A stretch of DNA of 64,000 nt, from NCBI GenBank assembly GCA_947365245.1, contig CANAWG010000015.1, forward strand, positions 16,708-80,707. Direction: 5' to 3'. This document shows positions 1 to 64,000 of the stretch, piece by piece (positions within the stretch are counted from its first letter, which is position 1; each line of letters begins with the position of its first letter). Made by a program: the position numbers and the translations under genes. The notes under the pieces were generated by a model. That model was given only the letters and a program-made list of their open reading frames with translations. It had not been told where the DNA came from and made no database searches. The DNA is from an uncultured Oscillibacter sp. GTDB lineage: Bacteria > Bacillota > Clostridia > Oscillospirales > Oscillospiraceae.

Positions 1-415
1 TCAGCCCGTCAATGGTGCTGACACCGGTCTGGATGAACTCGTTGGGGTAGTCCCGGGCGGCGGGGTTCATGGGCAGGCCGTCGATGTCCCGGTACTCCTC
101 CGCCAGGATCTCCGGGCCGCCGTCGATGGGGCGGCCCATGCCGTTGAAGACGCGGCCCAGCATGTCGCCGGACACGCCCAGCTGCAGCGGGTGACCCAGG
201 AAGCGGACCTTGGCGTCCGCCAGGTTGATGCCGGCGGCGGACTCAAAGAGCTGCACCACGGCGGTGTCGCCGTTGACCTCCAGCACCTGCCCGCGGCGGG
301 TGGAACCGTCGTGGAGCTCCACTTCCACCAGCTCGTTGTAGGTGACGTTCTCCACCATGCGGACCATCATCAGAGGGCTGACAATCTCCTCTACGGTTCT
401 GTATTCACGAATCAT
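1..415 (-). CDS. ntpB: V-type ATP synthase subunit B (partial, N-terminal part; runs off window edge)
   Basis: Minus-strand translation [47 protein letters not shown]...; ATGA overlap with the upstream subunit A stop codon. Confidence 0.9.
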
Positions 416-2184
416 CCCATCTCACCTCCCTGAGCGACCACGGCGTCGATCTCCGACGCCATGTCCCGCTCGATCTGCTGGTAGACCTGGACGTACTCCT
501 CCGCCGGGACGCTCTTGGCGCGGCCGATCTGCTCCCTGGAGGGGATGTCGAAGAGCTTCGCAACCGGCGCGCCCTTGGCAATGGCGGCGCGGCAAAGATC
601 CTCATAGTGCAGCACCATGGCCAGGAGCTTTTGCTGCCGGTCGTAGCTGGAGAAGCCGTCGATGTCGGTAAAGGCGTTTTGCTGCAGGAAGTCCTCCCGG
701 ACCATACGGGCCACCTCCAGGGTCAGCTGGTCGGAGGGGGACAGGGCGTCCTTGCCCACCAGCTGGACGATCTCGTTGAGGCTGGCCTCGTTCTGAAGGA
801 TGCTCATGGCGCGGCTCCGGTCCTGCATGAACTCCGGCCCGAAGTTCTCGTCAAACCAGGGCTTCAGGGTGTCCAGATACAGGGAGTAGGAGGTCAGCCA
901 GTTGATGGCCGGGAAGTGGCGCTTGTAGGCCAGGGAGGAGTCCAGCGCCCAGAACACCTTGACGATGCGCATGGTGGACTGGGAGACGGGCTCGGAGAGG
1001 TCGCCACCGGGAGGCGACACGGCGCCCACGGCGGTCAGGCTGCCCCGGCGCTCATCGCTGCCCAGGCACTCCACGCTGCCGGCCCGCTCGTAGAACTGGG
1101 CAAGGCGCGAGGCCAGGTACGCGGGATAGCCCTCCTCACCGGGCATCTCCTCCAGACGGCCGGACATCTCACGCAGAGCCTCGGCCCAGCGAGAGGTGGA
1201 GTCGGCGATGACGGCCACGTCGTAGCCCATGTCGCGGAAGTACTCGGCGATGGTGATGCCGGTGTAGACGCTGGCCTCACGGGCCGCCACGGGCATATCG
1301 GAGGTGTTGGCGATCAGCACCGTCCGCTTCATCAGCGACTCGCCGGTGCGGGGGTCCTTCAGCTCGGGGAACTCCCGCAGAACGTCGGTCATCTCGTTGC
1401 CGCGCTCGCCGCAGCCGATGTAGATCACGATGTCCACATCGGACCACTTGGCCAGCTGGTGCTGCACCACGGTCTTGCCGGAGCCGAAGGGGCCGGGCAC
1501 GGCCGCCGTACCGCCCTTGGCGATGGGGAACATGGTGTCGATGATCCGCTGGCCGGAGCAGAGGGGCCGCTCCGGGGAGTACTTCTTCTCGTAGGGACGG
1601 CCCACGCGGACGGGCCACTTCTGGATCATGGTCAGAGGCACATCCTTCCCGTCCTCGGTGGTGAGGACGGCGATGGTCTCCGTCACGTTGAAAGAGCCGC
1701 TCTTGATGTCCTTGACGGTGCCCTTCATATTGGGGGGCACCATGATCTTGTGGAGCACCACGGGGGTCTCGGGCACGGTGCCCAGGATGTCGCCGCCGGT
1801 GACCTTATCGCCCGCCTTGGCGGTGGCGGTGAACTCCCACTTCTTCTCCCGGTCCACGGCGGGGACCTCCACGCCGCGGGAGATGTTGGCGCCCACCTTC
1901 TCCACGATCTTCTCCAGCGGGCGCTGGATGCCGTCGTAGATGCCCTCGATCATGCCGGGCCCAAGCTCCACGCTCATGGGGGCGCCGGTGGTAATAACAT
2001 CGGCGCCGGGGCCAAGGCCGGAGGTCTCCTCGTAGACCTGGATGGAGGCGGTGTCGCCTTTCATGGTCAGAATCTCGCCGATCAGACGCTGGGGACCCAC
2101 GCGGACCACGTCGGACATATTGGCGTCCGCAAGGCCTGTGGCAACCACCAGCGGTCCGGAAACTTTAACAACTTTGCCGCTCAA
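412..2184 (-). CDS. ntpA: V-type ATP synthase subunit A
   Basis: 590 aa, Walker [11 protein letters not shown], typical V/A-ATPase A subunit sequence. Confidence 0.97.
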
Positions 2185-2189
2185 ATTTT

Positions 2190-2465
2190 AAAACCTTCTT
2201 TCTGGATAAATTCGCCAGAAGGATCCCTCCCTCCCCGTCAAACCACGCCCGGGAAAGGGGTCCAGGGGAAACCCGCGGTTTCCCTTGGTTTCTCCGCCCC
2301 GCGGAGAAAGAAAATGAAATCATTTTCGCCGCGGCGTGTACGTGGCGAAAATACCGATACCCCAGCCGCCTGGGGCGGCGCCTCCAGTGACCGGCGTCAC
2401 TGGAGAGGGGGTTCAGCGGAGGCGGGCAGCGCCCGCCGGAGCGTCTAAGGGGGACACGGTCCCCC
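2190..2465 (-). repeat. Multi-hairpin intra-operon spacer between ntpF and ntpA
   Basis: Several perfect or near-perfect inverted repeats in series: CTAAGGGGGACCGTGTCCCCCTTAG, CTCCAGTGACGCCGGTCACTGGAG, GAAAATGATTTCATTTTC, TCTCCGCGGGGCGGAGA (read on minus strand). Confidence 0.6.
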
Positions 2466-2783
2466 TTAGAGGATATCAGCGCCTACCGCTCTTTCGATCG
2501 CTCTTTGAATGTTGTCCCTGCCAATGCCCAGGGAGCCCTCCCGGCCGGGGATCAGGATGATGGCGGGCCGGAGCTCGTCCTTGTACCGGGCCAGCACGTC
2601 GTCCATGTCCTTTGCCAGCTGCTCTGTGAGATAGATCACCGCGCAGTTGGTCTTGGCCAGCTCACGGACCTTCTCCCGCGCCTCCTCCACGGAGGTGACG
2701 GGATAGGTGTCCAGCCCCAGGGCCCGGAAGCCCATGACGGACTCCCAGTCGCCGATGACGGCAATTTGATATGCAGCAGCCAT
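2466..2783 (-). CDS. ntpF: V-type ATP synthase subunit F
   Basis: 105 aa IAVIGDWESVMGFRALGLDTYPV...; operon position. Confidence 0.93.
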   Translation of the reverse strand: MAAAYQIAVIGDWESVMGFRALGLDTYPVTSVEEAREKVRELAKTNCAVIYLTEQLAKDMDDVLARYKDELRPAIILIPGREGSLGIGRDNIQRAIERAVGADIL

Positions 2784-2796
2784 AACTCACACCGCC

Positions 2797-3801
2797 TTAC
2801 ACATAGCTCGCCCGCAGGCGGGAACGGATCACGTCGGGAGCGAGACCGGCGCCGCGCCCCATCAGCAGGATGCGCAGGTTGGTGTACTCCGTCTCCCGGG
2901 CGGCCAGATAGCCGACCAAAGGCGCCTCGCCAAAGGGCACGAACAGCGCGCCGGAGAGATACTCCCCCACCACGTCGTCGCACAGCTTCTCGAACTCCGT
3001 CAGGGGGCCGCCCTGGAGGGCTTTCGCGCCGCTCTCCGCCGCCGCCAGGAAACGGGTGGGGGCGTAGAGCTCCGCAAGGCCGCTCCCTCTGGCGGCGCTG
3101 ACCGCCAGGATGGCGTCCGGGGAGATCTCGCCGCCGGCAAAGAGGACGCCCCGCAAAAACTCCTCGTTCTTGCCCATCCGCAATGTGCGGACCAACGTCC
3201 GCAGGTTGGCGGCGTCGATCTGCACCTGCACGTAGCCGTGGAGAAATTCGCTGCCGGTGGCCTCCGCCACGGCGTCCATGTCCCGGTAGAACCAGCGGTC
3301 CAGCACAATGTCGCTGAGCTGGGGGTCCCGGGTGGTCTGCAGCACCTCTTTGGCCTCCGCCACGGCGGACGCCAGCAGGGGCGGCAGACTGTCCAGCTCC
3401 CCGGAGCGCATGGCCTCCCGCAGCTCCGCGGCGCTCACGCGGCCCATGTCCATCAGCATCCGACCGGGATCGGTGTCCATGGCCTCCGCCTTTAGAATGG
3501 CCTTCGCGTTGTGATAGTCGTATTTCAGCTTGAAAACGTCGATATACCTGGGGTCCGGCGCGCCGCCCTGCAGGTCGGCGAGGGTGGCCTCCCGGGCGGC
3601 GGACAGCGCCGCGTCCATGGCCTCCGGATCCGCGGCGTCCAGCTCCGGGTAGCCGCAGTCCTGGAGGATTTTCTGGACCTCCTCGCCGCTGCGGGCCTCC
3701 AGAAGCTGTTCCATCCGCTCCCGGGTCAGCAGCGTGCTCTCCATGGCCTTGACGCGGGCGGAGATCACCAGGTAATCGGTGTCTTTGATTTTTTTAGTCA
3801 A
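2797..3801 (-). CDS. ntpC: V-type ATP synthase subunit C/d (AC39 family)
   Basis: 334 aa, V-ATPase C/AC39-like sequence, operon position. Confidence 0.9.
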   Translation of the reverse strand: MTKKIKDTDYLVISARVKAMESTLLTRERMEQLLEARSGEEVQKILQDCGYPELDAADPEAMDAALSAAREATLADLQGGAPDPRYIDVFKLKYDYHNAKAILKAEAMDTDPGRMLMDMGRVSAAELREAMRSGELDSLPPLLASAVAEAKEVLQTTRDPQLSDIVLDRWFYRDMDAVAEATGSEFLHGYVQVQIDAANLRTLVRTLRMGKNEEFLRGVLFAGGEISPDAILAVSAARGSGLAELYAPTRFLAAAESGAKALQGGPLTEFEKLCDDVVGEYLSGALFVPFGEAPLVGYLAARETEYTNLRILLMGRGAGLAPDVIRSRLRASYV

Positions 3802-3816
3802 GACACTTCCTCCTTG

Positions 3817-4503
3817 TCATGCCTCCGGGAACAGCTTTTTGGCAACCATCCCCGCGGTCTCCGCCTTTTGCAGGCGCACCAGGGTGTCGAAGGTGCAGTT
3901 GACCTCCACGTTCTCGTCTTTGAGGATGAAGCCGCCCTTGAGGGGCCGGGTCTCCTTGGACAGGGTCAGCATCGCCGTGCCCTTGGCCATGGCGGCGACG
4001 TTGGCGGCCACCTTGCTCAGGAGGTTTGTCACCGCGGAGTCGCCCTGGGGCACACCCGGCGCGGCCTGCTTGGTCAGAATCTCGTTGGCCCTGGCCACGG
4101 CGGCCTTGCCCACGCGCTCCCGGTCCTCCGGGGAGAAAATCGCCTCCTCCCGTCCGGTGGAGGACGCCTGCACCAGCAGATCCGCCAGCACCTGTACGTA
4201 CTGCTCCTCCGGCAGCCGGGACAGCTTCTCCAGCGCCTGGGCATAGGCCTTCTCCACCATCTCCTGCTTGGCGGCAAGCTGCACCTTTCGGGCCTCCATC
4301 TGGGCCACGCTCACAAGGCGCTCCTCCCGCTCCGCGGCGGCCTTGGCGTTCTTCGCCGTGAGGTCCGCACACTCGGCGTCCGCCTGGGCCTGATACCTCG
4401 CGGAGATCTTGGCGGCCTCCTCCCGGGCGGCTGTCAGGACGCGCTCCGCCTCCGCCTGGGCGTCTGCGGTGATGCGTCCGGTGATTTTTTCAATTCCGTT
4501 CAT
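3817..4503 (-). CDS. ntpE: V-type ATP synthase subunit E
   Basis: MNGIEKITGRITADAQAEAERVLTAAREEAAKI...; the 3817..4806 ORF is over-extended upstream, ATG at 4503 follows an RBS. Confidence 0.88.
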   Translation of the reverse strand: MNGIEKITGRITADAQAEAERVLTAAREEAAKISARYQAQADAECADLTAKNAKAAAEREERLVSVAQMEARKVQLAAKQEMVEKAYAQALEKLSRLPEEQYVQVLADLLVQASSTGREEAIFSPEDRERVGKAAVARANEILTKQAAPGVPQGDSAVTNLLSKVAANVAAMAKGTAMLTLSKETRPLKGGFILKDENVEVNCTFDTLVRLQKAETAGMVAKKLFPEA

Positions 4504-4529
4504 GTCAAATCCCCTTTCTTCGGGGCTGA

Positions 4530-5087
<558 letters not shown>

Positions 5088-7010
5088 TTACTTCGTGATG
5101 TCCACGTATTTGGTCTCCATAGCCAGGGGCCGGAAAGGCCTGCCGCCGTCCTCGTAGAATTTGCCGAAGTACTCCAGGCACTGGAGCCGGAGGTCGTGGA
5201 CGTAGCAGCCCAGCAGGTTCAGCGCGAAGTTCAGCGCGTTGCCGGCCAGGGAGATCACAAGGAAAATGATAATGTTGCCGGGGATGGCGCCCAATGTATT
5301 GAACACCTGGGCAATGACGCTGCCCGCCAGCATCAGGGCCATGAGACGGGCGTAGGATAGGATATCGCCGAAGTAGCCCGTCACATGGTTGTAAAGAGAG
5401 CCAAAGATGCCCATGATCTTGCCGAAGCCCTGGCCGGTGACCAGGGGGCCGATGACAATCAGCGCCAGGCCCGCGTAGAGCACGATGCTGGTCACGCCCG
5501 CGGCCATGAGGCCGATGCCCGCGAAGACGATCCACCAGGTGACCTCCTCGAAGACGGCGTCCAGCACCTGTCCGGCTTTCACCTTGCGGATGAAGCTGAT
5601 GGCCATGCCGGTGACGATCTGCACCAGTCCTAAGGCCATGGCGCCCACCAGGATCATCAGCGTGTCGTTCAGAGGCGTGAACAGCGCCGGCAGGGCGAAG
5701 TCGCCGCCGGTGGTCAGCTTCACCACCTGGGTGAGGAAATCTCCGAAGAAGCCGCCGGTGACGGCGCCCCAGATAAACGTGCTGACACCGCACAGCTGCA
5801 AAAGGCCCATCATGTGGCCCATGGTGCCCTTGGGGCGGTACTTTCTCGAAATGATGGTGCCCGCCAGGAACATCAAAAGTCCATAGCCCATGTCCGCCAT
5901 CATGATGCCGTAAAAGAGGATGAAGAACGGCGCCATCAGGGGGTTGGGGTCCACGTTGTTGTAGGCGGGGAGGGAGTACATCTCCGTCACCATGTTCAGC
6001 GGCCTTGTGAGCCAGTTGTTCTTCAGCTTCACCGGAACCTGGGGAAGCTCCTCCTCGGTGGGGTCGCCGGCCTCCCAGGCGCAGCCCAAGCGCTCCAGCA
6101 GGGCCTGCACGTCTCCCATGGCCTCCGCCGGGGCCCAGCCCTCGAAGAAGAGGATGGTGCCGTCGGTCAAAAGGCGCTCGGCGTTCATCTCCCGGGCCTC
6201 CTCGGCCCGCAGGCGGTCCGTGTAGAGCCGGAGCAGCTCCCTCTCGCCGCCCTGGGCGGCGATGGCCTCCGCCGCCGCTGTCTGGGCGGCCCGGTTCTCC
6301 TCCAGCTGCCGCTCCAGCGTCTGGAGATTCTCCGCCGCCGTGCCGGTCAGGCCCTGGAAAGACACCACGCTGAACGCGTGGGGCCGCAGGGCCTCCATCA
6401 CCGCCTGCTCGTCCGCCCGGTGGCACACCAGCAGACAGTAGTTCTGCTGCTTGTCCGCGCTGACCTCGTAGAGCTCCGCCGCCGCGTCAGACGCCGCCAG
6501 CTCTGTCTTGATGGCGCCGACGTCGGCTCCGCCGGGGCAAACCCCCATGCGGAAGAGCACGCTGGCCGTGCCCTCCAGCTCCAGCGGCATATCCAGGGAT
6601 TTCCAGGGCAGCAGGGACGACTGGCGCGCCAGCAGGCGGCTCTCCTCCCCCTGGAGACGGGTCATGGCCTGGAGCTGTCCGCCGATCTCCCGGCTCACGG
6701 CTCCGGCCCGCTCCACGGTCTCGCCCCCCAGGAACTCCTCCTCAGAGACGGGACGGCGCTGGATAAACAGTCCCTCCTTGGCCGGAGCGTACTTCTTCAG
6801 CGCCGCCAGGGCAATGCCCGCCTGGGTGCTGTCCTCCTTGGCGGAGAGAAGCCGGGACTGGCCCCGCCGCAGCAGCGCGGACCACTCCTGTTCCTTTCCG
6901 TCCGGCTCGCTGATCTCCACACATCCCAGGCGCAGAAGCCCCTCCAGCAGTTCCTCCCGCCGGCCGGCCATCGCGATTACGCGGAGCTTCTTCATTTTTA
7001 CAATGGCCAT
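5088..7010 (-). CDS. ntpI: V-type ATP synthase subunit I
   Basis: 640 aa, cytosolic N-terminal half plus C-terminal membrane domain typical of subunit I/a. Confidence 0.93.
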   Translation of the reverse strand: MAIVKMKKLRVIAMAGRREELLEGLLRLGCVEISEPDGKEQEWSALLRRGQSRLLSAKEDSTQAGIALAALKKYAPAKEGLFIQRRPVSEEEFLGGETVERAGAVSREIGGQLQAMTRLQGEESRLLARQSSLLPWKSLDMPLELEGTASVLFRMGVCPGGADVGAIKTELAASDAAAELYEVSADKQQNYCLLVCHRADEQAVMEALRPHAFSVVSFQGLTGTAAENLQTLERQLEENRAAQTAAAEAIAAQGGERELLRLYTDRLRAEEAREMNAERLLTDGTILFFEGWAPAEAMGDVQALLERLGCAWEAGDPTEEELPQVPVKLKNNWLTRPLNMVTEMYSLPAYNNVDPNPLMAPFFILFYGIMMADMGYGLLMFLAGTIISRKYRPKGTMGHMMGLLQLCGVSTFIWGAVTGGFFGDFLTQVVKLTTGGDFALPALFTPLNDTLMILVGAMALGLVQIVTGMAISFIRKVKAGQVLDAVFEEVTWWIVFAGIGLMAAGVTSIVLYAGLALIVIGPLVTGQGFGKIMGIFGSLYNHVTGYFGDILSYARLMALMLAGSVIAQVFNTLGAIPGNIIIFLVISLAGNALNFALNLLGCYVHDLRLQCLEYFGKFYEDGGRPFRPLAMETKYVDITK

Positions 7011-7011
7011 A

Positions 7012-7326
7012 TCAGTGCTTCACAACCCTTCCGACAATAAACTCCGCGGCCTCCGACAGGTGCTGCCCGGCCGTCTCCCGCAGGGCGGCGGCCTCCGCCT
7101 GAGCGGCGCGGTCAATCTCGGCGGCGCGCTCCGCAGCCTTTTCCTCGGCCCGCCGCAGCAGCTCCTTTCCGCTCTCGGCCGCGCTGCTCCGCGTCCGCTG
7201 TAAAAGCGCCTGTCCTTCCCGCTCCGCGTCGGCGACGATCCGCTGCGCCTCGGCCTCGGCGGCCGCCTTGCGCTCCCGGTTCTCCGCCTCCACCTGCGTG
7301 ATCTTCTCGATTGCTTCCAGGGACAT
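7012..7326 (-). CDS. V-type ATP synthase subunit G/H-like
   Basis: 104 aa charged coiled coil MSLEAIEKITQVEAENRERKAAAEAEAQRIV..., first gene of the operon. Confidence 0.78.
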   Translation of the reverse strand: MSLEAIEKITQVEAENRERKAAAEAEAQRIVADAEREGQALLQRTRSSAAESGKELLRRAEEKAAERAAEIDRAAQAEAAALRETAGQHLSEAAEFIVGRVVKH

Positions 7327-7582
7327 CCGTTTTCACCTTCTCTCCTGCAACGCAGTTTTACGCCGCTGTCAAACCGCCCATCGGTGGACAGACGGCTTTC
7401 CATAAGCCACTCTATCATACCATAACCACTCTGGCAACGCAAGAGATTTTTCCCAGTTCCACCGGTTTTTGACAGTTCCCTCCCCGGCGGCTCCGGCGGG
7501 TCTTTCCATGGTCCTTCCATGGATATTCTGGACCCGGTTTCCCATTCTATTCCGACTCGGCGCCATCCCGGGGAACTGGCCT

Positions 7583-7763
7583 TATAGTCGCCGCAGTTGA
7601 AAAGAAGCACACTTCTTTTCAATCCAGGGGCGCATATGCGCCCCTGGTGGCCGTGAAACGGCCCGGCGGCAGACTTCATAGACAAAACACAGCGCATAGA
7701 ATGCGCCGGCGGGCGGTGCCCGCCTTGAAAATCGGTTACCGATTTTCAAGTGTTTTGACTATA
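7583..7763 (+). repeat. Structured interspersed element, copy A (about 181 bp)
   Basis: Outer pairing TATAGTC/GACTATA; hairpins TTGAAAAGAAG..CTTCTTTTCAA, CCAGGGGCGCATATGCGCCCCTGG, GGCCGTGAAACGGCC, GCGCAT..ATGCGC, TTGAAAATCGGTTACCGATTTTCAA; homologous to 18312..18495 on the opposite strand. Confidence 0.75.
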
Positions 7764-7884
7764 TCATACCGCAGCGCACCGCCGCACCGCAATGGGCAAT
7801 GAGGCCGCTCATGCCTAGCGCGGGCCGCTTTTCCCCTGGATATCTCCCCAAAAATGCGCGGCGGACTTTCGTCCGCCGCAATGC

Positions 7885-8496
7885 TCAGTCCTCTTTTTCC
7901 CGGCGCTCCAGCAGCGCCTCCAGCTCTTTCAGCTCCGCCCCGGACCGGTCCATGGCGCGGGGCAGCTGGGTCAGGTTCACCTCGATCTTCCGCAGCTCGC
8001 TGTTGACGTGGGCGGCGGTGGTCTCAAAGGTGCTCATCAACGTCCGATACTGGGACTGAAACGCCTCCGCCAGATGCCGCATCCGGGCGCCGGCCTCGTC
8101 CTCCAGTCCGGCGGCCCGCTGGCGGGCCTCGCACTCAATGGCCCCGATCTGCCCCCGGAACCGGGCGTAGGACTCCGCGTCCTCCCGCATGGACTCCACC
8201 TGCTCCCGCAGGCGCTCCGTCTCCGGCCGCAGGGCCTCCAGCTCCTGCCGCAGGGCGGTCTCCCGGGCCAGTGCCTCCCGCAGCCGGGCGTTCTCCGCCT
8301 CCTGGGCCTCCAGCTTCGAGCGGAGGGCCGCCGCCTCCTCGCCCAGGGCCTGGGACTCCCGGCGCAGGCCGTCGTTCTCCTGCTGGAGCTTCTCCTGGGC
8401 CTCCGATGCCTCCCGGGCAGTCCTCTCAATATAGCTGACGACATCCTGCTTGTCAAATCCGCCAAACGCCACGCTCTTGAAAACATTGTTCTCCAT
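7885..8496 (-). CDS. DivIVA-like coiled-coil protein
   Basis: MENNVFKSVAFGGFDKQDVVSYIERTAREASEAQEKLQQEND... DivIVA-type N-terminus followed by a long coiled coil. Confidence 0.7.
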   Translation of the reverse strand: MENNVFKSVAFGGFDKQDVVSYIERTAREASEAQEKLQQENDGLRRESQALGEEAAALRSKLEAQEAENARLREALARETALRQELEALRPETERLREQVESMREDAESYARFRGQIGAIECEARQRAAGLEDEAGARMRHLAEAFQSQYRTLMSTFETTAAHVNSELRKIEVNLTQLPRAMDRSGAELKELEALLERREKED

Positions 8497-8598
8497 GGGA
8501 CCACCACTTTCCTCGTACTCTTTCGTCACTTTAACACATTATGCACCGTTTTACAAGAGAAAATGAACAAGGCCGGAAAATCCGGCCTCGCTGGCGTA

Positions 8599-8808
8599 TC
8601 ACTGGATCCCGGTGACCTTGTAGTCCTGGTCCTCCACGGCCTTTTTCAGGGCCGCGTCGGAGAGGTCCCCGGTGAGCGTGACGACGGCGGTGCCGCTCTC
8701 GTGGCTGACGGCGGCCGCGCTGACCTCCGGCAGGGCCTCCAGGGCCTTTTTCACCCGGGCCTCGCAGTGTCCGCACATCATGCCCTCGATCTTCATGGTC
8801 TTTTCCAT
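8599..8808 (-). CDS. Putative internally initiated CopZ-like copper chaperone (in frame within copA)
   Basis: In-frame ATG at 8808 preceded by AAGGAGG (8826-8820 on minus strand); product [69 protein letters not shown]. Confidence 0.45.
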
Positions 8809-11133
8809 AGTGTTCGCTTCCTCCTTGTGATGAACTTTGATCTTTTTATCCCGGCCCGCGTCCCGAATGTCAAAGAGATTCAGCCGCAGGGCGTTGGAGA
8901 CGACGCAGAAGCTGGAGAGACTCATGGCCGCCGCGCCGAACATGGGGTTCAGCGTCAGCCCCAGGGGGATGAAGAGCCCCGCCGCCAGGGGAATGCCGAC
9001 GGTGTTGTAGAAAAACGCCCAGAAGAGGTTCTGGTGGATGTTCCGCAGTGTGGCCCGGCTGAGCCGGATGGCGGCGGGCACGTCGGAAAGACGGCTCTTC
9101 ATCAGCACCACGTCCGCCGCGTCGATGGCCACGTCCGTCCCCGCGCCGATGGCGATGCCGGTGTCCGCCCGGGTCAGGGCCGGGGCGTCGTTGATGCCGT
9201 CGCCCACCATGGCCACCTTCCCCTGTTCCTTCAGCTGCCGGATCACGCTCTCCTTGCCGTCGGGCAGCACTCCGGCGATGACCTCGTCCACCCCGGCCTG
9301 ACGGCCGATGGCCTCCGCCGTCCGCCGGTTGTCGCCGGTGAGCATCACCACCCGGATGCCCATCCCCTGAAGCTCCCGCACCGCCTGGGGACTGTCCTCC
9401 TTGATGACGTCCGCCACGGCGATGACGCCTAAGAGCACCCCGTCCCGGCTGAAAAACAGCGGCGTCTTCCCCTCCTCCGCCAGGGCCTCGGCCCGGGTCT
9501 GGAAATCCTGGGGAATCTCGGCCTGAGTTTGGATGAAGCCCAGGTTCCCGCCGCTGAGGGCCGCACCGTCCAGCCGGGCGGTGAGGCCGTTCCCCGGCAG
9601 GGCCTGGAAGTCCGTGACCTCCTCCGCCTGGATGTGTTCCTCCTCCGCTTTTTGCAGAACGGCTTTCGCCAGGGGGTGCTCGCTGCGCCGCTCCAGAGCG
9701 CCCGCCAGCCGCAGCAGCTCCGCCTCCTCCACTCCACGCGCCGGGAGAATATCCGTCACCCTGGGCTCGCCCCGGGTGATGGTGCCGGTCTTGTCCAGGG
9801 CCACGATCTCCGTCCGGCCCGCGGCCTCCAGGGAGGCGGCGGTCTTGAAGAGGATGCCGTTTTTCGCCCCCATGCCGCTGCCCACCATGATGGCCACCGG
9901 CGTGGCAAGGCCCAGGGCGCAGGGGCAGGAGATCACCAGCACGGAGATGCCCCGGGCCAGGGCGAAGCCCACGCCCCGCCCCAGCAGCAGCCACGCGGCG
10001 GTGGTGACCAGGGCGACGGCGATGACCGCCGGGACGAACACGCCGGAGACCCTGTCGGCGATCTTGGCGATAGGGGCCTTGGTGGCCGCCGCGTCGCTGA
10101 CCATCTGGATGATCTGGGACAGGGTGGTGTCCTCCCCCACCCGGGTGGCCCGACACTTGAGGAAGCCGGATTGGTTCACCGTGGCGGCGGACACGCCGTC
10201 CCCCGGCGCCTTGTCCACGGGGATGCTCTCGCCTGTCAGGGCGGACTCATTCACGGCGCTGGCGCCCTCCACCACCACGCCGTCCACGGGGATATTCTCC
10301 CCGGGGCGGACGACGAAGAGGTCGTCCCTCCGAACCTGCTCCACGGGGACCTCCGTCTCCACCCCGTTCCGCTCCACCACGGCGGTCTTGGGGGCCAGCT
10401 TCATCAGCCCCTTCAGCGCGTCGGTGGTCCGGCCCTTGGACCGGGCCTCCAGCATCTTGCCCACGGTGATGAGGGTCAGAATCATGGCGGCGGACTCGAA
10501 GTAGAACTCGTGCATCAGGGACATCACGGCCCCTGTGTCCCCCCGGACCTGGGCGGAGGTCATTTCAAAGAGGGCGTAGGTGCTGTACACAAAGGCCGCC
10601 GCGGAGCCCAGAGCCACCAGGGTGTCCATGTTGGGCGCGCGGTGCCACAGGCTCTTAAAGCCGCTGATAAAAAATTTCTGGTTGATGACCATGACCGCCG
10701 CCGTCAAAAGCAGCTGCAAAAGCCCCATGGCCACGTGGTTGCCCCGGAAGAAAGCCGGGACCGGCCAGGACCACATTATATGCCCCATGGAGAAGTACAT
10801 CAGCACCAGCAAAAAGCCCAGGGACCACGCCAGCCGCCGCTTTAAAGCCGGGGTCTCGCGGTCCCGCAGGGCCTCCTCCGCCTCCCCGGCGGAGACGGCC
10901 GCCGCCTGTCCTTTCGCGCCCTTGGCCGAGGCGCCGTAGCCCGCCTCCTCCACCGCGCGGATGATGTCCCCGACGTCGGCGCTGCCCTCCACGCCCATGG
11001 AATTGGTCAAAAGGCTCACGGAGCAGCTCGTGACCCCCGGCACCTTGGAAACCGCCTTTTCCACCCGGGCGGAGCAGGCGGCGCAGCTCATCCCGGTCAC
11101 ATTGTATTGTTCCATCGTTCCTCCCCCGCACAC
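8599..11133 (-). CDS. copA: Copper-translocating P-type ATPase with N-terminal HMA domain and fused C-terminal CopZ-like HMA domain
   Basis: [14 protein letters not shown] motif, CPC transmembrane motif (SCPCALG), DKTGT phosphorylation motif, C-terminal [12 protein letters not shown]; start at [11 protein letters not shown] is also possible. Confidence 0.95.
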
Positions 11134-11161
11134 GCTTCACCGGCGCGGTCCATACAAATTC

Positions 11162-11464
11162 TCACTTCATCAGCTTCTGGATTGTCGCCACCAGCTCGTC
11201 CAGGGTCTCCTCCCGGCCCTGGCGCACATCCCGGGCCACGCAGGTGCGGATGTGCTCCGCCAGCAGCTCCCGGCTGAAGGCGTTCAGCGCCGCGTTGGCG
11301 GCGGCCACCTGGGCCAGGATGTCCGGACAGTAGGCGCTCTTCTCCACCATGCCTCGGATGCCCCGGATCTGGCCCTCGATCCGGTTCAGGCGGTGGATCA
11401 GCCGCTTGTACTCCTCCGGGGACCGCTCTTTCCTCTTGTGACAGTCACAGCTCTGGGCTTCCAT
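11162..11464 (-). CDS. csoR: CsoR-family metal-sensing transcriptional repressor
   Basis: MEAQSCDCHKRKERSPEEYKRLIHRLNRIEGQIRGIRGMVEKSAYCPDILAQVAAANAALNAFSRELL.. CsoR/DUF156 with C-H-C ligands. Confidence 0.92.
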   Translation of the reverse strand: MEAQSCDCHKRKERSPEEYKRLIHRLNRIEGQIRGIRGMVEKSAYCPDILAQVAAANAALNAFSRELLAEHIRTCVARDVRQGREETLDELVATIQKLMK

Positions 11465-11486
11465 CGCAGCGCCTCCCAATCCACAA

Positions 11487-11529
11487 ATACCCCCACGGGG
11501 TATCTTCATCATATACCCCTCCCCGGTAT
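11487..11529. promoter_or_regulatory. Two CsoR-type operator dyads upstream of csoR-copA
   Basis: ATACCCCCACGGGGTAT (11487-11503) and ATACCCCTCCCCGGTAT (11513-11529), GC-rich dyads of the CsoR type. Confidence 0.75.
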
Positions 11530-11670
11530 TTGTCAAGAGGGTTCTGGAAGAGAATATTTCCCCCGGCACAGAAACTATTCCCCTTTGCGCACCGTTTCGC
11601 AAAAAATACCCAAAAAAACGACCATTTTTTATGAATAAACCCGAATTAATACAATTTACACAAAAAAGAA

Positions 11671-11839
11671 TTGACAATCCGCCGCTCGATGTGGTAAATG
11701 TATATAATTAAGCGCCTGGGTACATGGATGTTTCCAGGGTATCCCGCGAAAGTGACATCGTGAGTGGGGAAGAAGCGGCTTTGGCCGGTTCTTCTCCTCT
11801 CTTATATACTCTATCGGACACCGGGAGGAGGGTTTTTTC
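11671..11839 (+). promoter_or_regulatory. Promoter and structured leader upstream of mgtC-like pair
   Basis: TTGACA near 11671, 17-nt spacer, then -10 region; about 130-nt leader with hairpins and a CTCCTC..GAGGAG-GGTTTTTT attenuator/SD-sequestering candidate just before the ATG. Confidence 0.5.
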
Positions 11840-12565
11840 GTGATTGAGACAGTGAATTATCTGCGGCAGCTGAACATGGCGTCGCTGATGCTGCGGCTGA
11901 CGCTGGCCATGCTCTTCGGCGGCATGATCGGCCTGGAGCGGGGGCGGAAGGGCCGCCCGGCGGGCTTTCGCACCTATATGCTGGTTTGTCTGGGCGCGGC
12001 GCTGACCATGCTGCTGAGCCAATATGAGTACTATATGCTGGGCCACGGCTGGGCCCCCCTGGCGGCGGAGGTGGGCATCCGCACGGACGTGAGCCGCTTC
12101 GGCGCCCAGGTCATCAACGGCATCGGCTTTTTGGGCGCGGGCACCATCATCGTCACCGGCCGGCAGGAGGTCAAGGGCCTGACCACCGCGGCGGGCCTCT
12201 GGGCCTCCGCCTGCATGGGCCTGGCCATCGGCGCCGGGTTCTACGAGTGCGTGGCCATGGCTTTTTTGATGATCTTCCTCTCCGTCCGCTTCCTCTCCCC
12301 GCTGGAGCTCTTAATCATTGAAAACGCCCGGAATATGAACATCTACGTGGAGTTCCGCTCTCTGGACAACGTGGGTGAGATCATCGGCCGCATCAAAAAT
12401 CAGGGCGCGGAGATCTACGAGGCGGAGGTGGACCACGGCCAGGAGAGCGTCTCCCACCACCCCAACGCCGTCTTCGCCCTGCGGATGCGGCAAAAGGGCG
12501 GCCACGCCAAGCTGCTGGCCTCCATCTCCGAGATGGAGGACGTCTACATTGTCCACGATATCTGA
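11840..12565 (+). CDS. MgtC/SapB family membrane protein
   Basis: 241 aa, GGMIGLERGRKGRPAGFRTYMLVCLGAALTM...GFLGAGTIIVTGRQEVKGLTTAAGLWASA. Confidence 0.93.
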   Translation: MIETVNYLRQLNMASLMLRLTLAMLFGGMIGLERGRKGRPAGFRTYMLVCLGAALTMLLSQYEYYMLGHGWAPLAAEVGIRTDVSRFGAQVINGIGFLGAGTIIVTGRQEVKGLTTAAGLWASACMGLAIGAGFYECVAMAFLMIFLSVRFLSPLELLIIENARNMNIYVEFRSLDNVGEIIGRIKNQGAEIYEAEVDHGQESVSHHPNAVFALRMRQKGGHAKLLASISEMEDVYIVHDI

Positions 12566-12583
12566 GGAAAGGGGGCGGAGTGT

Positions 12584-13276
12584 ATGCTGCCGGTTTTTGA
12601 CTCTCTGCGGGATGTGACCTTTTTGTCCGTCACCGTCCGGATGCTGCTGGCCGTGCTCTGCGGCGGCATCATCGGCATTGAGCGGGAGTTTAAGCGCCGT
12701 CCCGCGGGCTTTCGCACCCACATCCTGATCTGCCTGGGGGCGGCCATGACCACCCTCACCAGCCAGTACCTCTACCTCTGCCTGGGGCAGTACACCGACA
12801 TAGCCCGCCTGGGCGCCCAGGTGGTGGCCGGCATCGGCTTCATCGGCGCGGGCACCATCATCGTCACCCGCCGCCAGCGGGTCAAGGGCCTGACCACCGC
12901 GGCGGGCCTCTGGGCCGCCGCCATCATCGGCCTGACCCTGGGCGGCGGCTTCTACGAGGGCGGCCTCTTCGCCACGGCGCTGATCCTCATCGCGGAGCTG
13001 CTGTTCTCCCGCCTGGAGTACCGGATGCTGAAAAACGCGCCGGAGATCAACCTCTATATCGAACACACCGACAAATCCTGCATCGAGGAGCTACTGCGCC
13101 TGTTCCGGGAGGCGGATATGAAGATTTTGAACATGGGCATCATCCGCTCCGACAGCACCGAACGGCACAACGCCTGCGCCATCTTCACCCTGCGGCTGCG
13201 CAAGGGCACCCACCAGGAGGACCTGATGGGGAAGATCCGCTCCATCCCCGGCGTGCTGTCTGTGCGGAAGCTCTGA
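12584..13276 (+). CDS. MgtC/SapB family membrane protein (tandem paralogue)
   Basis: 230 aa, same family motifs as the preceding gene. Confidence 0.93.
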   Translation: MLPVFDSLRDVTFLSVTVRMLLAVLCGGIIGIEREFKRRPAGFRTHILICLGAAMTTLTSQYLYLCLGQYTDIARLGAQVVAGIGFIGAGTIIVTRRQRVKGLTTAAGLWAAAIIGLTLGGGFYEGGLFATALILIAELLFSRLEYRMLKNAPEINLYIEHTDKSCIEELLRLFREADMKILNMGIIRSDSTERHNACAIFTLRLRKGTHQEDLMGKIRSIPGVLSVRKL

Positions 13277-13300
13277 CGTGCCGGAGCGTCAAATCGCGCA

Positions 13301-13336
13301 AACGGGGCCGCCCGCTCTTGGGCGGCCTCTTTTTTG
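13301..13336 (+). terminator. Intrinsic terminator after the mgtC pair
   Basis: GGCCGCCCGCTCTTGGGCGGCC followed by TCTTTTTT. Confidence 0.8.
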
Positions 13337-13500
13337 TCCATATAACAGGAATATACGTCCATAGCAAGCGGACATTTGTTAGAAAACGCAATTGACAACC
13401 CTGGAAACATGTGGTAAGGTAATACCAAATTGAAGAACGGCATATAAATTCCCAGGGAGGCAGTCCCCGAGGGGGCCTGGCGGAACCGGGAACCACTGTG

Positions 13501-13581
13501 GCTCTGGAGAAGCCCGGCCGGCCCGGGTACCGAAGGTGTAAGGCGGAAAACCGCCGAATCTCTCAGGTAAAAGGACAGAGC
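13501..13581 (+). promoter_or_regulatory. Glycine riboswitch aptamer
   Basis: GGCTCTGGAGAAGCC...TACCGAAGGTGTAAG...GAATCTCTCAGGTAAAAGGACAGAGC; P1 GCTCTG/CAGAGC closes. Confidence 0.92.
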
Positions 13582-13624
13582 GGACATTTCCGCCGGCGGC
13601 TGTGTGTACCGGCGGAGATTTCCC

Positions 13625-13649
13625 GGAGCTGCGCCCGCAGCTCCTTTTT
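13625..13649 (+). terminator. Leader terminator downstream of glycine riboswitch
   Basis: GGAGCTGCGCCCGCAGCTCCTTTTT between aptamer and start codon. Confidence 0.85.
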
Positions 13650-13678
13650 GCCGTTTAGACACAATTTTGGAGGGAAAT

Positions 13679-15109
13679 ATGGAGATTTTTGACGCGATTT
13701 TGGGATTTCTCAAGGGCCCCCTGAACGACTTTGCCTGGATGTACACGTTCCTCCCCTGCGCCATTTTGGGCGGACTGTTTCTGACGATCCGCTGCGGCGC
13801 CGTGCAGTTCGTCCACTTCGGCCACGCCATGAAGAACACCGTGGGAAAGATGTTCCAGAAGCAGAAGGCCGGCGCCGGCGCGGTGACGCCCCTGCAGGCC
13901 GTGACCACCGCCCTGTCCGCCACCGTGGGCACCGGCAACATCGTGGGCACGTCCCAGGCCATCGCCCTGGGCGGCTACGGCGCGGTGTTCTGGCTGTGGC
14001 TGGCGGCGCTGGTGGGCATGGTGACCAAGTACTCTGAGATCGTTCTGGCCGTCAAGTACCGGGAGCGGGACAGCAAGGGCGACTGGGTGGGCGGCCCCAT
14101 GTACTACATCTCCAAGGGCCTGGGCAAAAGCTGGAAGTGGCTGGCCATGCTCTACGCCGGCCTCGCCGCCCTGGCGTGCTTCGGCATCGGCAACATGTCC
14201 CAGGTGAACAGCATCACCGGCTCCGTTATCGGCGCTTTCGCCGCGTTCACCACCGTCTCCGCCAGCATGGAGATGGCCCTCAAGTGGATCATGGGCATCC
14301 TGCTGGCCGTGCTGGTGGCGGTGATTCTCCTGGGCGGCATCAAGCGCATCGGCGCCGTCACGGAGAAGCTGATCCCCTTTATGAGCATCTTCTACATCGT
14401 TTTTACCGCGATCGTCATCGCCGCTCACGCGGGCAGCATCCCCTCCGCCTTTCAGAAGATCTTCGCCACCGCTTTCACGCCCCAGGCCATGTTCGGCGCC
14501 ACCACCGGCATCGTCCTGAAAAACACCATCATCTGGGGCCTGCGGCGCAGTGCGTTCTCCAATGAGGCGGGCCTTGGCTCCGCGGCCATCGCCCACGCCG
14601 CGGCGGACACCAAGGGCCCCGTGAATCAGGGTCTGTACGGCATCTTCGAGGTATTCATCGACACCATCGTCATCTGCTCTCTCACCGCCCTGACCATCAT
14701 CTGCAGCGGCGTGGAGATCAGCTTCGGCGTGAAGCCCGGCAGCGAGCTGATTACCGCCTCCCTGGCCACCGTCTTCGGCGACAAGTTCGCGGCGCTGTTC
14801 ATCGCCATCGCCCTGGCCCTCTTCGCGTTCTCCACCGTGCTGGGCTGGTCCCTGTACGGCACCCGCTGCGTCCAGTACCTCTTCGGCCACAAGGACGTCC
14901 GGGGCCACCGGGCCGTCCGGGTGTTCCAGATGATCTTCATCCTGGTGGTGGTCATCGGCTGCGTGTCTCCCCTGGAGCTGGTGTGGGATGTGGCGGACAC
15001 GTTCAACGGCCTCATGGCCATCCCCAACTTCATCGGCCTCTTCGCCCTCTCCGGCGTGGTGGCCATGGAGACCAAAAAGTATTTCGGCAGCAGGAACAGC
15101 CTGCGCTGA
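13679..15109 (+). CDS. AGCS-family sodium:alanine/glycine symporter
   Basis: GAVTPLQAVTTALSATVGTGNIVGTSQAIALGG.. AGCS signature; ATG at 13679 after AGGGA. Confidence 0.95.
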   Translation: MEIFDAILGFLKGPLNDFAWMYTFLPCAILGGLFLTIRCGAVQFVHFGHAMKNTVGKMFQKQKAGAGAVTPLQAVTTALSATVGTGNIVGTSQAIALGGYGAVFWLWLAALVGMVTKYSEIVLAVKYRERDSKGDWVGGPMYYISKGLGKSWKWLAMLYAGLAALACFGIGNMSQVNSITGSVIGAFAAFTTVSASMEMALKWIMGILLAVLVAVILLGGIKRIGAVTEKLIPFMSIFYIVFTAIVIAAHAGSIPSAFQKIFATAFTPQAMFGATTGIVLKNTIIWGLRRSAFSNEAGLGSAAIAHAAADTKGPVNQGLYGIFEVFIDTIVICSLTALTIICSGVEISFGVKPGSELITASLATVFGDKFAALFIAIALALFAFSTVLGWSLYGTRCVQYLFGHKDVRGHRAVRVFQMIFILVVVIGCVSPLELVWDVADTFNGLMAIPNFIGLFALSGVVAMETKKYFGSRNSLR

Positions 15110-15125
15110 TTCCCCAAGCTGTGAA

Positions 15126-15157
15126 AGAGGCGTCCGCAGAGCGGACGCCTCTTTTTT
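15126..15157. terminator. Bidirectional-type terminator
   Basis: AAAGAGGCGTCCGCAGAGCGGACGCCTCTTTTTT. Confidence 0.8.
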
Positions 15158-15160
15158 CGT

Positions 15161-16432
15161 CTATCCGATTTCCTCCACGGCCCGGCGGATGTCCCCGGAG
15201 AGGTACAAGGACCCCAGGGCGCAGACCACGCCGCATTGCCCGGCGGCGTCCAACGCCAGCCGGACCCCCTCCCCTGCCGCGGCGCAGGGCCGGGCGGGGA
15301 CGCCCCGTTCCGCCAGAAGTTCCGCCAGCGCCTCCGCCTCCATGGCCCGGAGGCTCTCCGGCCGCAGGGTGAAGACCCGCTCCGCCAGGGGCACAATCGC
15401 GTCCAGCATGGCGGTCACATCCTTGTCCGCCAGCAGTCCCAGAAGGAATACCATCTTCCGCCCCGGGAACAGCGCCCGCAGGCTCTCTGCCGCCGCGGCC
15501 ATGCCGTGGGCGTTGTGGGCGCCGTCCAGCAAAAACACCGGCTCCCGCCGCAGCACCTCGAACCGTCCCGGCCAGCGTACCGACGCCAGCCCCCGGCGGA
15601 GGGCCTCCTCGGAGATCCGCCAGCCCTTTCCCCGGAGGACCTCCAGGGCGGTGATGGCCGCGGCGGCGTTTTTCAGCTGGCAGGCCCCCGGCAGGGGGAG
15701 GTACAGGTCCTCATAGGGGACGAAGTCGAACCGGGCCCCCTCCAGCCCCGCGGAGCGGGGACGCAGGCGGGAGAAGTCCACCTCCGTGAGGCGCGCCCCC
15801 CGCTCTTGGCAGACCCGGCGGAATACTTCGTCCGCCTCCGGGCACCCGCCATAGCTCACCACGTCTCCGCCGGGCTTGATAATCCCCGCCTTGGCGGCGG
15901 CCACGTCCGCCTGGGTGGGGCCCAGCAGCGCCACGTGGTCCATGCCCATGGCGGTGAGGACGGCGGCCTCCGGCACGTCGATGACGTTGGAGGCGTCCAG
16001 CGCGCCCCCCAGGCCCACCTCCAGCACAGAGATGTCACAGCCCTTCCTGCGGAAGTACAGCAGGGCGATGGCGGTAATCAGCTCAAACTCCGTGGGGTGC
16101 TCCGCCATGGCCTCCGCCGCGGGGCGGACCTCCTCCGCCAGCGACGCCAGCTCCCCGTCGGAGATCATCTCCCCGTCCACCTGGATCCGCTCGTGGAAGG
16201 TCATGAGATAGGGGGAGGTGTTCAGCCCCACCCGGTATCCGGCGGAGCAGAGCACGGCGGCGATGCAGGCGCAGGTGCTGCCCTTGCCGTTGGTGCCCGC
16301 CACGTGGACAAATTTCTGCCCCCGCTGGGGATCCCCCAGGGCGCGGAGCAGGGTCCGGATGCGGTCCAGCCCCGGGGCATGGCGCTCCCACTGGTGGGAG
16401 TGAATATACTCGATGGCCTCCCGTCCGGTCAC
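15161..16432 (-). CDS. folC: Bifunctional folylpolyglutamate synthase/dihydrofolate synthase
   Basis: FVHVAGTNGKGSTCACIAAVLCSAGYRVGLNTSPYL..., 423 aa. Confidence 0.95.
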   Translation of the reverse strand: MTGREAIEYIHSHQWERHAPGLDRIRTLLRALGDPQRGQKFVHVAGTNGKGSTCACIAAVLCSAGYRVGLNTSPYLMTFHERIQVDGEMISDGELASLAEEVRPAAEAMAEHPTEFELITAIALLYFRRKGCDISVLEVGLGGALDASNVIDVPEAAVLTAMGMDHVALLGPTQADVAAAKAGIIKPGGDVVSYGGCPEADEVFRRVCQERGARLTEVDFSRLRPRSAGLEGARFDFVPYEDLYLPLPGACQLKNAAAAITALEVLRGKGWRISEEALRRGLASVRWPGRFEVLRREPVFLLDGAHNAHGMAAAAESLRALFPGRKMVFLLGLLADKDVTAMLDAIVPLAERVFTLRPESLRAMEAEALAELLAERGVPARPCAAAGEGVRLALDAAGQCGVVCALGSLYLSGDIRRAVEEIG

Positions 16433-16448
16433 GGCGCGTCCCTCCCCC

Positions 16449-17000
16449 TTACGCCCGGGCCAGACCCTGGCGGCGCAGCAGCACGGCCATGGGCATGGCC
16501 ACGGTGGCCACGATCACGGCGATCAGCACGCCGGAGCCCAGACGGTAGAGCAGCTCACCGAAGACATAGGCCCGGGAGTAGTAATGGCAGATCCAGGCGT
16601 CCAGGGCGATGACGGCGGTGTTGGCGGCGGTGGTGCAAAGCGCCGCCAGCACGCAGACGGCGTACCCCAGCGCCGGACGGCGCTCCAGGGGGCGGTCCGT
16701 ACGGCGCAGCCGCCCGGCCGCAAGCCCGATGACCACCCCCCGCACCGCCGGAGGAATGAGCCACAGCGCCGTGGTGGCGGTGATGCCGTAGCCGCCGATA
16801 AGCTGGTTGATGAACTCCCCCGCCAGGGCCGTCAGGGCGGACTCCAGGGGGCCGAACAGCAGCGCCGAGAGCACCACCGGCAGCGAGGCGAAAGTGATGC
16901 GCAGATTCCCCGCCTTGATGGCGACGGTGTTGTTCAGCAGCACGTACAGCGCCGCCAGCATGGCGACGCGGCACAGGGCGCGGGTGCTCCATTTGGACAT
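16449..17000 (-). CDS. folT: ECF transporter S component, probable folate (FolT)
   Basis: 183 aa membrane protein MSKWSTRALCRVAMLAALYVLLNNTVAIKAGNLRITFASLPVVLSALLFGP...; THF riboswitch upstream and folC downstream. Confidence 0.82.
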   Translation of the reverse strand: MSKWSTRALCRVAMLAALYVLLNNTVAIKAGNLRITFASLPVVLSALLFGPLESALTALAGEFINQLIGGYGITATTALWLIPPAVRGVVIGLAAGRLRRTDRPLERRPALGYAVCVLAALCTTAANTAVIALDAWICHYYSRAYVFGELLYRLGSGVLIAVIVATVAMPMAVLLRRQGLARA

Positions 17001-17054
17001 AAAAATACCTCCTTCTGATACGGCAGTACGCCGCACAGAGGAGGACCCCTTCAT

Positions 17055-17175
17055 GCGGCAGCGGGATGCGGGACACACACTGCGGTTTCCCTTTCGTCCG
17101 GAAAGCAACTCCCCGTCTTCCCGGCACTGCGGACGGCCCTCGCCGCCCGTTGACACGCGTGTCCCTACTCTGCCT
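17055..17175 (-). promoter_or_regulatory. Tetrahydrofolate (THF) riboswitch
   Basis: Minus strand GGCAGAGTAGGGACACGCGTGTCAACGG...GCAGTGCCGGGAAGACGGGGAGTTGC...GACGAAAGGGAAACCGCAGTGTGTGTCCCGCATCCCGCTGCC; TATAAT just upstream. Confidence 0.85.
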
Positions 17176-17304
17176 GTTTCGCACCATTATACCGCTTTTT
17201 TTCAAAATAGCAACCCCTAAAAAACGCGGACAAAAGCGGACGGATTCCACCCGCGTCCGCCGGTGAGCTCCGTCCGCCCTTTACAGTATCCGCCGGTCGC
17301 GGCG

Positions 17305-18207
17305 TCACGCCATCTTCCGGTATTCCTCCAGCACCTGGTCCAGCAGCTCGCGGACGACCTCGAACGCGGCGCTGTCGGACTCGTCAAAGGGAAAGATCGC
17401 CTTGGGGGAGATCTCCACGCCCCGGTGCACCAGCAGCTTCTTAAAGAGCAGCGAGCAGCTGGAGCCCATCTCGTAGATGGGCATCAGCCGGTTCAGCAGG
17501 CCGCTCAGCTTCACGCCCCGGCTCAGGTCCCCCCTGTTCACGGAGCCGATCAGATCGCTCCAGATGTCCGGCACCACGTTGGCCAGACCCCCGATGGAGC
17601 CGCAGCCCCCGGATACCAGGTTATAGAAGAACTGGTCGTCAAATCCGGAGTACACCTCAAAGGGCAGCCCCTCCATCGCACGGCAGATCTGATTGGTGTG
17701 GCCCGCTTCCGCAACGGTGTCCTTGATCCCCACGATGTTGGGGTTTCGCTCCGCCAGGGCCCGCACGGTCCCGGCGGCGATGGAGTGTCCGCTGCGGGCG
17801 GGATAGTTGTAGATGTACAGATCCCCCCGCAGGTGCTTTGCCAGCGTGTCATAGTAGGTAAAGAGGTGCTCCTGGTCCATGCCGTAGTAGTAGGGCCCGA
17901 TGACCAGCGGGGCCCGGTAGCCCATGTCGTAGACGGCGTTGGACAGCTCCAGCGTCTGGTGGAAATTTGTGCTGCCCGTCCCGGCGTAGAGGGGCAGGCG
18001 GCCGTGGACGCACTCGGCATAAAAGGCCAGAAACGCCCGCTTTTCCGCCACAGTGAGCTCGGTGAACTCGCCGGTGGACCCCAGGACCAGAATCCCGTCC
18101 ACGCCGCTTTGGACCAGGTACTCCGCCACCTTGCGGTTGTCCTCGTAGTCCGGCTTTCCGTCGTGGTCGAAGACCGTGACCACCGGAACAATAATTTTAC
18201 TCATCAC
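17305..18207 (-). CDS. DapA/N-acetylneuraminate lyase family class I aldolase
   Basis: 300 aa (beta/alpha)8 aldolase, GSTGEFTELT, YNYPARSGHS, GIKDT motifs. Confidence 0.9.
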   Translation of the reverse strand: MMSKIIVPVVTVFDHDGKPDYEDNRKVAEYLVQSGVDGILVLGSTGEFTELTVAEKRAFLAFYAECVHGRLPLYAGTGSTNFHQTLELSNAVYDMGYRAPLVIGPYYYGMDQEHLFTYYDTLAKHLRGDLYIYNYPARSGHSIAAGTVRALAERNPNIVGIKDTVAEAGHTNQICRAMEGLPFEVYSGFDDQFFYNLVSGGCGSIGGLANVVPDIWSDLIGSVNRGDLSRGVKLSGLLNRLMPIYEMGSSCSLLFKKLLVHRGVEISPKAIFPFDESDSAAFEVVRELLDQVLEEYRKMA

Positions 18208-18311
18208 AGGTCCTCCCTGTATCGTCGTGTTGGAATCGGCCGGCCCGCGTCAAAGGCTTGACGCGGGCCGGGGATGCATGAATGGATCGGGGCGGCTCGA
18301 TGCTCACTCGT

Positions 18312-18495
18312 TATAGAGTCAGCGCACTTGAAAACCGGCAGGCGGCTTTCAAGGCGGACAGAGCGCGCCGGCACATAAAACGCGCTGTGCGCCTCAAACA
18401 AAGTCCGCCGCCTGGCCGTTTCACGGCCTGCCGCAGCGCTTCATGCTGCGGCGTTGAAAAGAGGCACTCGCTTCTTTTCAGCCGCGGTGGTTATA
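18312..18495 (-). repeat. Structured interspersed element, copy B (about 184 bp)
   Basis: Minus strand TGAAAAGAAG...CTCTTTTCA, GCCGCAGC..GCTGCGGC, GGCCGTGAAACGGCC, ...GTCCGCCTTGAAAGCCGCCTGCCGGTTTTCAAGTGCGCTGACTCTATA; homologous to copy A. Confidence 0.75.
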
Positions 18496-21400
18496 GCTCT
18501 CCTCCAGCCGCGCGTAGGTCTTATACCGCTCATCGGCCTCCTGCTGGGCCTTGGCAAACAGCGTCTCGGCGGCCTCGGGGTGCTTGATCTTCAAGCCGGC
18601 GTAGCGGACCTCGCCGTCCAGGAACTCGCTGACGGGGACGGAGGGCTGCTTGTAGTCCAAGGAGAAGGGGTTCTCCGCCTTGTCGGGGTTGTACCGGTAG
18701 AGGGGCCACAGTCCGCAGTCCACCGCCTTTTTCATCTCCGCCTGCACGTTGTTCATGCCGGCCTTGATCCCGTGGTTGATGCAGGGGGCGTAGGCGATGA
18801 TGATGGAGGGGCCCTTGTGGTCCACCGCCTCGGTGACGGCCTTCATCAGCTGGCCGGGGTTGGCGCCCATGGCCACGGAGGCCACGTACACGTCGGGATA
18901 GGTCATCATCAGACGGCCCAGGTCTTTCTTGGCGGTGCGCTTGCCGCCGTCGGCAAACTTGGCGGAGGCGCCCACGGGGGTCGCCTTGGAGGACTGTCCG
19001 CCGGTGTTGGAGTAGACCTCGGTGTCCACCACGAAGACGTTGATGTCCTCGCCGGAGGCCATCACATGGTCCAGGCCGCCGTAGCCGATGTCGTAGGCCC
19101 AGCCGTCGCCGCCGAAGAGCCACACGACCTTCTTGCTCAGCTGGTCTCTGTGCAGCAGGATCTCCTCCGCCAACGCCTGCGCCTCGCCGGAGAGGGAGGC
19201 CTGCTCCAGGGCTTTCACCAGGGCCTTGGTGTCGTCAAAGCTGGCGTCCAGGTCGTCAAAGGAGGCCAGCCACTTGCTGCAGGCGTCCGCCAGGCTCCCG
19301 TCCACCAGGGGCAGCAGCTGCTCCACCCGCATCTTCACGTTGCCCCGGCGCTGTTTGACCGCCAGGCACAGCCCCAGGCCGTTTTCCGCCTCGTCCTCAA
19401 AGAGGGTGGCGTACCAGGACGGGCCGTAGCCCTCCTTGTTCGCGGTGTAGGCCAGGGAGGGGAACGCGCCGGCCCAGGCCGTGGAGCAGCCCACGCCGTT
19501 GACCCAGTACATCCGCTCGCCGTACAGCTGGGTGAGGAGCTTTGCGTAGGGAGTCTCGCCGCAGCCGGCGCAGGCGCCGGAGAACTCCACCAGGGGCTGG
19601 CAGAACTGGCTGCCCTTGAGGGTCTTGCGTCCGAACACGCCGGGCTTGTCGCTGAGGGAGAGGGCATAGTTCCAGTTGGTCTCGTCGTACATGGCGTCGT
19701 CCACCGGCTTCATGGTCAGCGCCTTGTCCTTGGCAAGGCAGGAGGCGGCGCAGGAGCCGCAGCCGGTGCAGTCCAGGGTGCTGACCTGGAGACGGTACTT
19801 CAGGCCCTGGGCGCCCTTGGCCTTCGCCATGGTAAACCCGGCGGGAGCGGCCTTGGCCTCCTCCTCGTTCACCAGATACGCGCGGATGGCGGCATGGGGG
19901 CAGACAAAGGTGCACTGGTTGCACTGGAGGCACTTGTTGTGGTCCCAATCGGGCAGGCTGGAGGCAATGCCCCGCTTGTCGTACTTGGAGGTGCCCAGCG
20001 GGTAGGTGCCGTCCTGATAGGGCACCAGGGCGGAGACCGGCAGGTCGTCGCCCCGCTGGCGGTTGCAGGGGATGACAATGTTCTTCACCACATCGGGCAG
20101 GCTCTCGTCCACGGTGCGCTCATCCACGGCCTGCGACCAGGCGGCGGGGACGCTGACCTTGACGGGGCTGTTGACGCCGGCGTCCACGGCGGCCATATTC
20201 ATATTGACCACTTTCTCGCCCTTCTTGGCGTAGGTCTTCTGAACGGCCTCCTTCATGTACCGGACGGCGTCCTCCACCGGCATCACGCCGGAGAGCTTGA
20301 AGAAAGCGGACTGGAGAATCATATTGGCGTGGTTCCCCAGGCCCAGCTCCCGGGCCAGCTTGTTGGCGTCCACGATGTAGAACTGCACGTTGTGGTCTGC
20401 GATGTACTTCTTCACGTCGCCGGGGAGCTTGCTGTCCAGCTCCGCCTCACTCCAGGAGGTGTTCAGCAGGAAGGTGCCGCCGTCCTTGATCTCGTGGATC
20501 ATGTCGTACTTGGTGATGTAGGACTGGGCGTGGCAGGCCAGGAAGTCCGCGGCCTTGATGAGGTAGGTGGAGCGGATGGGCTCCTTGCTGAAGCGCAGGT
20601 GGCTCTTGGTGATGCCGTAGGACTTCTTGGAGTCGTACTCGAAATACGCCTGGGTGTACATCCCGGCATGGTCGCCGATGATCTTGGCGGAGTTCTTGTT
20701 GGCGCCCACGGTGCCGTCGGAGCCCAGGCCCCAGAACTTGCAGGAGACGGTGTCGGCGGACTCGGTGATGAGGGGCTCCTTCACGTCCAGACTCAGGTGG
20801 GTCACATCGTCCACCACGCCGATGGTGAAAAGATGCCTGGGCTCGGCATCGTTCATGTTGTCGAACACGGCCTTCAGCTGGGCGGGGGTCACGTCCTTGG
20901 AGGCGAGGCCGTAGCGGCCGCCGTAGATCTCCGGGGCGTCTTTGTCGTTGGCGTAGGCGGCGCAGACATCCAGATACACCGCGCCGGCGATGGCGCCGGG
21001 CTCCTTGGAGCGGTCCATGGCGGTGACTTTCCTCACCGTTTTGGGCATGGCGCCCAGGAAGTACTTCATATCAAAGGGGCGGAACAGGTGGATCTGCAGC
21101 AGTCCCACCTTCTCGCCCCGGGAGCGCAGGTAGTCCACCACCTCTTTGGCACACTCGCAGGCGGAGCCCATCATGACCATGACCCGGTCCGCGTCCTCCG
21201 CGCCGTAGTAGTTGAAGATGTGGTAGTCCCGGCCGGTGATCCTGTTGATGCCCTGCATGCAGCCCTCCACGACGCCGGGGATGGCGTCGTAGGCGGCGTT
21301 GTTGGCCTCCTGGCCCTGGAAATAGACGTCGGGCCCCTGTACGGTGGTGCGGTGCAGGGGGTGCTCCGGGTTCATGGCAATCCGGTGATAGGCCTCCAGG

Positions 21401-22002
21401 GCGTCCTGATCCATCAGAGCCGCCGCGGCGTCCAGGTCGATCACCTCGATCTTCTGGATCTCGTGGGACGTCCGGAAGCCGTCGAAGAAGTGGACAAAGG
21501 GCACCCGGGTTTTGACGGTGGTCAGGTGGGCCACGGCGGCCAGATCCATGACCTCCTGGACGCCGGAGGTGGACATCATGGTCACGCCGGTGGTACGGCA
21601 GCTCATCACGTCCTGGTGGTCGCCGAAGATGTTGTTGGCGTGCTGGGCCACGGACCGGGCCGCCACGTGGAACACGGCGGGCATCCGGTGGCCGGCCATG
21701 ATGTACATGTTGGGGATCATCAGCAGCAATCCCTGGGAAGAGGTGAACGTGGTGGCCATGGCGCCGGCCTCCGCCGCGCCGTGGAGGGCGCCGGCGGCGC
21801 CGCCCTCGGACTGCATCTCCACCAGGCTCACGCTCTGCCCGAACATATTCTTCCGGCCCGCGGCCGCCCACTCGTCCACCTTCTCACTCATGGGAGAGGA
21901 GGGCGTGATGGGGAAAATTCCCGCGACGTCGGTAAAATGGTAGGCGACGTGGGCGCAGGCCTCGTTGCCGTCCATGGTTTTCAAAGTCACTTTGCGAGAC
22001 AT
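18478..22002 (-). CDS. nifJ: Pyruvate:ferredoxin (flavodoxin) oxidoreductase
   Basis: 1174 aa, VTLKTMDGNEACAHVAYHFTDVAGIFPITPSSPMSE..., two 4Fe-4S cluster motifs, TPP-binding GDGWAYDIGYGGLDHV. Confidence 0.97.
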   Translation of the reverse strand: MSRKVTLKTMDGNEACAHVAYHFTDVAGIFPITPSSPMSEKVDEWAAAGRKNMFGQSVSLVEMQSEGGAAGALHGAAEAGAMATTFTSSQGLLLMIPNMYIMAGHRMPAVFHVAARSVAQHANNIFGDHQDVMSCRTTGVTMMSTSGVQEVMDLAAVAHLTTVKTRVPFVHFFDGFRTSHEIQKIEVIDLDAAAALMDQDALEAYHRIAMNPEHPLHRTTVQGPDVYFQGQEANNAAYDAIPGVVEGCMQGINRITGRDYHIFNYYGAEDADRVMVMMGSACECAKEVVDYLRSRGEKVGLLQIHLFRPFDMKYFLGAMPKTVRKVTAMDRSKEPGAIAGAVYLDVCAAYANDKDAPEIYGGRYGLASKDVTPAQLKAVFDNMNDAEPRHLFTIGVVDDVTHLSLDVKEPLITESADTVSCKFWGLGSDGTVGANKNSAKIIGDHAGMYTQAYFEYDSKKSYGITKSHLRFSKEPIRSTYLIKAADFLACHAQSYITKYDMIHEIKDGGTFLLNTSWSEAELDSKLPGDVKKYIADHNVQFYIVDANKLARELGLGNHANMILQSAFFKLSGVMPVEDAVRYMKEAVQKTYAKKGEKVVNMNMAAVDAGVNSPVKVSVPAAWSQAVDERTVDESLPDVVKNIVIPCNRQRGDDLPVSALVPYQDGTYPLGTSKYDKRGIASSLPDWDHNKCLQCNQCTFVCPHAAIRAYLVNEEEAKAAPAGFTMAKAKGAQGLKYRLQVSTLDCTGCGSCAASCLAKDKALTMKPVDDAMYDETNWNYALSLSDKPGVFGRKTLKGSQFCQPLVEFSGACAGCGETPYAKLLTQLYGERMYWVNGVGCSTAWAGAFPSLAYTANKEGYGPSWYATLFEDEAENGLGLCLAVKQRRGNVKMRVEQLLPLVDGSLADACSKWLASFDDLDASFDDTKALVKALEQASLSGEAQALAEEILLHRDQLSKKVVWLFGGDGWAYDIGYGGLDHVMASGEDINVFVVDTEVYSNTGGQSSKATPVGASAKFADGGKRTAKKDLGRLMMTYPDVYVASVAMGANPGQLMKAVTEAVDHKGPSIIIAYAPCINHGIKAGMNNVQAEMKKAVDCGLWPLYRYNPDKAENPFSLDYKQPSVPVSEFLDGEVRYAGLKIKHPEAAETLFAKAQQEADERYKTYARLEESYNHRG

Positions 22003-22028
22003 GGTCGTTCCTCCTTATACTATTCGCC

Positions 22029-22194
22029 AATTAAAATCATGAATGGTTTTAATTCCGTCAGCTCTATTGACGGGACACCGTCATTCTGGCGGTGTCGGCG
22101 AAGCCGTTCAATACCAATCTTCCAAAAGCAATATGGCTTTTGGAGGCCACGGCATACGCCGCAGCATTAAAATGCGACATGCCGCATTTTAATT
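22029..22194 (-). repeat. Multi-hairpin intergenic element C (166 bp)
   Basis: Terminal hairpins AATTAAAATGCGGCATGTCGCATTTTAAT and AATTAAAACCATTCATGATTTTAATT; internal CCAAAAGCCATATTGCTTTTGG, GACACCGCCAGAATGACGGTGTC, CCGTCAATAGAGCTGACGG. Confidence 0.6.
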
Positions 22195-22250
22195 GAAGAT
22201 TGGTATTACTGCATCCCGTCCCGGGGAGTTCCCACGGGACGGGACGTATG

Positions 22251-23933
22251 TTACATCTTAATAATCGCGCCCTGGTCGGCGGAAGTCGCCGTCTTGGCGT
22301 ACAGCCGCAGGTAGCCGTTGGGAATCTGCTTTTCGGGCATCTTCAGCTCCCTGTACCGCCGGGCGATCTCCTCGTCGGAGACATGGAGCTCCAGACGGCC
22401 CTCGTTGACGTCGATCAAAATCTCGTCGCCGTCCTCCACGATGGCCAGGGGACCCCCCTCGGCGGCCTCCGGGGAGATGTGGCCCACGAAGCAGCCGTTG
22501 TTGGTGCCGGAGAAGCGGCCGTCGGTAATCAGGGCCGTGGACTTGCTCAATCCCACGCCGTAGAGGTACTTCATGGCCTTGAACATCTCCCGCATGCCCG
22601 GGCCGCCCTTGGGGCCCTCATAGCGGATGACCACCACGTCGCCGGCCTGGATCTTTCCGCCCAGGATGGCCTCCTCGGCCTCCTCCTCGCTGTTGTAGCA
22701 CTTGGCCCTGCCCACAAAGTGGTGCATGGAGGGGTCGATGGCGCCGGGCTTCGTCACGCCTGTGTTGGGGCAGAGGTTGCCGTGGAGCACCGCCACGCCG
22801 CCGGTCCTGGAGAAAGGCTCCTCCACCGTCTTGATGATGGAGGGATCCTCGGGATACTCGTAGACGTAGCCCTCCAGGTTCTCCTCCAGCGTCCTGCCGG
22901 TGACGGTCAGCACGGAGGTGTCCAGAACGCCGCCCAGCCGCTGCTGCACCCTGGGGATGCCGCCGGCGCGGTGGAACGCCTCCATCTCGGGCTTTGCGGC
23001 GGGATTGACCTTGGCGATCTGAGGCGTGGTTTTGCTGAGCTTTTCAAACTCCTCCACCACGTTCATATCCAGCTCCGCCGCGTTGGCGATGGCGGACAGG
23101 TGCAGCACCGCGTTGGTGGAGCCGCAGATGGCCATGGTCACCTTGATGGCGTTGCGGATGGCGGCGGGAGTCATGATCTGGCGGGCGGTGATGCCCTTTT
23201 TGCACAGCTCCACGATGGCCCGGCCGGACTCGAAAGAGCAGCGCAGGCGGGCGGCGTAGGCCGCGGGGATCAGCGCGCCGCCGGGCAGGGACATCCCCAG
23301 GGCCTCCGACACACAGCACATGGTGTTGGCGGTTCCCAGGAACGAGCAGGAGCCGCAGCCGGGGCAGGCCGTGTTCTCCAGGGCGGCGTACTCGCACTCG
23401 GTGACCTTGCCGGCCTTCACCATGCCCAGCGCCTCGGAGATGGAGGTCAGGTCGCTCTTGCGGCCGTCGAACTCGATTCCGCCCAGCATGGGGCCACCGA
23501 CGCACACAATGCAGGGGATGTCCAGCCGGGCGGCCGCCATCAGCATGGCGGGCACAATCTTATCACAGGAGGCCAGCAGCACCAGGCCGTCCAGCCGGTG
23601 GGCCTGGGCCATGATCTCCACGGAATTGCATATAATCTCTCGGGAGGGCAGGATGTAGTGCATTCCCTCGTGGCCCTGGGCCACGCCGTCACAGGCCGCG
23701 ATGGTGCCGAACTCCACCGGCGTGCCGCCGGCGGCGTAGATGCCGTTTTTGACGTACTCGGCCACCTTGTCCAGGTTGTAGTGGCCGGGGACCAGCGTGT
23801 TCCAGGTGTTGGCGATGCCAATCAGGGGCTTCCCCTCCCGCAGCTCGCTGTCCGTGTAGCCCATCGATTTGAACAGGGATCTTGCGAAAGCGCTGTCCTC
23901 TTCGCCGAGGATCGTCTTGCTTCGAAATTCCAT
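22251..23933 (-). CDS. IlvD/Edd family dehydratase (dihydroxy-acid or sugar-acid dehydratase)
   Basis: 560 aa, GKPLIGIANTWNTLVPGHYNLDKVAEYVKNGIYAAGG...CPGCGSCSFLGTANTM. Confidence 0.92.
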   Translation of the reverse strand: MEFRSKTILGEEDSAFARSLFKSMGYTDSELREGKPLIGIANTWNTLVPGHYNLDKVAEYVKNGIYAAGGTPVEFGTIAACDGVAQGHEGMHYILPSREIICNSVEIMAQAHRLDGLVLLASCDKIVPAMLMAAARLDIPCIVCVGGPMLGGIEFDGRKSDLTSISEALGMVKAGKVTECEYAALENTACPGCGSCSFLGTANTMCCVSEALGMSLPGGALIPAAYAARLRCSFESGRAIVELCKKGITARQIMTPAAIRNAIKVTMAICGSTNAVLHLSAIANAAELDMNVVEEFEKLSKTTPQIAKVNPAAKPEMEAFHRAGGIPRVQQRLGGVLDTSVLTVTGRTLEENLEGYVYEYPEDPSIIKTVEEPFSRTGGVAVLHGNLCPNTGVTKPGAIDPSMHHFVGRAKCYNSEEEAEEAILGGKIQAGDVVVIRYEGPKGGPGMREMFKAMKYLYGVGLSKSTALITDGRFSGTNNGCFVGHISPEAAEGGPLAIVEDGDEILIDVNEGRLELHVSDEEIARRYRELKMPEKQIPNGYLRLYAKTATSADQGAIIKM

Positions 23934-24166
23934 GAGATATCCTCCTTGCGTTTTGGTTCTACTATTTCAGATTGTTGTTCTATATTGCCGTTCAAACATT
24001 GCACTTATATTTTAATTCTCCGCTCTTCATTTGTCAATGCAGAATATTACGGCGGAATCGCAAAATCTACAGGGCCATTTTTATGCTTATTGACAGATTT
24101 CGGCGCATCCCTTATAATGGAGAAAATCGACGTTCGGTAATACAGAACATCCCGGAGGGAGCTGCC

Positions 24167-24958
24167 ATGGCCACCACAAAAAACGTACAATCTGTCGAGC
24201 GGGCTTTTTCCATCCTGGAGCTCTACCCGCGCACCGGCTGTTCGGAATACAGCGTCAAGGAGATCGCCGACGAGCTGGGCCTGAACAAGAGCACCGCTTT
24301 CGGCCTCATCAACACGCTGACGAATCTGGGCTACCTGCGTCAGAACAGCGAGAACCAGAAGTACGCGCTGGGGCTGAAGCTGCTGACCCTCTCCAACACG
24401 GTGAAGGTACAGAACATCATCATCCAGTCGGTCCACCCCTATCTGGAGCAGATCAGCCGCAAGTACGGCGAGACGGTCCACTGCGCCGTGGGCCACCGGG
24501 GCGGCGTGATCTACGTGGACAAGGTGGAGGCCACCGGCTCCATCATCATCAGCACCCAGGTGGGGACTCAGAACGACCTCCACTGCACCGGCGTGGGCAA
24601 ATGCCTGCTGGCCTACATGCCGCCGGAGGACCAGGAGCAGGTCTACACCGGAAATCTGCGGACCATGACCTACAACACCATCACCAACTCCGAGCGGCTG
24701 CGGGAGGAGATCCGCCGCGTCCGCCAGGAGGGCTACGCCATGGACAACGAGGAGATCTCCCTGGGCCTGAGCTGCGTGGCGGTGCCGGTGTTCTCCGCGC
24801 CGGAGACCGCGGCCTGCGCCATTAGTGTCTCCGGCATGACCTCCCGCATCCAGACGGCCAGGGCCAACGGTCTGGTCAACGAGCTCAAGTGGGTGGCGGC
24901 CTCCATCTCCAAGAGCGTGTTCGACTACGAGTATCCCGTGGAGAGCGGCCAGCCGTAA
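24167..24958 (+). CDS. IclR-family transcriptional regulator
   Basis: N-terminal wHTH VERAFSILELYP..., C-terminal IclR ligand domain; ATG at 24167 after GGAGGGAGCTGCC. Confidence 0.92.
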   Translation: MATTKNVQSVERAFSILELYPRTGCSEYSVKEIADELGLNKSTAFGLINTLTNLGYLRQNSENQKYALGLKLLTLSNTVKVQNIIIQSVHPYLEQISRKYGETVHCAVGHRGGVIYVDKVEATGSIIISTQVGTQNDLHCTGVGKCLLAYMPPEDQEQVYTGNLRTMTYNTITNSERLREEIRRVRQEGYAMDNEEISLGLSCVAVPVFSAPETAACAISVSGMTSRIQTARANGLVNELKWVAASISKSVFDYEYPVESGQP

Positions 24959-24976
24959 GCGGCGCAAACAGGAAAA

Positions 24977-25007
24977 GGCAGAGGGCTTGGCCCTCTGCCT
25001 TTTTTGA
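24977..25007. terminator. Terminator between convergent iclR and SDR genes
   Basis: AAGGCAGAGGGCTTGGCCCTCTGCCTTTTTTG. Confidence 0.8.
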
Positions 25008-25013
25008 CGCCGT

Positions 25014-25811
25014 TTATTGGGTCTTCCTCCGCGTCTCCCGGTCCCGCCATGCCCTGGCGGGATTTTGCACGCCCATCTTCCCTCCGCTGATCTCCAGCGC
25101 GGTCCCCGTGATATAGCGGGCGTAGTCGGAGGCCAGAAACGCCAGCGCCCAGGCCACGTCCACCGGCTCGCCGAAAGACTGCAGGGCAATGGCGGATTTC
25201 AGCGACTCCGCGTCGGCGGCGATGCGCTCCCGGTTCATCTCCGTGTTGATGACGCCGGGAACGTACCCGTTGACCCGGATGCCGTAGGGCGCCATCTCCG
25301 CCGCCAGGGTCTTGACCATGGAGCTCACGCCCGCCTTGGTGGCGGCGTACACACCGCTGCCCACGGAGGGGAACAGCGCGGCAAAGGAGGAGGCCAGCAG
25401 CAAAACGCCGCCGCGCTCCCGCATGGCGTCAAAGGCGATCCGGGAGAAGAGGTAGACGGACTTCAGGTTCGTGTTTACCGTCTTGTCCCACAGGGCCTCG
25501 TCGGTGTCCAGAATGCTGTACTGGGGGCAGACGGCCGCGTTGCCCACCCAGATGTCCACGGGACCCAGCGCCGCGGCGGCGCGGGCGGAAAAGGCCGCCA
25601 GCGCCTGGCCGTCGGAGACGTCGCAGGTCTCTCCGAACGCGGTCACGCCCTGCCGCTCCAAGCGCTCCAGCGCCCGCTTCAGCTTCTCCGGATTGGTGCC
25701 GCAGACGGCTGTTTTCGCCCCCAGGGAGCCGAAGAGCTCCGCGCTGGCAAGGCCGATGCCGTCCGTGCCGCCGGTGATCAGGACGGTCTTCCCGTCAAAA
25801 CGAATGTCCAT
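25014..25811 (-). CDS. SDR-family oxidoreductase
   Basis: 265 aa, VLITGGTDGIGLASAELF, Tyr-x3-Lys YAATK motif. Confidence 0.93.
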   Translation of the reverse strand: MDIRFDGKTVLITGGTDGIGLASAELFGSLGAKTAVCGTNPEKLKRALERLERQGVTAFGETCDVSDGQALAAFSARAAAALGPVDIWVGNAAVCPQYSILDTDEALWDKTVNTNLKSVYLFSRIAFDAMRERGGVLLLASSFAALFPSVGSGVYAATKAGVSSMVKTLAAEMAPYGIRVNGYVPGVINTEMNRERIAADAESLKSAIALQSFGEPVDVAWALAFLASDYARYITGTALEISGGKMGVQNPARAWRDRETRRKTQ

Positions 25812-25902
25812 TTATAGGTTCCTCCTTGGCAGGATAGTGAGCGCAGGGGCGCTCCGGCAAGCCGGGGCACCCCTGCTGGAAGGGAGAGAAAGGGGAGGTC
25901 GA

Positions 25903-27324
25903 TCAGCCCAGAACACCAACCATGTTCAGCAGGGCGATTACGATGATGCAGATGATAGAGGCCACGACGCTGGGGAACGTGACGTACTTCAAAGACTGCT
26001 TGGTATCCAGGTTGAAGAACTGGCCCATCACCCAGAAGCCGGAGTTGTTGACGTGGTCCACCATCAGGGTGCCGGCGCCGATGGCCAAAACGGCGGCCAG
26101 GGGGGACAGACCCAGGGCGGGCAGCATGGGCAGGACGATGCCGGCGGCAGTCATGCCGGCGGTGGTCATGGAGCCAACGGCGGTCATCATGATGGCGGCG
26201 ATGGCCCAGGGGATCAGGATGGCGGGGATGGGGCTGTTGCCGATGGCCTCGGACAGAGGCGCCAGGGCGGGAGCGCTCTTCAGAATGGTGCCGAAAGCGC
26301 CGCCCATGGCGGTAATCAGCAGAGGAGACAGGCACACGATGAGTCCGCGGGCCACCCACTTGTTGAGCATGATGTCGCCCAGGCCGGACTTGGCCTCCTC
26401 GGGGAAGTGCTCCTCGTAGGCCTTGAGGACGGCCTTGCGCTGCTTGTAGCCCAGCCACAGGGAGTACAGAACGCCGATGAACAGAGCGATGACCTTGTGG
26501 CCGATGGTGGTGCAGACCTTGTAGACCATGCCCTCGGGATTGGCGTACATGGCGGCAAAGGAGGACAGGGAGATCAGCGCCACGGGCAGCAGCAGGGGCA
26601 GGAACGCCAGGAACGTGTTGGGCAGGGTGTTGTCCTTGATCAGAATATCGTCAATGCGGTCGCCGGTGGTCTCGGACAGGCCCTTGACCATCTCGGGCTT
26701 GGGCTCGATCCACTCCTTCTCCGTCCACTTGCGCAGCAGCAGCCAGGTGCCGAAGAAGCCGATCAGGGCGATCACAATGCCCCAGACGATGGTCATGCCC
26801 AGGTCCGCCTCAAACATCAAAGCAATGGCCAGGATGCCGGGGGTGGGCGGCACCAGGCCGTGGGTCAGGAACAGGCCCAGGCCTGTGAAAGAGGCCATGG
26901 TGGACATGGAGATGTGCTTACGCTTGGAGAGCATGGAGGCGATGGGGGCCGTGAGGACCATGGTGATGTCGCCGAACACGGGGATGGACATGATGAAAGC
27001 GGTCAGGGACGGCGCCAGCTCCATGTTCTTGCCCCGGAAGAGCTTGATGAAGAAGTTGGCGATGGACTTGGCCGCGCCGGTATCCTCGATGGCCATGGAG
27101 ATGATGGCGCCCAGGATGATGGTGATGCCGACACTGCCCAGGGTGCCGCCGAAGCCGCTGCCGATCATATCGGCCGTGCCGGACACGCCGTAGCCCAGGA
27201 CGATGCCCGTGAGCAGGGCCACGCTGAACAGCGCCATAACGGGGTGAACTTTGAGTTTCAGGATCAGCAGCATCAAAATCAGAATAGCCGCCGCCAGAAC
27301 AACTAAGAACATACTTGCAGACAT
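25903..27324 (-). CDS. GntP-family (gluconate-type) permease
   Basis: 473 aa, HPVMALFSVALLTGIVLGYG..., VDHVNNSGFWVMGQFFNLDTKQSLKYVT typical of GntP. Confidence 0.92.
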   Translation of the reverse strand: MSASMFLVVLAAAILILMLLILKLKVHPVMALFSVALLTGIVLGYGVSGTADMIGSGFGGTLGSVGITIILGAIISMAIEDTGAAKSIANFFIKLFRGKNMELAPSLTAFIMSIPVFGDITMVLTAPIASMLSKRKHISMSTMASFTGLGLFLTHGLVPPTPGILAIALMFEADLGMTIVWGIVIALIGFFGTWLLLRKWTEKEWIEPKPEMVKGLSETTGDRIDDILIKDNTLPNTFLAFLPLLLPVALISLSSFAAMYANPEGMVYKVCTTIGHKVIALFIGVLYSLWLGYKQRKAVLKAYEEHFPEEAKSGLGDIMLNKWVARGLIVCLSPLLITAMGGAFGTILKSAPALAPLSEAIGNSPIPAILIPWAIAAIMMTAVGSMTTAGMTAAGIVLPMLPALGLSPLAAVLAIGAGTLMVDHVNNSGFWVMGQFFNLDTKQSLKYVTFPSVVASIICIIVIALLNMVGVLG

Positions 27325-27731
27325 GGTGTATTTCTCCTTTTCTCGTTTCTTTTTTGATTCAGGCTCTGCGCATCCGGTCTCTCGTCAAACGCTCGTCGCT
27401 CCCCCTTTGTTCTTTTAATTCGTTTGATGTACAGCAATATAGAATAATGTAATCATAGTCTGCCGGTGCCGATTTGTCAATATCTTTCGAAAATATCGTA
27501 AGGACTGCCAAAATTGCAGTCCTGTTTTCAAATTATTCACAAATTTTTTGGGAGATTTTTCATATATCTGGAAAATTCCGTTTTTGGATTCCTCCACTTT
27601 TCGGAATTTATTCTTTAATGTAGAACGTTCAAATCCTTTCTCCAAAAGAAAAACCGCGTTTTGAACGCAGCCTCACCACAAGCCTGTTCGCAAAAAAAAA
27701 GGCGGCCTCCCATGTTTTTTTGAATTTCCCC

Positions 27732-27779
27732 TTGACAGGAACGATTGTTCGATATACAATAAAAATCGAACAAACATTC
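27732..27779 (+). promoter_or_regulatory. Sigma-A promoter with LexA (SOS)-type boxes
   Basis: TTGACA (27732) - 17 nt - TACAAT (27755); spacer holds GAACGATTGTTC (27739-27750); second near-box CGAACAAACATTC (27767-27779). Confidence 0.75.
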
Positions 27780-27825
27780 CACTTCATTGTCCGTCCCCAT
27801 GGACGGCGTCAAAGGAGGTCTTCTC

Positions 27826-27930
27826 ATGACTGGCTGGACTCTGTTTTTCCTCGTGATCGGCGCGGCGGTGCTCACCGCCCAGCTCTTCCGGGTGATCGAC
27901 GCCATCGAGCACCCCAGACGGACCCGGTGA
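27826..27930 (+). CDS. 34-aa predicted single-TM peptide
   Basis: AAAGGAGG RBS, ATG at 27826; MTGWTLFFLVIGAAVLTAQLFRVIDAIEHPRRTR; sits between the LexA-type promoter and the radical SAM gene. Confidence 0.65.
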   Translation: MTGWTLFFLVIGAAVLTAQLFRVIDAIEHPRRTR

Positions 27931-27939
27931 TCGGTTTCC

Positions 27940-29202
27940 ATGGATGTTCTGGAAAAGCTGACCATCCTCACCGACGCCGCCAAGTATGACGCCGCCTGCA
28001 CCTCCAGCGGCGGCAGCCGTACGGCCAAACGGGGATACATTGGAAATACCTCCACCTCCCTGGCCGGATGCTGCCACTCGTTCTCCGCCGACGGGCGGTG
28101 CGTCACGCTGCTGAAGGTGCTGATGACCAACCGCTGCGTATACGACTGCAAGTACTGCGTCAACCGCCGCAGCAACGAGACGAGGCGGGCCGCTTTCACC
28201 CCGGAGGAGCTGGCGGATCTGACCATCAATTTCTACCGGCGGAACTATATCGAGGGGCTCTTTCTCTCCTCCGGTGTCTTCCGCAGCCCGGACTACACCA
28301 CGGAACTGATGATCCGCTCCCTGCGTCTTCTGCGGGAGACCTACCGCTTCAACGGCTACATCCACGCCAAGGCCATCCCCGGCACCGCGCCGGAGCTGGT
28401 GGAGCAGCTGGGTTTTCTGGCGGACCGGCTCAGCGTCAACATTGAGCTGCCCTCGGAGGCGGGGCTGCGGGCCCTGGCGCCGGACAAGACCAAACAGGCA
28501 ATTCTGGCCCCCATGCGGCAGATCCAGACCCGGAACAGGCAGAGCAAAGAGGAGCTGGTGAAATACCGCCACGCCCCCAAGTTCGCCCCCGCCGGCCAGA
28601 GCACCCAGCTGATCGTGGGGGCCACGGCGGACAACGACTTTCACATCCTGCGCCTCACCCAGGGGCTCTATGACCGCTACCGGCTCAAGCGGGTGTTCTA
28701 CTCCGCCTACGTGCCAGTGGTGGAGCACGCCCTGTTGCCCGCCAGGGATGTCAAGCCGCCCCTTTTGCGGGAGCACCGGCTGTACCAGGCGGACTGGCTG
28801 CTGCGGTTCTACGGCTTCCGGGCCGAGGAGCTGCTGGACGAGGCCCACCCGGACTTCGATCCCCGGGTGGATCCCAAGTGCAGCTGGGCCCTGGCCCACC
28901 CGGCATTCTTCCCTGTGGAGGTCAACCGGGCGGACTATGAGTCTTTGCTGCGGATCCCCGGCGTGGGCGTCACCTCCGCCAGGCGCATCCTGTCCGCCCG
29001 CAGGACCGGCCCCCTCCACATTGAAAACCTGCCGAAACAGGGGGTGGTGATGAAGCGGGCCCAGTACTTTCTCACCGCCTCCGGCAAAATGGCCGACGGC
29101 CTCCGCTTCACCCAGGACAGCCTCCTGCGGGGGCTGATTGCCGCGGAGCGGCCCCTGCTGCCCCAGCCGCCCATGGAGCAGCTGTCCCTTTTCGCCGTGT
29201 GA
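27940..29202 (+). CDS. Putative DNA modification/repair radical SAM protein (TIGR03916-like)
   Basis: 420 aa, CVYDCKYCVNRR radical SAM cysteine motif, C-terminal helix-hairpin-helix-like IPGVGVTSARRIL; paired with TIGR03915-like gene. Confidence 0.88.
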   Translation: MDVLEKLTILTDAAKYDAACTSSGGSRTAKRGYIGNTSTSLAGCCHSFSADGRCVTLLKVLMTNRCVYDCKYCVNRRSNETRRAAFTPEELADLTINFYRRNYIEGLFLSSGVFRSPDYTTELMIRSLRLLRETYRFNGYIHAKAIPGTAPELVEQLGFLADRLSVNIELPSEAGLRALAPDKTKQAILAPMRQIQTRNRQSKEELVKYRHAPKFAPAGQSTQLIVGATADNDFHILRLTQGLYDRYRLKRVFYSAYVPVVEHALLPARDVKPPLLREHRLYQADWLLRFYGFRAEELLDEAHPDFDPRVDPKCSWALAHPAFFPVEVNRADYESLLRIPGVGVTSARRILSARRTGPLHIENLPKQGVVMKRAQYFLTASGKMADGLRFTQDSLLRGLIAAERPLLPQPPMEQLSLFAV

Positions 29203-29216
29203 CCGGGAGAACCCAA

Positions 29217-30074
29217 ATGACAGAAATGGTCTACTGCTACGACGGCAGCTTTGAGGGCTTCCTCTGCTGCGTCTTCGAGAGCTACGCCAAAAGAGAAGTC
29301 CTCACCGCTATCTGCTGCGATGAGGACTTTGTTCCAATGCTCTTTGCCAGCCGGTCCATTTTGACCGATCGGGACCAGGCCGGCCGGGTGTACCGAAAGG
29401 TGGTCAAGTGCTCCCCCCACGCGGCGGAGCTGCTGCGCAAGGGATTTCTCACCTGCCTTCCGGACCGGGAGATTCACCTCTACCACCTGATTCAAAAGCT
29501 GCTGCGGGACGGCCCCGGCTTTCTAAGCAACCTCTCCGACCCGGTGCTCTACCCCGTTGCCAAGGCCGTGCGGCACCTGGAGGGCGAGGCCCATCTCCTG
29601 AAAGGGTTCGTCCGCTTCTCCGATCTGGGGGGCGTACTGGGCGGCGAGATCGAGCCGAAAAACCGGGTGCTGCCCATCCTGCGGAGCCACTTCTGCGCCC
29701 GGTATCTGGGCGAGAGGTTCTTCCTCTACGACCGCACCCACCGCGAGGCCCTCTTCTACGCCGCGGGGAAGTCCGTCATCCGCCCGCTGGCGGATTTCCA
29801 GATGGCCCCGCCGGACGAGACGGAGGCCTCCTACCGGCTCCTCTGGAAGCGGTTTTACGACACCGTCGCCATCCGGGAGCGGTACAACCCCAAATGCCGG
29901 CAGACGAATATGCCCAAGCGCTACTGGAACACCATGACCGAGTTCCAGGACGCGTCCTACTTCAAGGCCCGAAGCTCTCCCGCAGCCGTTTCAGCCCCCG
30001 GCGCTCCAGCCGGGATATCTGCACCTGGGACACCCCCAGCACCCGGGCGGTCCGCTCCTGGGTCAGCCCCTTGA
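29217..30074 (+). CDS. TIGR03915-like putative DNA repair/metabolism protein
   Basis: MTEMVYCYDGSFEGFLCCVFESYAKRE...LWKRFYDTVAIRERYNPKCRQTNMPKRYWNTMTEFQ, partner of the radical SAM protein. Confidence 0.85.
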   Translation: MTEMVYCYDGSFEGFLCCVFESYAKREVLTAICCDEDFVPMLFASRSILTDRDQAGRVYRKVVKCSPHAAELLRKGFLTCLPDREIHLYHLIQKLLRDGPGFLSNLSDPVLYPVAKAVRHLEGEAHLLKGFVRFSDLGGVLGGEIEPKNRVLPILRSHFCARYLGERFFLYDRTHREALFYAAGKSVIRPLADFQMAPPDETEASYRLLWKRFYDTVAIRERYNPKCRQTNMPKRYWNTMTEFQDASYFKARSSPAAVSAPGAPAGISAPGTPPAPGRSAPGSAP

Positions 30075-30666
30075 AATACCGCAGCAGAATGGTCATCCGC
30101 TCTTTCTCCGGCAGCTGGTCGATGGCCTCCCGCAGGGCGATGCGCTCCACCATGGCCTCCTCCGGGGCCTCCGTGCCCAGCACGCCCTCCAGCGTCAACC
30201 CGTCGATGGTCTCCTGCTGGAGGGACTCCGGCGCGTCGGTGGCCAGGTCGATCTGGGCGATCTCCTCCGCCGTCAGGCCGGAGGCCTCCGACAGCTCCGA
30301 GAGCACCGGCTCCCTCCCCAGCTCGTGGCGCAGCCGCTCCCGCAGGCCGTAGAGCATCTGGGCCTGTTCCCGCAGACTCCGGCCCACCTTTATCGCGCCG
30401 TCGTCCCGCAGAAACCGCCGGATCTCCCCGGCGATCTTGGGGACGGCGTAGGTGGAAAAGCAGGTGCCGTAGTCGAAGTCGAAGCCTTGGACGGCTTTCA
30501 AAAAACCCAGGCACCCCAGCTGGTAGAGGTCCTCCGGGTCCACGCCCCGACCATAGTACCGCCGCACCACGCTCCAGATCAGGCCGTTGTTCTCGATGAC
30601 CGCCTGCTCACAGGCCTCCCGGTCCCCCTCCTGCGCCGCCCGCAAAAGCTCCAGCGCGGCGCTCAT
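29962..30666 (-). CDS. sigF: RNA polymerase sporulation sigma factor SigF
   Basis: 234 aa sigma-70 family; spoIIAA-spoIIAB-sigF gene order. Confidence 0.93.
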   Translation of the reverse strand: MSAALELLRAAQEGDREACEQAVIENNGLIWSVVRRYYGRGVDPEDLYQLGCLGFLKAVQGFDFDYGTCFSTYAVPKIAGEIRRFLRDDGAIKVGRSLREQAQMLYGLRERLRHELGREPVLSELSEASGLTAEEIAQIDLATDAPESLQQETIDGLTLEGVLGTEAPEEAMVERIALREAIDQLPEKERMTILLRYFKGLTQERTARVLGVSQVQISRLERRGLKRLRESFGP

Positions 30667-31112
30667 TTCGCCGCTTTCAGCCGCGGCGCCAGCCGCTTTT
30701 TCATCACGACGGAGGTGCCCTTTCCGGGCACGGAGCGCACCGCCAGCCTGTCCATAAAGCTCTCCATGATGGTAAAGCCCATGCCGCTGCGCTCCGCACC
30801 GCCGGTGGTGAACATGGGCTGCCGGGCTCTGTCCACATCCGGGATGCCCCGGCCGTGGTCCCGCACCGTGATCTCCAGCGTGTTCTCCGGGCAGACGCGC
30901 ACTTTCACCACCACCTTGCCGATGGAGTCCGGATAGCCGTGGACGATGGCGTTGGTCACCGCCTCGCTGACGGCGGTCTTGATGTCCTCCAGCTCGTTGA
31001 GGGTGGGATCCATCTGAGCCGCGAAGCTGGCCACGGCGGAGCGGGCAAAGGCCTCGTTGCTGCTGCGGCTGGGAAATTCCAGCGTGACCTCATTGGCCGC
31101 TTTTGTCTTCAT
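30663..31112 (-). CDS. spoIIAB: Anti-sigma F factor SpoIIAB
   Basis: GHKL ATPase: AVSEAVTNAIVHGYP, DHGRGIPDVDRARQPMFTTGG. Confidence 0.93.
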   Translation of the reverse strand: MKTKAANEVTLEFPSRSSNEAFARSAVASFAAQMDPTLNELEDIKTAVSEAVTNAIVHGYPDSIGKVVVKVRVCPENTLEITVRDHGRGIPDVDRARQPMFTTGGAERSGMGFTIMESFMDRLAVRSVPGKGTSVVMKKRLAPRLKAAK

Positions 31113-31126
31113 TATGTAAACCTCCT

Positions 31127-31432
31127 TTATCGAATCGTCACCAGCCGGCCGATACCGGCGGCGTCCAGGACCCGCCGGGCCTGGGGCGGCACGTTGCACA
31201 CCAGCACGCTGCCGTCCAGCAGCTGCATCCGCTGCTGCGCCCGCAGGATCAGCGCGATGCCGGAGCTGTCCATAAACGTCACGCCGGCCAGATCCAGCAC
31301 CAGTCTGGCGGGCAGGGCCGCGTCCACCGCCAGCTCCAGCTCCCGCAGCGCGTCCCGCACGCCGTGGTGGTCGATCTCCCCGGAGAGCTCCAAAAGCAGC
31401 TTCCGATCCACGCTCTTTGCGTTAATCTCCAT
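31127..31432 (-). CDS. spoIIAA: Anti-sigma F factor antagonist SpoIIAA
   Basis: STAS domain, LVLDLAGVTFMDSSGIALIL. Confidence 0.93.
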   Translation of the reverse strand: MEINAKSVDRKLLLELSGEIDHHGVRDALRELELAVDAALPARLVLDLAGVTFMDSSGIALILRAQQRMQLLDGSVLVCNVPPQARRVLDAAGIGRLVTIR

Positions 31433-31563
31433 ATCGTTCGCCCCTTTTCGTCTTTCGTATCAAGAAACACCGCAAGGCGCTGCGCCTTACGGTGATGATA
31501 GCATATCCCGCGTTTGCTTTCTGTCGAAACCCTTGGGATTTCTATGGAAATTTCCGTGTTCGC

Positions 31564-32121
31564 TCATTTTCCAGACTTTCCGGGCGGTTTTCGCAGCCGC
31601 AGCTCCACACCCCGCCGCTCCGCCGCCTCATTGCACAGCGCCGCGGCGCGGCCGGCCCGCTCCTTGAGCGGAAGATCGGATGCCTCTTCCGCCAGCCGCA
31701 CCAGGATCTCCCGCAGGTCCTCCAGCTCCAGCAGGTTCGCCGCCAGGGAGAACAGCGTCTTCCGCCTGCCGTCATTGTAACGCTCCAGCAAAGTCCCCAG
31801 GAGCTCGCACCGCTCCCGCTGCTCCGCCTGATAGGCCTCAACGCCGTCCCGTCGGGCCCGCTCCAGGTCCCGCAGGCGGTTGCGGTGGGTGATAAAGCTG
31901 TCGTACGCGTCCTCACGCTCATAGCGGGCGCAGGGGAACTCCCCACACTGAAAGCAGTATTCCACACCGCCGTGATCCAGGCCGCACCGGGCCACGGCGC
32001 AGCTCTGGTTGCCCTCTCCCCCGCCGCAGCCGGGGCAGTATCCGCCCAGGCGCATGGTGCACAGGCCGCAGTTCAGCCCGCAGAGGGAGAGCAGCTGATC
32101 CGATCTCGTAAAGCCTTTCAT
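31564..32121 (-). CDS. DUF3795-like cysteine-rich protein
   Basis: CGLNCGLCTMRLGGYCPGCGGGEGNQSCAVARC...YCFQCGEFPC. Confidence 0.7.
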   Translation of the reverse strand: MKGFTRSDQLLSLCGLNCGLCTMRLGGYCPGCGGGEGNQSCAVARCGLDHGGVEYCFQCGEFPCARYEREDAYDSFITHRNRLRDLERARRDGVEAYQAEQRERCELLGTLLERYNDGRRKTLFSLAANLLELEDLREILVRLAEEASDLPLKERAGRAAALCNEAAERRGVELRLRKPPGKSGK

Positions 32122-32248
32122 ATAAACTCCAATCGTCTGATTTTCGGAAAGAACACCATGAGAGAAATCTTTCCGCCTCCGAAGCACAACGCCGGGTGAG
32201 AACCGAAGGGCAGTCCGGCTCCCCTCTCTTTCGCTCAGTTCCGCAAAG

Positions 32249-32281
32249 GGCCCCGCCGAAACTCCGGCGGGGCCCTTCCAC
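32249..32281. terminator. Terminator after valS
   Basis: AAGGGCCCCGCCGAAACTCCGGCGGGGCCCTT. Confidence 0.75.
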
Positions 32282-32287
32282 TGCTCT

Positions 32288-34942
32288 TTACGGCCGCATG
32301 GCCTTGGCGGACTCCTCCAGCTTGGCGATGAGCTCCTTGAACTTGGCGGCCTTTTCCCGCTCCACGTTCACCACCGCCTCCGGGGCCCGGGAGACGAACT
32401 TCTCGTTGGAGAGCTTCTGCTCCACGATCCGCAGGCCGTTTTGGGCCTTTTCGATCTCCCGCTCGATCCGCGCCAGCTCCTCGGCCGTGTCCACCAGCTC
32501 GCTGAGGGGCAGGTAGGCCGTGGCGTTATGGGTGACCACCGTCACCTGTCCGGCGGTGTCGGCGGGAGCCGCCTGGGCGAAGGTCACCCGGGAGGCGTAA
32601 GCCAGCCGCTGGATGAAGTGCAGACCCTGGGCGTAGATCTCCGGCACGGCGGTGACCAGCAGAATCTCCGCCTTCTTGGCTGGCGGCACGTTCATCTCCG
32701 CCCGCCGGGCCCGGATGGCCTTGATAGTGTCCATCACGGCCTCCATGGCGGTCTCCTCCGCCGGGAAGCGCAGCTCCTCACGGTACTCCGGCCACCGGGA
32801 GGTCATCAGGAACTTCTCTCCGCCATCGGAGCCCGCCTGCGGGGGCAGGGCCTGGAAGATCTCCTCGGTGATAAAGGGCATAAAGGGGTGCAGCAGCTTC
32901 AAAAGCTCCACCAGCACATAGCACAGGACGTTCTGGGCCGTCAGGCTGGCAGCGCGGTCCTCCCCGTTCAGCCGGGTCTTGGTGAACTCAATATACCAGT
33001 CGCAGTAGGTGTCCCACAGGAAGTCGTAGACCTTGGCAGAGGCCACGCCGATCTCGTAGCTGTCCAGGTTCTCCGTGACCTCTCTCACCAGGGTATTCAG
33101 CTTGGAGAGAACCCACTTGTCCTCCGGAGCCAATTTGTCCGCCTCCGGCAGGGCGTAGCTCTCCAGCTCCAAATTCATCATCACGAAGCGGCTGGCGTTC
33201 CAGATCTTGTTGGCGAAGTTCCGCATGGCCTCGCACTTCTCGGTGTAGAAGCGCATGTCGTTGCCGGGGCTGTTGCCGGTGATGAGGTTGAACCGGAGGG
33301 CGTCCGCGCCGTACTTCTCCGCCACCTCCAGGGGGTCGATGCCATTGCCCAGGGACTTGGACATCTTCCGGCCCTTGTCGTCCCGCACCAGGCCGTGGAT
33401 CAGCACCGTGTGGAAGGGGATCTTCTTCATCTGCTCACAGCCGGAGAAGATCATCCGGGAGACCCAGAAGAAGATGATGTCGTAGCCAGTGACCATGACG
33501 GAGGTGGGATAGAAGTACTCCAGGTCCGCCGTCTTTTCCGGCCAGCCCAGGGTGGAGAAAGGCCACAGGGCGGAGGAGAACCAAGTGTCCAGCACGTCGG
33601 GATCCCGGGTCAGATGCGTGCTGCCGCACTTTTCACACTTGGCGGGGTCCTCCCGGGAGACATTGATGTGGCCGCACTCGTCGCAGTACCAGGCGGGGAT
33701 CTGGTGGCCCCACCACAGCTGGCGGGAGATGCACCAGTCGTGGACGTTCTCCATCCAGTTGGTGTAAATCTTGGAGAAGCGGTCGGGGACAAATTTGACC
33801 TCCCCCTCCCGGACCACCCGGAGGGCCTCCTTGGCCAGGGGCTCCATCTTCACAAACCACTGGGCGGAGATCAGGGGCTCCACGTCGTTGTGGCAGCGGT
33901 AGCAGGTGCCCACGTTGTGGCTGTAGGGCTCGGTCTTGACCAGGTACCCCTGCTCCTCCAGGTCCTTGACAATGGCCTTGCGGCACTCGTAGCGGTCCAT
34001 CCCGTTATAGGGCCCGCCGTTTTCGTTGATTCTGCCGTCGTCGCCGATGCAGCGGATAATCTCAAGGCCATGGCGCTGGCCCACCTCGAAGTCGTTGGGG
34101 TCGTGGGCGGGGGTCATCTTCACCGCGCCGGTGCCGAAGCCGATCTCGCAGTACTCGTCCCCCACGATGGGAATCTCCCGGTTCATGATGGGCAGGATGC
34201 ACTTCTTGCCGATCAGGTGCTTGAACCGCTCGTCGGCCGGGTTCACGGCAACGCCCGTGTCGCCCATCATGGTCTCCGGGCGGGTGGTGGCCACGACGAG
34301 GTCGCCGGAGCCGTCGGCCAGGGGGTAGCGGATGTGCCACAGGTGGCCGGGCTTGTCCTGGTACTCCACCTCCGCGTCGGAGAGGGCGGTGACGCAGTGG
34401 GGGCACCAGTTGATGATGCGGCTGCCCTTGTAGATGAGGCCCTTGTCGTAGAGCTCGCAGAAAGTCTCCCGGACGGCCTTGGAGCAGCCCTCGTCCATGG
34501 TGAAGCGGGAGCGGGACCAGTCGCAGGAGACGCCCATCTTCTTTTGCTGCTGGACGATGCGCCCGCCGTACTCCTCTTTCCATTTCCAGACCCGCTGGAG
34601 GAACTTCTCCCGGCCCAGGTCGTAGCGGGTCAGGCCCTCCTTGGTCCGCAGCTCCTCCTCCACCTTGATCTGGGTGGCGATGCCGGCGTGGTCCACGCCG
34701 GGAACCCAGAGGGCGGCGTAGCCCTGCATCCGCTTGAAGCGGGTGAGGATGTCCTGGAGGGTGCAGTCCATGGCGTGGCCCATGTGGAGCTGGCCCGTGA
34801 CGTTGGGGGGCGGCATGACGATGGAGAAAGGCTTCTTCTCGGGGTCCGGGTCGCCCTTGAAGCAGTTCCCTTTCTCCCACATCTCGTAGATACGCCCCTC
34901 CACCTGCTGGGGCTCGTACACCTTGGGCAGTTCTTTTCTCAT
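32288..34942 (-). CDS. valS: Valyl-tRNA synthetase
   Basis: 884 aa, PPPNVTGQLHMGHAMD and KMSKSLGNGIDP motifs. Confidence 0.97.
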   Translation of the reverse strand: MRKELPKVYEPQQVEGRIYEMWEKGNCFKGDPDPEKKPFSIVMPPPNVTGQLHMGHAMDCTLQDILTRFKRMQGYAALWVPGVDHAGIATQIKVEEELRTKEGLTRYDLGREKFLQRVWKWKEEYGGRIVQQQKKMGVSCDWSRSRFTMDEGCSKAVRETFCELYDKGLIYKGSRIINWCPHCVTALSDAEVEYQDKPGHLWHIRYPLADGSGDLVVATTRPETMMGDTGVAVNPADERFKHLIGKKCILPIMNREIPIVGDEYCEIGFGTGAVKMTPAHDPNDFEVGQRHGLEIIRCIGDDGRINENGGPYNGMDRYECRKAIVKDLEEQGYLVKTEPYSHNVGTCYRCHNDVEPLISAQWFVKMEPLAKEALRVVREGEVKFVPDRFSKIYTNWMENVHDWCISRQLWWGHQIPAWYCDECGHINVSREDPAKCEKCGSTHLTRDPDVLDTWFSSALWPFSTLGWPEKTADLEYFYPTSVMVTGYDIIFFWVSRMIFSGCEQMKKIPFHTVLIHGLVRDDKGRKMSKSLGNGIDPLEVAEKYGADALRFNLITGNSPGNDMRFYTEKCEAMRNFANKIWNASRFVMMNLELESYALPEADKLAPEDKWVLSKLNTLVREVTENLDSYEIGVASAKVYDFLWDTYCDWYIEFTKTRLNGEDRAASLTAQNVLCYVLVELLKLLHPFMPFITEEIFQALPPQAGSDGGEKFLMTSRWPEYREELRFPAEETAMEAVMDTIKAIRARRAEMNVPPAKKAEILLVTAVPEIYAQGLHFIQRLAYASRVTFAQAAPADTAGQVTVVTHNATAYLPLSELVDTAEELARIEREIEKAQNGLRIVEQKLSNEKFVSRAPEAVVNVEREKAAKFKELIAKLEESAKAMRP

Positions 34943-35050
34943 GTTGATTCTCCTTTATTTGATCAATGATTCTTATGGAAGTTGTCTATCGATAGAAGAT
35001 CATAGCCGGGTGAGGGTGAACACATCGGTCCGCCCATACAGTCCCATCGC

Positions 35051-35611
35051 CTATTTTATCCTCTCTACAATCCATCCTGTTTCTCTTTCCAGGAAGCTTC
35101 GGAAGTCCTCCGGCGTTCCCCCGGCAAAGCCACGCTTCGGCAGGAGCAGGGGCGGACGGTCCGCAAAAAAGAGATAAAACCGTTTCGCGTCCTCCCAGAC
35201 GCTGATGATGGACGAATAGCCCAGGCGGACCTTCCCGGAGACGTTCCAAAATGCAAAGCATCCGTCCCCAAAGAACGCCGCCCGAACAGGGTCAGAAAGG
35301 GGAATCTCCTCCTTGGGCAGGTAATCCGTCTCCCTGGCGGGGGAGCGCCTCCGCACCGAAAAGGTAACAACGCCGCAGACAAGCATAATTACGGCACAGG
35401 GCAAATACCACACACTCATCCCACCGCTGCCAATGGCATACAAGGCCAACAGGCCCATCGCCGTACATATAAAACGGCTCAGTTGATCTCCAAGCCAGCC
35501 CAGCTTATCCCTCCGGCGCTTCCTGCGGGCCTCCCGCATACGCCGGTCTCTCAGCCGTTGATACGCGGCCCGGTCCTCCTCCGTCAGGGTTTCCCGCACT
35601 AAGAAAACCAT
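35051..35611 (-). CDS. YcxB-like membrane protein (uncharacterised)
   Basis: 186 aa, two central hydrophobic segments and C-terminal LGYSSIISVWEDAKRFYLFFADRPPLLLPKRGF. Confidence 0.6.
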   Translation of the reverse strand: MVFLVRETLTEEDRAAYQRLRDRRMREARRKRRRDKLGWLGDQLSRFICTAMGLLALYAIGSGGMSVWYLPCAVIMLVCGVVTFSVRRRSPARETDYLPKEEIPLSDPVRAAFFGDGCFAFWNVSGKVRLGYSSIISVWEDAKRFYLFFADRPPLLLPKRGFAGGTPEDFRSFLERETGWIVERIK

Positions 35612-35635
35612 CCTGTCCCCCCCCCCCGAAAAAAA

Positions 35636-35890
35636 GAAAAACGCCCTGAGCCTTTCGGCTCAGGGCGAACAGATCTGTCCGCGGTACCACCTGAATTCGC
35701 GCTTTTCAAAAGCGCGCCCTCACGGGCGCTCTCACGCCCTCTCCCGGTAACGGGGGACACCGCCGCGGCCTACTGCTTTTTCAGCCGCGATGCTCCGGGA
35801 CGACTTCTCCGGCGGCCTCCCGGGAGCTTGCACCATCCGCTCCCTCTCTGCGCGTCCGCCTGCCGGGTACTGCTTCCCATCCTCGCAGTT
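35636..35890 (-). promoter_or_regulatory. T-box leader, probably valine-responsive
   Basis: Minus strand GATGGGAAGCAGTACCCGG...GCAGAGAGGGAGC..ATGGTGCAAGC...GAAGTCGTCC...AATTCAGGTGGTACCGCG then terminator CGCCCTGAGCCGAAAGGCTCAGGGCGTTTTT; TTGACA-17-TATACT upstream. Confidence 0.88.
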
Positions 35891-35954
35891 TCACACTTGC
35901 GCCAGTATAATATATCCGGCCCGAAATGTCAAGTGCTCCATCTCCCGCCGCCGC

Positions 35955-36875
35955 TCACGCCTCCGGCTGCGCCGCGCTCTTTCGCTCCGGCAGCTGGGCC
36001 AGCACCACGGCCGCCAGCATCAGCACACAGCCCAGGTACTCTTTCCCGCTCATCTGGTTTCCAAACGCCACGGCCCCCGCGATGGTGGCGAACACCGACT
36101 CCAGACTCAGCAGCAGCGACACCACCGTGGGGTTGGAGCCCTTCTGGGCCACGATCTGCAGAGTATAGGCCACGCCGCTGGAGAACACGCCCACGAACAA
36201 AATGGGCCCGGCGCAGAGGCGGACGGCCTCCCAGGTGGGGCTCTCCGTCACCAGCATCCCCACGGCGGACAGCGCCGCCGCCACCAGAAACTGGACGCAG
36301 GACATCTCCACGCCGTCCACCTTCTGGGTGAAGTGGTCGATAACCAGGATGTGGCCCGCGAAGCAGAACGCGCACAGCAGGATGTAGAAATCACCGGCGG
36401 CGATGGTGAACTCCTCGGTGATGCACAGGCAGTAGAGGCCCGCCACCGCCAGCACGATGCCCAGCCAGATGCTCCTGGGGGCTTTCTTTTTGAGGAACAG
36501 GCCCAAAATGGGCACAATGACGATGTACAGCGCCGTGATAAAGCCCGCCTTGCCGGGAGTGGTGCTCTCGATGCCCTTTTGCTGGAGGTTGGCGGCCACC
36601 GTCAGCGCCACGCCGCAGCACGCGCCGCCCAGGAGCAGCTCTTTGCGGTAGGCGGGGGTGGATTTCTCCGCCTCCTCCCTGCCGGCCTTGCGCCGCGCCG
36701 CCCGCAGCACCACGCACACCACCAGCAAAAAGAGAAACGCCACCGCCGAGCGGGCCGCGTTGAACGTGAAAGGCCCCACGAAGTCCGCCCCCACGCTCTG
36801 AAACACGAACGCCGTACCCCAGATCAGCGCCGCCAGCACGGGCAGCACGTTCTGCCGAATCCAATTTGTCCTCAT
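35955..36875 (-). CDS. EamA/DMT-family transporter
   Basis: 306 aa, ten hydrophobic segments, duplicated EamA architecture. Confidence 0.88.
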   Translation of the reverse strand: MRTNWIRQNVLPVLAALIWGTAFVFQSVGADFVGPFTFNAARSAVAFLFLLVVCVVLRAARRKAGREEAEKSTPAYRKELLLGGACCGVALTVAANLQQKGIESTTPGKAGFITALYIVIVPILGLFLKKKAPRSIWLGIVLAVAGLYCLCITEEFTIAAGDFYILLCAFCFAGHILVIDHFTQKVDGVEMSCVQFLVAAALSAVGMLVTESPTWEAVRLCAGPILFVGVFSSGVAYTLQIVAQKGSNPTVVSLLLSLESVFATIAGAVAFGNQMSGKEYLGCVLMLAAVVLAQLPERKSAAQPEA

Positions 36876-37054
36876 ATATCTTGTCTCATCTTCCTTCCTG
36901 TGATATACTGTTGAGAAAACTCCGGAACGGCCGCCCTCCGCCCCTTGGGGAACGCGGGCGGAGGCCCATCCGGAAAATCCTCAGGTATCGTATCATAAAG
37001 GCGGAAAATTGGCAAGCCCATGCGCGCAGGATTTCCGCCGGAGAGGAGGCCGCC

Positions 37055-37645
37055 GTGGAATTTCGGGCGCTGCGCGAACCGGAGATTCGGGACTGGTACA
37101 CCCAGGAGTTCATCAAAACTTTCCCCCCCAACGAGCAAAAGCCGCTGGAGCTGATTCTGGCGCTGGCGGACGCGGGCCGCTATACCCTTATGGGATTGTA
37201 CGACGGCGACGACCTGCTGGGCTACGCCTCCCTCCAGACCCACCCGGACCACCCCGCCTACGTCCTGCTGGACTATCTGGGCGTCACCGCCGCGCGGCGA
37301 AACGGCGGCCTGGGAGCGCGGATCCTCTCCCTCTTGGAGGAGCGGTTCCAGGACAATGTCCATGTGATCGTGGAGGCGGAGAGCCCCGTCCCCGGCGGAG
37401 ACGAGGCGGAAAGCCGCCTGCGCACCCGCCGCATCGGCTTCTACGAGCGCTGCGGCTGCCGCCGGGTCTACGAGATGGGCGCCTGCGGCATCCGCTGCCA
37501 GGCCCTGACCCTGGGGGAGCCGGGAGACCTGGCGCCCCTGATGGCGGCCCATCGGGCCATCTACGGCCCCGGCCGCCCGGATATCACCATCCCCCTGGGG
37601 CGGTCGGACACCCCCCGCCCCGCCTGCTGGGGCAGAGACACGTGA
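37055..37645 (+). CDS. GNAT-family N-acetyltransferase
   Basis: Probable GTG start at 37055 after GGAGAGGAGG; VLLDYLGVTAARRNGGLGARILSLLEERF. Confidence 0.72.
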   Translation: MEFRALREPEIRDWYTQEFIKTFPPNEQKPLELILALADAGRYTLMGLYDGDDLLGYASLQTHPDHPAYVLLDYLGVTAARRNGGLGARILSLLEERFQDNVHVIVEAESPVPGGDEAESRLRTRRIGFYERCGCRRVYEMGACGIRCQALTLGEPGDLAPLMAAHRAIYGPGRPDITIPLGRSDTPRPACWGRDT

Positions 37646-37663
37646 GAAAAAGGAGACACGGCC

Positions 37664-38305
37664 ATGCTGCTATTTGACCTGGACGGCACCCTCATCGACT
37701 CCAACCGCGTCTGGAAAGACGTGGACCGGGAGTTTCTGGCCCGGCGGGGTCTGCCCTATACCCGGGCCTACTACGAGGGCGTGGCCCACACCATCTTTCC
37801 CCTGGCAGCCAAGTTCACCAAGGAGTTCTGCCATCTGCCGGAGTCCTGCGAGGAGATCATGGCGGAGTGGATGGTGCTGGCCAAGGACGCCTACGCCCAC
37901 GTGCCGGTGAAGCCCGGCGTCCGGGCCTATCTCAAGCAGTGCAAAGCCGAGGGGCGGCGGATGGCGGTGGTGACCTCCAGCGTGCCGGAGCACTGCCACC
38001 TGGCCCTGGAGAAGCTGGACCTCTCGAAATACTTCGAGCGGATCAACTTCGCCCAGGACTTAGGCATGGACAAGAAGCTGCCGGACGTGTGGCTGGCGGC
38101 GGCGAAGGTCCACGGCGTCCGGCCGGAGGACTGCACCGTGTTCGACGACAGCCTGGCCGCCTGCAAGGGGGCCAGGGCCGCGAAAATGCGGGTGGTGGGC
38201 GTGTACGACAGCTTCTTCAACCACGACGAAAAAGAGATGCGGGGCTTCTGCGACGTGTATATCACGAGCTTTGAGGAGCTCCTCCTGCCGGAGCGGCGGA
38301 AATGA
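37664..38305 (+). CDS. HAD-family hydrolase
   Basis: MLLFDLDGTLIDSN..., VFDDSLAACKGARAAKMRVVGV. Confidence 0.93.
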   Translation: MLLFDLDGTLIDSNRVWKDVDREFLARRGLPYTRAYYEGVAHTIFPLAAKFTKEFCHLPESCEEIMAEWMVLAKDAYAHVPVKPGVRAYLKQCKAEGRRMAVVTSSVPEHCHLALEKLDLSKYFERINFAQDLGMDKKLPDVWLAAAKVHGVRPEDCTVFDDSLAACKGARAAKMRVVGVYDSFFNHDEKEMRGFCDVYITSFEELLLPERRK

Positions 38306-38922
38306 CCGCCGCCGTCTCCCTCCGGCAGGCCCTGGAGGACGCCCGGCAGGGCGGAGAGGTGCTGGAGTTACTGTCTTTCGACCACGCGGACGCCGAATCC
38401 CTGGACTTCTCGGACCTGACTTTCCGGCAGCTCTCCTTTCAAGCCTGCCATTTCACCGGATGCGACCTTGGCGGCGCGGCGTTCTACGACTGCGCCTTTT
38501 CCGGCTGTCAGTTCACATCGTGCCGCTTTCCCGTCAGCTACTGGAAGGCCTGCCGCCTCACCGGCTGCAAGGCCGACGGCGGCGACTTCCGCCGCGGCCG
38601 GTTCAAGGACTGTACCTTTCAGGCGTGCGTCCTCCGCTACGCCAACTTCGCCAATACCGTCTGGGAGCGGTGCACTCTGTCATCGTGCAATCTCACGGAG
38701 TCCTCCCTGTCGGAGTGCAGGCTCTCCAAAACCATTCTCCAATCCGTGGACCTCACCGGCGCGGAGCTGTTCCGCACGCCCCTCAAGGGCATGGACCTCT
38801 CCTCCTGCACCCTGGACCGGGTGTCCCTGTCGGAGACCTGCGCCGAGCTGAGAGGCGCGAAGCTCCACGCCGGCCAGGCCGCCGTAGTGGCCCGGATCCT
38901 GGGAATTGAGATCGTCCCATGA
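38302..38922 (+). CDS. Pentapeptide-repeat protein
   Basis: 206 aa, repeated A(D/N)LxX-type units (SLDFSDLTFRQLSFQACHFTGCDLGGAAFYDCAFSGC...). Confidence 0.85.
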   Translation: MTAAVSLRQALEDARQGGEVLELLSFDHADAESLDFSDLTFRQLSFQACHFTGCDLGGAAFYDCAFSGCQFTSCRFPVSYWKACRLTGCKADGGDFRRGRFKDCTFQACVLRYANFANTVWERCTLSSCNLTESSLSECRLSKTILQSVDLTGAELFRTPLKGMDLSSCTLDRVSLSETCAELRGAKLHAGQAAVVARILGIEIVP

Positions 38923-38927
38923 AAAAA

Positions 38928-38955
38928 GCGCGCCCCCGTCGGGGGCGCGCTTCCT
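38928..38955. terminator. Terminator between pentapeptide gene and pcrA
   Basis: AAGCGCGCCCCCGTCGGGGGCGCGCTT. Confidence 0.8.
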
Positions 38956-38959
38956 GTCT

Positions 38960-41440
38960 TTACAGCTTTTTCATGTGGCTTCCGGCGAACTTCAGCATCA
39001 GCCGCTTGGGCTTTTCCGCCCCCTGGAACTGGACGGTGACCATGGCGTCGCCGGACATGGGCTTGACCTCCAGCACCGTCCCCTGGCCGAAGGCGGTGTG
39101 CTCCACCTGATCCCCGGGCTGAAGCTCCAGCATGGGCGCGGAGACGCCGCCCCGGGTTGCCGCCGGGCGCTGGGGCGCGGCCTTGGCCGCCGTCTCCCGG
39201 TAGGAGCGGACCGCGCCGCCGGCCGTTCTGCCGCCGTAGCCGCCGTAATTGGACGCGCCGCCGTAGGAGACCGTCCCGCCGTCCCAGCCGCCGCCGGAGG
39301 GCCGCTCCTCTTCGCCGCCGAAGCGGGGTTCGGGCTTTCCCTCCCAGCGCATATTCTCCTCCGGGATTTCGTCCAGAAACCGGGAGGAGCGATTGCTGCT
39401 GGTGCGGCCGTACAGCATCCGCTGGCGGGCGTTGGTCATGGTCAGGTGCTCCTTGGCCCGGGTCATGGCCACGTAGCAGAGCCGCCGCTCCTCCTCCAGC
39501 TCCTCCTGGTCGTACTGGGCGGAGCTGCCGGGGAAGATCCCCTCCTCCATGCCCACCACGTAGACCAGGGGGAACTCCAGTCCCTTGGCGGAGTGGATCG
39601 TCATCATGGTGACGCAGTCGTCCCCGCCCTCCAGGGAGTCCAGGTCCGTGTACAGGGCGATCTCGTTCAAAAAGCCGGAGAGGGTGGCGTCCTCCGGGTC
39701 CCGCTCTAAAAAGCCCAGGATGTTGGATTTCAGCTCCTCCACGTTCTCAATGCGGCCCCGGCTCTCCACGTCGTTCTTCTCCTCCAGGGCCTTAACATAG
39801 CCGCTTTGGTCGCACACGGCGTCGTAGAACTCCGGCAGGGCCAGCTCCGCCCCCTGGCGGCGGAGACCGTCGATGAGGTCGGCGAATTTTAAGAGCTTGG
39901 CCTTAGCGGCTTTCAGCTCCGGGAAGAGGTCCGCGTTGCGGATGATCTCGTACAGCGAGGCCCCCTGGGCCGCCGCCAGGTCCGCCACCTTGTCCATGGT
40001 GGTGGCGCCGATGCCCCGGGCGGGGCTGTTGACGATCCGCCGCAGCCGCAGGTCGTCCAGGGGGTTGTTCAAAACGCACAGGTACGCCAGCATGTCCTTG
40101 ACCTCCGCCCGGTCAAAGAACTTCATGCCCCCCACCACCTTGTAGGGCACGCCGTTGCGGCGCATGGCGTACTCCAGGGCGTTGGACTGGGCGTTCATGC
40201 GGTAGAGCACCGCGGCGTCCCGGAACCTCCGCCCCCGGTTCACCGCCATCATGATGTCCCCCACCACGAAGTTGGCCTCGTCGCTCTCGCTGAAGGTGGT
40301 CTTGACGGAGACGGTCTCGCCGCTGCCGTTGTCCGTCCACAGCGTCTTGCCCTTGCGGCCCTGGTTGTTGCGGATGACGGCGTTGGCGGCGTCCAGAATG
40401 TTCTGGGTGGAGCGGTAATTCTGCTCCAGGCGGATCACCCGGGCGTTCTTGTACTGCTTTTCAAAGCTGAGGATGTTCTCGATGTTAGCCCCCCGGAAGC
40501 GGTAGATGGACTGGTCGTCGTCGCCCACCACGCAGAGGTTTTTCCGTCCCCCCGCCAGGAGGCTGGTCAAGAGGTACTGGAGGTGGTTGGTGTCCTGGTA
40601 CTCGTCCACCAGCACGTAGCGGAACTTGTTCTGGTAGTATTCCAGCACCTCCCGCTCCTGCCGCAGCAGCGTGACGGTGTGGTAGATGATGTCGTCAAAG
40701 TCCATGGCGTTGGCGGAGCGGAGCCGCTTGGCGTAGGCGTCGTAGACCTTAGCCACCCGGCTGAGCTTCCAGTCCGCCTCGCCGCTGTGCTTGGCGGCGA
40801 AGTCCTCCGGGCTCTCGTACTTGTCCTTGGCGCTGCTGATGATGGTGAGGACGCTCTTGGGGGGGAACGCCTTCTCGTCCAGGTTCAGCTCCTTGATGAT
40901 ATCCCGCAGAACCCGCTTGGAGTCGTCGGTGTCGTAGATGGTAAAGTTCTTGTCAAAGCCGATGCGGTCGGCGTCCCGCCGCAGGATGCGGACGCAGGCG
41001 GAGTGGAACGTGGATGCCCAGACGTCGTTAGCAGCAGGCCCCAGACGGGCCGCCAGGCGGTCTTTCAGCTCCCCCGCCGCCTTGTTGGTGAACGTGATGG
41101 CGATGATCTCCCAGGGGCGGGGCACGTCCACGGCGCACAGGCGGCGGGCCCGGTCGATCTCCAATGCCTCCGGCTGCTCCGGAAAATTCTCCAGAAAGGC
41201 CAGGTCCTCCTCCGCGGCCCACTCCGGCACCTCCTCGCAGTCGCTGCCCCGGCCGTAGGTCAGGAGATTGTAGATCCGCTGGATCAGCACCGTGGTCTTG
41301 CCGCTGCCGGCCCCCGCCAGCAGCAGCAGCGGCCCCTCCGTCGCCATGGCGGCCTGGCGCTGCATGGGGTTCAGCCGCCGCAGGTCCCGGGCGATGACCG
41401 CCCGCCGGGCGGCGATGTAGCGTTCGTTGAAATCAGTCAT
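38960..41440 (-). CDS. pcrA: ATP-dependent DNA helicase PcrA/UvrD
   Basis: 826 aa SF1 helicase: LAGAGSGKTTVLIQRI, DEYQDTNHLQY, QNYRSTQNIL. Confidence 0.96.
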   Translation of the reverse strand: MTDFNERYIAARRAVIARDLRRLNPMQRQAAMATEGPLLLLAGAGSGKTTVLIQRIYNLLTYGRGSDCEEVPEWAAEEDLAFLENFPEQPEALEIDRARRLCAVDVPRPWEIIAITFTNKAAGELKDRLAARLGPAANDVWASTFHSACVRILRRDADRIGFDKNFTIYDTDDSKRVLRDIIKELNLDEKAFPPKSVLTIISSAKDKYESPEDFAAKHSGEADWKLSRVAKVYDAYAKRLRSANAMDFDDIIYHTVTLLRQEREVLEYYQNKFRYVLVDEYQDTNHLQYLLTSLLAGGRKNLCVVGDDDQSIYRFRGANIENILSFEKQYKNARVIRLEQNYRSTQNILDAANAVIRNNQGRKGKTLWTDNGSGETVSVKTTFSESDEANFVVGDIMMAVNRGRRFRDAAVLYRMNAQSNALEYAMRRNGVPYKVVGGMKFFDRAEVKDMLAYLCVLNNPLDDLRLRRIVNSPARGIGATTMDKVADLAAAQGASLYEIIRNADLFPELKAAKAKLLKFADLIDGLRRQGAELALPEFYDAVCDQSGYVKALEEKNDVESRGRIENVEELKSNILGFLERDPEDATLSGFLNEIALYTDLDSLEGGDDCVTMMTIHSAKGLEFPLVYVVGMEEGIFPGSSAQYDQEELEEERRLCYVAMTRAKEHLTMTNARQRMLYGRTSSNRSSRFLDEIPEENMRWEGKPEPRFGGEEERPSGGGWDGGTVSYGGASNYGGYGGRTAGGAVRSYRETAAKAAPQRPAATRGGVSAPMLELQPGDQVEHTAFGQGTVLEVKPMSGDAMVTVQFQGAEKPKRLMLKFAGSHMKKL

Positions 41441-41527
41441 ATATTCACCAGTTTCCCTTATATTCTCCTCCCTATTTTAGGACAAAACCCCGCCCAGGTC
41501 AACCGTGGTTTTCCCGGTTGGCGCGGG

Positions 41528-41572
41528 ACAAAAGAGGAGCCATCCTCCTGGATGGCTCCTCTTTTTACCTGA
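41528..41572. terminator. Terminator after etfA
   Basis: AAAAGAGGAGCCATCCTCCTGGATGGCTCCTCTTTTT. Confidence 0.8.
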
Positions 41573-41581
41573 AAAGGGATC

Positions 41582-42721
41582 TTACTTCGCGGCCTTGGCG
41601 GCCCGGATGGCCTCGGTCAGCATGGGGGTGACCTTGAAGAGGTCGCCGCAGATGCCGTAGTCGGCGATCTCGAAGATGGGGGCGGTGTCGTTCTTGTTCA
41701 CCGCGATGATGCACTCGGAGTCCTGCATGCCGGCCTTGTGCTGGATGGCGCCGGAGATGCCCAGGGCGATGTACACCTTGGGATGCACGGTCTTGCCGGT
41801 CTGGCCCACCTGGTGGTCGGCGCTGAGCCAGCCGGAGTCGATGGTGGCGCGGCTGCCGCCGACAACGCCGCCCAGCTCCGCCGCCAGCTCCTCAGCCAGC
41901 TTGATGCCGCCCTCGACATCCTTGCTGATGCCGCGGCCGACGGAGACGATGAAGTCCGCGCCGATCAGGTCCACCAGCTTCTTGGCGGCCTTGACCACCT
42001 CGGTGACCTCGGTGTGGATGTCCTCCTTGCTCAGGGTGAAAGCGGGCTTCTCGATGACGCAGGCGTCGGCCTTGGCCTGATCGAAAGCGTTCTTCTTCAT
42101 AACGCCGGGACGCACCGTGGCCATGCAGGGACGGAAGCGGGGGCAGATGATGGAGGCCATCAGATGGCCGCCGAACGCGGGACGGGTCATCTTCAGGTCC
42201 CGGGAGACGTCGCGCTTCTCGCCCAGCACCATGGCGGTGCCGACCTTCTCGATCTTGTCCTCGGGCAGCGTGGAGGCCTCCCGCAGGAAGTCCTTGTAGG
42301 TGCTCATCTCCACGTCCAGGTGGGTGCAGTCGGCGCACAGGCCGGTGTGCAGGCGGGCCGCGCAGCGGGGCGCCAGGTCACGGCCGATGTTGGTGGCGCC
42401 GATCAGGAACGCCTCGGGCTTCTTGTCCTCGATGACGTCGCAGATGACCTTGGTGTAGGCGTCGGTGTTGTACACGGCCAGCAGGGGATCCTGGCAGACC
42501 AGGACCTTGTCGGCGCCGTAGCCGCCCAGCTCCTTGGCGGCGGCCTCGATGCCCTCGCCGCCCAGCAGCAGTCCGCACAGGTCCACGCCCAGCTCGTTGG
42601 CCAGGTCACGGCCCTTGGAAATCAGCTCGAAATCGGTGGGCATCAGCTTGCCCTCGCGCTGCTCGCAGAACACCCATACATCCTTGAAAGCAGCGATATC
42701 CGCGCTATTGAAATTAGACAT
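41582..42721 (-). CDS. etfA: Electron transfer flavoprotein subunit alpha
   Basis: 379 aa, C-terminal FAD-binding VVGGSRATIDSGWLSADHQVGQTGKTVHPKVYIALGISGAIQH. Confidence 0.95.
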   Translation of the reverse strand: MSNFNSADIAAFKDVWVFCEQREGKLMPTDFELISKGRDLANELGVDLCGLLLGGEGIEAAAKELGGYGADKVLVCQDPLLAVYNTDAYTKVICDVIEDKKPEAFLIGATNIGRDLAPRCAARLHTGLCADCTHLDVEMSTYKDFLREASTLPEDKIEKVGTAMVLGEKRDVSRDLKMTRPAFGGHLMASIICPRFRPCMATVRPGVMKKNAFDQAKADACVIEKPAFTLSKEDIHTEVTEVVKAAKKLVDLIGADFIVSVGRGISKDVEGGIKLAEELAAELGGVVGGSRATIDSGWLSADHQVGQTGKTVHPKVYIALGISGAIQHKAGMQDSECIIAVNKNDTAPIFEIADYGICGDLFKVTPMLTEAIRAAKAAK

Positions 42722-42740
42722 AATCTTTTTATCCCCTTTC

Positions 42741-43541
42741 TCAGATGATGTGCTTCTTGGCCAAGATCCCGGCCAGCTGCTCGCAGGTAGCCTTGTCAGC
42801 GCCCTCCAACATCATGCCGGCGCCCTTCTGGGGAGGCGTGAAAGAGGTCAGAATGTTGGTGGGAGAGCCGCTGAGGCCGATGGTGCTCTTGTCGATCAGG
42901 GGATCGTCCTTCAACGCCTCGTAGTCGAACGTGGTCAGGGGCTTGCTGTAGGCCTCGAACACGCCGCCGACGCTCATGTAACGGGGCTCGTTGAGCTCCT
43001 TGATGCAGGTGATCAGGCAGGGAGTTTGGGTCTTGATGGTCATGTAGCCGTCCTCCAGCATCCGGCGGACGGTGACGGTGTTGCCGTCTTTCTGGATGTC
43101 GGCGGCGTAGGTGATCTGGGGCAGGTGCAGCTTCTCCGCCATCTGGGGACCCACCTGGGCGGTGTCGCCGTCGATGGCCTGGCGGCCGCACATCACGATG
43201 TCGTCCTTCTCCACGCCGATGCGGTTGACCGCGGCGGCGATAATCTGGGAGGTGGCGTAGGTGTCGGAGCCGCCGAACTCACGGGCGGAGACCAGAACGG
43301 CCTCGTCGGCGCCCATGGCCAGGGCCTCCCGGAGCATACCGGCGGCCGGGGGCGGGCCCATGGTGACCACGACGACCTTGCAGCCGGTGGCGTCCTTCAT
43401 CTTCAGGGCGGCCTCCAGGGCGTTCATGTCGTCGGGGTTGGTGATGGTCTGCATGGAAGCACGGTTCAGCGTACCATCGGGATTCACAGCGACCTTGCCG
43501 GAGGTATCGGGAACCTGCTTAATAGAAACAATAATTTTCAT
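42741..43541 (-). CDS. etfB: Electron transfer flavoprotein subunit beta
   Basis: 266 aa, MKIIVSIKQVPDTSGKVAVNPDGTLNR..., CGRQAIDGDTAQVGP. Confidence 0.95.
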   Translation of the reverse strand: MKIIVSIKQVPDTSGKVAVNPDGTLNRASMQTITNPDDMNALEAALKMKDATGCKVVVVTMGPPPAAGMLREALAMGADEAVLVSAREFGGSDTYATSQIIAAAVNRIGVEKDDIVMCGRQAIDGDTAQVGPQMAEKLHLPQITYAADIQKDGNTVTVRRMLEDGYMTIKTQTPCLITCIKELNEPRYMSVGGVFEAYSKPLTTFDYEALKDDPLIDKSTIGLSGSPTNILTSFTPPQKGAGMMLEGADKATCEQLAGILAKKHII

Positions 43542-43561
43542 TTTACCTTCTACCTCCTGTC

Positions 43562-44707
43562 TTATTTCACGCCCAGATGGCTGGAAATGACCATGCGCTG
43601 GACTTCGGATGTGCCCTCATAGATCTCGGTGATCTTGGCGTCGCGCATCATGCGCTCCACGGGATACTCACGGGTGTAGCCATAGCCGCCGAACAGCTGC
43701 ACGGCACGGCGGGTGACGTCGGAAGCGGCCTCGGCGGCGAAGAGCTTGGCCATGGAGGCGTCCATGGAGTAGTCCTCGTGGAGCTGCTTCTTCATGGCGG
43801 CGGCGTAGACTAAGTACTGAGCGGCCTGCATACGGCAGTGCATGTCGGCCAGCTGGAACTGGGTGTTCTGGAACTGGCTCAGGCGGCGGCCGAACTGCAC
43901 GCGCTCCTTAGTGTACTTCACGGCCTCGTTGACAGCGCCCTCGCCCAGGCCCAGGGCCTGGGAGGCAATGCCGATGCGGCCGCCGTCCAGGGTCATCATG
44001 GCGATCTTGAAGCCCTTGCCCTCTTTGCCCAGCAGGTTCTCCTTGGGAACGACGCAGTCCTCAAAGATCAGATCGCAGGTGGAGGAGCCGCGGATGCCCA
44101 TCTTTTTCTCGTGCTTGCCGGTGGAGAAGCCGGGGAAGCTCTTCTCCACGATGAAAGCGGAGATGCCGTGGTTGCCGGCCTTCTTGTCGGTCATGGCGAA
44201 GACCACGAACGTGTCGGCCACGTTGCCGTTGGTGATGAAGCACTTGGAGCCGTTGAGCACCCAGTCGCCGTTCTCGTTCTTCACGGCGGTGGTCTGCTGG
44301 CCGGAGGCGTCGGTGCCGGCGTTGGGCTCGGTCAGGCCGAACGCGCCGATCTTGCGGCCGGAGCACAGGTCGGGCAGATACTTCTTCTTCTGCTCCTCGG
44401 TGCCGTGCTCAAAGATGGGGGCGCAGCAGAGGGACGTGTGGGCGGACACGATGACGGCGGTGGTGCCGCACACCTTGGCCAGCTCCTCCACGCACATGGC
44501 ATAGGAGAGGACGTCGCCGCCGGCGCCGCCGTACTCCTTGGGGAAGTAGATGCCCATCATCCCAAGCTTTGCCATCTTCTTGACGGTCTCCATGGGGAAC
44601 TCCTCGGTCTCGTCGACCTCCTCCGCCAGGGGCTTTACTTCGTTCTCGGCGAACTCACGGTACATCTTACGGAGCATCAGCTGCTCATTTGTCAGATGAA
44701 AATCCAT
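43562..44707 (-). CDS. bcd: Acyl-CoA (butyryl-CoA) dehydrogenase
   Basis: 381 aa, MDFHLTNEQLMLRKMYREFAENEVKPLAEEVDETEEFP..., next to etfBA and hbd. Confidence 0.93.
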   Translation of the reverse strand: MDFHLTNEQLMLRKMYREFAENEVKPLAEEVDETEEFPMETVKKMAKLGMMGIYFPKEYGGAGGDVLSYAMCVEELAKVCGTTAVIVSAHTSLCCAPIFEHGTEEQKKKYLPDLCSGRKIGAFGLTEPNAGTDASGQQTTAVKNENGDWVLNGSKCFITNGNVADTFVVFAMTDKKAGNHGISAFIVEKSFPGFSTGKHEKKMGIRGSSTCDLIFEDCVVPKENLLGKEGKGFKIAMMTLDGGRIGIASQALGLGEGAVNEAVKYTKERVQFGRRLSQFQNTQFQLADMHCRMQAAQYLVYAAAMKKQLHEDYSMDASMAKLFAAEAASDVTRRAVQLFGGYGYTREYPVERMMRDAKITEIYEGTSEVQRMVISSHLGVK

Positions 44708-44733
44708 ACCTCAATACTCCTTTCCTGTCCGGT

Positions 44734-45570
44734 TTACTTGGAATAATCAAAGAAGCCCTTGCCGGTCTTGCGGCCCAGCTCGCCGGCGCGCACCTTCTTG
44801 CGCAGCAGGAGGCTGGCGCGGTACTTGGGATCGCCGGTCTCGTTGTACAGCGTCTCCATGATGGCAAGGCAGACATCCAGGCCGATCAGGTCGCCCAGGG
44901 CCAGGGGGCCCATGGGATGGTTGGCGCCCAGCTTCATGGCGGTGTCGATGCCCTCGGCGCTGGCCACGCCGGTATCCAGCAGGTCGGCGGCCTCGTTAAT
45001 CATGGGGATCAGGATCTTGTTGACCACAAAGCCGGGGGCCTCGTTGACCTCCACGGGCTCCTTGCCGATCTCCTTGGACAGGTTCCAGATCACGTCAAAG
45101 GTCTCCTGGGTGGTCTTGGCGCCCCGGATGATCTCCACCAGCTTCATGCTGGGAACGGGATTGAAAAAGTGCATACCGATGACGGGGTGGCTGAGGCCAT
45201 TGGCCATCTCGGTGATGGACAGAGAGGAGGTGTTGGAGGCGAAGATGGCCTCGGGCTTGCACATGCCGTCCAGCTCGGTGAGCAGGGCTTTCTTCGTGGC
45301 CATATCCTCCTTGACGCACTCGATGATCAGGTCGGCGTCGGCACAGGCAGACTTCTCCTCCACCAGGACGTTGGCCATCAGAGCGTCGGCCGCGGCCTGC
45401 TCCATCTTGCCCTTCTCGACCCGCTTCTGGAGAGAGGCGGCCAGCTTGTCCTTGTGCTTCTGAGCAGAGGCCACAGAGCTGGCGTACATCAGGGCGGTGT
45501 GGCCCTTTGCCGCAAAGACCTGAGCGATGCCGCTGCCCATAGTGCCGGCGCCAAAAATTGCTACCTTCAT
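44734..45570 (-). CDS. hbd: 3-hydroxybutyryl-CoA dehydrogenase
   Basis: 278 aa, VAIFGAGTMGSGIAQVFAAKGH..., HFFNPVPSMKLVEIIRG. Confidence 0.94.
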   Translation of the reverse strand: MKVAIFGAGTMGSGIAQVFAAKGHTALMYASSVASAQKHKDKLAASLQKRVEKGKMEQAAADALMANVLVEEKSACADADLIIECVKEDMATKKALLTELDGMCKPEAIFASNTSSLSITEMANGLSHPVIGMHFFNPVPSMKLVEIIRGAKTTQETFDVIWNLSKEIGKEPVEVNEAPGFVVNKILIPMINEAADLLDTGVASAEGIDTAMKLGANHPMGPLALGDLIGLDVCLAIMETLYNETGDPKYRASLLLRKKVRAGELGRKTGKGFFDYSK

Positions 45571-45940
45571 GATTGTTCCTCCTGTTATAAAAATTTTTGT
45601 GCTTCGATTTTCTGTGGAGCGTGCGGGATTTACCGAGTCCGTTCAGCCCGCGGAAAATCGCAGTAAACCCGCACTTTGCCAATTTACTGACAATGTTATT
45701 ATAGGGATGCCGGCGGCAATTATCAAGTGGAAAATCGAGTGATTCCACCCCCTTTTCCGCTTTTTTACATTTCACACAAATTACTCCGAAAAATTTATGC
45801 AATTTTGTGAATTGATTAACATAATCCCTCTTCCGCGCCCCGCGGAAAAGGCATTTACATGGCCCATTTCCTGTGATACAATGGCGGGGTGCACACAACA
45901 CCTTGTGGTTGATATTTCTATGTTCCAGGAGGAGCTTTCC

Positions 45941-46984
45941 ATGCGGATGCGGAAGAAAAAGAACCTGATCCCCCGGATGGAGCGGTGCGGAGACCGCCTG
46001 ATCCAAAACCCCTACGACCGCTGGGGCCGCTGGCGGGAGCTGATGCCCCGGGCCCGGGAGCTGCGGCTGGAGCTGGGCTGCGGCAAGGGCCGCTTCACCG
46101 CCGGCACGGCGGCGGCAGAGCGGGACGTCCTCTTCATCGCCGTGGAGCGGGTGCCGGACGCCATGGTGGTGGCCATGGAGCGGTGCGCGGCCGCGGGGCT
46201 CGACAACGTCTACTTCATCGACGCCAACGCCGACCAGCTGCCTTTCTTCTTCGCCCCCGGCGAGGCGGACCGGATCTACATCAACTTCTGCGACCCCTGG
46301 CCCAGCGGCCGCCACGCCAAGCGCCGCCTGACCCACGGGAGCTTTTTGAAGCTCTACCGCCAGGTGCTGAGGGAGGGCGGCGAGATCCACTTCAAAACCG
46401 ACAACCAGGGCCTCTTTGACTTCTCCGTGGAGGAGATTCCCCAGTTCGGCTTCACCCTGTCGGAGGTCACCCGAGACCTCCACGAACACGGCCCCGTGGG
46501 GGTCATGACGGACTACGAGGCCAAATTCCATGAGCTGGGCCAGCCCATCTGCCGCCTGGTGGGCACCATGGTCCCCTGGGAGGAGACGTTCCCCACCGAC
46601 ATCCGGCGATTGCGGGAGCGGTGGCTGGACGCTTTCACCGAGGGCGTCCCCGAGGCGGACCTGGGCAGACACGTGCTGGCGGACGGGAACTACCTCTGGC
46701 ACGCCTTCTCCTGGAAACTGGTGCCCTGCCTGGAGGGAGAGGCCGCCCAAAGGGCCCTGGCGGAGACGCCGGACAGCGGCCTCTATTTATTTTATAATGA
46801 GTATCCCCCCCAGGGGGCGTCCCGGGTGCGGCCCATCTCCAAGGCGGAGGCCCTGTCCATGGAGCCGCCGGAGACGATGGCCGGGGCGGACTGGTATCTG
46901 GTGGACCGGGACTTCACCTGGACCTACGCCCACACCCACGAGGCCCAGTGCGGCCCCTACTTCTGCCGCCCGGCGGAGAGCTGA
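45941..46984 (+). CDS. trmB: tRNA (guanine-N7-)-methyltransferase with C-terminal DUF4275-like extension
   Basis: LELGCGKGRFT, YINFCDPWPSGRHAKRRLTH; about 130-aa C-terminal tail NYLWHAFSWKLVPCLEGEAAQRA...DRDFTWTYAHTHEAQCGPYF. Confidence 0.88.
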   Translation: MRMRKKKNLIPRMERCGDRLIQNPYDRWGRWRELMPRARELRLELGCGKGRFTAGTAAAERDVLFIAVERVPDAMVVAMERCAAAGLDNVYFIDANADQLPFFFAPGEADRIYINFCDPWPSGRHAKRRLTHGSFLKLYRQVLREGGEIHFKTDNQGLFDFSVEEIPQFGFTLSEVTRDLHEHGPVGVMTDYEAKFHELGQPICRLVGTMVPWEETFPTDIRRLRERWLDAFTEGVPEADLGRHVLADGNYLWHAFSWKLVPCLEGEAAQRALAETPDSGLYLFYNEYPPQGASRVRPISKAEALSMEPPETMAGADWYLVDRDFTWTYAHTHEAQCGPYFCRPAES

Positions 46985-47001
46985 CAATTTCAAAAGCCCA
47001 T

Positions 47002-47032
47002 CCAGGGCCGCGCGGAAGACCGCGCGGCCTTT
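47002..47032 (+). terminator. Terminator after trmB
   Basis: GGGCCGCGCGGAAGACCGCGCGGCCTTT. Confidence 0.65.
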
Positions 47033-47084
47033 CGCGTCTCCAAAAGCTGTAACAATTTTGATGATTTTGTTACCGCTTTGTGGT

Positions 47085-47130
47085 TGACATTTGTCTACCT
47101 TCCTGTTATGGTATAGGTAGACAGTTGTAT
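47085..47130 (+). promoter_or_regulatory. Promoter with BlaI-type operator
   Basis: TTGACATTTGTCTACCTTCCTGTTATGGTATAGGTAGACAGTTG: -35/-10 with dyad TGTCTACC...GGTAGACA. Confidence 0.65.
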
Positions 47131-47149
47131 ACCAAAGGAGGAGCGCACT

Positions 47150-47527
47150 ATGAAAATCAACCTCTCGGACAGCGAGTGGAAGCTGATGAACTGCCTGTGG
47201 AGCCGATCTCCCGGCACCATCACGGAGCTGACGGCGGCACTGAAGGCGGACACCGGCTGGAGCAAGAACACGGTCATCACCATGCTCTCCCGGCTGGAGG
47301 CCAAGGGGGCCGTCCGCCACGAGGAGGGGGCGCGGGCCAAGCACTACTTCCCCGCGGTCAGCCGGCGGGACGCCGCCCGGGCGGAGACGGAGAGCTTTTT
47401 GGGCAAGGTCTACGGCGGCAGCCTGGGGCTGATGATGAGCGCCATGGTGGAGAGCCGCCAGCTGACGGAGGCGGACATTGCGGAGCTGTCGGCGATTCTG
47501 GAGCAGGCGGGAGGGGAGACGACATGA
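47150..47527 (+). CDS. BlaI/MecI/CopY-family repressor
   Basis: 125 aa, LSDSEWKLMNCLWSRSPGTITELTAALKADTGWSKNTVITMLSRLEAKGAV. Confidence 0.94.
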   Translation: MKINLSDSEWKLMNCLWSRSPGTITELTAALKADTGWSKNTVITMLSRLEAKGAVRHEEGARAKHYFPAVSRRDAARAETESFLGKVYGGSLGLMMSAMVESRQLTEADIAELSAILEQAGGETT

Positions 47528-48291
47528 GAAAGACTTTTCCCATCTTATTGGCCTTTCTGCTGGCCGGGCTGTGCCTGACAGCCGGCTGCGGGCAGCGGAA
47601 CACGGAAGCCGCCCCGCCCTCTCCTGCGGAGCCGGCGCCGGAGGCCCCCGCCGTCTCCATCCTCCCCGACGCCCCCGCCCCTCCGGAGGAGGAGCCGGAC
47701 GGCCCGGATCAGCCGGTCCTGGAGGCCGGTCCCGCGGACGGCCTCCTCACCGAGACGGAGCTGGACTTTTTCAATGAGGTCTACTTCAACAACGAATCCG
47801 TTCCGCTGCGCAATCAGTTTTTGTCCTCCACCTACGAGTCCCCGGCGGACATCGACCTCTTCTCCCTCTTCTACAACGGCACCGGGGCCTGGGAGGACGT
47901 GAGCGAGGCGGAGCGGGAGACGGTGATCCGGGAGGGATACAACGGCGGCAGCCCGGACACGGACCTGACGAAATGCTCCGCCGGAGAGATGGACGCCGCC
48001 CTGCAAAGAAGCATGGAGCTGACTCTGGCGGAGACCAATCAGGTGGGCCTGGACAGCTTCGTGTACCTGGCGGAGTACGACGCCTATTACCATTTCCACG
48101 GGGACACCAACGTCCGGCCCCATGTGGACATCGCCGCCGGGGAGCGGGTCGGCGGCCTGGTCCATCTCTATTACGAGGACACCTTTTTTGCCGACGGCTG
48201 GAAGTGCGTCACGCTGCGGCCGGGAGAGGACGACGGATACAAATTCGTCTCCAACCTCCCCTGTGACACGGCGGACGTCCCCGTCCGCTGA
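47524..48291 (+). CDS. Predicted lipoprotein, homologous to part of the downstream M56 protein
   Basis: Lipobox LLAGLCLTAGCGQ; LTETELDFFNEVYF...ADIDLFSLFYNG...AEYDAYYHFHGDTN. Confidence 0.8.
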   Translation: MRKTFPILLAFLLAGLCLTAGCGQRNTEAAPPSPAEPAPEAPAVSILPDAPAPPEEEPDGPDQPVLEAGPADGLLTETELDFFNEVYFNNESVPLRNQFLSSTYESPADIDLFSLFYNGTGAWEDVSEAERETVIREGYNGGSPDTDLTKCSAGEMDAALQRSMELTLAETNQVGLDSFVYLAEYDAYYHFHGDTNVRPHVDIAAGERVGGLVHLYYEDTFFADGWKCVTLRPGEDDGYKFVSNLPCDTADVPVR

Positions 48292-48311
48292 CCGGAAAGG
48301 AGGACGCGATC

Positions 48312-51300
48312 ATGAAAGAAATTCTGTTGACCTCTTCCGTGCTCATCGCGGCGCTGCTGCTTCTGCGCCGGGTATTTCGCAATTCCATCTCCCGGCGGCT
48401 CCAGTACGCCCTGTGGGCCCTGGTGGCGCTGCGGCTGCTGGTGCCCGCCAATCTGCCGGCCCTGGAGCACAACGTGCTGACGGCGGCGGACCCGGTGGTG
48501 CGGGACATCGAGGCGCTCTACATCACCCCCCGCCAGATCGCCTACGATACGCCGGACGGGTCCAAGATCTACGGCCCGCCGAACACCCCGGCGGTGACGG
48601 TGGGCCCCGCCACGCCGGACAACAAGCTCACAGTTTCCGTGGAGGACGGCTTCCACACCCCCGTGGAGGCCACTACCCTCTACCAGTGGCAGATCGTCCT
48701 GGAGGACCTGCTGCGCCCCGTCTGGTACGCCGGCATGGCGGTTATGGCGGTCTGGTTCCTCCTCTCCAACCTCCTCTTCTGGCAAAAGCTCCGCAGGCGC
48801 CGGACGCCCTACCCGGTGGAAAACTGCGATCTCCGGGTGTACTTGGTGGAGGAGGGCCTCCCCTCCCCCTGCCTCTTCGGGCTGTCTAACCCCGCCATCT
48901 ATCTGACCCCCGCCGCCGTCTCCTCGCCGGAAGCCCTGCGCCACGTGCTGGCCCACGAGGAGACCCACGCCCGTCACTTAGACCCCCTGTGGTCCCTCCT
49001 GCGGGCGGTGTGTTTGACGGTGTACTGGTTCGACCCGCTGGTGTGGGCCGCCGCCGTGGTCAGCCGCAGCGACTGCGAGCTGGCCTGCGACGAGGGGGCC
49101 ATCCTGCGGCTGGGGGAGGCGGAGCGCATCCCCTACGGCAAGACCCTCCTCTCCCTGATCCCCGTGGGGCGGGGCCCCGTCAATCCCCTGCTGTCCGCCA
49201 CCACCATGACGGCGGGAAAGCGGCAGCTCAGGGACCGGGTCACCCGCATCGCCCAGAACCGCCGCACTGTTGGAATCGCCCTCTTTGCGGTGATCGCCCT
49301 GTCGGCGGCGGTGTGCGCCGCCACCTTCACCGGGGCGGCCGCCCCCCAGCCCCGGGAGGACATGGACAGCGCCGCTCCCAAGGCCGACGGCCCCCTCACC
49401 CGTGCGGAGATGCTGTACTTCAACGAGGAGTTTTTCAGCAGTGAGGACGGGTTCAACCTCCGGGGGCAGTTCCTCACCTGCCTCTATGAGCGGCCGGAGG
49501 ACATCGACCTCTTCTCCCTCTTCTACAACGGCGTCGGGTCGCCGGACGTCACAGACGAGGCGGAGCGGCGGGCCATCGCCGGCGGCGAGGACCCGGGCGT
49601 GGACCTGACGAAGTTCACCACGGCGGAGGCGGACGCCGCCCTGCTGGAGCACACCGGGCTGACCCTGGAGGAGACGAACCGGGTGGACCTGGACACCTTC
49701 CGCTATTTTCCGCAGTACGACGCCTACTACCTGTTCCACGGCGACACCAACGCCGTCCCCATTCCCGACTTCTTCGCCGGGGAGCGGGAGGGCGATACGA
49801 TCCGCCTCTATTACGAGGAGTTCCGGTTCGGCGGGTACGGCGTCTTCTGCCTGACCCTGGAGGAGCGGGAGGACGGCGGCTGGTGGTTCCGCTCCCACAC
49901 CCTCTCGGAGATGCCCGCCATCCCCCCGGTCTACCCGGCGGGAGAGCCCTGGATGACCGTTTCCCTGAAAGACCTGGAGCCCTACCAGCCCCAGGCGATG
50001 GAGGTGGAGCGCCGGGGGCTGGAGGACATCCGGTCGCGGTGGGACATTAAGGTCCTGGAGGGCTATGAGCAAACTCTTCCCGCCTATACGGAAACGCTTG
50101 CCTACAAGTCGGCCATCATCGTCTATCAGGCCGTGGACGGCGCCATCCGCGCCGCCGTGGAGGACCCGGATGGATTGGACTGCTTCTTCACATTTCCGGA
50201 GGGGGTCAGCTTCGACTACGCCAAGGAGCACATCGCCGATTTCAACGATCTTCTGGGCCATTCCGGCGTATCCGTCTCCTACAACGCCCAAAAGGACGGC
50301 GAATACTTCACCACGTTCAATGACTATTACACCTTTGGCGGCGACGGCAGGCCGTACCTGCTGGCCCGGGCCTGCGGCGATTCCGTCATCAAGGCGGACC
50401 TGGACGGCGACGGGCAGATGGAGCTGGCCTCCGCCGGCATCCACGACGTCCAGATCTTTTTCCAGCGGGACGGGCGGCTGTACGAGGCCGACGTCCTCCC
50501 CCTGCTGGCGGAGCAGTGGACGGAGCCCGTCTCTTTCTATCCCGCCTACTGGGACAAATACGGGCGGTCTCTGACCCTCAACGCCGAGGTCCCCTTCCCG
50601 GACGCCTCTCTTCCGGAGGAGTTCGGCGGCGGCCAGGCCACCGGCACCGCCGTGCGGCAGCTCTTCTTCGACGGGGAGGCCCTGCGGCTCTACCGGGATG
50701 ATGACCGGCCCGTGACGGACCACGTGATGGAGGGAGGCGTTCAGGCCCCGGAGGAGGTGCTGGAGGCCGCCAGGCAGATGGTCCACGACCGCTACGAGTA
50801 CGCCCGGACCCACACCGGCGTCACCGGCGGGGACGGGGAGATGCTCGGCACCCCGGCGGAGTACGACGACTGGCGGCTGGAGGTCCTGGGCGGCCCCTGG
50901 ACCGAGCTTCTGGGGAACAACCAGCGCATCGAGATCTGGAACATCAACTACGAGTTCCACACCACCACGCCGAAGCGGGTCATTCTGGCGGGGGGAGCCT
51001 ACCTGACGGAGGACGCGTGGCACTGCAATACCTACCCGGGGTGCACCTATCTCTACTTCCTCTTCCCGGCGGACGGCCCCCGGCGCTACCTCTACACCGC
51101 CATGGAGAACGACTGCGCCCCCGGCACGGAGATGTTCCGCACCGACATGGCCTACGCCCTGGACGAGATGGGCGCGGTGCCTCTGACGGATCTGACGGCC
51201 GACACGCTGATGGACATGATCCAGACGGGCGAGGTCCGCTTTCTCAACTATCTGGCGGAGCGGGAGGACGGCGAGGCCGTCATTGACCGTCTGCGGTTCT

Positions 51301-52658
51301 CTCTCACCGCCAGGTGGGGCACGCCTCTGGACGGACTGACGGAGCTGCACTTCCGGTATACCGGCAGCGCCGGCGAATGGAACCACAAAGAGATGTACCA
51401 ATACTACGTTGAGTACTTCGACACTTACCTCCGTCCGAACCTCACCGAGGGCGGCGCGGCGCTGTGGGAGCGGCTGACGGACCAGGCGGCCGCCCCGGCG
51501 GACCGGCTCCTCCCCACCCTGGAGGACATCCGGGCCCTGGCCCCGGCGGAGGCGGCGGAGGCGGTCTATCAGCGGGGCAAGGCCAACCTGACCGCGTACC
51601 TGCGGGAGCCCGCCCTGTACGACGGGTGGCGGGTCTCGAATCTCACCCGGGAGACGGGCTTTTCCACCTACGGCCTGAACCTTGCCGTCTACTCCGCGTG
51701 GTTTGAGCTCCACCCCTCCCAGCCGGACAAGGTGGTTCTGGCCGGGGGCATGGACTTCACGGAGGACGGCTGGGTCAAGGGGCTGATGTCCGCCTCCCCC
51801 TACCTGGTGTTCCTGGAGGAGAATGGGCATTACACCCTGCTGGAGAGCGACATCCCCTATGACACCTCCGCCGATTCCCCGGCTTTCCAGGCGGAGATCG
51901 CCTGGGCGCTGCTGGAAAACCAGCGTCTCCGCCCCTCCCAGATTGACGGGGAGACGCTGCTGACCATGCTGGGCCCCCGCTCCCTGAACCTCTGGGGGAC
52001 TTATCCGGAGGAGGAGCAGGAGGCGGTTCTCACGGCCCTGGACGCCTTCCACAACCAGGGGCCCCAGGAGCTGCAGATGGATCTGCGGGACAGGATCCAG
52101 ACCACCGTCTGGACCCAGCGGGACCTGGACGAGCGCGGCGCCGCCCTCTTCCAAAAGCTCCTGAAACGCACCGGCATCCAGGCCTACGGCATCACCAACA
52201 CCGCCACCAACCACCTGGGAAGCGCCATCCATAACGCCCTCCACTACTGGCGGGAGAACGCCTCCGCCCACGAATACGACTTCCACGAGGAGGCCTACTA
52301 CCTGCTGGACACCCAGCGGGGCGGCAGCAGCTGCACGGTGCACCTGCTGGTGTCCTGGGGGCACTATGAACTGACGGAGGACGGCTATGAGCTGGCCGCC
52401 GGCGGCGACTGGAACGCCATGGCCGTCTCTTTCTCCTATGTCAACGACCGCTATCAGGCCACGGAGATCTGGGAGCCCCACGGCGGCGGCCTCTACGAGC
52501 CGGAGGTCCGGGCCTGCTTCCCGGAGGAGTCGGCGGAGATCGTCTTCGCCCCCCGGGACAGCGAGAGATATCAGGCGATTCACCAGGCGCTGGACGACTC
52601 TCTCAAGATGTACGCGGAGGCCGGGTATGAGGCATACCTGGAAAGGCAGGCGGGATAA
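48312..52658 (+). CDS. Giant M56/BlaR1-family membrane metallopeptidase with large non-transpeptidase ectodomain (1448 aa)
   Basis: N-terminal TM region plus HEETH zinc motif (VLAHEETHARHLDPLWS), DCELACDEGA; long C-terminal extracytoplasmic region. Confidence 0.9.
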   Translation: MKEILLTSSVLIAALLLLRRVFRNSISRRLQYALWALVALRLLVPANLPALEHNVLTAADPVVRDIEALYITPRQIAYDTPDGSKIYGPPNTPAVTVGPATPDNKLTVSVEDGFHTPVEATTLYQWQIVLEDLLRPVWYAGMAVMAVWFLLSNLLFWQKLRRRRTPYPVENCDLRVYLVEEGLPSPCLFGLSNPAIYLTPAAVSSPEALRHVLAHEETHARHLDPLWSLLRAVCLTVYWFDPLVWAAAVVSRSDCELACDEGAILRLGEAERIPYGKTLLSLIPVGRGPVNPLLSATTMTAGKRQLRDRVTRIAQNRRTVGIALFAVIALSAAVCAATFTGAAAPQPREDMDSAAPKADGPLTRAEMLYFNEEFFSSEDGFNLRGQFLTCLYERPEDIDLFSLFYNGVGSPDVTDEAERRAIAGGEDPGVDLTKFTTAEADAALLEHTGLTLEETNRVDLDTFRYFPQYDAYYLFHGDTNAVPIPDFFAGEREGDTIRLYYEEFRFGGYGVFCLTLEEREDGGWWFRSHTLSEMPAIPPVYPAGEPWMTVSLKDLEPYQPQAMEVERRGLEDIRSRWDIKVLEGYEQTLPAYTETLAYKSAIIVYQAVDGAIRAAVEDPDGLDCFFTFPEGVSFDYAKEHIADFNDLLGHSGVSVSYNAQKDGEYFTTFNDYYTFGGDGRPYLLARACGDSVIKADLDGDGQMELASAGIHDVQIFFQRDGRLYEADVLPLLAEQWTEPVSFYPAYWDKYGRSLTLNAEVPFPDASLPEEFGGGQATGTAVRQLFFDGEALRLYRDDDRPVTDHVMEGGVQAPEEVLEAARQMVHDRYEYARTHTGVTGGDGEMLGTPAEYDDWRLEVLGGPWTELLGNNQRIEIWNINYEFHTTTPKRVILAGGAYLTEDAWHCNTYPGCTYLYFLFPADGPRRYLYTAMENDCAPGTEMFRTDMAYALDEMGAVPLTDLTADTLMDMIQTGEVRFLNYLAEREDGEAVIDRLRFSLTARWGTPLDGLTELHFRYTGSAGEWNHKEMYQYYVEYFDTYLRPNLTEGGAALWERLTDQAAAPADRLLPTLEDIRALAPAEAAEAVYQRGKANLTAYLREPALYDGWRVSNLTRETGFSTYGLNLAVYSAWFELHPSQPDKVVLAGGMDFTEDGWVKGLMSASPYLVFLEENGHYTLLESDIPYDTSADSPAFQAEIAWALLENQRLRPSQIDGETLLTMLGPRSLNLWGTYPEEEQEAVLTALDAFHNQGPQELQMDLRDRIQTTVWTQRDLDERGAALFQKLLKRTGIQAYGITNTATNHLGSAIHNALHYWRENASAHEYDFHEEAYYLLDTQRGGSSCTVHLLVSWGHYELTEDGYELAAGGDWNAMAVSFSYVNDRYQATEIWEPHGGGLYEPEVRACFPEESAEIVFAPRDSERYQAIHQALDDSLKMYAEAGYEAYLERQAG

Positions 52659-52737
52659 GTAAGAGAAAGAGCTTCCCTTTTCCCCCTGTTTTGGGTATAC
52701 TGTATCCACGGACACCCAGAACAGGAGGAACTTACCA

Positions 52738-53151
52738 ATGAAAAATCTCATTCTGCTGGCCCTGGTCATCTGCCTGGGCGTGATCGTCATCAGGCTCTAC
52801 ACCGCCCGGTCCGCCCCCAACGCCCCGTCCCCCGCCGGCAAGCGCTATCTGACGCTGACGGCGGAGGAGGCCAAGGCCCGCCTGGACGAGGGCGAGGACG
52901 TCGTGCTGCTGGACGTGCGCACCCAGGAGGAGTATGACGCCGGCCACATCCCCGGGGCCGTGTGCCTGCCCAATGAGGACATCACACCGGACAGCCCCCT
53001 CCCCTACGACAAGGAGGCGGAGATCCTGGTCTACTGCTGCTCCGGCCGCCGCAGCGCCCTGGCCGCGGAGAAGCTGGCGGACATGGGCTACGAGAACGTG
53101 GCGGACTTCGGCGGCATTCTCGACTGGCCCTACGGGACAACCGCGGATTGA
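52738..53151 (+). CDS. Membrane-anchored rhodanese-like domain protein
   Basis: N-terminal TM then LDVRTQEEYDAGHIPGAVCLPNED...ILVYCCSGRRSALAAEKLADMGYENV. Confidence 0.93.
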   Translation: MKNLILLALVICLGVIVIRLYTARSAPNAPSPAGKRYLTLTAEEAKARLDEGEDVVLLDVRTQEEYDAGHIPGAVCLPNEDITPDSPLPYDKEAEILVYCCSGRRSALAAEKLADMGYENVADFGGILDWPYGTTAD

Positions 53152-53156
53152 TGCAG

Positions 53157-53192
53157 AAAACCGGAGGCATGGGAATCCATGCCTCCGGTTTC
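53157..53192. terminator. Bidirectional terminator
   Basis: AAAACCGGAGGCATGGGAATCCATGCCTCCGGTTTCT. Confidence 0.8.
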
Positions 53193-53204
53193 TCCGTAAG
53201 ACGC

Positions 53205-53666
53205 TCAGAGCATCCCCTGCTGGCGCAGCAGCGCCTCCAGCAGCTCCACCGATGTGACGATCATGATGTCGCAGTGGGCGGTAACGCCCAGCCGCCGGGC
53301 CGCCTCGGTTTTCTCCGAAACGCCCGGGCGGGCTCTCAGCAGCTCTCCGCAGCGGGTGTATCCGAACACGTCGAAAAAGCGCTGCCGGAACTCCTTGGCC
53401 AGGCCGTAAATCCTCCGCTTGGCCTCCAAGTCCCCCTCCTCCGTGAAAGGAAACAGGGCACCCAGCACCAGCAGCGCCCCGCTGACGGCCCCGCAGGCCT
53501 CCTCATGACTGCCGCCGAAACCCCCGCCGAAGCTCCCCGCGGCGGAAAACAGCCGCTCTTTCGTCCAGCCCGTCAGGTCCTCAAAGGCGGCGGCCACCGC
53601 CTGGGCGCAGTTGTACCCCTTTTTGTGATAGTCATAAGCCAGCGCGCAGCGATCCATCGCTTCCAT
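53205..53666 (-). CDS. C_GCAxxG_C_C family protein
   Basis: YNCAQAVAAAF...GGGFGGSHEEACGAVSGALLVLG. Confidence 0.85.
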   Translation of the reverse strand: MEAMDRCALAYDYHKKGYNCAQAVAAAFEDLTGWTKERLFSAAGSFGGGFGGSHEEACGAVSGALLVLGALFPFTEEGDLEAKRRIYGLAKEFRQRFFDVFGYTRCGELLRARPGVSEKTEAARRLGVTAHCDIMIVTSVELLEALLRQQGML

Positions 53667-53824
53667 CCTCTCCCGGGCGCCGCGCCCGCGGTTGGCGGAC
53701 AGGGCCCTGTCTTTTCTTCCGTCAGTATAGCAGACTTGTCCCCCGGATACAAGGGGGGACACGCCGGCGGGAGGCAAAAACAAAGACGGAGCCCCCGCGG
53801 GCCCCGTCTGTGCGATGTACGTCC

Positions 53825-54307
53825 TTACTGGAAAGCCTCCTCCGGGTCCTCCGCCGGAAGCTGCGGCCCCTCCGCGGAGCGCTGGACGGGCTGTGCCTCT
53901 TTCACCATGGTGGTGCGGCCGTTCAGCCGTCCCCCGTCCTCAATGACAAAGGAGACGGTGGTCACATCTCCCAGCACGGAGCCCGTCTTCTCCAGCCGCA
54001 GGTGGTCGTGGGCGATGATGTTCCCCTCCACGCTGCCGGCGATCCGAATGACGTCCGCCTCGACAGGGCCCTTGATGACGCCGGTGGGAGACACGATCAC
54101 ATAGCCCTTGAGACTGACCTCCCCCTCTACCCGGCCCTCAATCTGAACCACGCCGTCCCCCCGCAGGGTGCCCGTGACGGTCAGGTCCTTTGCAATCACC
54201 GTGTTGGTGTGGGGCTCGGGAAGCTGGGGCATCTCCTCCTGGTCCTCCGCCGCGTACCGCTCCTCCAGCTGGTCAGGCGCCTTGGCCTGTCCTCCAAACA
54301 ATCCCAT
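53825..54307 (-). CDS. Bactofilin/polymer-forming cytoskeletal protein
   Basis: VIAKDLTVTGTLRGDGVVQIEGRVEGEVSLKGYVIVSPTGVIKGPVEADVIRIAGSVEGNI. Confidence 0.9.
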   Translation of the reverse strand: MGLFGGQAKAPDQLEERYAAEDQEEMPQLPEPHTNTVIAKDLTVTGTLRGDGVVQIEGRVEGEVSLKGYVIVSPTGVIKGPVEADVIRIAGSVEGNIIAHDHLRLEKTGSVLGDVTTVSFVIEDGGRLNGRTTMVKEAQPVQRSAEGPQLPAEDPEEAFQ

Positions 54308-54580
54308 ATCTTTCGACCTCCTTTTGTTCATCGGGTTTTCATAGCTCCCGTGTTCGTTTGCGGTTATTGTACCACAAAAAAAGAAAACAGCAAGAATTTT
54401 TCGTCGAACAGCCGCAAAAATTTTGGTCCCGCCATTCTTTTTTGATAAGAATTTCGTAAATTCCCTTGACAAGCGCCGTTCCCTTTCGTATAATACATAC
54501 GTTAAAGCCATAATATTATGATGTATGGCCCTTAAAGTATCCTGGAGAAAGCCGGATACCTCGGAGGGAGGGAAATATAG

Positions 54581-54763
54581 ATGTCTGAGATCCACGTGAA
54601 GGAAAACGAATCCATCGACAGCGCGCTGAAGCGTTTTAAGCGCAGCTGCGCCAAGGCTGGCGTCCTGGCTGAGGTTCGCAAGAGAGAGCACTACGAGAGT
54701 CCCAGCGTGAAGCGGCGCAAGAAGTCTGAGGCCGCCCGCAAGAACAAGAAGCGTTACTATTGA
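54581..54763 (+). CDS. rpsU: 30S ribosomal protein S21
   Basis: 60 aa [60 protein letters not shown]. Confidence 0.97.
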
Positions 54764-54989
54764 TTCGTGTCTCAAAAAAAGAGGCCGCGCTTAAGCGCGG
54801 TGAGATAAGAAAACAAGCAAAAACCCTTATATCATCGCGTTTTAAGGACAGCGGGCAAACAGGTTACAAGTGAATAACCAAGCAAAAGGGACGTTATCGA
54901 AAGATAGCGTCCCTTTCTGCATACTACGCCGCAGCTTCAAAGAAGTTGTGGCGTTTTTTTATGCCCGCAGGAAAGGAGGCGCAGCCGGA

Positions 54990-55208
54990 ATGTATTTCAC
55001 AGAGGGCAAGCAGCGGGCGTTTGAACTGCTCATGCAGCAGAAGCCGGGATTTGACCGCTATCAATCCGGTTGTGCCAGAGGTAATGAAGATTGCGGCACT
55101 TGCCGTTTCTACCGCCCACAATGGAAATATGAGTTTTGCGTTTTCAAAGAGTGTCCCTATTGCCACGGCAAAAGGACGCGGAAAACGACTACCAGCATGG
55201 ACAAATAG
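54990..55208 (+). CDS. Small cysteine-rich ICE protein
   Basis: AAAGGAGG RBS; MYFTEGKQRAFELLMQQKPGFDRYQSGCARGNEDCGTCRFYRPQWKYEFCVFKECPYCHGKRTRKTTTSMDK. Confidence 0.6.
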   Translation: MYFTEGKQRAFELLMQQKPGFDRYQSGCARGNEDCGTCRFYRPQWKYEFCVFKECPYCHGKRTRKTTTSMDK

Positions 55209-55336
55209 ACGGGCAAAAGCCCTTGTGCCATGCGGCTTTGCAGACGCGAAAACGGCAGAGGGCATATTGCAATACCAAAACCGCCGAAAACGGCTTTCTA
55301 ATATTCCACGCAGACCAAGAGAGGAAGTGAGAAAAT

Positions 55337-56281
55337 ATGGCAGTTTTCAGAGTGGAGCGAAATACGGGATATACTGTTATGAGCAACCACCACTTGCGCA
55401 ACAAGGAACTCACCTTAAAGGCAAAGGGCTTGTTGTCGCAAATGCTGTCCTTGCCGGAGGATTGGGATTATACCCTTGCGGGCTTATCCCATATCAACCG
55501 GGAAAAGATCGACGCAATCCGCGAAGCGGTAAAAGAACTCGAAAAAGCCGGATATATCGTGCGCAGCCGGGAGCGCGACGAGAAAGGACGCTTGCGGGGT
55601 GCGGATTATGTCATATATGAGCAGCCGCAGCCGCGAGAGCCGGAAGCAGCTACCAGCGGCGAACAGCCGCCTATATTGGATTACCCTACATTGGAAAATC
55701 CAACATTGGATAATCCAACGTTGGAAAAACCTACGCAGGAAAAGCCTACGTTGGAAAATCCAACGCAATTAAATAAAGATATATCAAGTAAAGAACAATC
55801 AATTACTGATTTATCAAGTACCCATTCCATTCCTTTCCATTCCCTAAATCCCTTGCCCTTTGCACAGGGCGAAGCGGCTACGCCGCCGGAAAGGAAAAGA
55901 ACGGAAGCGAAAAGCAATAACGCAGTAGAGATTTACAGGGAAATTATCAAGGACAATATCGAATACGATCATCTCATTCAAAACTGCAAAATTGACAAAG
56001 ACCGTTTGGACGAGATAGTTGACCTTATGCTGGAAACCGTCTGCACAGCACGAAAGACAATCCGTATTGCCGGGGACGACTACCCAGCCGAACTTGTCAA
56101 ATCCAAGTTTATGAAGCTGAACAGCAGCCATATTGAGTTTATTTTGGACTGCATGAGGGAGAACACAACCAAGGTGCGCAACATCAAGCAGTATCTAAAA
56201 GCGGTGCTGTTCAACGCGCCGAGTACCATTGACAGCTACTATACCGCCCTTGTCAATCACGACTTATACGGCGGCGAATGA
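55337..56281 (+). CDS. Replication initiator-like protein (RepA_N-like/DUF6017-type HTH)
   Basis: MAVFRVERNTGYTVMSNHHLRNKELTLKAKGLLSQMLSLPEDWDYTLAGLSHINREKIDAIREAVKELEKAGYIVR... Confidence 0.8.
   Translation: MAVFRVERNTGYTVMSNHHLRNKELTLKAKGLLSQMLSLPEDWDYTLAGLSHINREKIDAIREAVKELEKAGYIVRSRERDEKGRLRGADYVIYEQPQPREPEAATSGEQPPILDYPTLENPTLDNPTLEKPTQEKPTLENPTQLNKDISSKEQSITDLSSTHSIPFHSLNPLPFAQGEAATPPERKRTEAKSNNAVEIYREIIKDNIEYDHLIQNCKIDKDRLDEIVDLMLETVCTARKTIRIAGDDYPAELVKSKFMKLNSSHIEFILDCMRENTTKVRNIKQYLKAVLFNAPSTIDSYYTALVNHDLYGGE
55676..55770 (+). repeat. Tandem 15-nt palindromic repeats inside the Rep-like gene
   Basis: Units such as TTGGAAAATCCAACA / TTGGATAATCCAACG; encode (P-T-L-E-N)n-like repeats. 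Confidence 0.8.
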
Positions 56282-56317
56282 GCATAGCCGCACTTTACCG
56301 GGAAAGGAGTTGATACC

Positions 56318-56791
56318 TTGCAGGAGGAAGTAACCCAAAAAACGATTGCCCTATACGTCAAAGTGGGGAAAGGCGCGGCGCGGCTTACCGAACAAGCGTT
56401 GCAGAAAGCAATCCAAAAGTTTTTGGAGCAGAAAAGCAAGCCCGCACACGGGAAACAGACCATGCGGCAGCTTATGAAGCAGAACGCGGGTGTTTCCAAC
56501 ATCGAGATCACCGACGCGAATATCAAAGCCTTTGAGAGTACGGCGAAGAAATACAACATAGATTTTTCGCTGAAAAAGGTTAAGGGCGAACAGACCCGTT
56601 ACCTTGTGTTTTTCAAAGGCCGGGACGCGGACGTTATGACCGCAGCCTTTCAAGAGTTTTCCGCAAAGAAGCTGAACCGGGATAAAAAGCCCTCTATCCG
56701 CAAAGCCCTTGCCGCTGCAAAGGACAAGGCGAAGCAGCTTAACGCCGCCCGCGACAAGGTAAAGAAAATGGACAGGGGGCGCGAGATATGA
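56318..56791 (+). CDS. PcfB-family (DUF3801) conjugation protein
   Basis: 157 aa, MQEEVTQKTIALYVKVGKGAARLTEQALQKAIQKFLEQK..., directly upstream of virD4. Confidence 0.85.
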   Translation: MQEEVTQKTIALYVKVGKGAARLTEQALQKAIQKFLEQKSKPAHGKQTMRQLMKQNAGVSNIEITDANIKAFESTAKKYNIDFSLKKVKGEQTRYLVFFKGRDADVMTAAFQEFSAKKLNRDKKPSIRKALAAAKDKAKQLNAARDKVKKMDRGREI

Positions 56792-58572
56792 AGCAGTTAA
56801 ACTACAAAAAGCTGATACTTCCCAATATCCCCTATGTGTTCTTTGTCTATCTCTTTGATAAGGTGGGACAGGCGGTGCGGCTTGCCCCCGGCGCGGATAT
56901 TTCCGAAAAGATACTCAATATCACACAGGGATTTTCCGAAGCGTTTTCAAATGCCTTGCCGAGCGTTCACCCGTTGGATTTGCTTATCGGCATTGTCGGC
57001 GCGGTGGTTATCCGTCTGATTGTCTATGTCAAAGGGAAAAACGCAAAGAAATACCGCAAGGGCGCAGAATACGGCAGCGCACGTTGGGGCAACGCCGAAG
57101 ATATAAAGCCCTACATCGACCCGGATTTTCAGAACAACATCATTTTGACGCAGACCGAACGCCTTACCATGAACAGCCGCCCGAAGCAGCCGAAATATGC
57201 GAGAAATAAAAACGTCGTGGTGATCGGCGGCAGCGGCAGCGGCAAGACAAGGTTTTTCGTAAAGCCTAATTTAATGCAGCTTCATTCTTCCTACGTCTTG
57301 ACCGACCCAAAAGGCACCGTCCTAATCGAGTGCGGAAAGCTGCTGCAACGGGCAGGCTACCGCATTAAGGTACTGAACACGATAAACTTTCGGAAAAGTA
57401 TGCACTATAACCCCTTTGTCTATATCCGCAGCGAAAAGGACGTGTTAAAGGTTGTCAATACCCTTATTGTCAATACCAAAGGCGAGGGAGAAAAAAGCGC
57501 GGAAGATTTTTGGGTGAAAGCCGAGAGATTATTATATTGCGCGTTGATCGGCTACATTTGGTATGAAGCCCCCGCCGAGGAAATGAACTTTACAACGCTG
57601 CTTGAACTTATCAATGCCAGCGAAGCACGCGAGGACGACGAGGAATACCAAAGCCCCGTTGATCTGCTCTTTGCCGATTTGGAAGAACGCAGCCCCGACC
57701 ATTTCGCGGTGAAGCAATATAAAAAATACAAATTGGCAGCGGGCAAAACGGCAAAGTCAATCCTTATTTCTTGTGGGGCAAGGCTCGCTCCTTTCGATAT
57801 TGAAGAACTCCGGGAACTCATGTCCTATGATGAATTGGAACTTGACACATTGGGCGACCGGAAAACCGCGCTTTTCCTCATAATGAGCGATACCGACGAC
57901 ACCTTTAATTTTGTTATCGCTATTTTGCAATCACAGCTTTTTAATTTACTTTGTGATAAAGCGGACGACGAATACAACGGCAAATTGCCTGTTCATGTCC
58001 GTTTTTTACTCGATGAATTTGCCAACATCGGGCAGATACCCCGCTTTGATAAGCTGATTGCGACCATACGCAGTAGGGAAATGTCCGCTTCTATCATTCT
58101 GCAATCGCAGAGCCAGCTAAAAGCCATTTACAGGGACGCGGCAGAAATCATACTTGATAATGCCGACAGCACCTTGTTTTTGGGAGGACGTGGGAAAAAT
58201 GCAAAGGATATTTCGGATAACTTGGGACGGGAAACAATCGACAGTTTCAATACTTCCGAAAATCGCGGCACGCAGGTTTCTCATGGACTTACTTATCAAA
58301 AATTAGGAAAGGAGTTGATGACACAGGACGAAATAGCAGTTATGGACGGTGGGAAATGTATTTTGCAGCTACGCGGTGTGCGTCCCTTTTTAAGCGACAA
58401 ATACGATATAACAAAACACCCGAACTACAAATACCTTTCCGACTTCGACAAGAAAAACGCTTTTGACGTGGAACGGTATATGTCTACCCGTCCGGCAATC
58501 GTAAAGCCCGATGAAGCCTTCGACATATACGAAATAGATTTGTCCGACGAGGACGCAGCCGCCGAGGAATAA
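56788..58572 (+). CDS. VirD4/TraG-type conjugative coupling protein
   Basis: 594 aa, VVIGGSGSGKTRFFVKPNLMQ Walker A, FLLDEFANIGQIPRFDKLIATIRSREMSASIILQSQSQLKA. Confidence 0.95.
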   Translation: MKQLNYKKLILPNIPYVFFVYLFDKVGQAVRLAPGADISEKILNITQGFSEAFSNALPSVHPLDLLIGIVGAVVIRLIVYVKGKNAKKYRKGAEYGSARWGNAEDIKPYIDPDFQNNIILTQTERLTMNSRPKQPKYARNKNVVVIGGSGSGKTRFFVKPNLMQLHSSYVLTDPKGTVLIECGKLLQRAGYRIKVLNTINFRKSMHYNPFVYIRSEKDVLKVVNTLIVNTKGEGEKSAEDFWVKAERLLYCALIGYIWYEAPAEEMNFTTLLELINASEAREDDEEYQSPVDLLFADLEERSPDHFAVKQYKKYKLAAGKTAKSILISCGARLAPFDIEELRELMSYDELELDTLGDRKTALFLIMSDTDDTFNFVIAILQSQLFNLLCDKADDEYNGKLPVHVRFLLDEFANIGQIPRFDKLIATIRSREMSASIILQSQSQLKAIYRDAAEIILDNADSTLFLGGRGKNAKDISDNLGRETIDSFNTSENRGTQVSHGLTYQKLGKELMTQDEIAVMDGGKCILQLRGVRPFLSDKYDITKHPNYKYLSDFDKKNAFDVERYMSTRPAIVKPDEAFDIYEIDLSDEDAAAEE

Positions 58573-58634
58573 CGGCGGCATTTTCATTTTCCATAACATT
58601 TTTGAGCCGCACAGCGGCAGAAAGCGAGGTTTAT

Positions 58635-58793
58635 ATGGAATTTTTCAACAGCGCAGTTGGTGTATTGCAGACTTTGGTTATCGCGCTTGGCGCAGGTCTT
58701 GGCATTTGGGGTGCCATTAACCTCATGGAGGGTTACGGCAACGACAATCCGGGCGCAAAGAGCCAGGGCATGAAGCAGTTCATGGCTAATTAA
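58635..58793 (+). pseudogene. Maff2-family membrane protein, apparently truncated at its 3' end
   Basis: MEFFNSAVGVLQTLVIALGAGLGIWGAINLMEGYGNDNPGAKSQGMKQFMAN then stop; full-length family members as I know them carry a further hydrophobic C-terminus. Confidence 0.65.
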
Positions 58794-58947
58794 AGGGAAC
58801 AAAAAGAAAGGAAAAGCCAATCCAGACGGTATCAGCGGCAGGCTACAAGAATAAATTGTGATTTCACAAGATTGGTGCTATAATAAGAGAAAAGTTCCTG
58901 CCGGGGCAGCCGCCCCGGTGGTATGGATAGAAAGGCAGGAAAACAAT

Positions 58948-59220
58948 ATGCACATCAGCTATAAACCACTCTGGCACACACTGTTAGAGCGTGATATGAG
59001 AAAAGAGGATTTAAGGCTTGCTGCTGGTATGACAACAAATATGATTGCCAACATGAGCAAAGAGGGAAAGCACATCAGCATGGATACATTAGCCCGTATC
59101 TGCGAAACGCTGAATTGTGAGATTACCGATGTGATTGAGTTAGTACCAGACGAGCCTGCTTCCACAGGAGGTAAGGAACATGAGCGAATTGAAACCAAGA
59201 ATAAAAGAAAACGGAATTGA
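58948..59220 (+). CDS. Small XRE/HTH regulator
   Basis: MHISYKPLWHTLLERDMRKEDLRLAAGMTTNMIANMSKEGKHISMDTLARICETLNCEITDVIELV; TTGTGA-17-TATAAT upstream. Confidence 0.85.
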   Translation: MHISYKPLWHTLLERDMRKEDLRLAAGMTTNMIANMSKEGKHISMDTLARICETLNCEITDVIELVPDEPASTGGKEHERIETKNKRKRN

Positions 59221-59557
59221 TTATATCCTTGTTGGAGATTACTACATCCCGGACTTGAAGTTGCCGGAGGAACACCGCCCCATCGGAAAGTACGGACGGA
59301 TGCACCGGGAATATTTAAGAGAAGTCTGCCCAGCCAGATTACACACATTGACCCTGACCGGGGAATTGTGGACATATCTTGCAGACCTGAACGAACAGGC
59401 ACAGAAACGGTTAGACACCATCATGGAGCAGATGAAAGCTGCCGAGGGCGTGACCGAGGAATTGAAGCGTACCCGTCAAATGGAATGGGTGCAGCGTTGC
59501 AATAACATTCACAACCGGGCAGAAGAAATTGTTTTACATGAGTTGATTTATTCATAA
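59180..59557 (+). CDS. TnpV-like transposon protein
   Basis: ENGIDYILVGDYYIPDLKLPEEHRPIGKYGRMHREYLREVCPARLHTLTLTGELWTYLADLNEQAQ. Confidence 0.85.
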   Translation: MSELKPRIKENGIDYILVGDYYIPDLKLPEEHRPIGKYGRMHREYLREVCPARLHTLTLTGELWTYLADLNEQAQKRLDTIMEQMKAAEGVTEELKRTRQMEWVQRCNNIHNRAEEIVLHELIYS

Positions 59558-59608
59558 CGGTATGGTAGAATGATTATTACAAATTAGAAGTTGTAAAGGA
59601 GACTTTGT

Positions 59609-60100
59609 ATGGGTAGAAAAGAAATAACAACAAAAGAAGATTTAATGAAAGTAATAGAATTATTCGAAAATACTGGAATTACATACTGGTTGGATGGCGG
59701 ATGGGGTGTAGATATTTTAGCTGGTAAACAAACAAGAATTCATAGAGATATAGATATAAATTTTGATGCTCAACATACGGAAAAATTGTTAAATGTGCTT
59801 TTGAATCTGGGCTATAAAATTGATACAGACTGGAAACCGGTTAGAATAGAGTTATATAGTGATGAACTTGGTTACTTAGACATTCACCCGTTCGTTTTAA
59901 ATGAGGACGGAACTTCAAAACAAGCTGATTTAGAGGGTGGCTGGTATGAGTTTGAAAAAGATTACTTTGGTAGTGCTTTTTTTGAAGGAAAAACAATTCC
60001 TTGTATATCCTTAAAAGGCCAAAGAGTTTTCCACTCAGGTTATGAATTAAGAGATAAAGATAAGCATGATATTTCAATTCTTGAAAGTTTATCAAAATAA
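59609..60100 (+). CDS. Lincosamide nucleotidyltransferase-like protein (Lnu(A)/(C)-type family)
   Basis: 163 aa, TGITYWLDGGWGVDILAGKQTRIHRDIDINFDAQHTEKLL...GYLDIHPF...FHSGYELRDKDKHDI; strongly AT-rich. Confidence 0.82.
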   Translation: MGRKEITTKEDLMKVIELFENTGITYWLDGGWGVDILAGKQTRIHRDIDINFDAQHTEKLLNVLLNLGYKIDTDWKPVRIELYSDELGYLDIHPFVLNEDGTSKQADLEGGWYEFEKDYFGSAFFEGKTIPCISLKGQRVFHSGYELRDKDKHDISILESLSK

Positions 60101-60218
60101 CATTGCTGTAATTTCTAAGATAAATTCCACTTTATCGCTTTGAAATTTTAACTGAATAAGTATAGCACCAACCGCTGCTACATGGAAGCAAACACAACCA
60201 TGCAACAGCGGTTTTTCT

Positions 60219-61025
60219 TTACCGTTTTTTCCTTTGACTGATAGGAGTTCCTGTTTTCTTTGATTTTTGTAGAATCCGAATGAGCCAGCGAAATTCTTCG
60301 TCTGACAGATTTTTATAGTTGATGCCGAGCTGCTTGCAGTAAAGGACAACCAGCTTTTCATCCCGACTGCCCTTGAAATTTTCAACCGCTTCCAAATTTT
60401 CTTTCAATTCATCGGCAACGGTGGTCTGGGGCGCACTCTCGCTGTCCTTTTTGTGGGCTTCCCGAATATCCCGGATAATGAGATTGAGGTCATCAAGAAC
60501 CATGTGGCTGAAATATTCATCATCGCTGATATGGGCGGCTTGCAACACTTTCAAATGCGGGTCGTCTTCGCCGGGGCGATACCGTTCAATGATTTCATGC
60601 CGGACAGTATCGACAAGGGCGTTGAGGTTTTGAATCTGCATGGTGGCAATCCCATCCACATAAATCTCAATATCCGCAAGAAACTTGATAAAATCCTTAT
60701 GGGTGACAAGCTCACAGAGCAGGCGGTTGTTAATCCGACCGCTTTTCAGAAGTGCCACCATCTCATCATTCAAATGCAGCTCTGTTAGTGGCGTGTTGAT
60801 CTGCTCCCGGTTCTCTGTCCGGCACAGCAGATAATCAACGGAAACCCCATAGAAGTCTGCCAGCGTGATAAGGTTGCCATGATTGATTTCCTTATAATCC
60901 TCTTTTTCATAACTGCCAAGAGCTGATTTGGAAATGCCCGTCAGCTCTGATAATTCTTCCAGATTTAAGCCTTTGTCCTTGCGGAGTTCCCAAAGGCGTT
61001 CCTGTATGCTTGTTGCTCCTTTCAT
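60219..61025 (-). CDS. XRE-family transcriptional regulator
   Basis: N-terminal HTH RLWELRKDKGLNLEELSELTGISKSALGSYEK. Confidence 0.88.
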   Translation of the reverse strand: MKGATSIQERLWELRKDKGLNLEELSELTGISKSALGSYEKEDYKEINHGNLITLADFYGVSVDYLLCRTENREQINTPLTELHLNDEMVALLKSGRINNRLLCELVTHKDFIKFLADIEIYVDGIATMQIQNLNALVDTVRHEIIERYRPGEDDPHLKVLQAAHISDDEYFSHMVLDDLNLIIRDIREAHKKDSESAPQTTVADELKENLEAVENFKGSRDEKLVVLYCKQLGINYKNLSDEEFRWLIRILQKSKKTGTPISQRKKR

Positions 61026-61508
61026 GGGCGCACGCTCCTTTCCGGCGGATTCATTGCTGCCGCTTAACTGGATTATATCACACTTTCCGCAATCGTGGAA
61101 ATTTCCGCTTTTTACCCCTAATTCCTACTTTGTGGACATACGGCACAGGGCACAAAAATGTTCTATGATACAGGTAGTTCATCGATGGATTATTCCAATC
61201 GAATGACCAGCCTGTGTGGGATATGCTTCCCCGGCGATGTAGCGCCATGACTTTTGGCAGGGATTTGGAGGAACCCTGACCGAAACGAGCGTACCAAAGG
61301 GAGCGATACGCCGCTGTGAGATTCAGGGGAGGAACGACACCGGGGAGAACTGGCGAACTGACACCGAAATGATACCGAAACACGACAATCTGATAGGGGG
61401 ATAGTCTACCCTATCGCTGATACTTCGGGAGATTTTAATCGGCTCTATGACCGTAATTTTGCCGAAAATCGCCCCGAAACCATACACTAAAACGGGAGGA
61501 AACGCAAT

Positions 61509-61697
61509 ATGCCGAGAATGAGCAAAAAGAGGAAGCATGAGCTTTCTTTTTACCTCAATGACCGGGGGCGTGTCACTTACAACGAATTATGCCGGAAATG
61601 CAAGCATGGGTGCAAGCAGAGCTTCCGGGCGGTTGTGGTTGACTGCCCCCGTTATTTATCCAAAAGAGCAAAGAAAAAGGAGGAACACACCGAATGA
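61509..61697 (+). CDS. Small cysteine-containing mobile-element protein
   Basis: 62 aa MPRMSKKRKHELSFYLNDRGRVTYNELCRKCKHGCKQSFRAVVVDCPRYLSKRAKKKEEHTE; RBS GGGAGG. Confidence 0.65.
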   Translation: MPRMSKKRKHELSFYLNDRGRVTYNELCRKCKHGCKQSFRAVVVDCPRYLSKRAKKKEEHTE

Positions 61698-62035
61698 ATT
61701 TTGAATTTATGACGATAGGCACACCGTTGCCGCCCTGTATGCCCTTTCCCAGAGCGTTGACAGGATTTCCAGTCAGCAGCACCGCAAAGGTCATGTACTG
61801 CCGGATGCTGGACGCTATGCTATCCAAAGGGCAGGAGGACGAGAACGGAATCCTGTTTGTCTGCTTCCCTGTCACAGCCATTGCCGCAGTCCTGTCCCGC
61901 AGCCCCATGACGGTCAAGCGTTCTCTGAATGAACTGGAAACTGCCGGACTTATCATGCGGGTGCGTCAGGGCGTGGGAGAACCGAACCGGATTTATGTGC
62001 TGATACCGGGAAAGGAGGACGCTGCCCTTGCCTGA
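61694..62035 (+). CDS. wHTH protein of mobile element
   Basis: FPVTAIAAVLSRSPMTVKRSLNELETAGLIMRVRQGVGEPNRIYVLIP. Confidence 0.75.
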   Translation: MNFEFMTIGTPLPPCMPFPRALTGFPVSSTAKVMYCRMLDAMLSKGQEDENGILFVCFPVTAIAAVLSRSPMTVKRSLNELETAGLIMRVRQGVGEPNRIYVLIPGKEDAALA

Positions 62036-62324
62036 TACCTCAAAGCTGGAAAAGCTCAACCGAGAGTTGGAAAAGAGTGAAAAGAAACTGCGGAAAGCCA
62101 TCAATGATGAAAAGGCATTGCAGCACCAGCTAAAGCAGCTTACCCGAAAAGAACGGACACACCGGCTCTGTACTCGTGGCGGTATGCTGGAAAGTTTTCT
62201 GCAAGAGCCGGAACGCCTGACAGATGATGATGTCATGCTGTTGTTGAAACTCATTTTTCACAGGCAGGACACGCAGGAACTATTGAAAAAACTGCTGAAA
62301 CGGGAGAAGCCGAAAACCCCTTAG
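62028..62324 (+). CDS. DUF3847-like protein
   Basis: 98 aa coiled-coil, upstream of MobL relaxase region. Confidence 0.65.
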   Translation: MPDTSKLEKLNRELEKSEKKLRKAINDEKALQHQLKQLTRKERTHRLCTRGGMLESFLQEPERLTDDDVMLLLKLIFHRQDTQELLKKLLKREKPKTP

Positions 62325-62635
62325 TTTACTAAGGGCGCAATTATACACCACCCAGAGGTTGGTGCATTGCGTTCTCCGAAGGCTCCTCGCCGGAGGGCTG
62401 TGATTTTCCGCAGTCAAGGTCTGCTCCAAATCATACAGGGGACGCTACGCTTCCCCTGCGCTGGCTGCCGCCAGCTACCCTTTTGTGGACTTGCCATCTG
62501 GGGACACCTTGCGCTGTAAGCTGTTCCCAGCCGACAAGTTTCATAAAATATGCTATCTTTTCGATAATCGATGAAGTATAATAAAGTCAGAAATAAATCA
62601 GGAATTTGAGGTCAAGGCTTAAACGGGAGGTTTAT

Positions 62636-62890
62636 ATGAAAAAATACCAATGTCCTTGCTGCGGATATTTTACCTATAATGTTCCGGCAAATGAAGATTG
62701 TGGGTATATCTGTCCCGTTTGTTTTTGGGAGAATGACCCGTTCATTGCTTCTGATAACGAACCAAGCGACTCTAATCATGGAATAACACTAAAAGAAGCA
62801 AAATTAAATTTCTCAACATTCGGAGCTTGTGAAAAAGAAATGGTGTGTTATGTCCGACTACCAAGAGATGATGAAAAAGAAATTTCATAG
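62636..62890 (+). CDS. Cysteine-rich CPCC family protein
   Basis: MKKYQCPCCGYFTYNVPANEDCGYICPVCFWENDPF...; GGGAGG RBS. Confidence 0.85.
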   Translation: MKKYQCPCCGYFTYNVPANEDCGYICPVCFWENDPFIASDNEPSDSNHGITLKEAKLNFSTFGACEKEMVCYVRLPRDDEKEIS

Positions 62891-62911
62891 TAGTGTGTAA
62901 AGGAGAATCAA

Positions 62912-63316
62912 ATGAAGCATAAAAAGTTTTTGTTAATTGCACTGATATGTTTAATCGGTATAGGTATTAGCTTTCTTTTGTTTTCTGCTCATAGACCATT
63001 CAAAGATTTAGAGGCAGCAGATATTACTTCGGCAAGTGTTCGGTTATTGCCACCTGATACAACAATTCAGATAGTAGAAACAGAGGAATTAGTATCATAT
63101 CTCAATGAGGTAGTTATTTACAATAAGGACAACTCATATACAGAATATGCCGGACAAGCAGTTATTTTCACTCTGTCTTTGGCAGATGGTTCTCAAGTGG
63201 AGATTATAGCATACAATCCATTTATTATAATTGACGGTATTGGTTATAAATGCAAATATGAACCTTGTGAAGCTCTTAATCATTATGCTAATGAGCTAAT
63301 GACAAGAGAACCATAA
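62912..63316 (+). CDS. Hypothetical membrane-anchored/secreted protein
   Basis: N-terminal hydrophobic segment KFLLIALICLIGIGISFLLFS; AAAGGAG RBS. Confidence 0.7.
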   Translation: MKHKKFLLIALICLIGIGISFLLFSAHRPFKDLEAADITSASVRLLPPDTTIQIVETEELVSYLNEVVIYNKDNSYTEYAGQAVIFTLSLADGSQVEIIAYNPFIIIDGIGYKCKYEPCEALNHYANELMTREP

Positions 63317-63498
63317 TTTTTAAGTGTACCATCTACCCATCGGGTCAACTTGTCCCGAACTTTTACAGCTAAATATCCGCCGCCCTCACAGCGGCACACC
63401 GAGCAGGAAATCTGAAAAAGGTCTCCTGCTTTTTTTCTGCCAAAATGAGGTGGTAAAACGCCACCCCATCCACCAATTACCGAAAGGAGGGACACGAA

Positions 63499-64000
63499 AT
63501 GCCCTGCCCACACAACGAAATCACGATTGTTCAGCGCAGCCAGCGACAGTCTGCGGTTGCCGCCGCTGCTTACCAAAGCGGCGAAAAGCTGTTCTGTGAA
63601 TACGACCAGCAAGTGAAGCACTACCCGGAAAAGCGTGGTATCGTCCACAATGAAATCCTGCTCCCGGCAAATGCCCCACGGTCGTATGCAGACCGCAATA
63701 CCTTATGGAACGCCGCCGAAGCGGTGGAAAAGCAATGGAACTCCCAGCTTGCAAGGCGGTGGGTGCTTACCATCCCAAGAGAGATACCACCCGACCAGTA
63801 TGCTGTCCTTGTCCGGGAGTTTTGTGAGCAGCAGTTTGTTTCCAAAGGCATGATTGCTGATTTTGCAATCCATGACCCCCATCCGCCGGGACACAATCCC
63901 CACGCCCATGTCATGCTCACTATGAGGGCAATGGACGAACATGGAAAATGGCTTCCCAAGAGCCGCAAGGTTTATGACCTTGACGAAAACGGGGAACGGA
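63499..64000 (+). CDS. MobA/MobL (MobQ)-type relaxase, N-terminal part
   Basis: HNEITIVQRSQRQSAVAAAAYQSGEKL...DPHPPGHNPHAHVMLTMR (HxHxH-like motif); open to window end. Confidence 0.92.
   Translation, partial: MPCPHNEITIVQRSQRQSAVAAAAYQSGEKLFCEYDQQVKHYPEKRGIVHNEILLPANAPRSYADRNTLWNAAEAVEKQWNSQLARRWVLTIPREIPPDQYAVLVREFCEQQFVSKGMIADFAIHDPHPPGHNPHAHVMLTMRAMDEHGKWLPKSRKVYDLDENGER

Follow-up and report, generated by a model that had tools for sequence, protein, structure and literature searches.

We found that two loci in the window (the whole 64,000-nucleotide stretch of uncultured Oscillibacter sp. DNA analysed here) are very probably copies of a non-autonomous, TA-inserting DNA mobile element, a bacterial MITE, which would be moved by a transposase acting in trans, would keep its fold at the DNA level and would be a fused dimer in its full-length form. 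Its copies are dispersed, non-coding and shorter than 200 bp, they are bounded by TA-ended inverted repeats, and the target is duplicated at five sites for which an empty counterpart exists. A copy inserts at a TA dinucleotide and leaves TA on either side. According to the mechanism we propose, the transposase that moves it would be supplied by another element, and the fold would be handled by the moving machinery or by replication as a cruciform or folded single strand. Alternatively, the fold may be kept because palindromes are repaired against themselves.

Two copies in the window and the architecture of the element

The sequence-only reading of this DNA had described two matching loci in opposite orientations, and both were confirmed. 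Copy A lies at 7583-7763 (+) and measures 181 bp (TATAGTC...GACTATA), and copy B lies at 18312-18495 (-) and measures 184 bp (TATAACC...CTCTATA). They align end to end with 70% identity as diverged copies of one element, and copy A used as a query against the whole genome returned copy B at E 1.5e-14. Both are much more stable than shuffled sequences, copy A with -103.5 kcal/mol (z -11.3, 200 shuffles) and copy B with -86.9 kcal/mol (z -3.4). The blocks said to be shared by the two copies were present on alignment, as was a second stem whose sequence is wholly swapped between A and B with its pairing kept; the core, given as 153 bp in both, has that length in A but measures 154 bp in B. An outer helix, TATAGTC/GACTATA, had also been proposed to close copy A. 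Its ends are present, but they pair with each other only as an alternative, and we rejected the helix as the main closing stem because the best fold joins both ends to the centre instead, the 5' TATAGTC arm to a central GACT and the 3' GACTATA arm to a central CATAG. The best fold consists of two separate junctions, not of one junction closed by the outermost ends. The features are as follows, with the basis for each in parentheses.

7583-7763 (+): copy A, a complete dimeric element of two tandem cloverleaf units (alignment, fold, empty site in the relative G006)
7583-7589 (+): 5' terminal inverted repeat TATAGTC, its first TA being the target duplication (empty site, insertion logo)
7586-7594 (+): junction stem 1, 5' arm, pairing with 7666-7675 (fold; the stem recurs with another sequence in each subfamily)
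7596-7623 (+): hairpin 1, TTGAAAAGAAG...CTTCTTTTCAA (fold)
7624-7647 (+): hairpin 2, the stem wholly exchanged between A and B (alignment, fold)
7649-7663 (+): hairpin 3, GGCCGTGAAACGGCC (fold)
7666-7675 (+): junction stem 1, 3' arm (fold)
7672-7681 (+): central GACTTCATAG, asymmetric, retained by most dimer copies, sets the element's orientation (copy alignments)
7683-7690 (+): junction stem 2, 5' arm CAAAACAC, with its partner GTGTTTTG at 7750-7757 (fold)
7692-7749 (+): hairpins 4 (7692-7706), 5 (7708-7724) and 6 (7725-7749, TTGAAAATCGG...CCGATTTTCAA) (fold)
7757-7763 (+): 3' terminal inverted repeat GACTATA, its last TA being the target duplication (empty site, insertion logo)
18312-18495 (-): copy B, a complete but decayed dimeric element in the final codons of a pyruvate:ferredoxin oxidoreductase (POR) gene (fold, empty site)
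18478-18495 (-): last five codons and stop of the POR gene (Y N H R G *), read from copy B (comparison with the empty-site relative)

Across 82 aligned insertions, the element is bounded by the inverted repeat TATARTCA...TGACTATA. Reading inward, TATARTC(A) is followed by one arm of a junction stem, three hairpins, the other arm and the centre, (G)A(C/T)TTCATAG; the second half then runs through junction stem 2, three more hairpins and its other arm to the 3' end. This layout amounts to two tandem four-way junctions with three hairpins each, flanking the conserved TTCATAG. The architecture is constant among subfamilies and the arm sequences differ, and even when no G.U pairing is allowed, all six subfamily consensus sequences fold as two four-way junctions, each with three hairpins, at -99 to -113 kcal/mol. 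Substitution rates were 5.0% in stems, 20.4% in hairpin loops and 8.9% elsewhere. In all subfamilies, the hairpin loops vary between copies four times as often as the stems, a variability that may reflect loop inversion or slippage.

Dimers measure 181-194 bp and short forms 57-116 bp. Two single-unit copies in the host genome (L013 and L016) have three hairpins in 86 bp, and a single-unit family of 116 bp is present in G483, a genome from another family of the same order. There are also one-hairpin forms of 57 bp and about 55 bp and a hairpin-less relic of about 33 bp, all still bounded by the same ends as the full element. The centre of the dimer can be likened to the fused inner ends of two units, in that its GACT pairs with the 5' AGTC and its CATAG with the 3' CTATA, and a centre reading GATTTCATAG goes with the 5' end TATAATC, a matched change. 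Since single units occur, the 180-bp form is best read as a fused dimer, and we infer that it derives from an older one-junction unit of 85-116 bp.

Distribution, insertion sites and neighbouring genes

The sequence-only reading had named a lack of further copies and of significant covariation as grounds for its rejection; searches of the host genome and its relatives instead found many copies. A covariance model built from 16 of them gave 18 matches in the host assembly (2.8 Mb in 53 contigs), and at least 15 copies, short forms included, are present in this genome, which excludes a two-copy coincidence. Of the 61 genomes sampled in the genus Oscillibacter, 18 gave matches to the covariance model, several of them with over 30 copies and some with over 40; the relative G006 holds 11 full or partial copies. 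Beyond the genus, the element occurs in two further genera of the family (in all, 3 of 106 sampled genera and 4 of 251 genomes), and single-unit relatives occur in one genome (G483) of another family of the order. The distribution is patchy, as that of a mobile element would be. In G062, 17 of 20 copies are identical across the first 94 bp, no two of the 20 share a flank, and contigs of the assembly break off within copies; identical copies at distinct sites point to recent movement or amplification. Phage and plasmid collections gave no match to the element. Among 50 pattern matches in viral contigs (IMG/VR), the element was present in three (L355, L362 and L363) and the rest were due to chance. 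These three contigs, which are classed as viral, carry the element's 5' end and first hairpin, and the hairpin is intact in L362 and L363.

We sought empty sites by searching with both flanks of a copy joined, a comparison that had been suggested along with the initial reading. Five orthologous empty sites were found, each with a single TA where the filled site reads TA[element]TA. The alignments are exact for L028 (against G059) and L032 (against G006) and clear for copy A (G006), copy B (G057) and L005. Copy B interrupts the POR gene and supplies its last codons and stop, the protein ending in ...ESYNHRG* here and in ...ESYNEA* in the empty-site relative. Its decayed 3' end, GACTC, still adjoins TATAACGA, which is the exact sequence of the empty site.

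The preferred target is T-K-Y-TA-Y-M-A, with a logo across the 82 insertions of T(0.59) K Y [TA] T(0.66) M A(0.55). Target positions ±2 and ±3 (T, K, M and A) are symmetric, but on the element strand a pyrimidine is preferred on either side of the TA, at -1 as well as at +1. When orientation was scored against the target, YTAY was counted 57 times and RTAR twice (p 6e-15), and a pyrimidine was present at -1 in 16 of 20 independent insertions in G062; by eye, YTAY was not apparent in the G483 single units. The large excess of YTAY over RTAR indicates that the orientation of the element is tied to its target, which would fit an asymmetric or single-strand mechanism.

As the end of the element reads TATARTC, we considered a rule of insertion into -10 boxes and did not adopt it, because a -35 at a spacing of 17 is present in only 5 of 82 insertions and divergent regions are not favoured. 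A few cases are nonetheless striking. At one host locus (L003, contig C46:390-570), the first bases of the element complete a strong promoter, TTGACA-17-TATAGT; the empty site, as reconstructed, has TTGACA-17-TATCGT, and this insertion thus swapped the -10 box for the element end. A second, unrelated repeat family of 150-215 bp, with a single hairpin and the ends GAACCTGTATTC...GAATACAGGTTC, is present in the same genomes (L002, L100, L304, L013, L089, L109, L136 and L250). The dimer directly abuts the end of this repeat at L002, L100 and L304, and the single-unit form does so at L013, which suggests preferred or nested insertion.

Neighbouring genes around the 82 insertions, assigned with a simple ORF and GC3 rule, were arranged ++ in 21 cases, -- in 16, convergent in 21 and divergent in 10, and no neighbour gene was conserved. 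The lack of a fixed orientation to genes argues against attenuators or leaders. Copy A opposes both of its neighbouring genes, which had already been counted against an attenuator, and across the whole set the orientations are random.

DNA or RNA pairing and the competing explanations

A stem selected as RNA would tolerate G.U better than A.C, whereas DNA pairing is disrupted by either. In 94 copies from six subfamilies, deviations from consensus Watson-Crick pairs in the stems comprised 111 G.T and 136 A.C cells (81 versus 89 distinct events). SRP RNA served as a control from the same genus, and 30 genes put through the same procedure gave 62 G.T and 19 A.C cells (15 versus 6 events); the contrast between element and control has p 8e-7 on cells but only p 0.06 on distinct events. 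Compensatory changes occur at 19 of 54 predicted pairs, and covariation includes the junction stems, in which 70-80 bases separate the two arms. This covariation is real but is by itself no proof of RNA. Since the stems change less than the loops and show no G.U excess, the pairing in resident copies is being preserved, though not for its use as RNA, and the fold appears to be retained in the DNA itself and not as a functional RNA. Because neutral decay also gives a 1:1 ratio, the test excludes selection on the resident copies as RNA but leaves room for an RNA function in a small number of source copies. Covariation alone is often taken as RNA evidence in genome scans, a habit that the G.T versus A.C test addresses; together with an in-genus RNA control, it offers a cheap separation of DNA-level from RNA-level hairpin families.

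A match to a known Rfam family had also been named as grounds against the first reading. Rfam gave no match at copy A, at the window loci or at five other subfamily loci (gathering scores; E up to 1). Elsewhere in the window, gathering-level matches mark a THF riboswitch at 17057-17174 (-), a T-box leader at 35658-35892 (-) and a glycine riboswitch at 13494-13588 (+). Between the two possibilities first offered, an RNA fold or a non-autonomous mobile element, the second is supported by the multiple copies, some nearly identical at new sites, and by the TA duplication at empty sites, and the first is not supported, given the missing G.U excess, unlike the control, and the random gene orientation.

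The TA duplication by itself favours an IS630-like DDE enzyme, for which TA repeated on both sides and nearly perfect inverted ends are typical. At IS630-type (PF13358), IS5-type (PF13586) and Y1 (PF01797) loci in up to 17 genomes, we found no paired TATARTCA ends. No such ends adjoin 30 PF13358 loci, and PF13358 had no match in the element-rich genomes G057, G062 and G001. Ends matching those of a resident IS630-family element, as a RUP-like derivative of IS630/Tc1-mariner would have, were not present. An IS200/IS605-type element would combine matching Y1 ends with no target duplication; here the Y1 loci lack matching end pairs, several element-rich genomes lack the Y1 transposase, and TA is duplicated. 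Long TATAGTCA...TGACTATA intervals of up to 4 kb, considered as an autonomous parent, were chance pairs or two adjacent copies, and a 3.3-kb candidate on contig C5 of G483 was rejected, as it contained ordinary MoxR/DUF58-like genes between weak end matches. Several findings count against a trans-mobilised MITE: no transposase with matching ends occurred among the families checked, the conserved end of 8 bp is short for a typical transposase site, and a symmetric cut-and-paste enzyme would not predict the asymmetry of YTAY over RTAR.

It is possible, if doubtful, that the element is a conventional DDE MITE whose palindromes are functionless by-products, with arms kept perfect by template-switch correction during replication. 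The TA duplication, the short inverted ends, the absence of an RNA-type mismatch bias, the highly variable hairpin loops and the relics that keep the same ends with one hairpin or none all agree with such an origin. However, two junctions with six hairpins are found again in every major subfamily and in three genera, a constancy that correction alone would not maintain, and covariation extends to the widely separated arms of the junction stems.

We consider it unlikely that a strand-specific enzyme (HUH/Y1-like or integrase-like) moves a folded single-stranded or cruciform form and recognises its shape rather than its sequence. Such an enzyme would account for arms that are replaced with pairing kept and no G.U bias, for a constant end of only about 8 bp, and for the target-tied orientation, G062 copies included. 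Against it stand the DDE marks of the insertions, the Y1 survey and the G483 single units with no visible YTAY. A specific form, in which the enzyme reads the folded double cloverleaf (single-stranded or cruciform) plus the end of about 8 bp and inserts directionally at YTAY, is speculative and rather improbable; if true, the element would be a structure-addressed transposon, its form conserved and its sequence free to drift.

A dispersed structured RNA (an ncRNA or RNA regulatory element), selected for its fold in a transcript and spread by duplication, is highly improbable. The strong fold (z -11 to -13), the compensatory changes, the stems more conserved than loops and the one copy behind a good promoter would suit it, but the G.U excess of the SRP RNA control is absent, gene-relative orientation is random, divergent promoter regions are not favoured, an upstream -35 is not generally enriched, insertion at TA is precise with empty sites, and Rfam has no match. 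A transcription attenuator or terminator of adjacent genes is hardly credible, since copy A opposes both neighbours and the 82 copies show random gene orientations and no conserved neighbour gene, even though slowing or arrest of RNA polymerase would be expected at stable GC-rich hairpins and the POR gene reads on into copy B.

Comparison with known systems

The usual view of bacterial MITEs is that they are left over from insertion sequences by deletion and that their hairpins either are accidental or act as RNA regulators. The two-junction fold of the Oscillibacter element is constant across subfamilies that share little arm sequence, which raises a testable question: is DNA secondary structure part of the transposition substrate? 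The bcr1 repeat of the Bacillus cereus group, which is also mobile and measures about 155 bp, is reported to have a conserved secondary structure; it differs from our element in host group and sequence, and the target duplication reported for it is not TA. We found no published description of the element in the openly accessible literature that was searched.

Bacterial MITEs as reviewed are shorter than 200 bp, with TA-bearing inverted ends, target duplication and stable secondary structure (PMC2229807). The TA-ended families Correia/NEMIS, ERIC and RUP share with our element the non-coding sequence, a length below 200 bp, TA inverted ends, target duplication and strong base pairing, and they too are mostly intergenic, sometimes end a neighbouring reading frame and usually have no known transposase (PMC2229807). 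In contrast to their one long stem-loop, the Oscillibacter element has two tandem three-hairpin four-way junctions, and it differs further in the wholesale exchange of arms between subfamilies, in its target-tied orientation, in being GC-rich and in its confinement here to Oscillospirales (PMC2229807). RUP, the repeat unit of pneumococcus, measures about 107 bp, close to the single-junction Oscillibacter forms, and also has TA insertion and short inverted ends; its ends match a resident IS630, and IS630-Spn1 has been proposed as its mover, whereas we found neither an IS630 nor any other transposase whose ends match those of our element (PMC2229807). The CIR elements of Caulobacter likewise have two structured arms and a linker with a conserved motif, but theirs are two long stem-loops with a GANTC site and without terminal inverted repeats, whereas ours are three-hairpin junction halves joined by a TTCATAG linker (PMC2229807). 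Altogether, the element represents a new family of MITEs whose architecture is unusual in conserving structure; the two junctions with exchanged arms and the target-tied orientation set it apart from the families described in PMC2229807.

Follow-up and report, generated by a model that had tools for sequence, protein, structure and literature searches.

The BlaI/BlaR1 pair is known above all as a switch for antibiotic resistance, which is also how its genes are annotated. The locus described here shares with BlaR1/BlaI and MecR1/MecI of staphylococci and Bacillus licheniformis a BlaI-type repressor, the M56 catalytic residues, the position of the autocleavage loop and dyads over the promoter. 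In contrast to these systems, it has neither a penicillin-binding sensor nor a beta-lactamase or PBP target, it carries a modular ectodomain of ~1100 residues together with an extra lipoprotein formed by module E1, and Met replaces Phe at each of the two predicted P1′ positions. The cyanobacterial BlaI/M56 pair PetRP, which responds to copper and controls the genes for plastocyanin and cytochrome c6 (PMC7896320), resembles our locus as a BlaI/BlaR1-family pair that probably serves a non-beta-lactam signal here as well. Unlike PetRP, our locus has its operator on its own operon only, with no plastocyanin or cytochrome c6 gene among the operator matches, and its ectodomain is large and apparently exchangeable. 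In Clostridium thermocellum (PMC8457756), BlaI regulons are likewise very small and autoregulatory with paired sites, the half-site GTCTAT resembles the GTCTACC found here, and the authors read these regulons as beta-lactam responses.

The locus belongs to an uncultured Oscillibacter sp. of the gut and lies in a stretch of 64,000 nucleotides (the window). The repressor, the lipoprotein and the M56 protease form one operon, followed by a rhodanese gene, with the following features:

47082..47099, + strand: operator dyad 1, GGTTGACATTTGTCTACC, overlapping the -35 box
47084..47112, + strand: sigma-70-like promoter, TTGACA-17-TATGGT
47116..47133, + strand: operator dyad 2, GGTAGACAGTTGTATACC, just 3′ of the -10 box
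47150..47527, + strand: BlaI-family repressor, 125 aa, with a Penicillinase_R winged-helix domain (PF03965, E 7.2e-31)
47524..48291, + strand: lipoprotein, 255 aa, mature part equal to module E1 (lipobox LTAGC, Cys22)
48312..52658, + strand: M56 metallopeptidase with modular ectodomain, 1448 aa (PF05569, E 6.1e-41)
48954..48968, + strand: HEETH zinc motif, residues 215-219
49206..49208, + strand: Met299, aligned with the P1′ residue Phe284 of the BlaR1 autocleavage loop
49257..49346, + strand: last TM helix, residues 316-345, with Cys335
49392..49904, + strand: module E1, homologous to the lipoprotein, next to the membrane
49944..50678, + strand: module E2, all-beta and propeller-like with a DLDGDG loop (FG-GAP_3, E 0.0037, below the cut-off)
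50688..51170, + strand: module E3
51477..51920, + strand: E3′, a second E3 copy
52200..52616, + strand: module E5, tentatively NTF2-like, a helix and four long strands
52680..52730, + strand: conserved dyad with TATACT and the rhodanese Shine-Dalgarno sequence, not a BlaI operator
52738..53151, + strand: membrane-anchored rhodanese, 137 aa, a co-travelling neighbour (PF00581, E 1.8e-19)

An earlier note on this DNA had described a BlaI repressor with its own dyad operator, a lipoprotein and a 1448-aa M56 protein in a row, the last with a HEETH motif and with about 1100 residues of other extracytoplasmic sequence in place of the penicillin-binding sensor, and no beta-lactamase or PBP gene adjacent. 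All of this was borne out, the open reading frames included. The label "giant" needs correction, as the size of the M56 protein is ordinary for a family with M56 frames of up to ~1700 aa. The homology of the lipoprotein to the M56 ectodomain, the confinement of the operator to this operon and the exchange of the outer modules, all set out below, had escaped the note.

The two perfect 18-bp dyads cover the only sigma-70-like promoter detected in the stretch searched, and these twin dyads upstream of BlaI are kept in relatives. When we searched the operator pattern across the genome assembly, of which 5% is missing, the two dyads were the only 0-mismatch matches, and weaker matches were rarer than in a reversed-pattern control. 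The remaining matches examined lay inside genes or were chance-like, and a wider regulon acting through this operator was rejected. Because the operator was found nowhere else in the genome, the circuit appears to regulate no genes but those of its own sensor components; further targets could carry operator variants beyond the searched pattern or lie in the missing 5%.

The predicted scissile bond of the repressor, placed by alignment, is Ala98-Met99 (nt 47441-47446). Phe is almost invariant at P1′ in BlaR1-cleaved BlaI (PMC9834060), and the Met99 found here retains a large hydrophobic residue at this position, which is hydrophobic in all aligned pairs. Across the pairs, the P1′ residues of BlaI and of the M56 loop showed no one-to-one match. 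In the protease, the PF05569 match spans residues 4-312, and the M56 family profile matches the solved BlaR1 with an E value of 3.6e-19. The HExxH motif, the third zinc ligand and the supporting Asp, Tyr and Arg of M56 (BlaR1) peptidases are all present; in an alignment of 32 M56 proteins, H215, E216, H219, D224, E256, D260 and Y275 were invariant and R309 nearly so, and these residues are the counterparts of the BlaR1 active-site residues discussed in PMC9834060. The loop L-S-A-T-T/M aligns with L-S-H-S/F of BlaR1. A lipobox occurs at the outward-facing end of the last TM helix in 34 of 59 M56 proteins, compared with 6.8 expected by shuffling; the protein in the window has Cys335 at this helix and lacks the strict motif.

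The ectodomain of the M56 protein reads E1, E2, E3, E3′ and E5. The predicted model of E2 reached a pLDDT of 83, and its structure matches were mostly propellers. Searches of structure libraries yielded no confident single homologue of E1 or E3, multi-domain queries gave low TM-scores, the E1 and E1-E3 profiles matched nothing significant in the PDB, and a literature search found no study of E1-E5 ectodomains.

The lipoprotein, the ATG of which overlaps the BlaI stop, has a signal with a lipobox Cys of the SPase II type (LCLTAGC, Cys22; LCLTSGC in the sister species L229) and is 42% identical to residues 317-538 of the M56 protein (E 4e-46). The L229 orthologue is 78% identical with a dN/dS of 0.19-0.39, which points to constraint on the lipoprotein in the sister species. 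The earlier proposal of an output or accessory protein can be refined, because the lipoprotein is a detached copy of sensor module E1 and therefore likelier to serve as a co-receptor, to buffer the ligand or to take part in feedback than to be an unrelated effector. In an E1 tree it falls among M56-borne E1 copies on a branch without resolution; a recent duplication of the E1 of the window was considered as its origin and not adopted. A lipoprotein between BlaI and M56 is known only from this species and one sister, and it is therefore non-essential to the family. Free E1 or E3 lipoproteins occur in separate operons (L130-L132, L047 and L087).

BlaI-M56 operons without a penicillin sensor are common in Oscillospiraceae, a family of the gut, and present in many copies. 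Of the ~85 M56 frames sampled across the family, none overlapped a transpeptidase among the matches listed, and M56 proteins without a PBP domain are the rule in this family. The operons L107-L129 of Oscillibacter, Flavonifractor, Pseudoflavonifractor and Dysosmobacter resemble the window in BlaI, protease and module string (BlaI-M56-E1-E2-E3) but have no lipoprotein separating BlaI and M56, in place of which several of their M56 proteins hold two E1 copies internally. Because PetRP has been published and this rule holds in the family, a BlaI/M56 system with a non-PBP sensor is not new in principle. The earlier idea of the same signalling logic used for a different ligand is supported in part, namely by the BlaI/M56 pairing, the non-PBP sensor and the conserved protease and operator.

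Between two sister species, identity is 78-93% in the repressor, protease and lipoprotein, compared with 27-31% in E2-E3. For the pairs window-L229, window-L231 and L229-L231, identities are 87, 78 and 81% in the protease, 31, 64 and 32% in E2, and 27, 78 and 32% in E3, respectively, and E1 is divergent even where E3 reaches 78%. The window-L229 dS is 0.23 in the protease, 0.87 in E2 and 0.83 in E3. Gene-wide positive selection on M56, for which dN/dS is ~0.9 overall, was rejected in favour of recombination because dS, too, rises abruptly at the boundary, and because the relationships are discordant. An exchange of the outer part of M56 by recombination, with a breakpoint just past the last TM helix (TM4), thus fits these sequences better.

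Could the system sense beta-lactams after all, through a degenerate penicillin-binding domain or by a direct response? Its protease and repressor are members of the BlaR1/BlaI superfamily, and in L135, a Eubacterium record, a canonical BlaR1 immediately precedes an M56-E1-E2 gene. However, a degenerate domain, the possibility raised in the earlier note, was rejected on the evidence of Pfam, motifs and fold search with L135 as positive control: the scan that gave E 5.5e-41 in L135 returned no transpeptidase match in the M56 protein of the window, the ectodomain lacks KTG and has one S..K only, and no PBP or class D fold was among the 50 structure matches listed. The genome pattern search found no beta-lactamase or PBP gene under the same operator, including the best beta-lactamase-like gene, and together with the family sample this makes direct beta-lactam sensing highly improbable. 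Indirect sensing of cell-wall damage, for example of muropeptides or other wall fragments as part of an envelope-stress network, is a better candidate, although still rather unlikely. The neighbouring BlaR1 in L135 also speaks for it, a paralogous BlaI-M56 pair of the same genome carries M23, a domain of peptidoglycan hydrolases, at its end (PF01551, E 4.5e-31), and in B. licheniformis a peptidoglycan fragment is reported to trigger beta-lactam resistance (PMC3305447); against it, no wall-binding domain was recognised in E1-E5, and the genome-wide pattern search found no wall gene bearing the operator.

The swapped ectodomain, the divergence of E1 beside a well-conserved E3 and the propeller-like E2 would also suit a receptor or decoy on which phage, bacteriocin, or host or diet glycans exert antagonistic pressure, the exchange reflecting an arms race or niche switch. 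We consider this unlikely, as the same pattern is expected from ordinary homologous recombination among related loci and no phage-defence or bacteriocin gene was seen in connection with it. More doubtful again is an operon that senses sulfur or redox state and has the rhodanese as its output. The rhodanese follows the operon in the window and in L044, L107, L110, L116, L125, L128 and L229, even where upstream flanks differ, and this co-travelling within the subclade is what stands of the earlier suggestion that it is an output. That suggestion is weakened by the gene's own -10-like box and conserved dyad, the latter of which would mask the Shine-Dalgarno sequence in read-through RNA, and by the lack of a BlaI operator; moreover, in most other genera having the system no rhodanese was found beside the operon.

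We favour, with a probability of roughly 60%, a self-contained proteolytic derepression switch with an exchangeable sensor cassette. BlaI would bind both dyads over the only detected promoter and repress its own operon until the outer part of M56 (E1, E2, E3, E3′ and E5), possibly assisted by the E1 lipoprotein, detects an extracellular or envelope ligand. The signal would pass via the last TM helix to the cytoplasmic zinc protease, which would cut BlaI near Ala98-Met99, and derepression would yield extra sensor and E1 lipoprotein. The latter most probably acts as a detached sensor module, capturing the ligand or competing for it, as a co-receptor or feedback decoy. The repressor-protease chassis has been retained while the ectodomain cassette was replaced through recombination. 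Homology, operator, catalytic residues, order of domains and exchange are visible in the sequences, whereas cleavage, the direction of sensing and the part played by the lipoprotein are inferred.

Envelope sensing by this operon is plausible, and a circuit that normally warns of penicillin seems to have been turned to the detection of another signal. Only tentatively do we extend this to clostridial BlaI-M56 operons as a general receptor platform, in which recombination would swap sensor cassettes, cassettes would move between protease-borne and free lipoprotein forms, and many members may be lipidated at the conserved Cys. 'BlaR1' annotations in gut metagenomes should be read with caution as evidence of beta-lactam resistance. 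If E1-E5 are receptors, these operons would represent a large and unexplored repertoire of sensors that connect surface and gene in one step, and the swap of sensors in nature suggests that chimeric receptors could function.

An ORF check bore out the earlier note's description of a BlaI-type repressor, a lipoprotein and an M56 metallopeptidase encoded in a row. The three genes are arranged head to tail, with the BlaI stop codon and the lipoprotein start codon overlapping (ATGA), and a rhodanese gene lies downstream:

47150-47527, + strand: BlaI repressor, 125 aa (PF03965, E 7.2e-31)
47524-48291, + strand: lipoprotein, 255 aa (no Pfam family matched)
48312-52658, + strand: M56 protein, 1448 aa (PF05569, E 6.1e-41, residues 4-312)
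52738-53151: rhodanese gene

The sole sigma-70-like promoter detected in 46900-53300 (TTGACA-17-TATGGT, 47084-47112) is overlapped or flanked by two dyads, GGTTGACATTTGTCTACC and GGTAGACAGTTGTATACC. This pair also lies 5′ of BlaI in relatives of other genera and in the sister species; more distant BlaI genes, including the paralogues of this genome, have other upstream sequences, often likewise with paired dyads. In its own assembly (2.82 Mb), the pattern GGTWGACANNTGTMTACC matched only the two operon dyads at 0 mismatches and gave 16 strand-matches at up to 3 mismatches, versus 45 for the reversed control pattern. Because the perfect operator occurs only here and the best other matches examined were within genes (for example, the EF-Tu gene) or had 3 mismatches, control by this circuit appears to be confined to its own operon. 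Operator matches in close pairs in other genera were again BlaI-M56 promoters, and small, autoregulatory BlaI regulons whose half-site resembles that of the operon dyads are known from C. thermocellum (PMC8457756).

The rhodanese was previously proposed as an output. It is more probably a neighbour that travels with the operon under separate control, because the gene has its own conserved dyad, TTCCTCCTGTTTCGGGTATACTG...CCGAAACAGGAGGAA (52680-52730), which encloses a TATACT (-10-like) box and the gene's own Shine-Dalgarno sequence. This dyad is the sole perfect match in the genome and shows compensatory change in three columns; the leader RNA fold has a z of -4.3. Several relatives in Oscillibacter/Dysosmobacter, and the sister species, also have the gene after the operon. 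Behind this region, replication-initiator-like and VirD4-like genes (55337-58572, by eye) suggest the beginning of an integrated conjugative element. Elsewhere in the window, a glycine riboswitch (13494-13588), a THF riboswitch (17057-17174) and a T-box leader (35658-35892) scored above Rfam thresholds.

Across 32 M56 proteins, H215, E216, H219, D224, E256, D260 and Y275 are invariant, as are P186, G190, W239, P242 and C259, and R309 is nearly so. The conserved residues correspond to the zinc-site or catalytic residues discussed in a cryo-EM study of BlaR1 (His201, His205, Asp210, Asp246, Tyr261 and Arg294; PMC9834060) and, together with the domains, place the pair in the BlaI and M56 families. 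A profile built from these proteins matched the solved BlaR1 (E 3.6e-19), and the autocleavage loop aligned as LSATT/M with LSHS/F of BlaR1 (slash, scissile bond). The pair differs from BlaR1/BlaI in P1′ at both sites of predicted cleavage; the BlaI site, SA/MVES, has Met in place of Phe. In paired BlaI-M56 systems this residue is M, L, I or F, hydrophobic in every case. Because active-site correspondence, profile match and hydrophobic scissile site agree, we infer that the M56 protease would cleave BlaI.

Two defining features of a beta-lactam sensor of the BlaR1/MecR1 type are a penicillin-binding domain and control of a beta-lactamase or PBP gene through the same operator; we tested for both, found neither, and judge this reading very unlikely. 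The domain scan that recovered the transpeptidase of a true BlaR1 in a Eubacterium record (L135; E 5.5e-41) found none in the window M56 ectodomain, where S..K occurs once and K[ST]G not at all after residue 340. The class-A-beta-lactamase-like gene of this genome (C1:111436) is without this operator. The survey for BlaI-M56 systems lacking a transpeptidase suggested in the earlier note yielded about 85 M56 frames, counted by eye, from 25 of the 41 family genomes; none overlapped a transpeptidase match among the matches listed in two domain surveys (weakest matches excluded). The suggested structure check gave an AlphaFold model of residues 351-1043 (mean pLDDT 83, pTM 0.80). Beta-propellers predominate among its best PDB matches, the TM-scores being low for this multi-domain query, and a sub-threshold FG-GAP match (residues 696-733) agrees. 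The C-terminal module, E5, is tentatively NTF2-like, since no match fell below E 0.001, and neither E1, the membrane-proximal module, nor E3 has a recognised relative.

The M56 sensor module E1 recurs in the lipoprotein, a copy with 42% identity to M56 residues 317-538 (E 4e-46). Most relatives lack an intervening lipoprotein gene, their BlaI gene overlapping or adjoining that of M56, and some M56 proteins contain two E1 modules instead; a Dysosmobacter string (L110), E1-E1-E2-E3-E3-E5, would equal that of the window operon with one E1 placed in a separate gene. Among the matches listed from 86 genomes of the genus, a close orthologue was found in one sister species, with the same BlaI-lipoprotein-M56-rhodanese order; it is 78% identical with a dN/dS of 0.39 (NG86) or 0.19 (YN00) and is therefore under constraint. 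E1 lipoproteins also lie 3′ of M56 in BlaI-M56 operons of three Lachnospiraceae loci (L130-L132) and within that of locus L087, and in locus L047 an E3 lipoprotein is encoded between BlaI and an ectodomain-less M56. That sensor modules repeatedly occur in free form speaks for a role of the free module in this same pathway.

L047 (6541-9299) and L087 (2485-5815) are split systems of a minimal M56 that lacks an ectodomain and separate TM/lipobox proteins bearing E3 or E1. The cytosolic N-terminal tails of these separate proteins (SPFTTAFSRTARE..., STQLRTG...) are similar to the autocleavage-loop region of M56, and the proteins might be cleaved in trans. A free E1 protein is also encoded on a human faecal scaffold labelled 'unverified bacteriophage' (MT836356.1, 7201-7893), from which BlaI and M56 are absent. 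Of 59 M56 proteins from the loci compared, 49 have a Cys in the last TM helix, within its outer half, and 34 show a lipobox pattern there (6.8 expected by shuffling; the sequences are related and the count is not independent), making lipidation or SPase II cleavage there possible.

Compared with locus L229 of the sister species, identity is high for BlaI (93%), the protease domain (87%, dS 0.23), the lipoprotein (78%) and the rhodanese (76%), versus 48, 31 and 27% for E1, E2 and E3 (dS 0.49-0.87). L231, from a third species, has a less similar protease (78%) yet is close in E2 (64%) and E3 (78%). The L229 ectodomain is unlike both others, its nearest relative being L127 (41%), and E1 has diverged in each of the three pairwise comparisons. 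These discordant relationships and the jump in synonymous divergence directly after the last TM helix indicate that the ectodomain was replaced by recombination in the L229 lineage.

The sequence itself shows the parts, the operator, the active-site residues, the homology and the sensor exchange; the direction of sensing, the lipoprotein's role and the class of ligand are inferences. In our best reading, a ligand would engage the M56 ectodomain, the signal would be relayed via the last TM helix, and the zinc protease would then cut BlaI and derepress its own operon, with the free E1 lipoprotein acting as a ligand-capturing partner or feedback decoy. A ligand derived from the cell wall deserves serious consideration as an alternative, because one BlaI-M56 paralogue in this genome (L009, C1 near 145000) ends in an M23 peptidoglycan-hydrolase domain (Peptidase_M23, E 4.5e-31), fusing protease sensor and hydrolase, and an M56-E1-E2 gene stands behind BlaI and the canonical, transpeptidase-bearing BlaR1 in L135 (3028-8302).

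Because the cyanobacterial BlaI/M56 pair PetRP serves copper, non-beta-lactam signals are already known for these families (PMC7896320). We found no paper in the open-access literature on such modular ectodomains or a satellite lipoprotein; what appears to be new here is a modular, recombining ectodomain set together with that lipoprotein.
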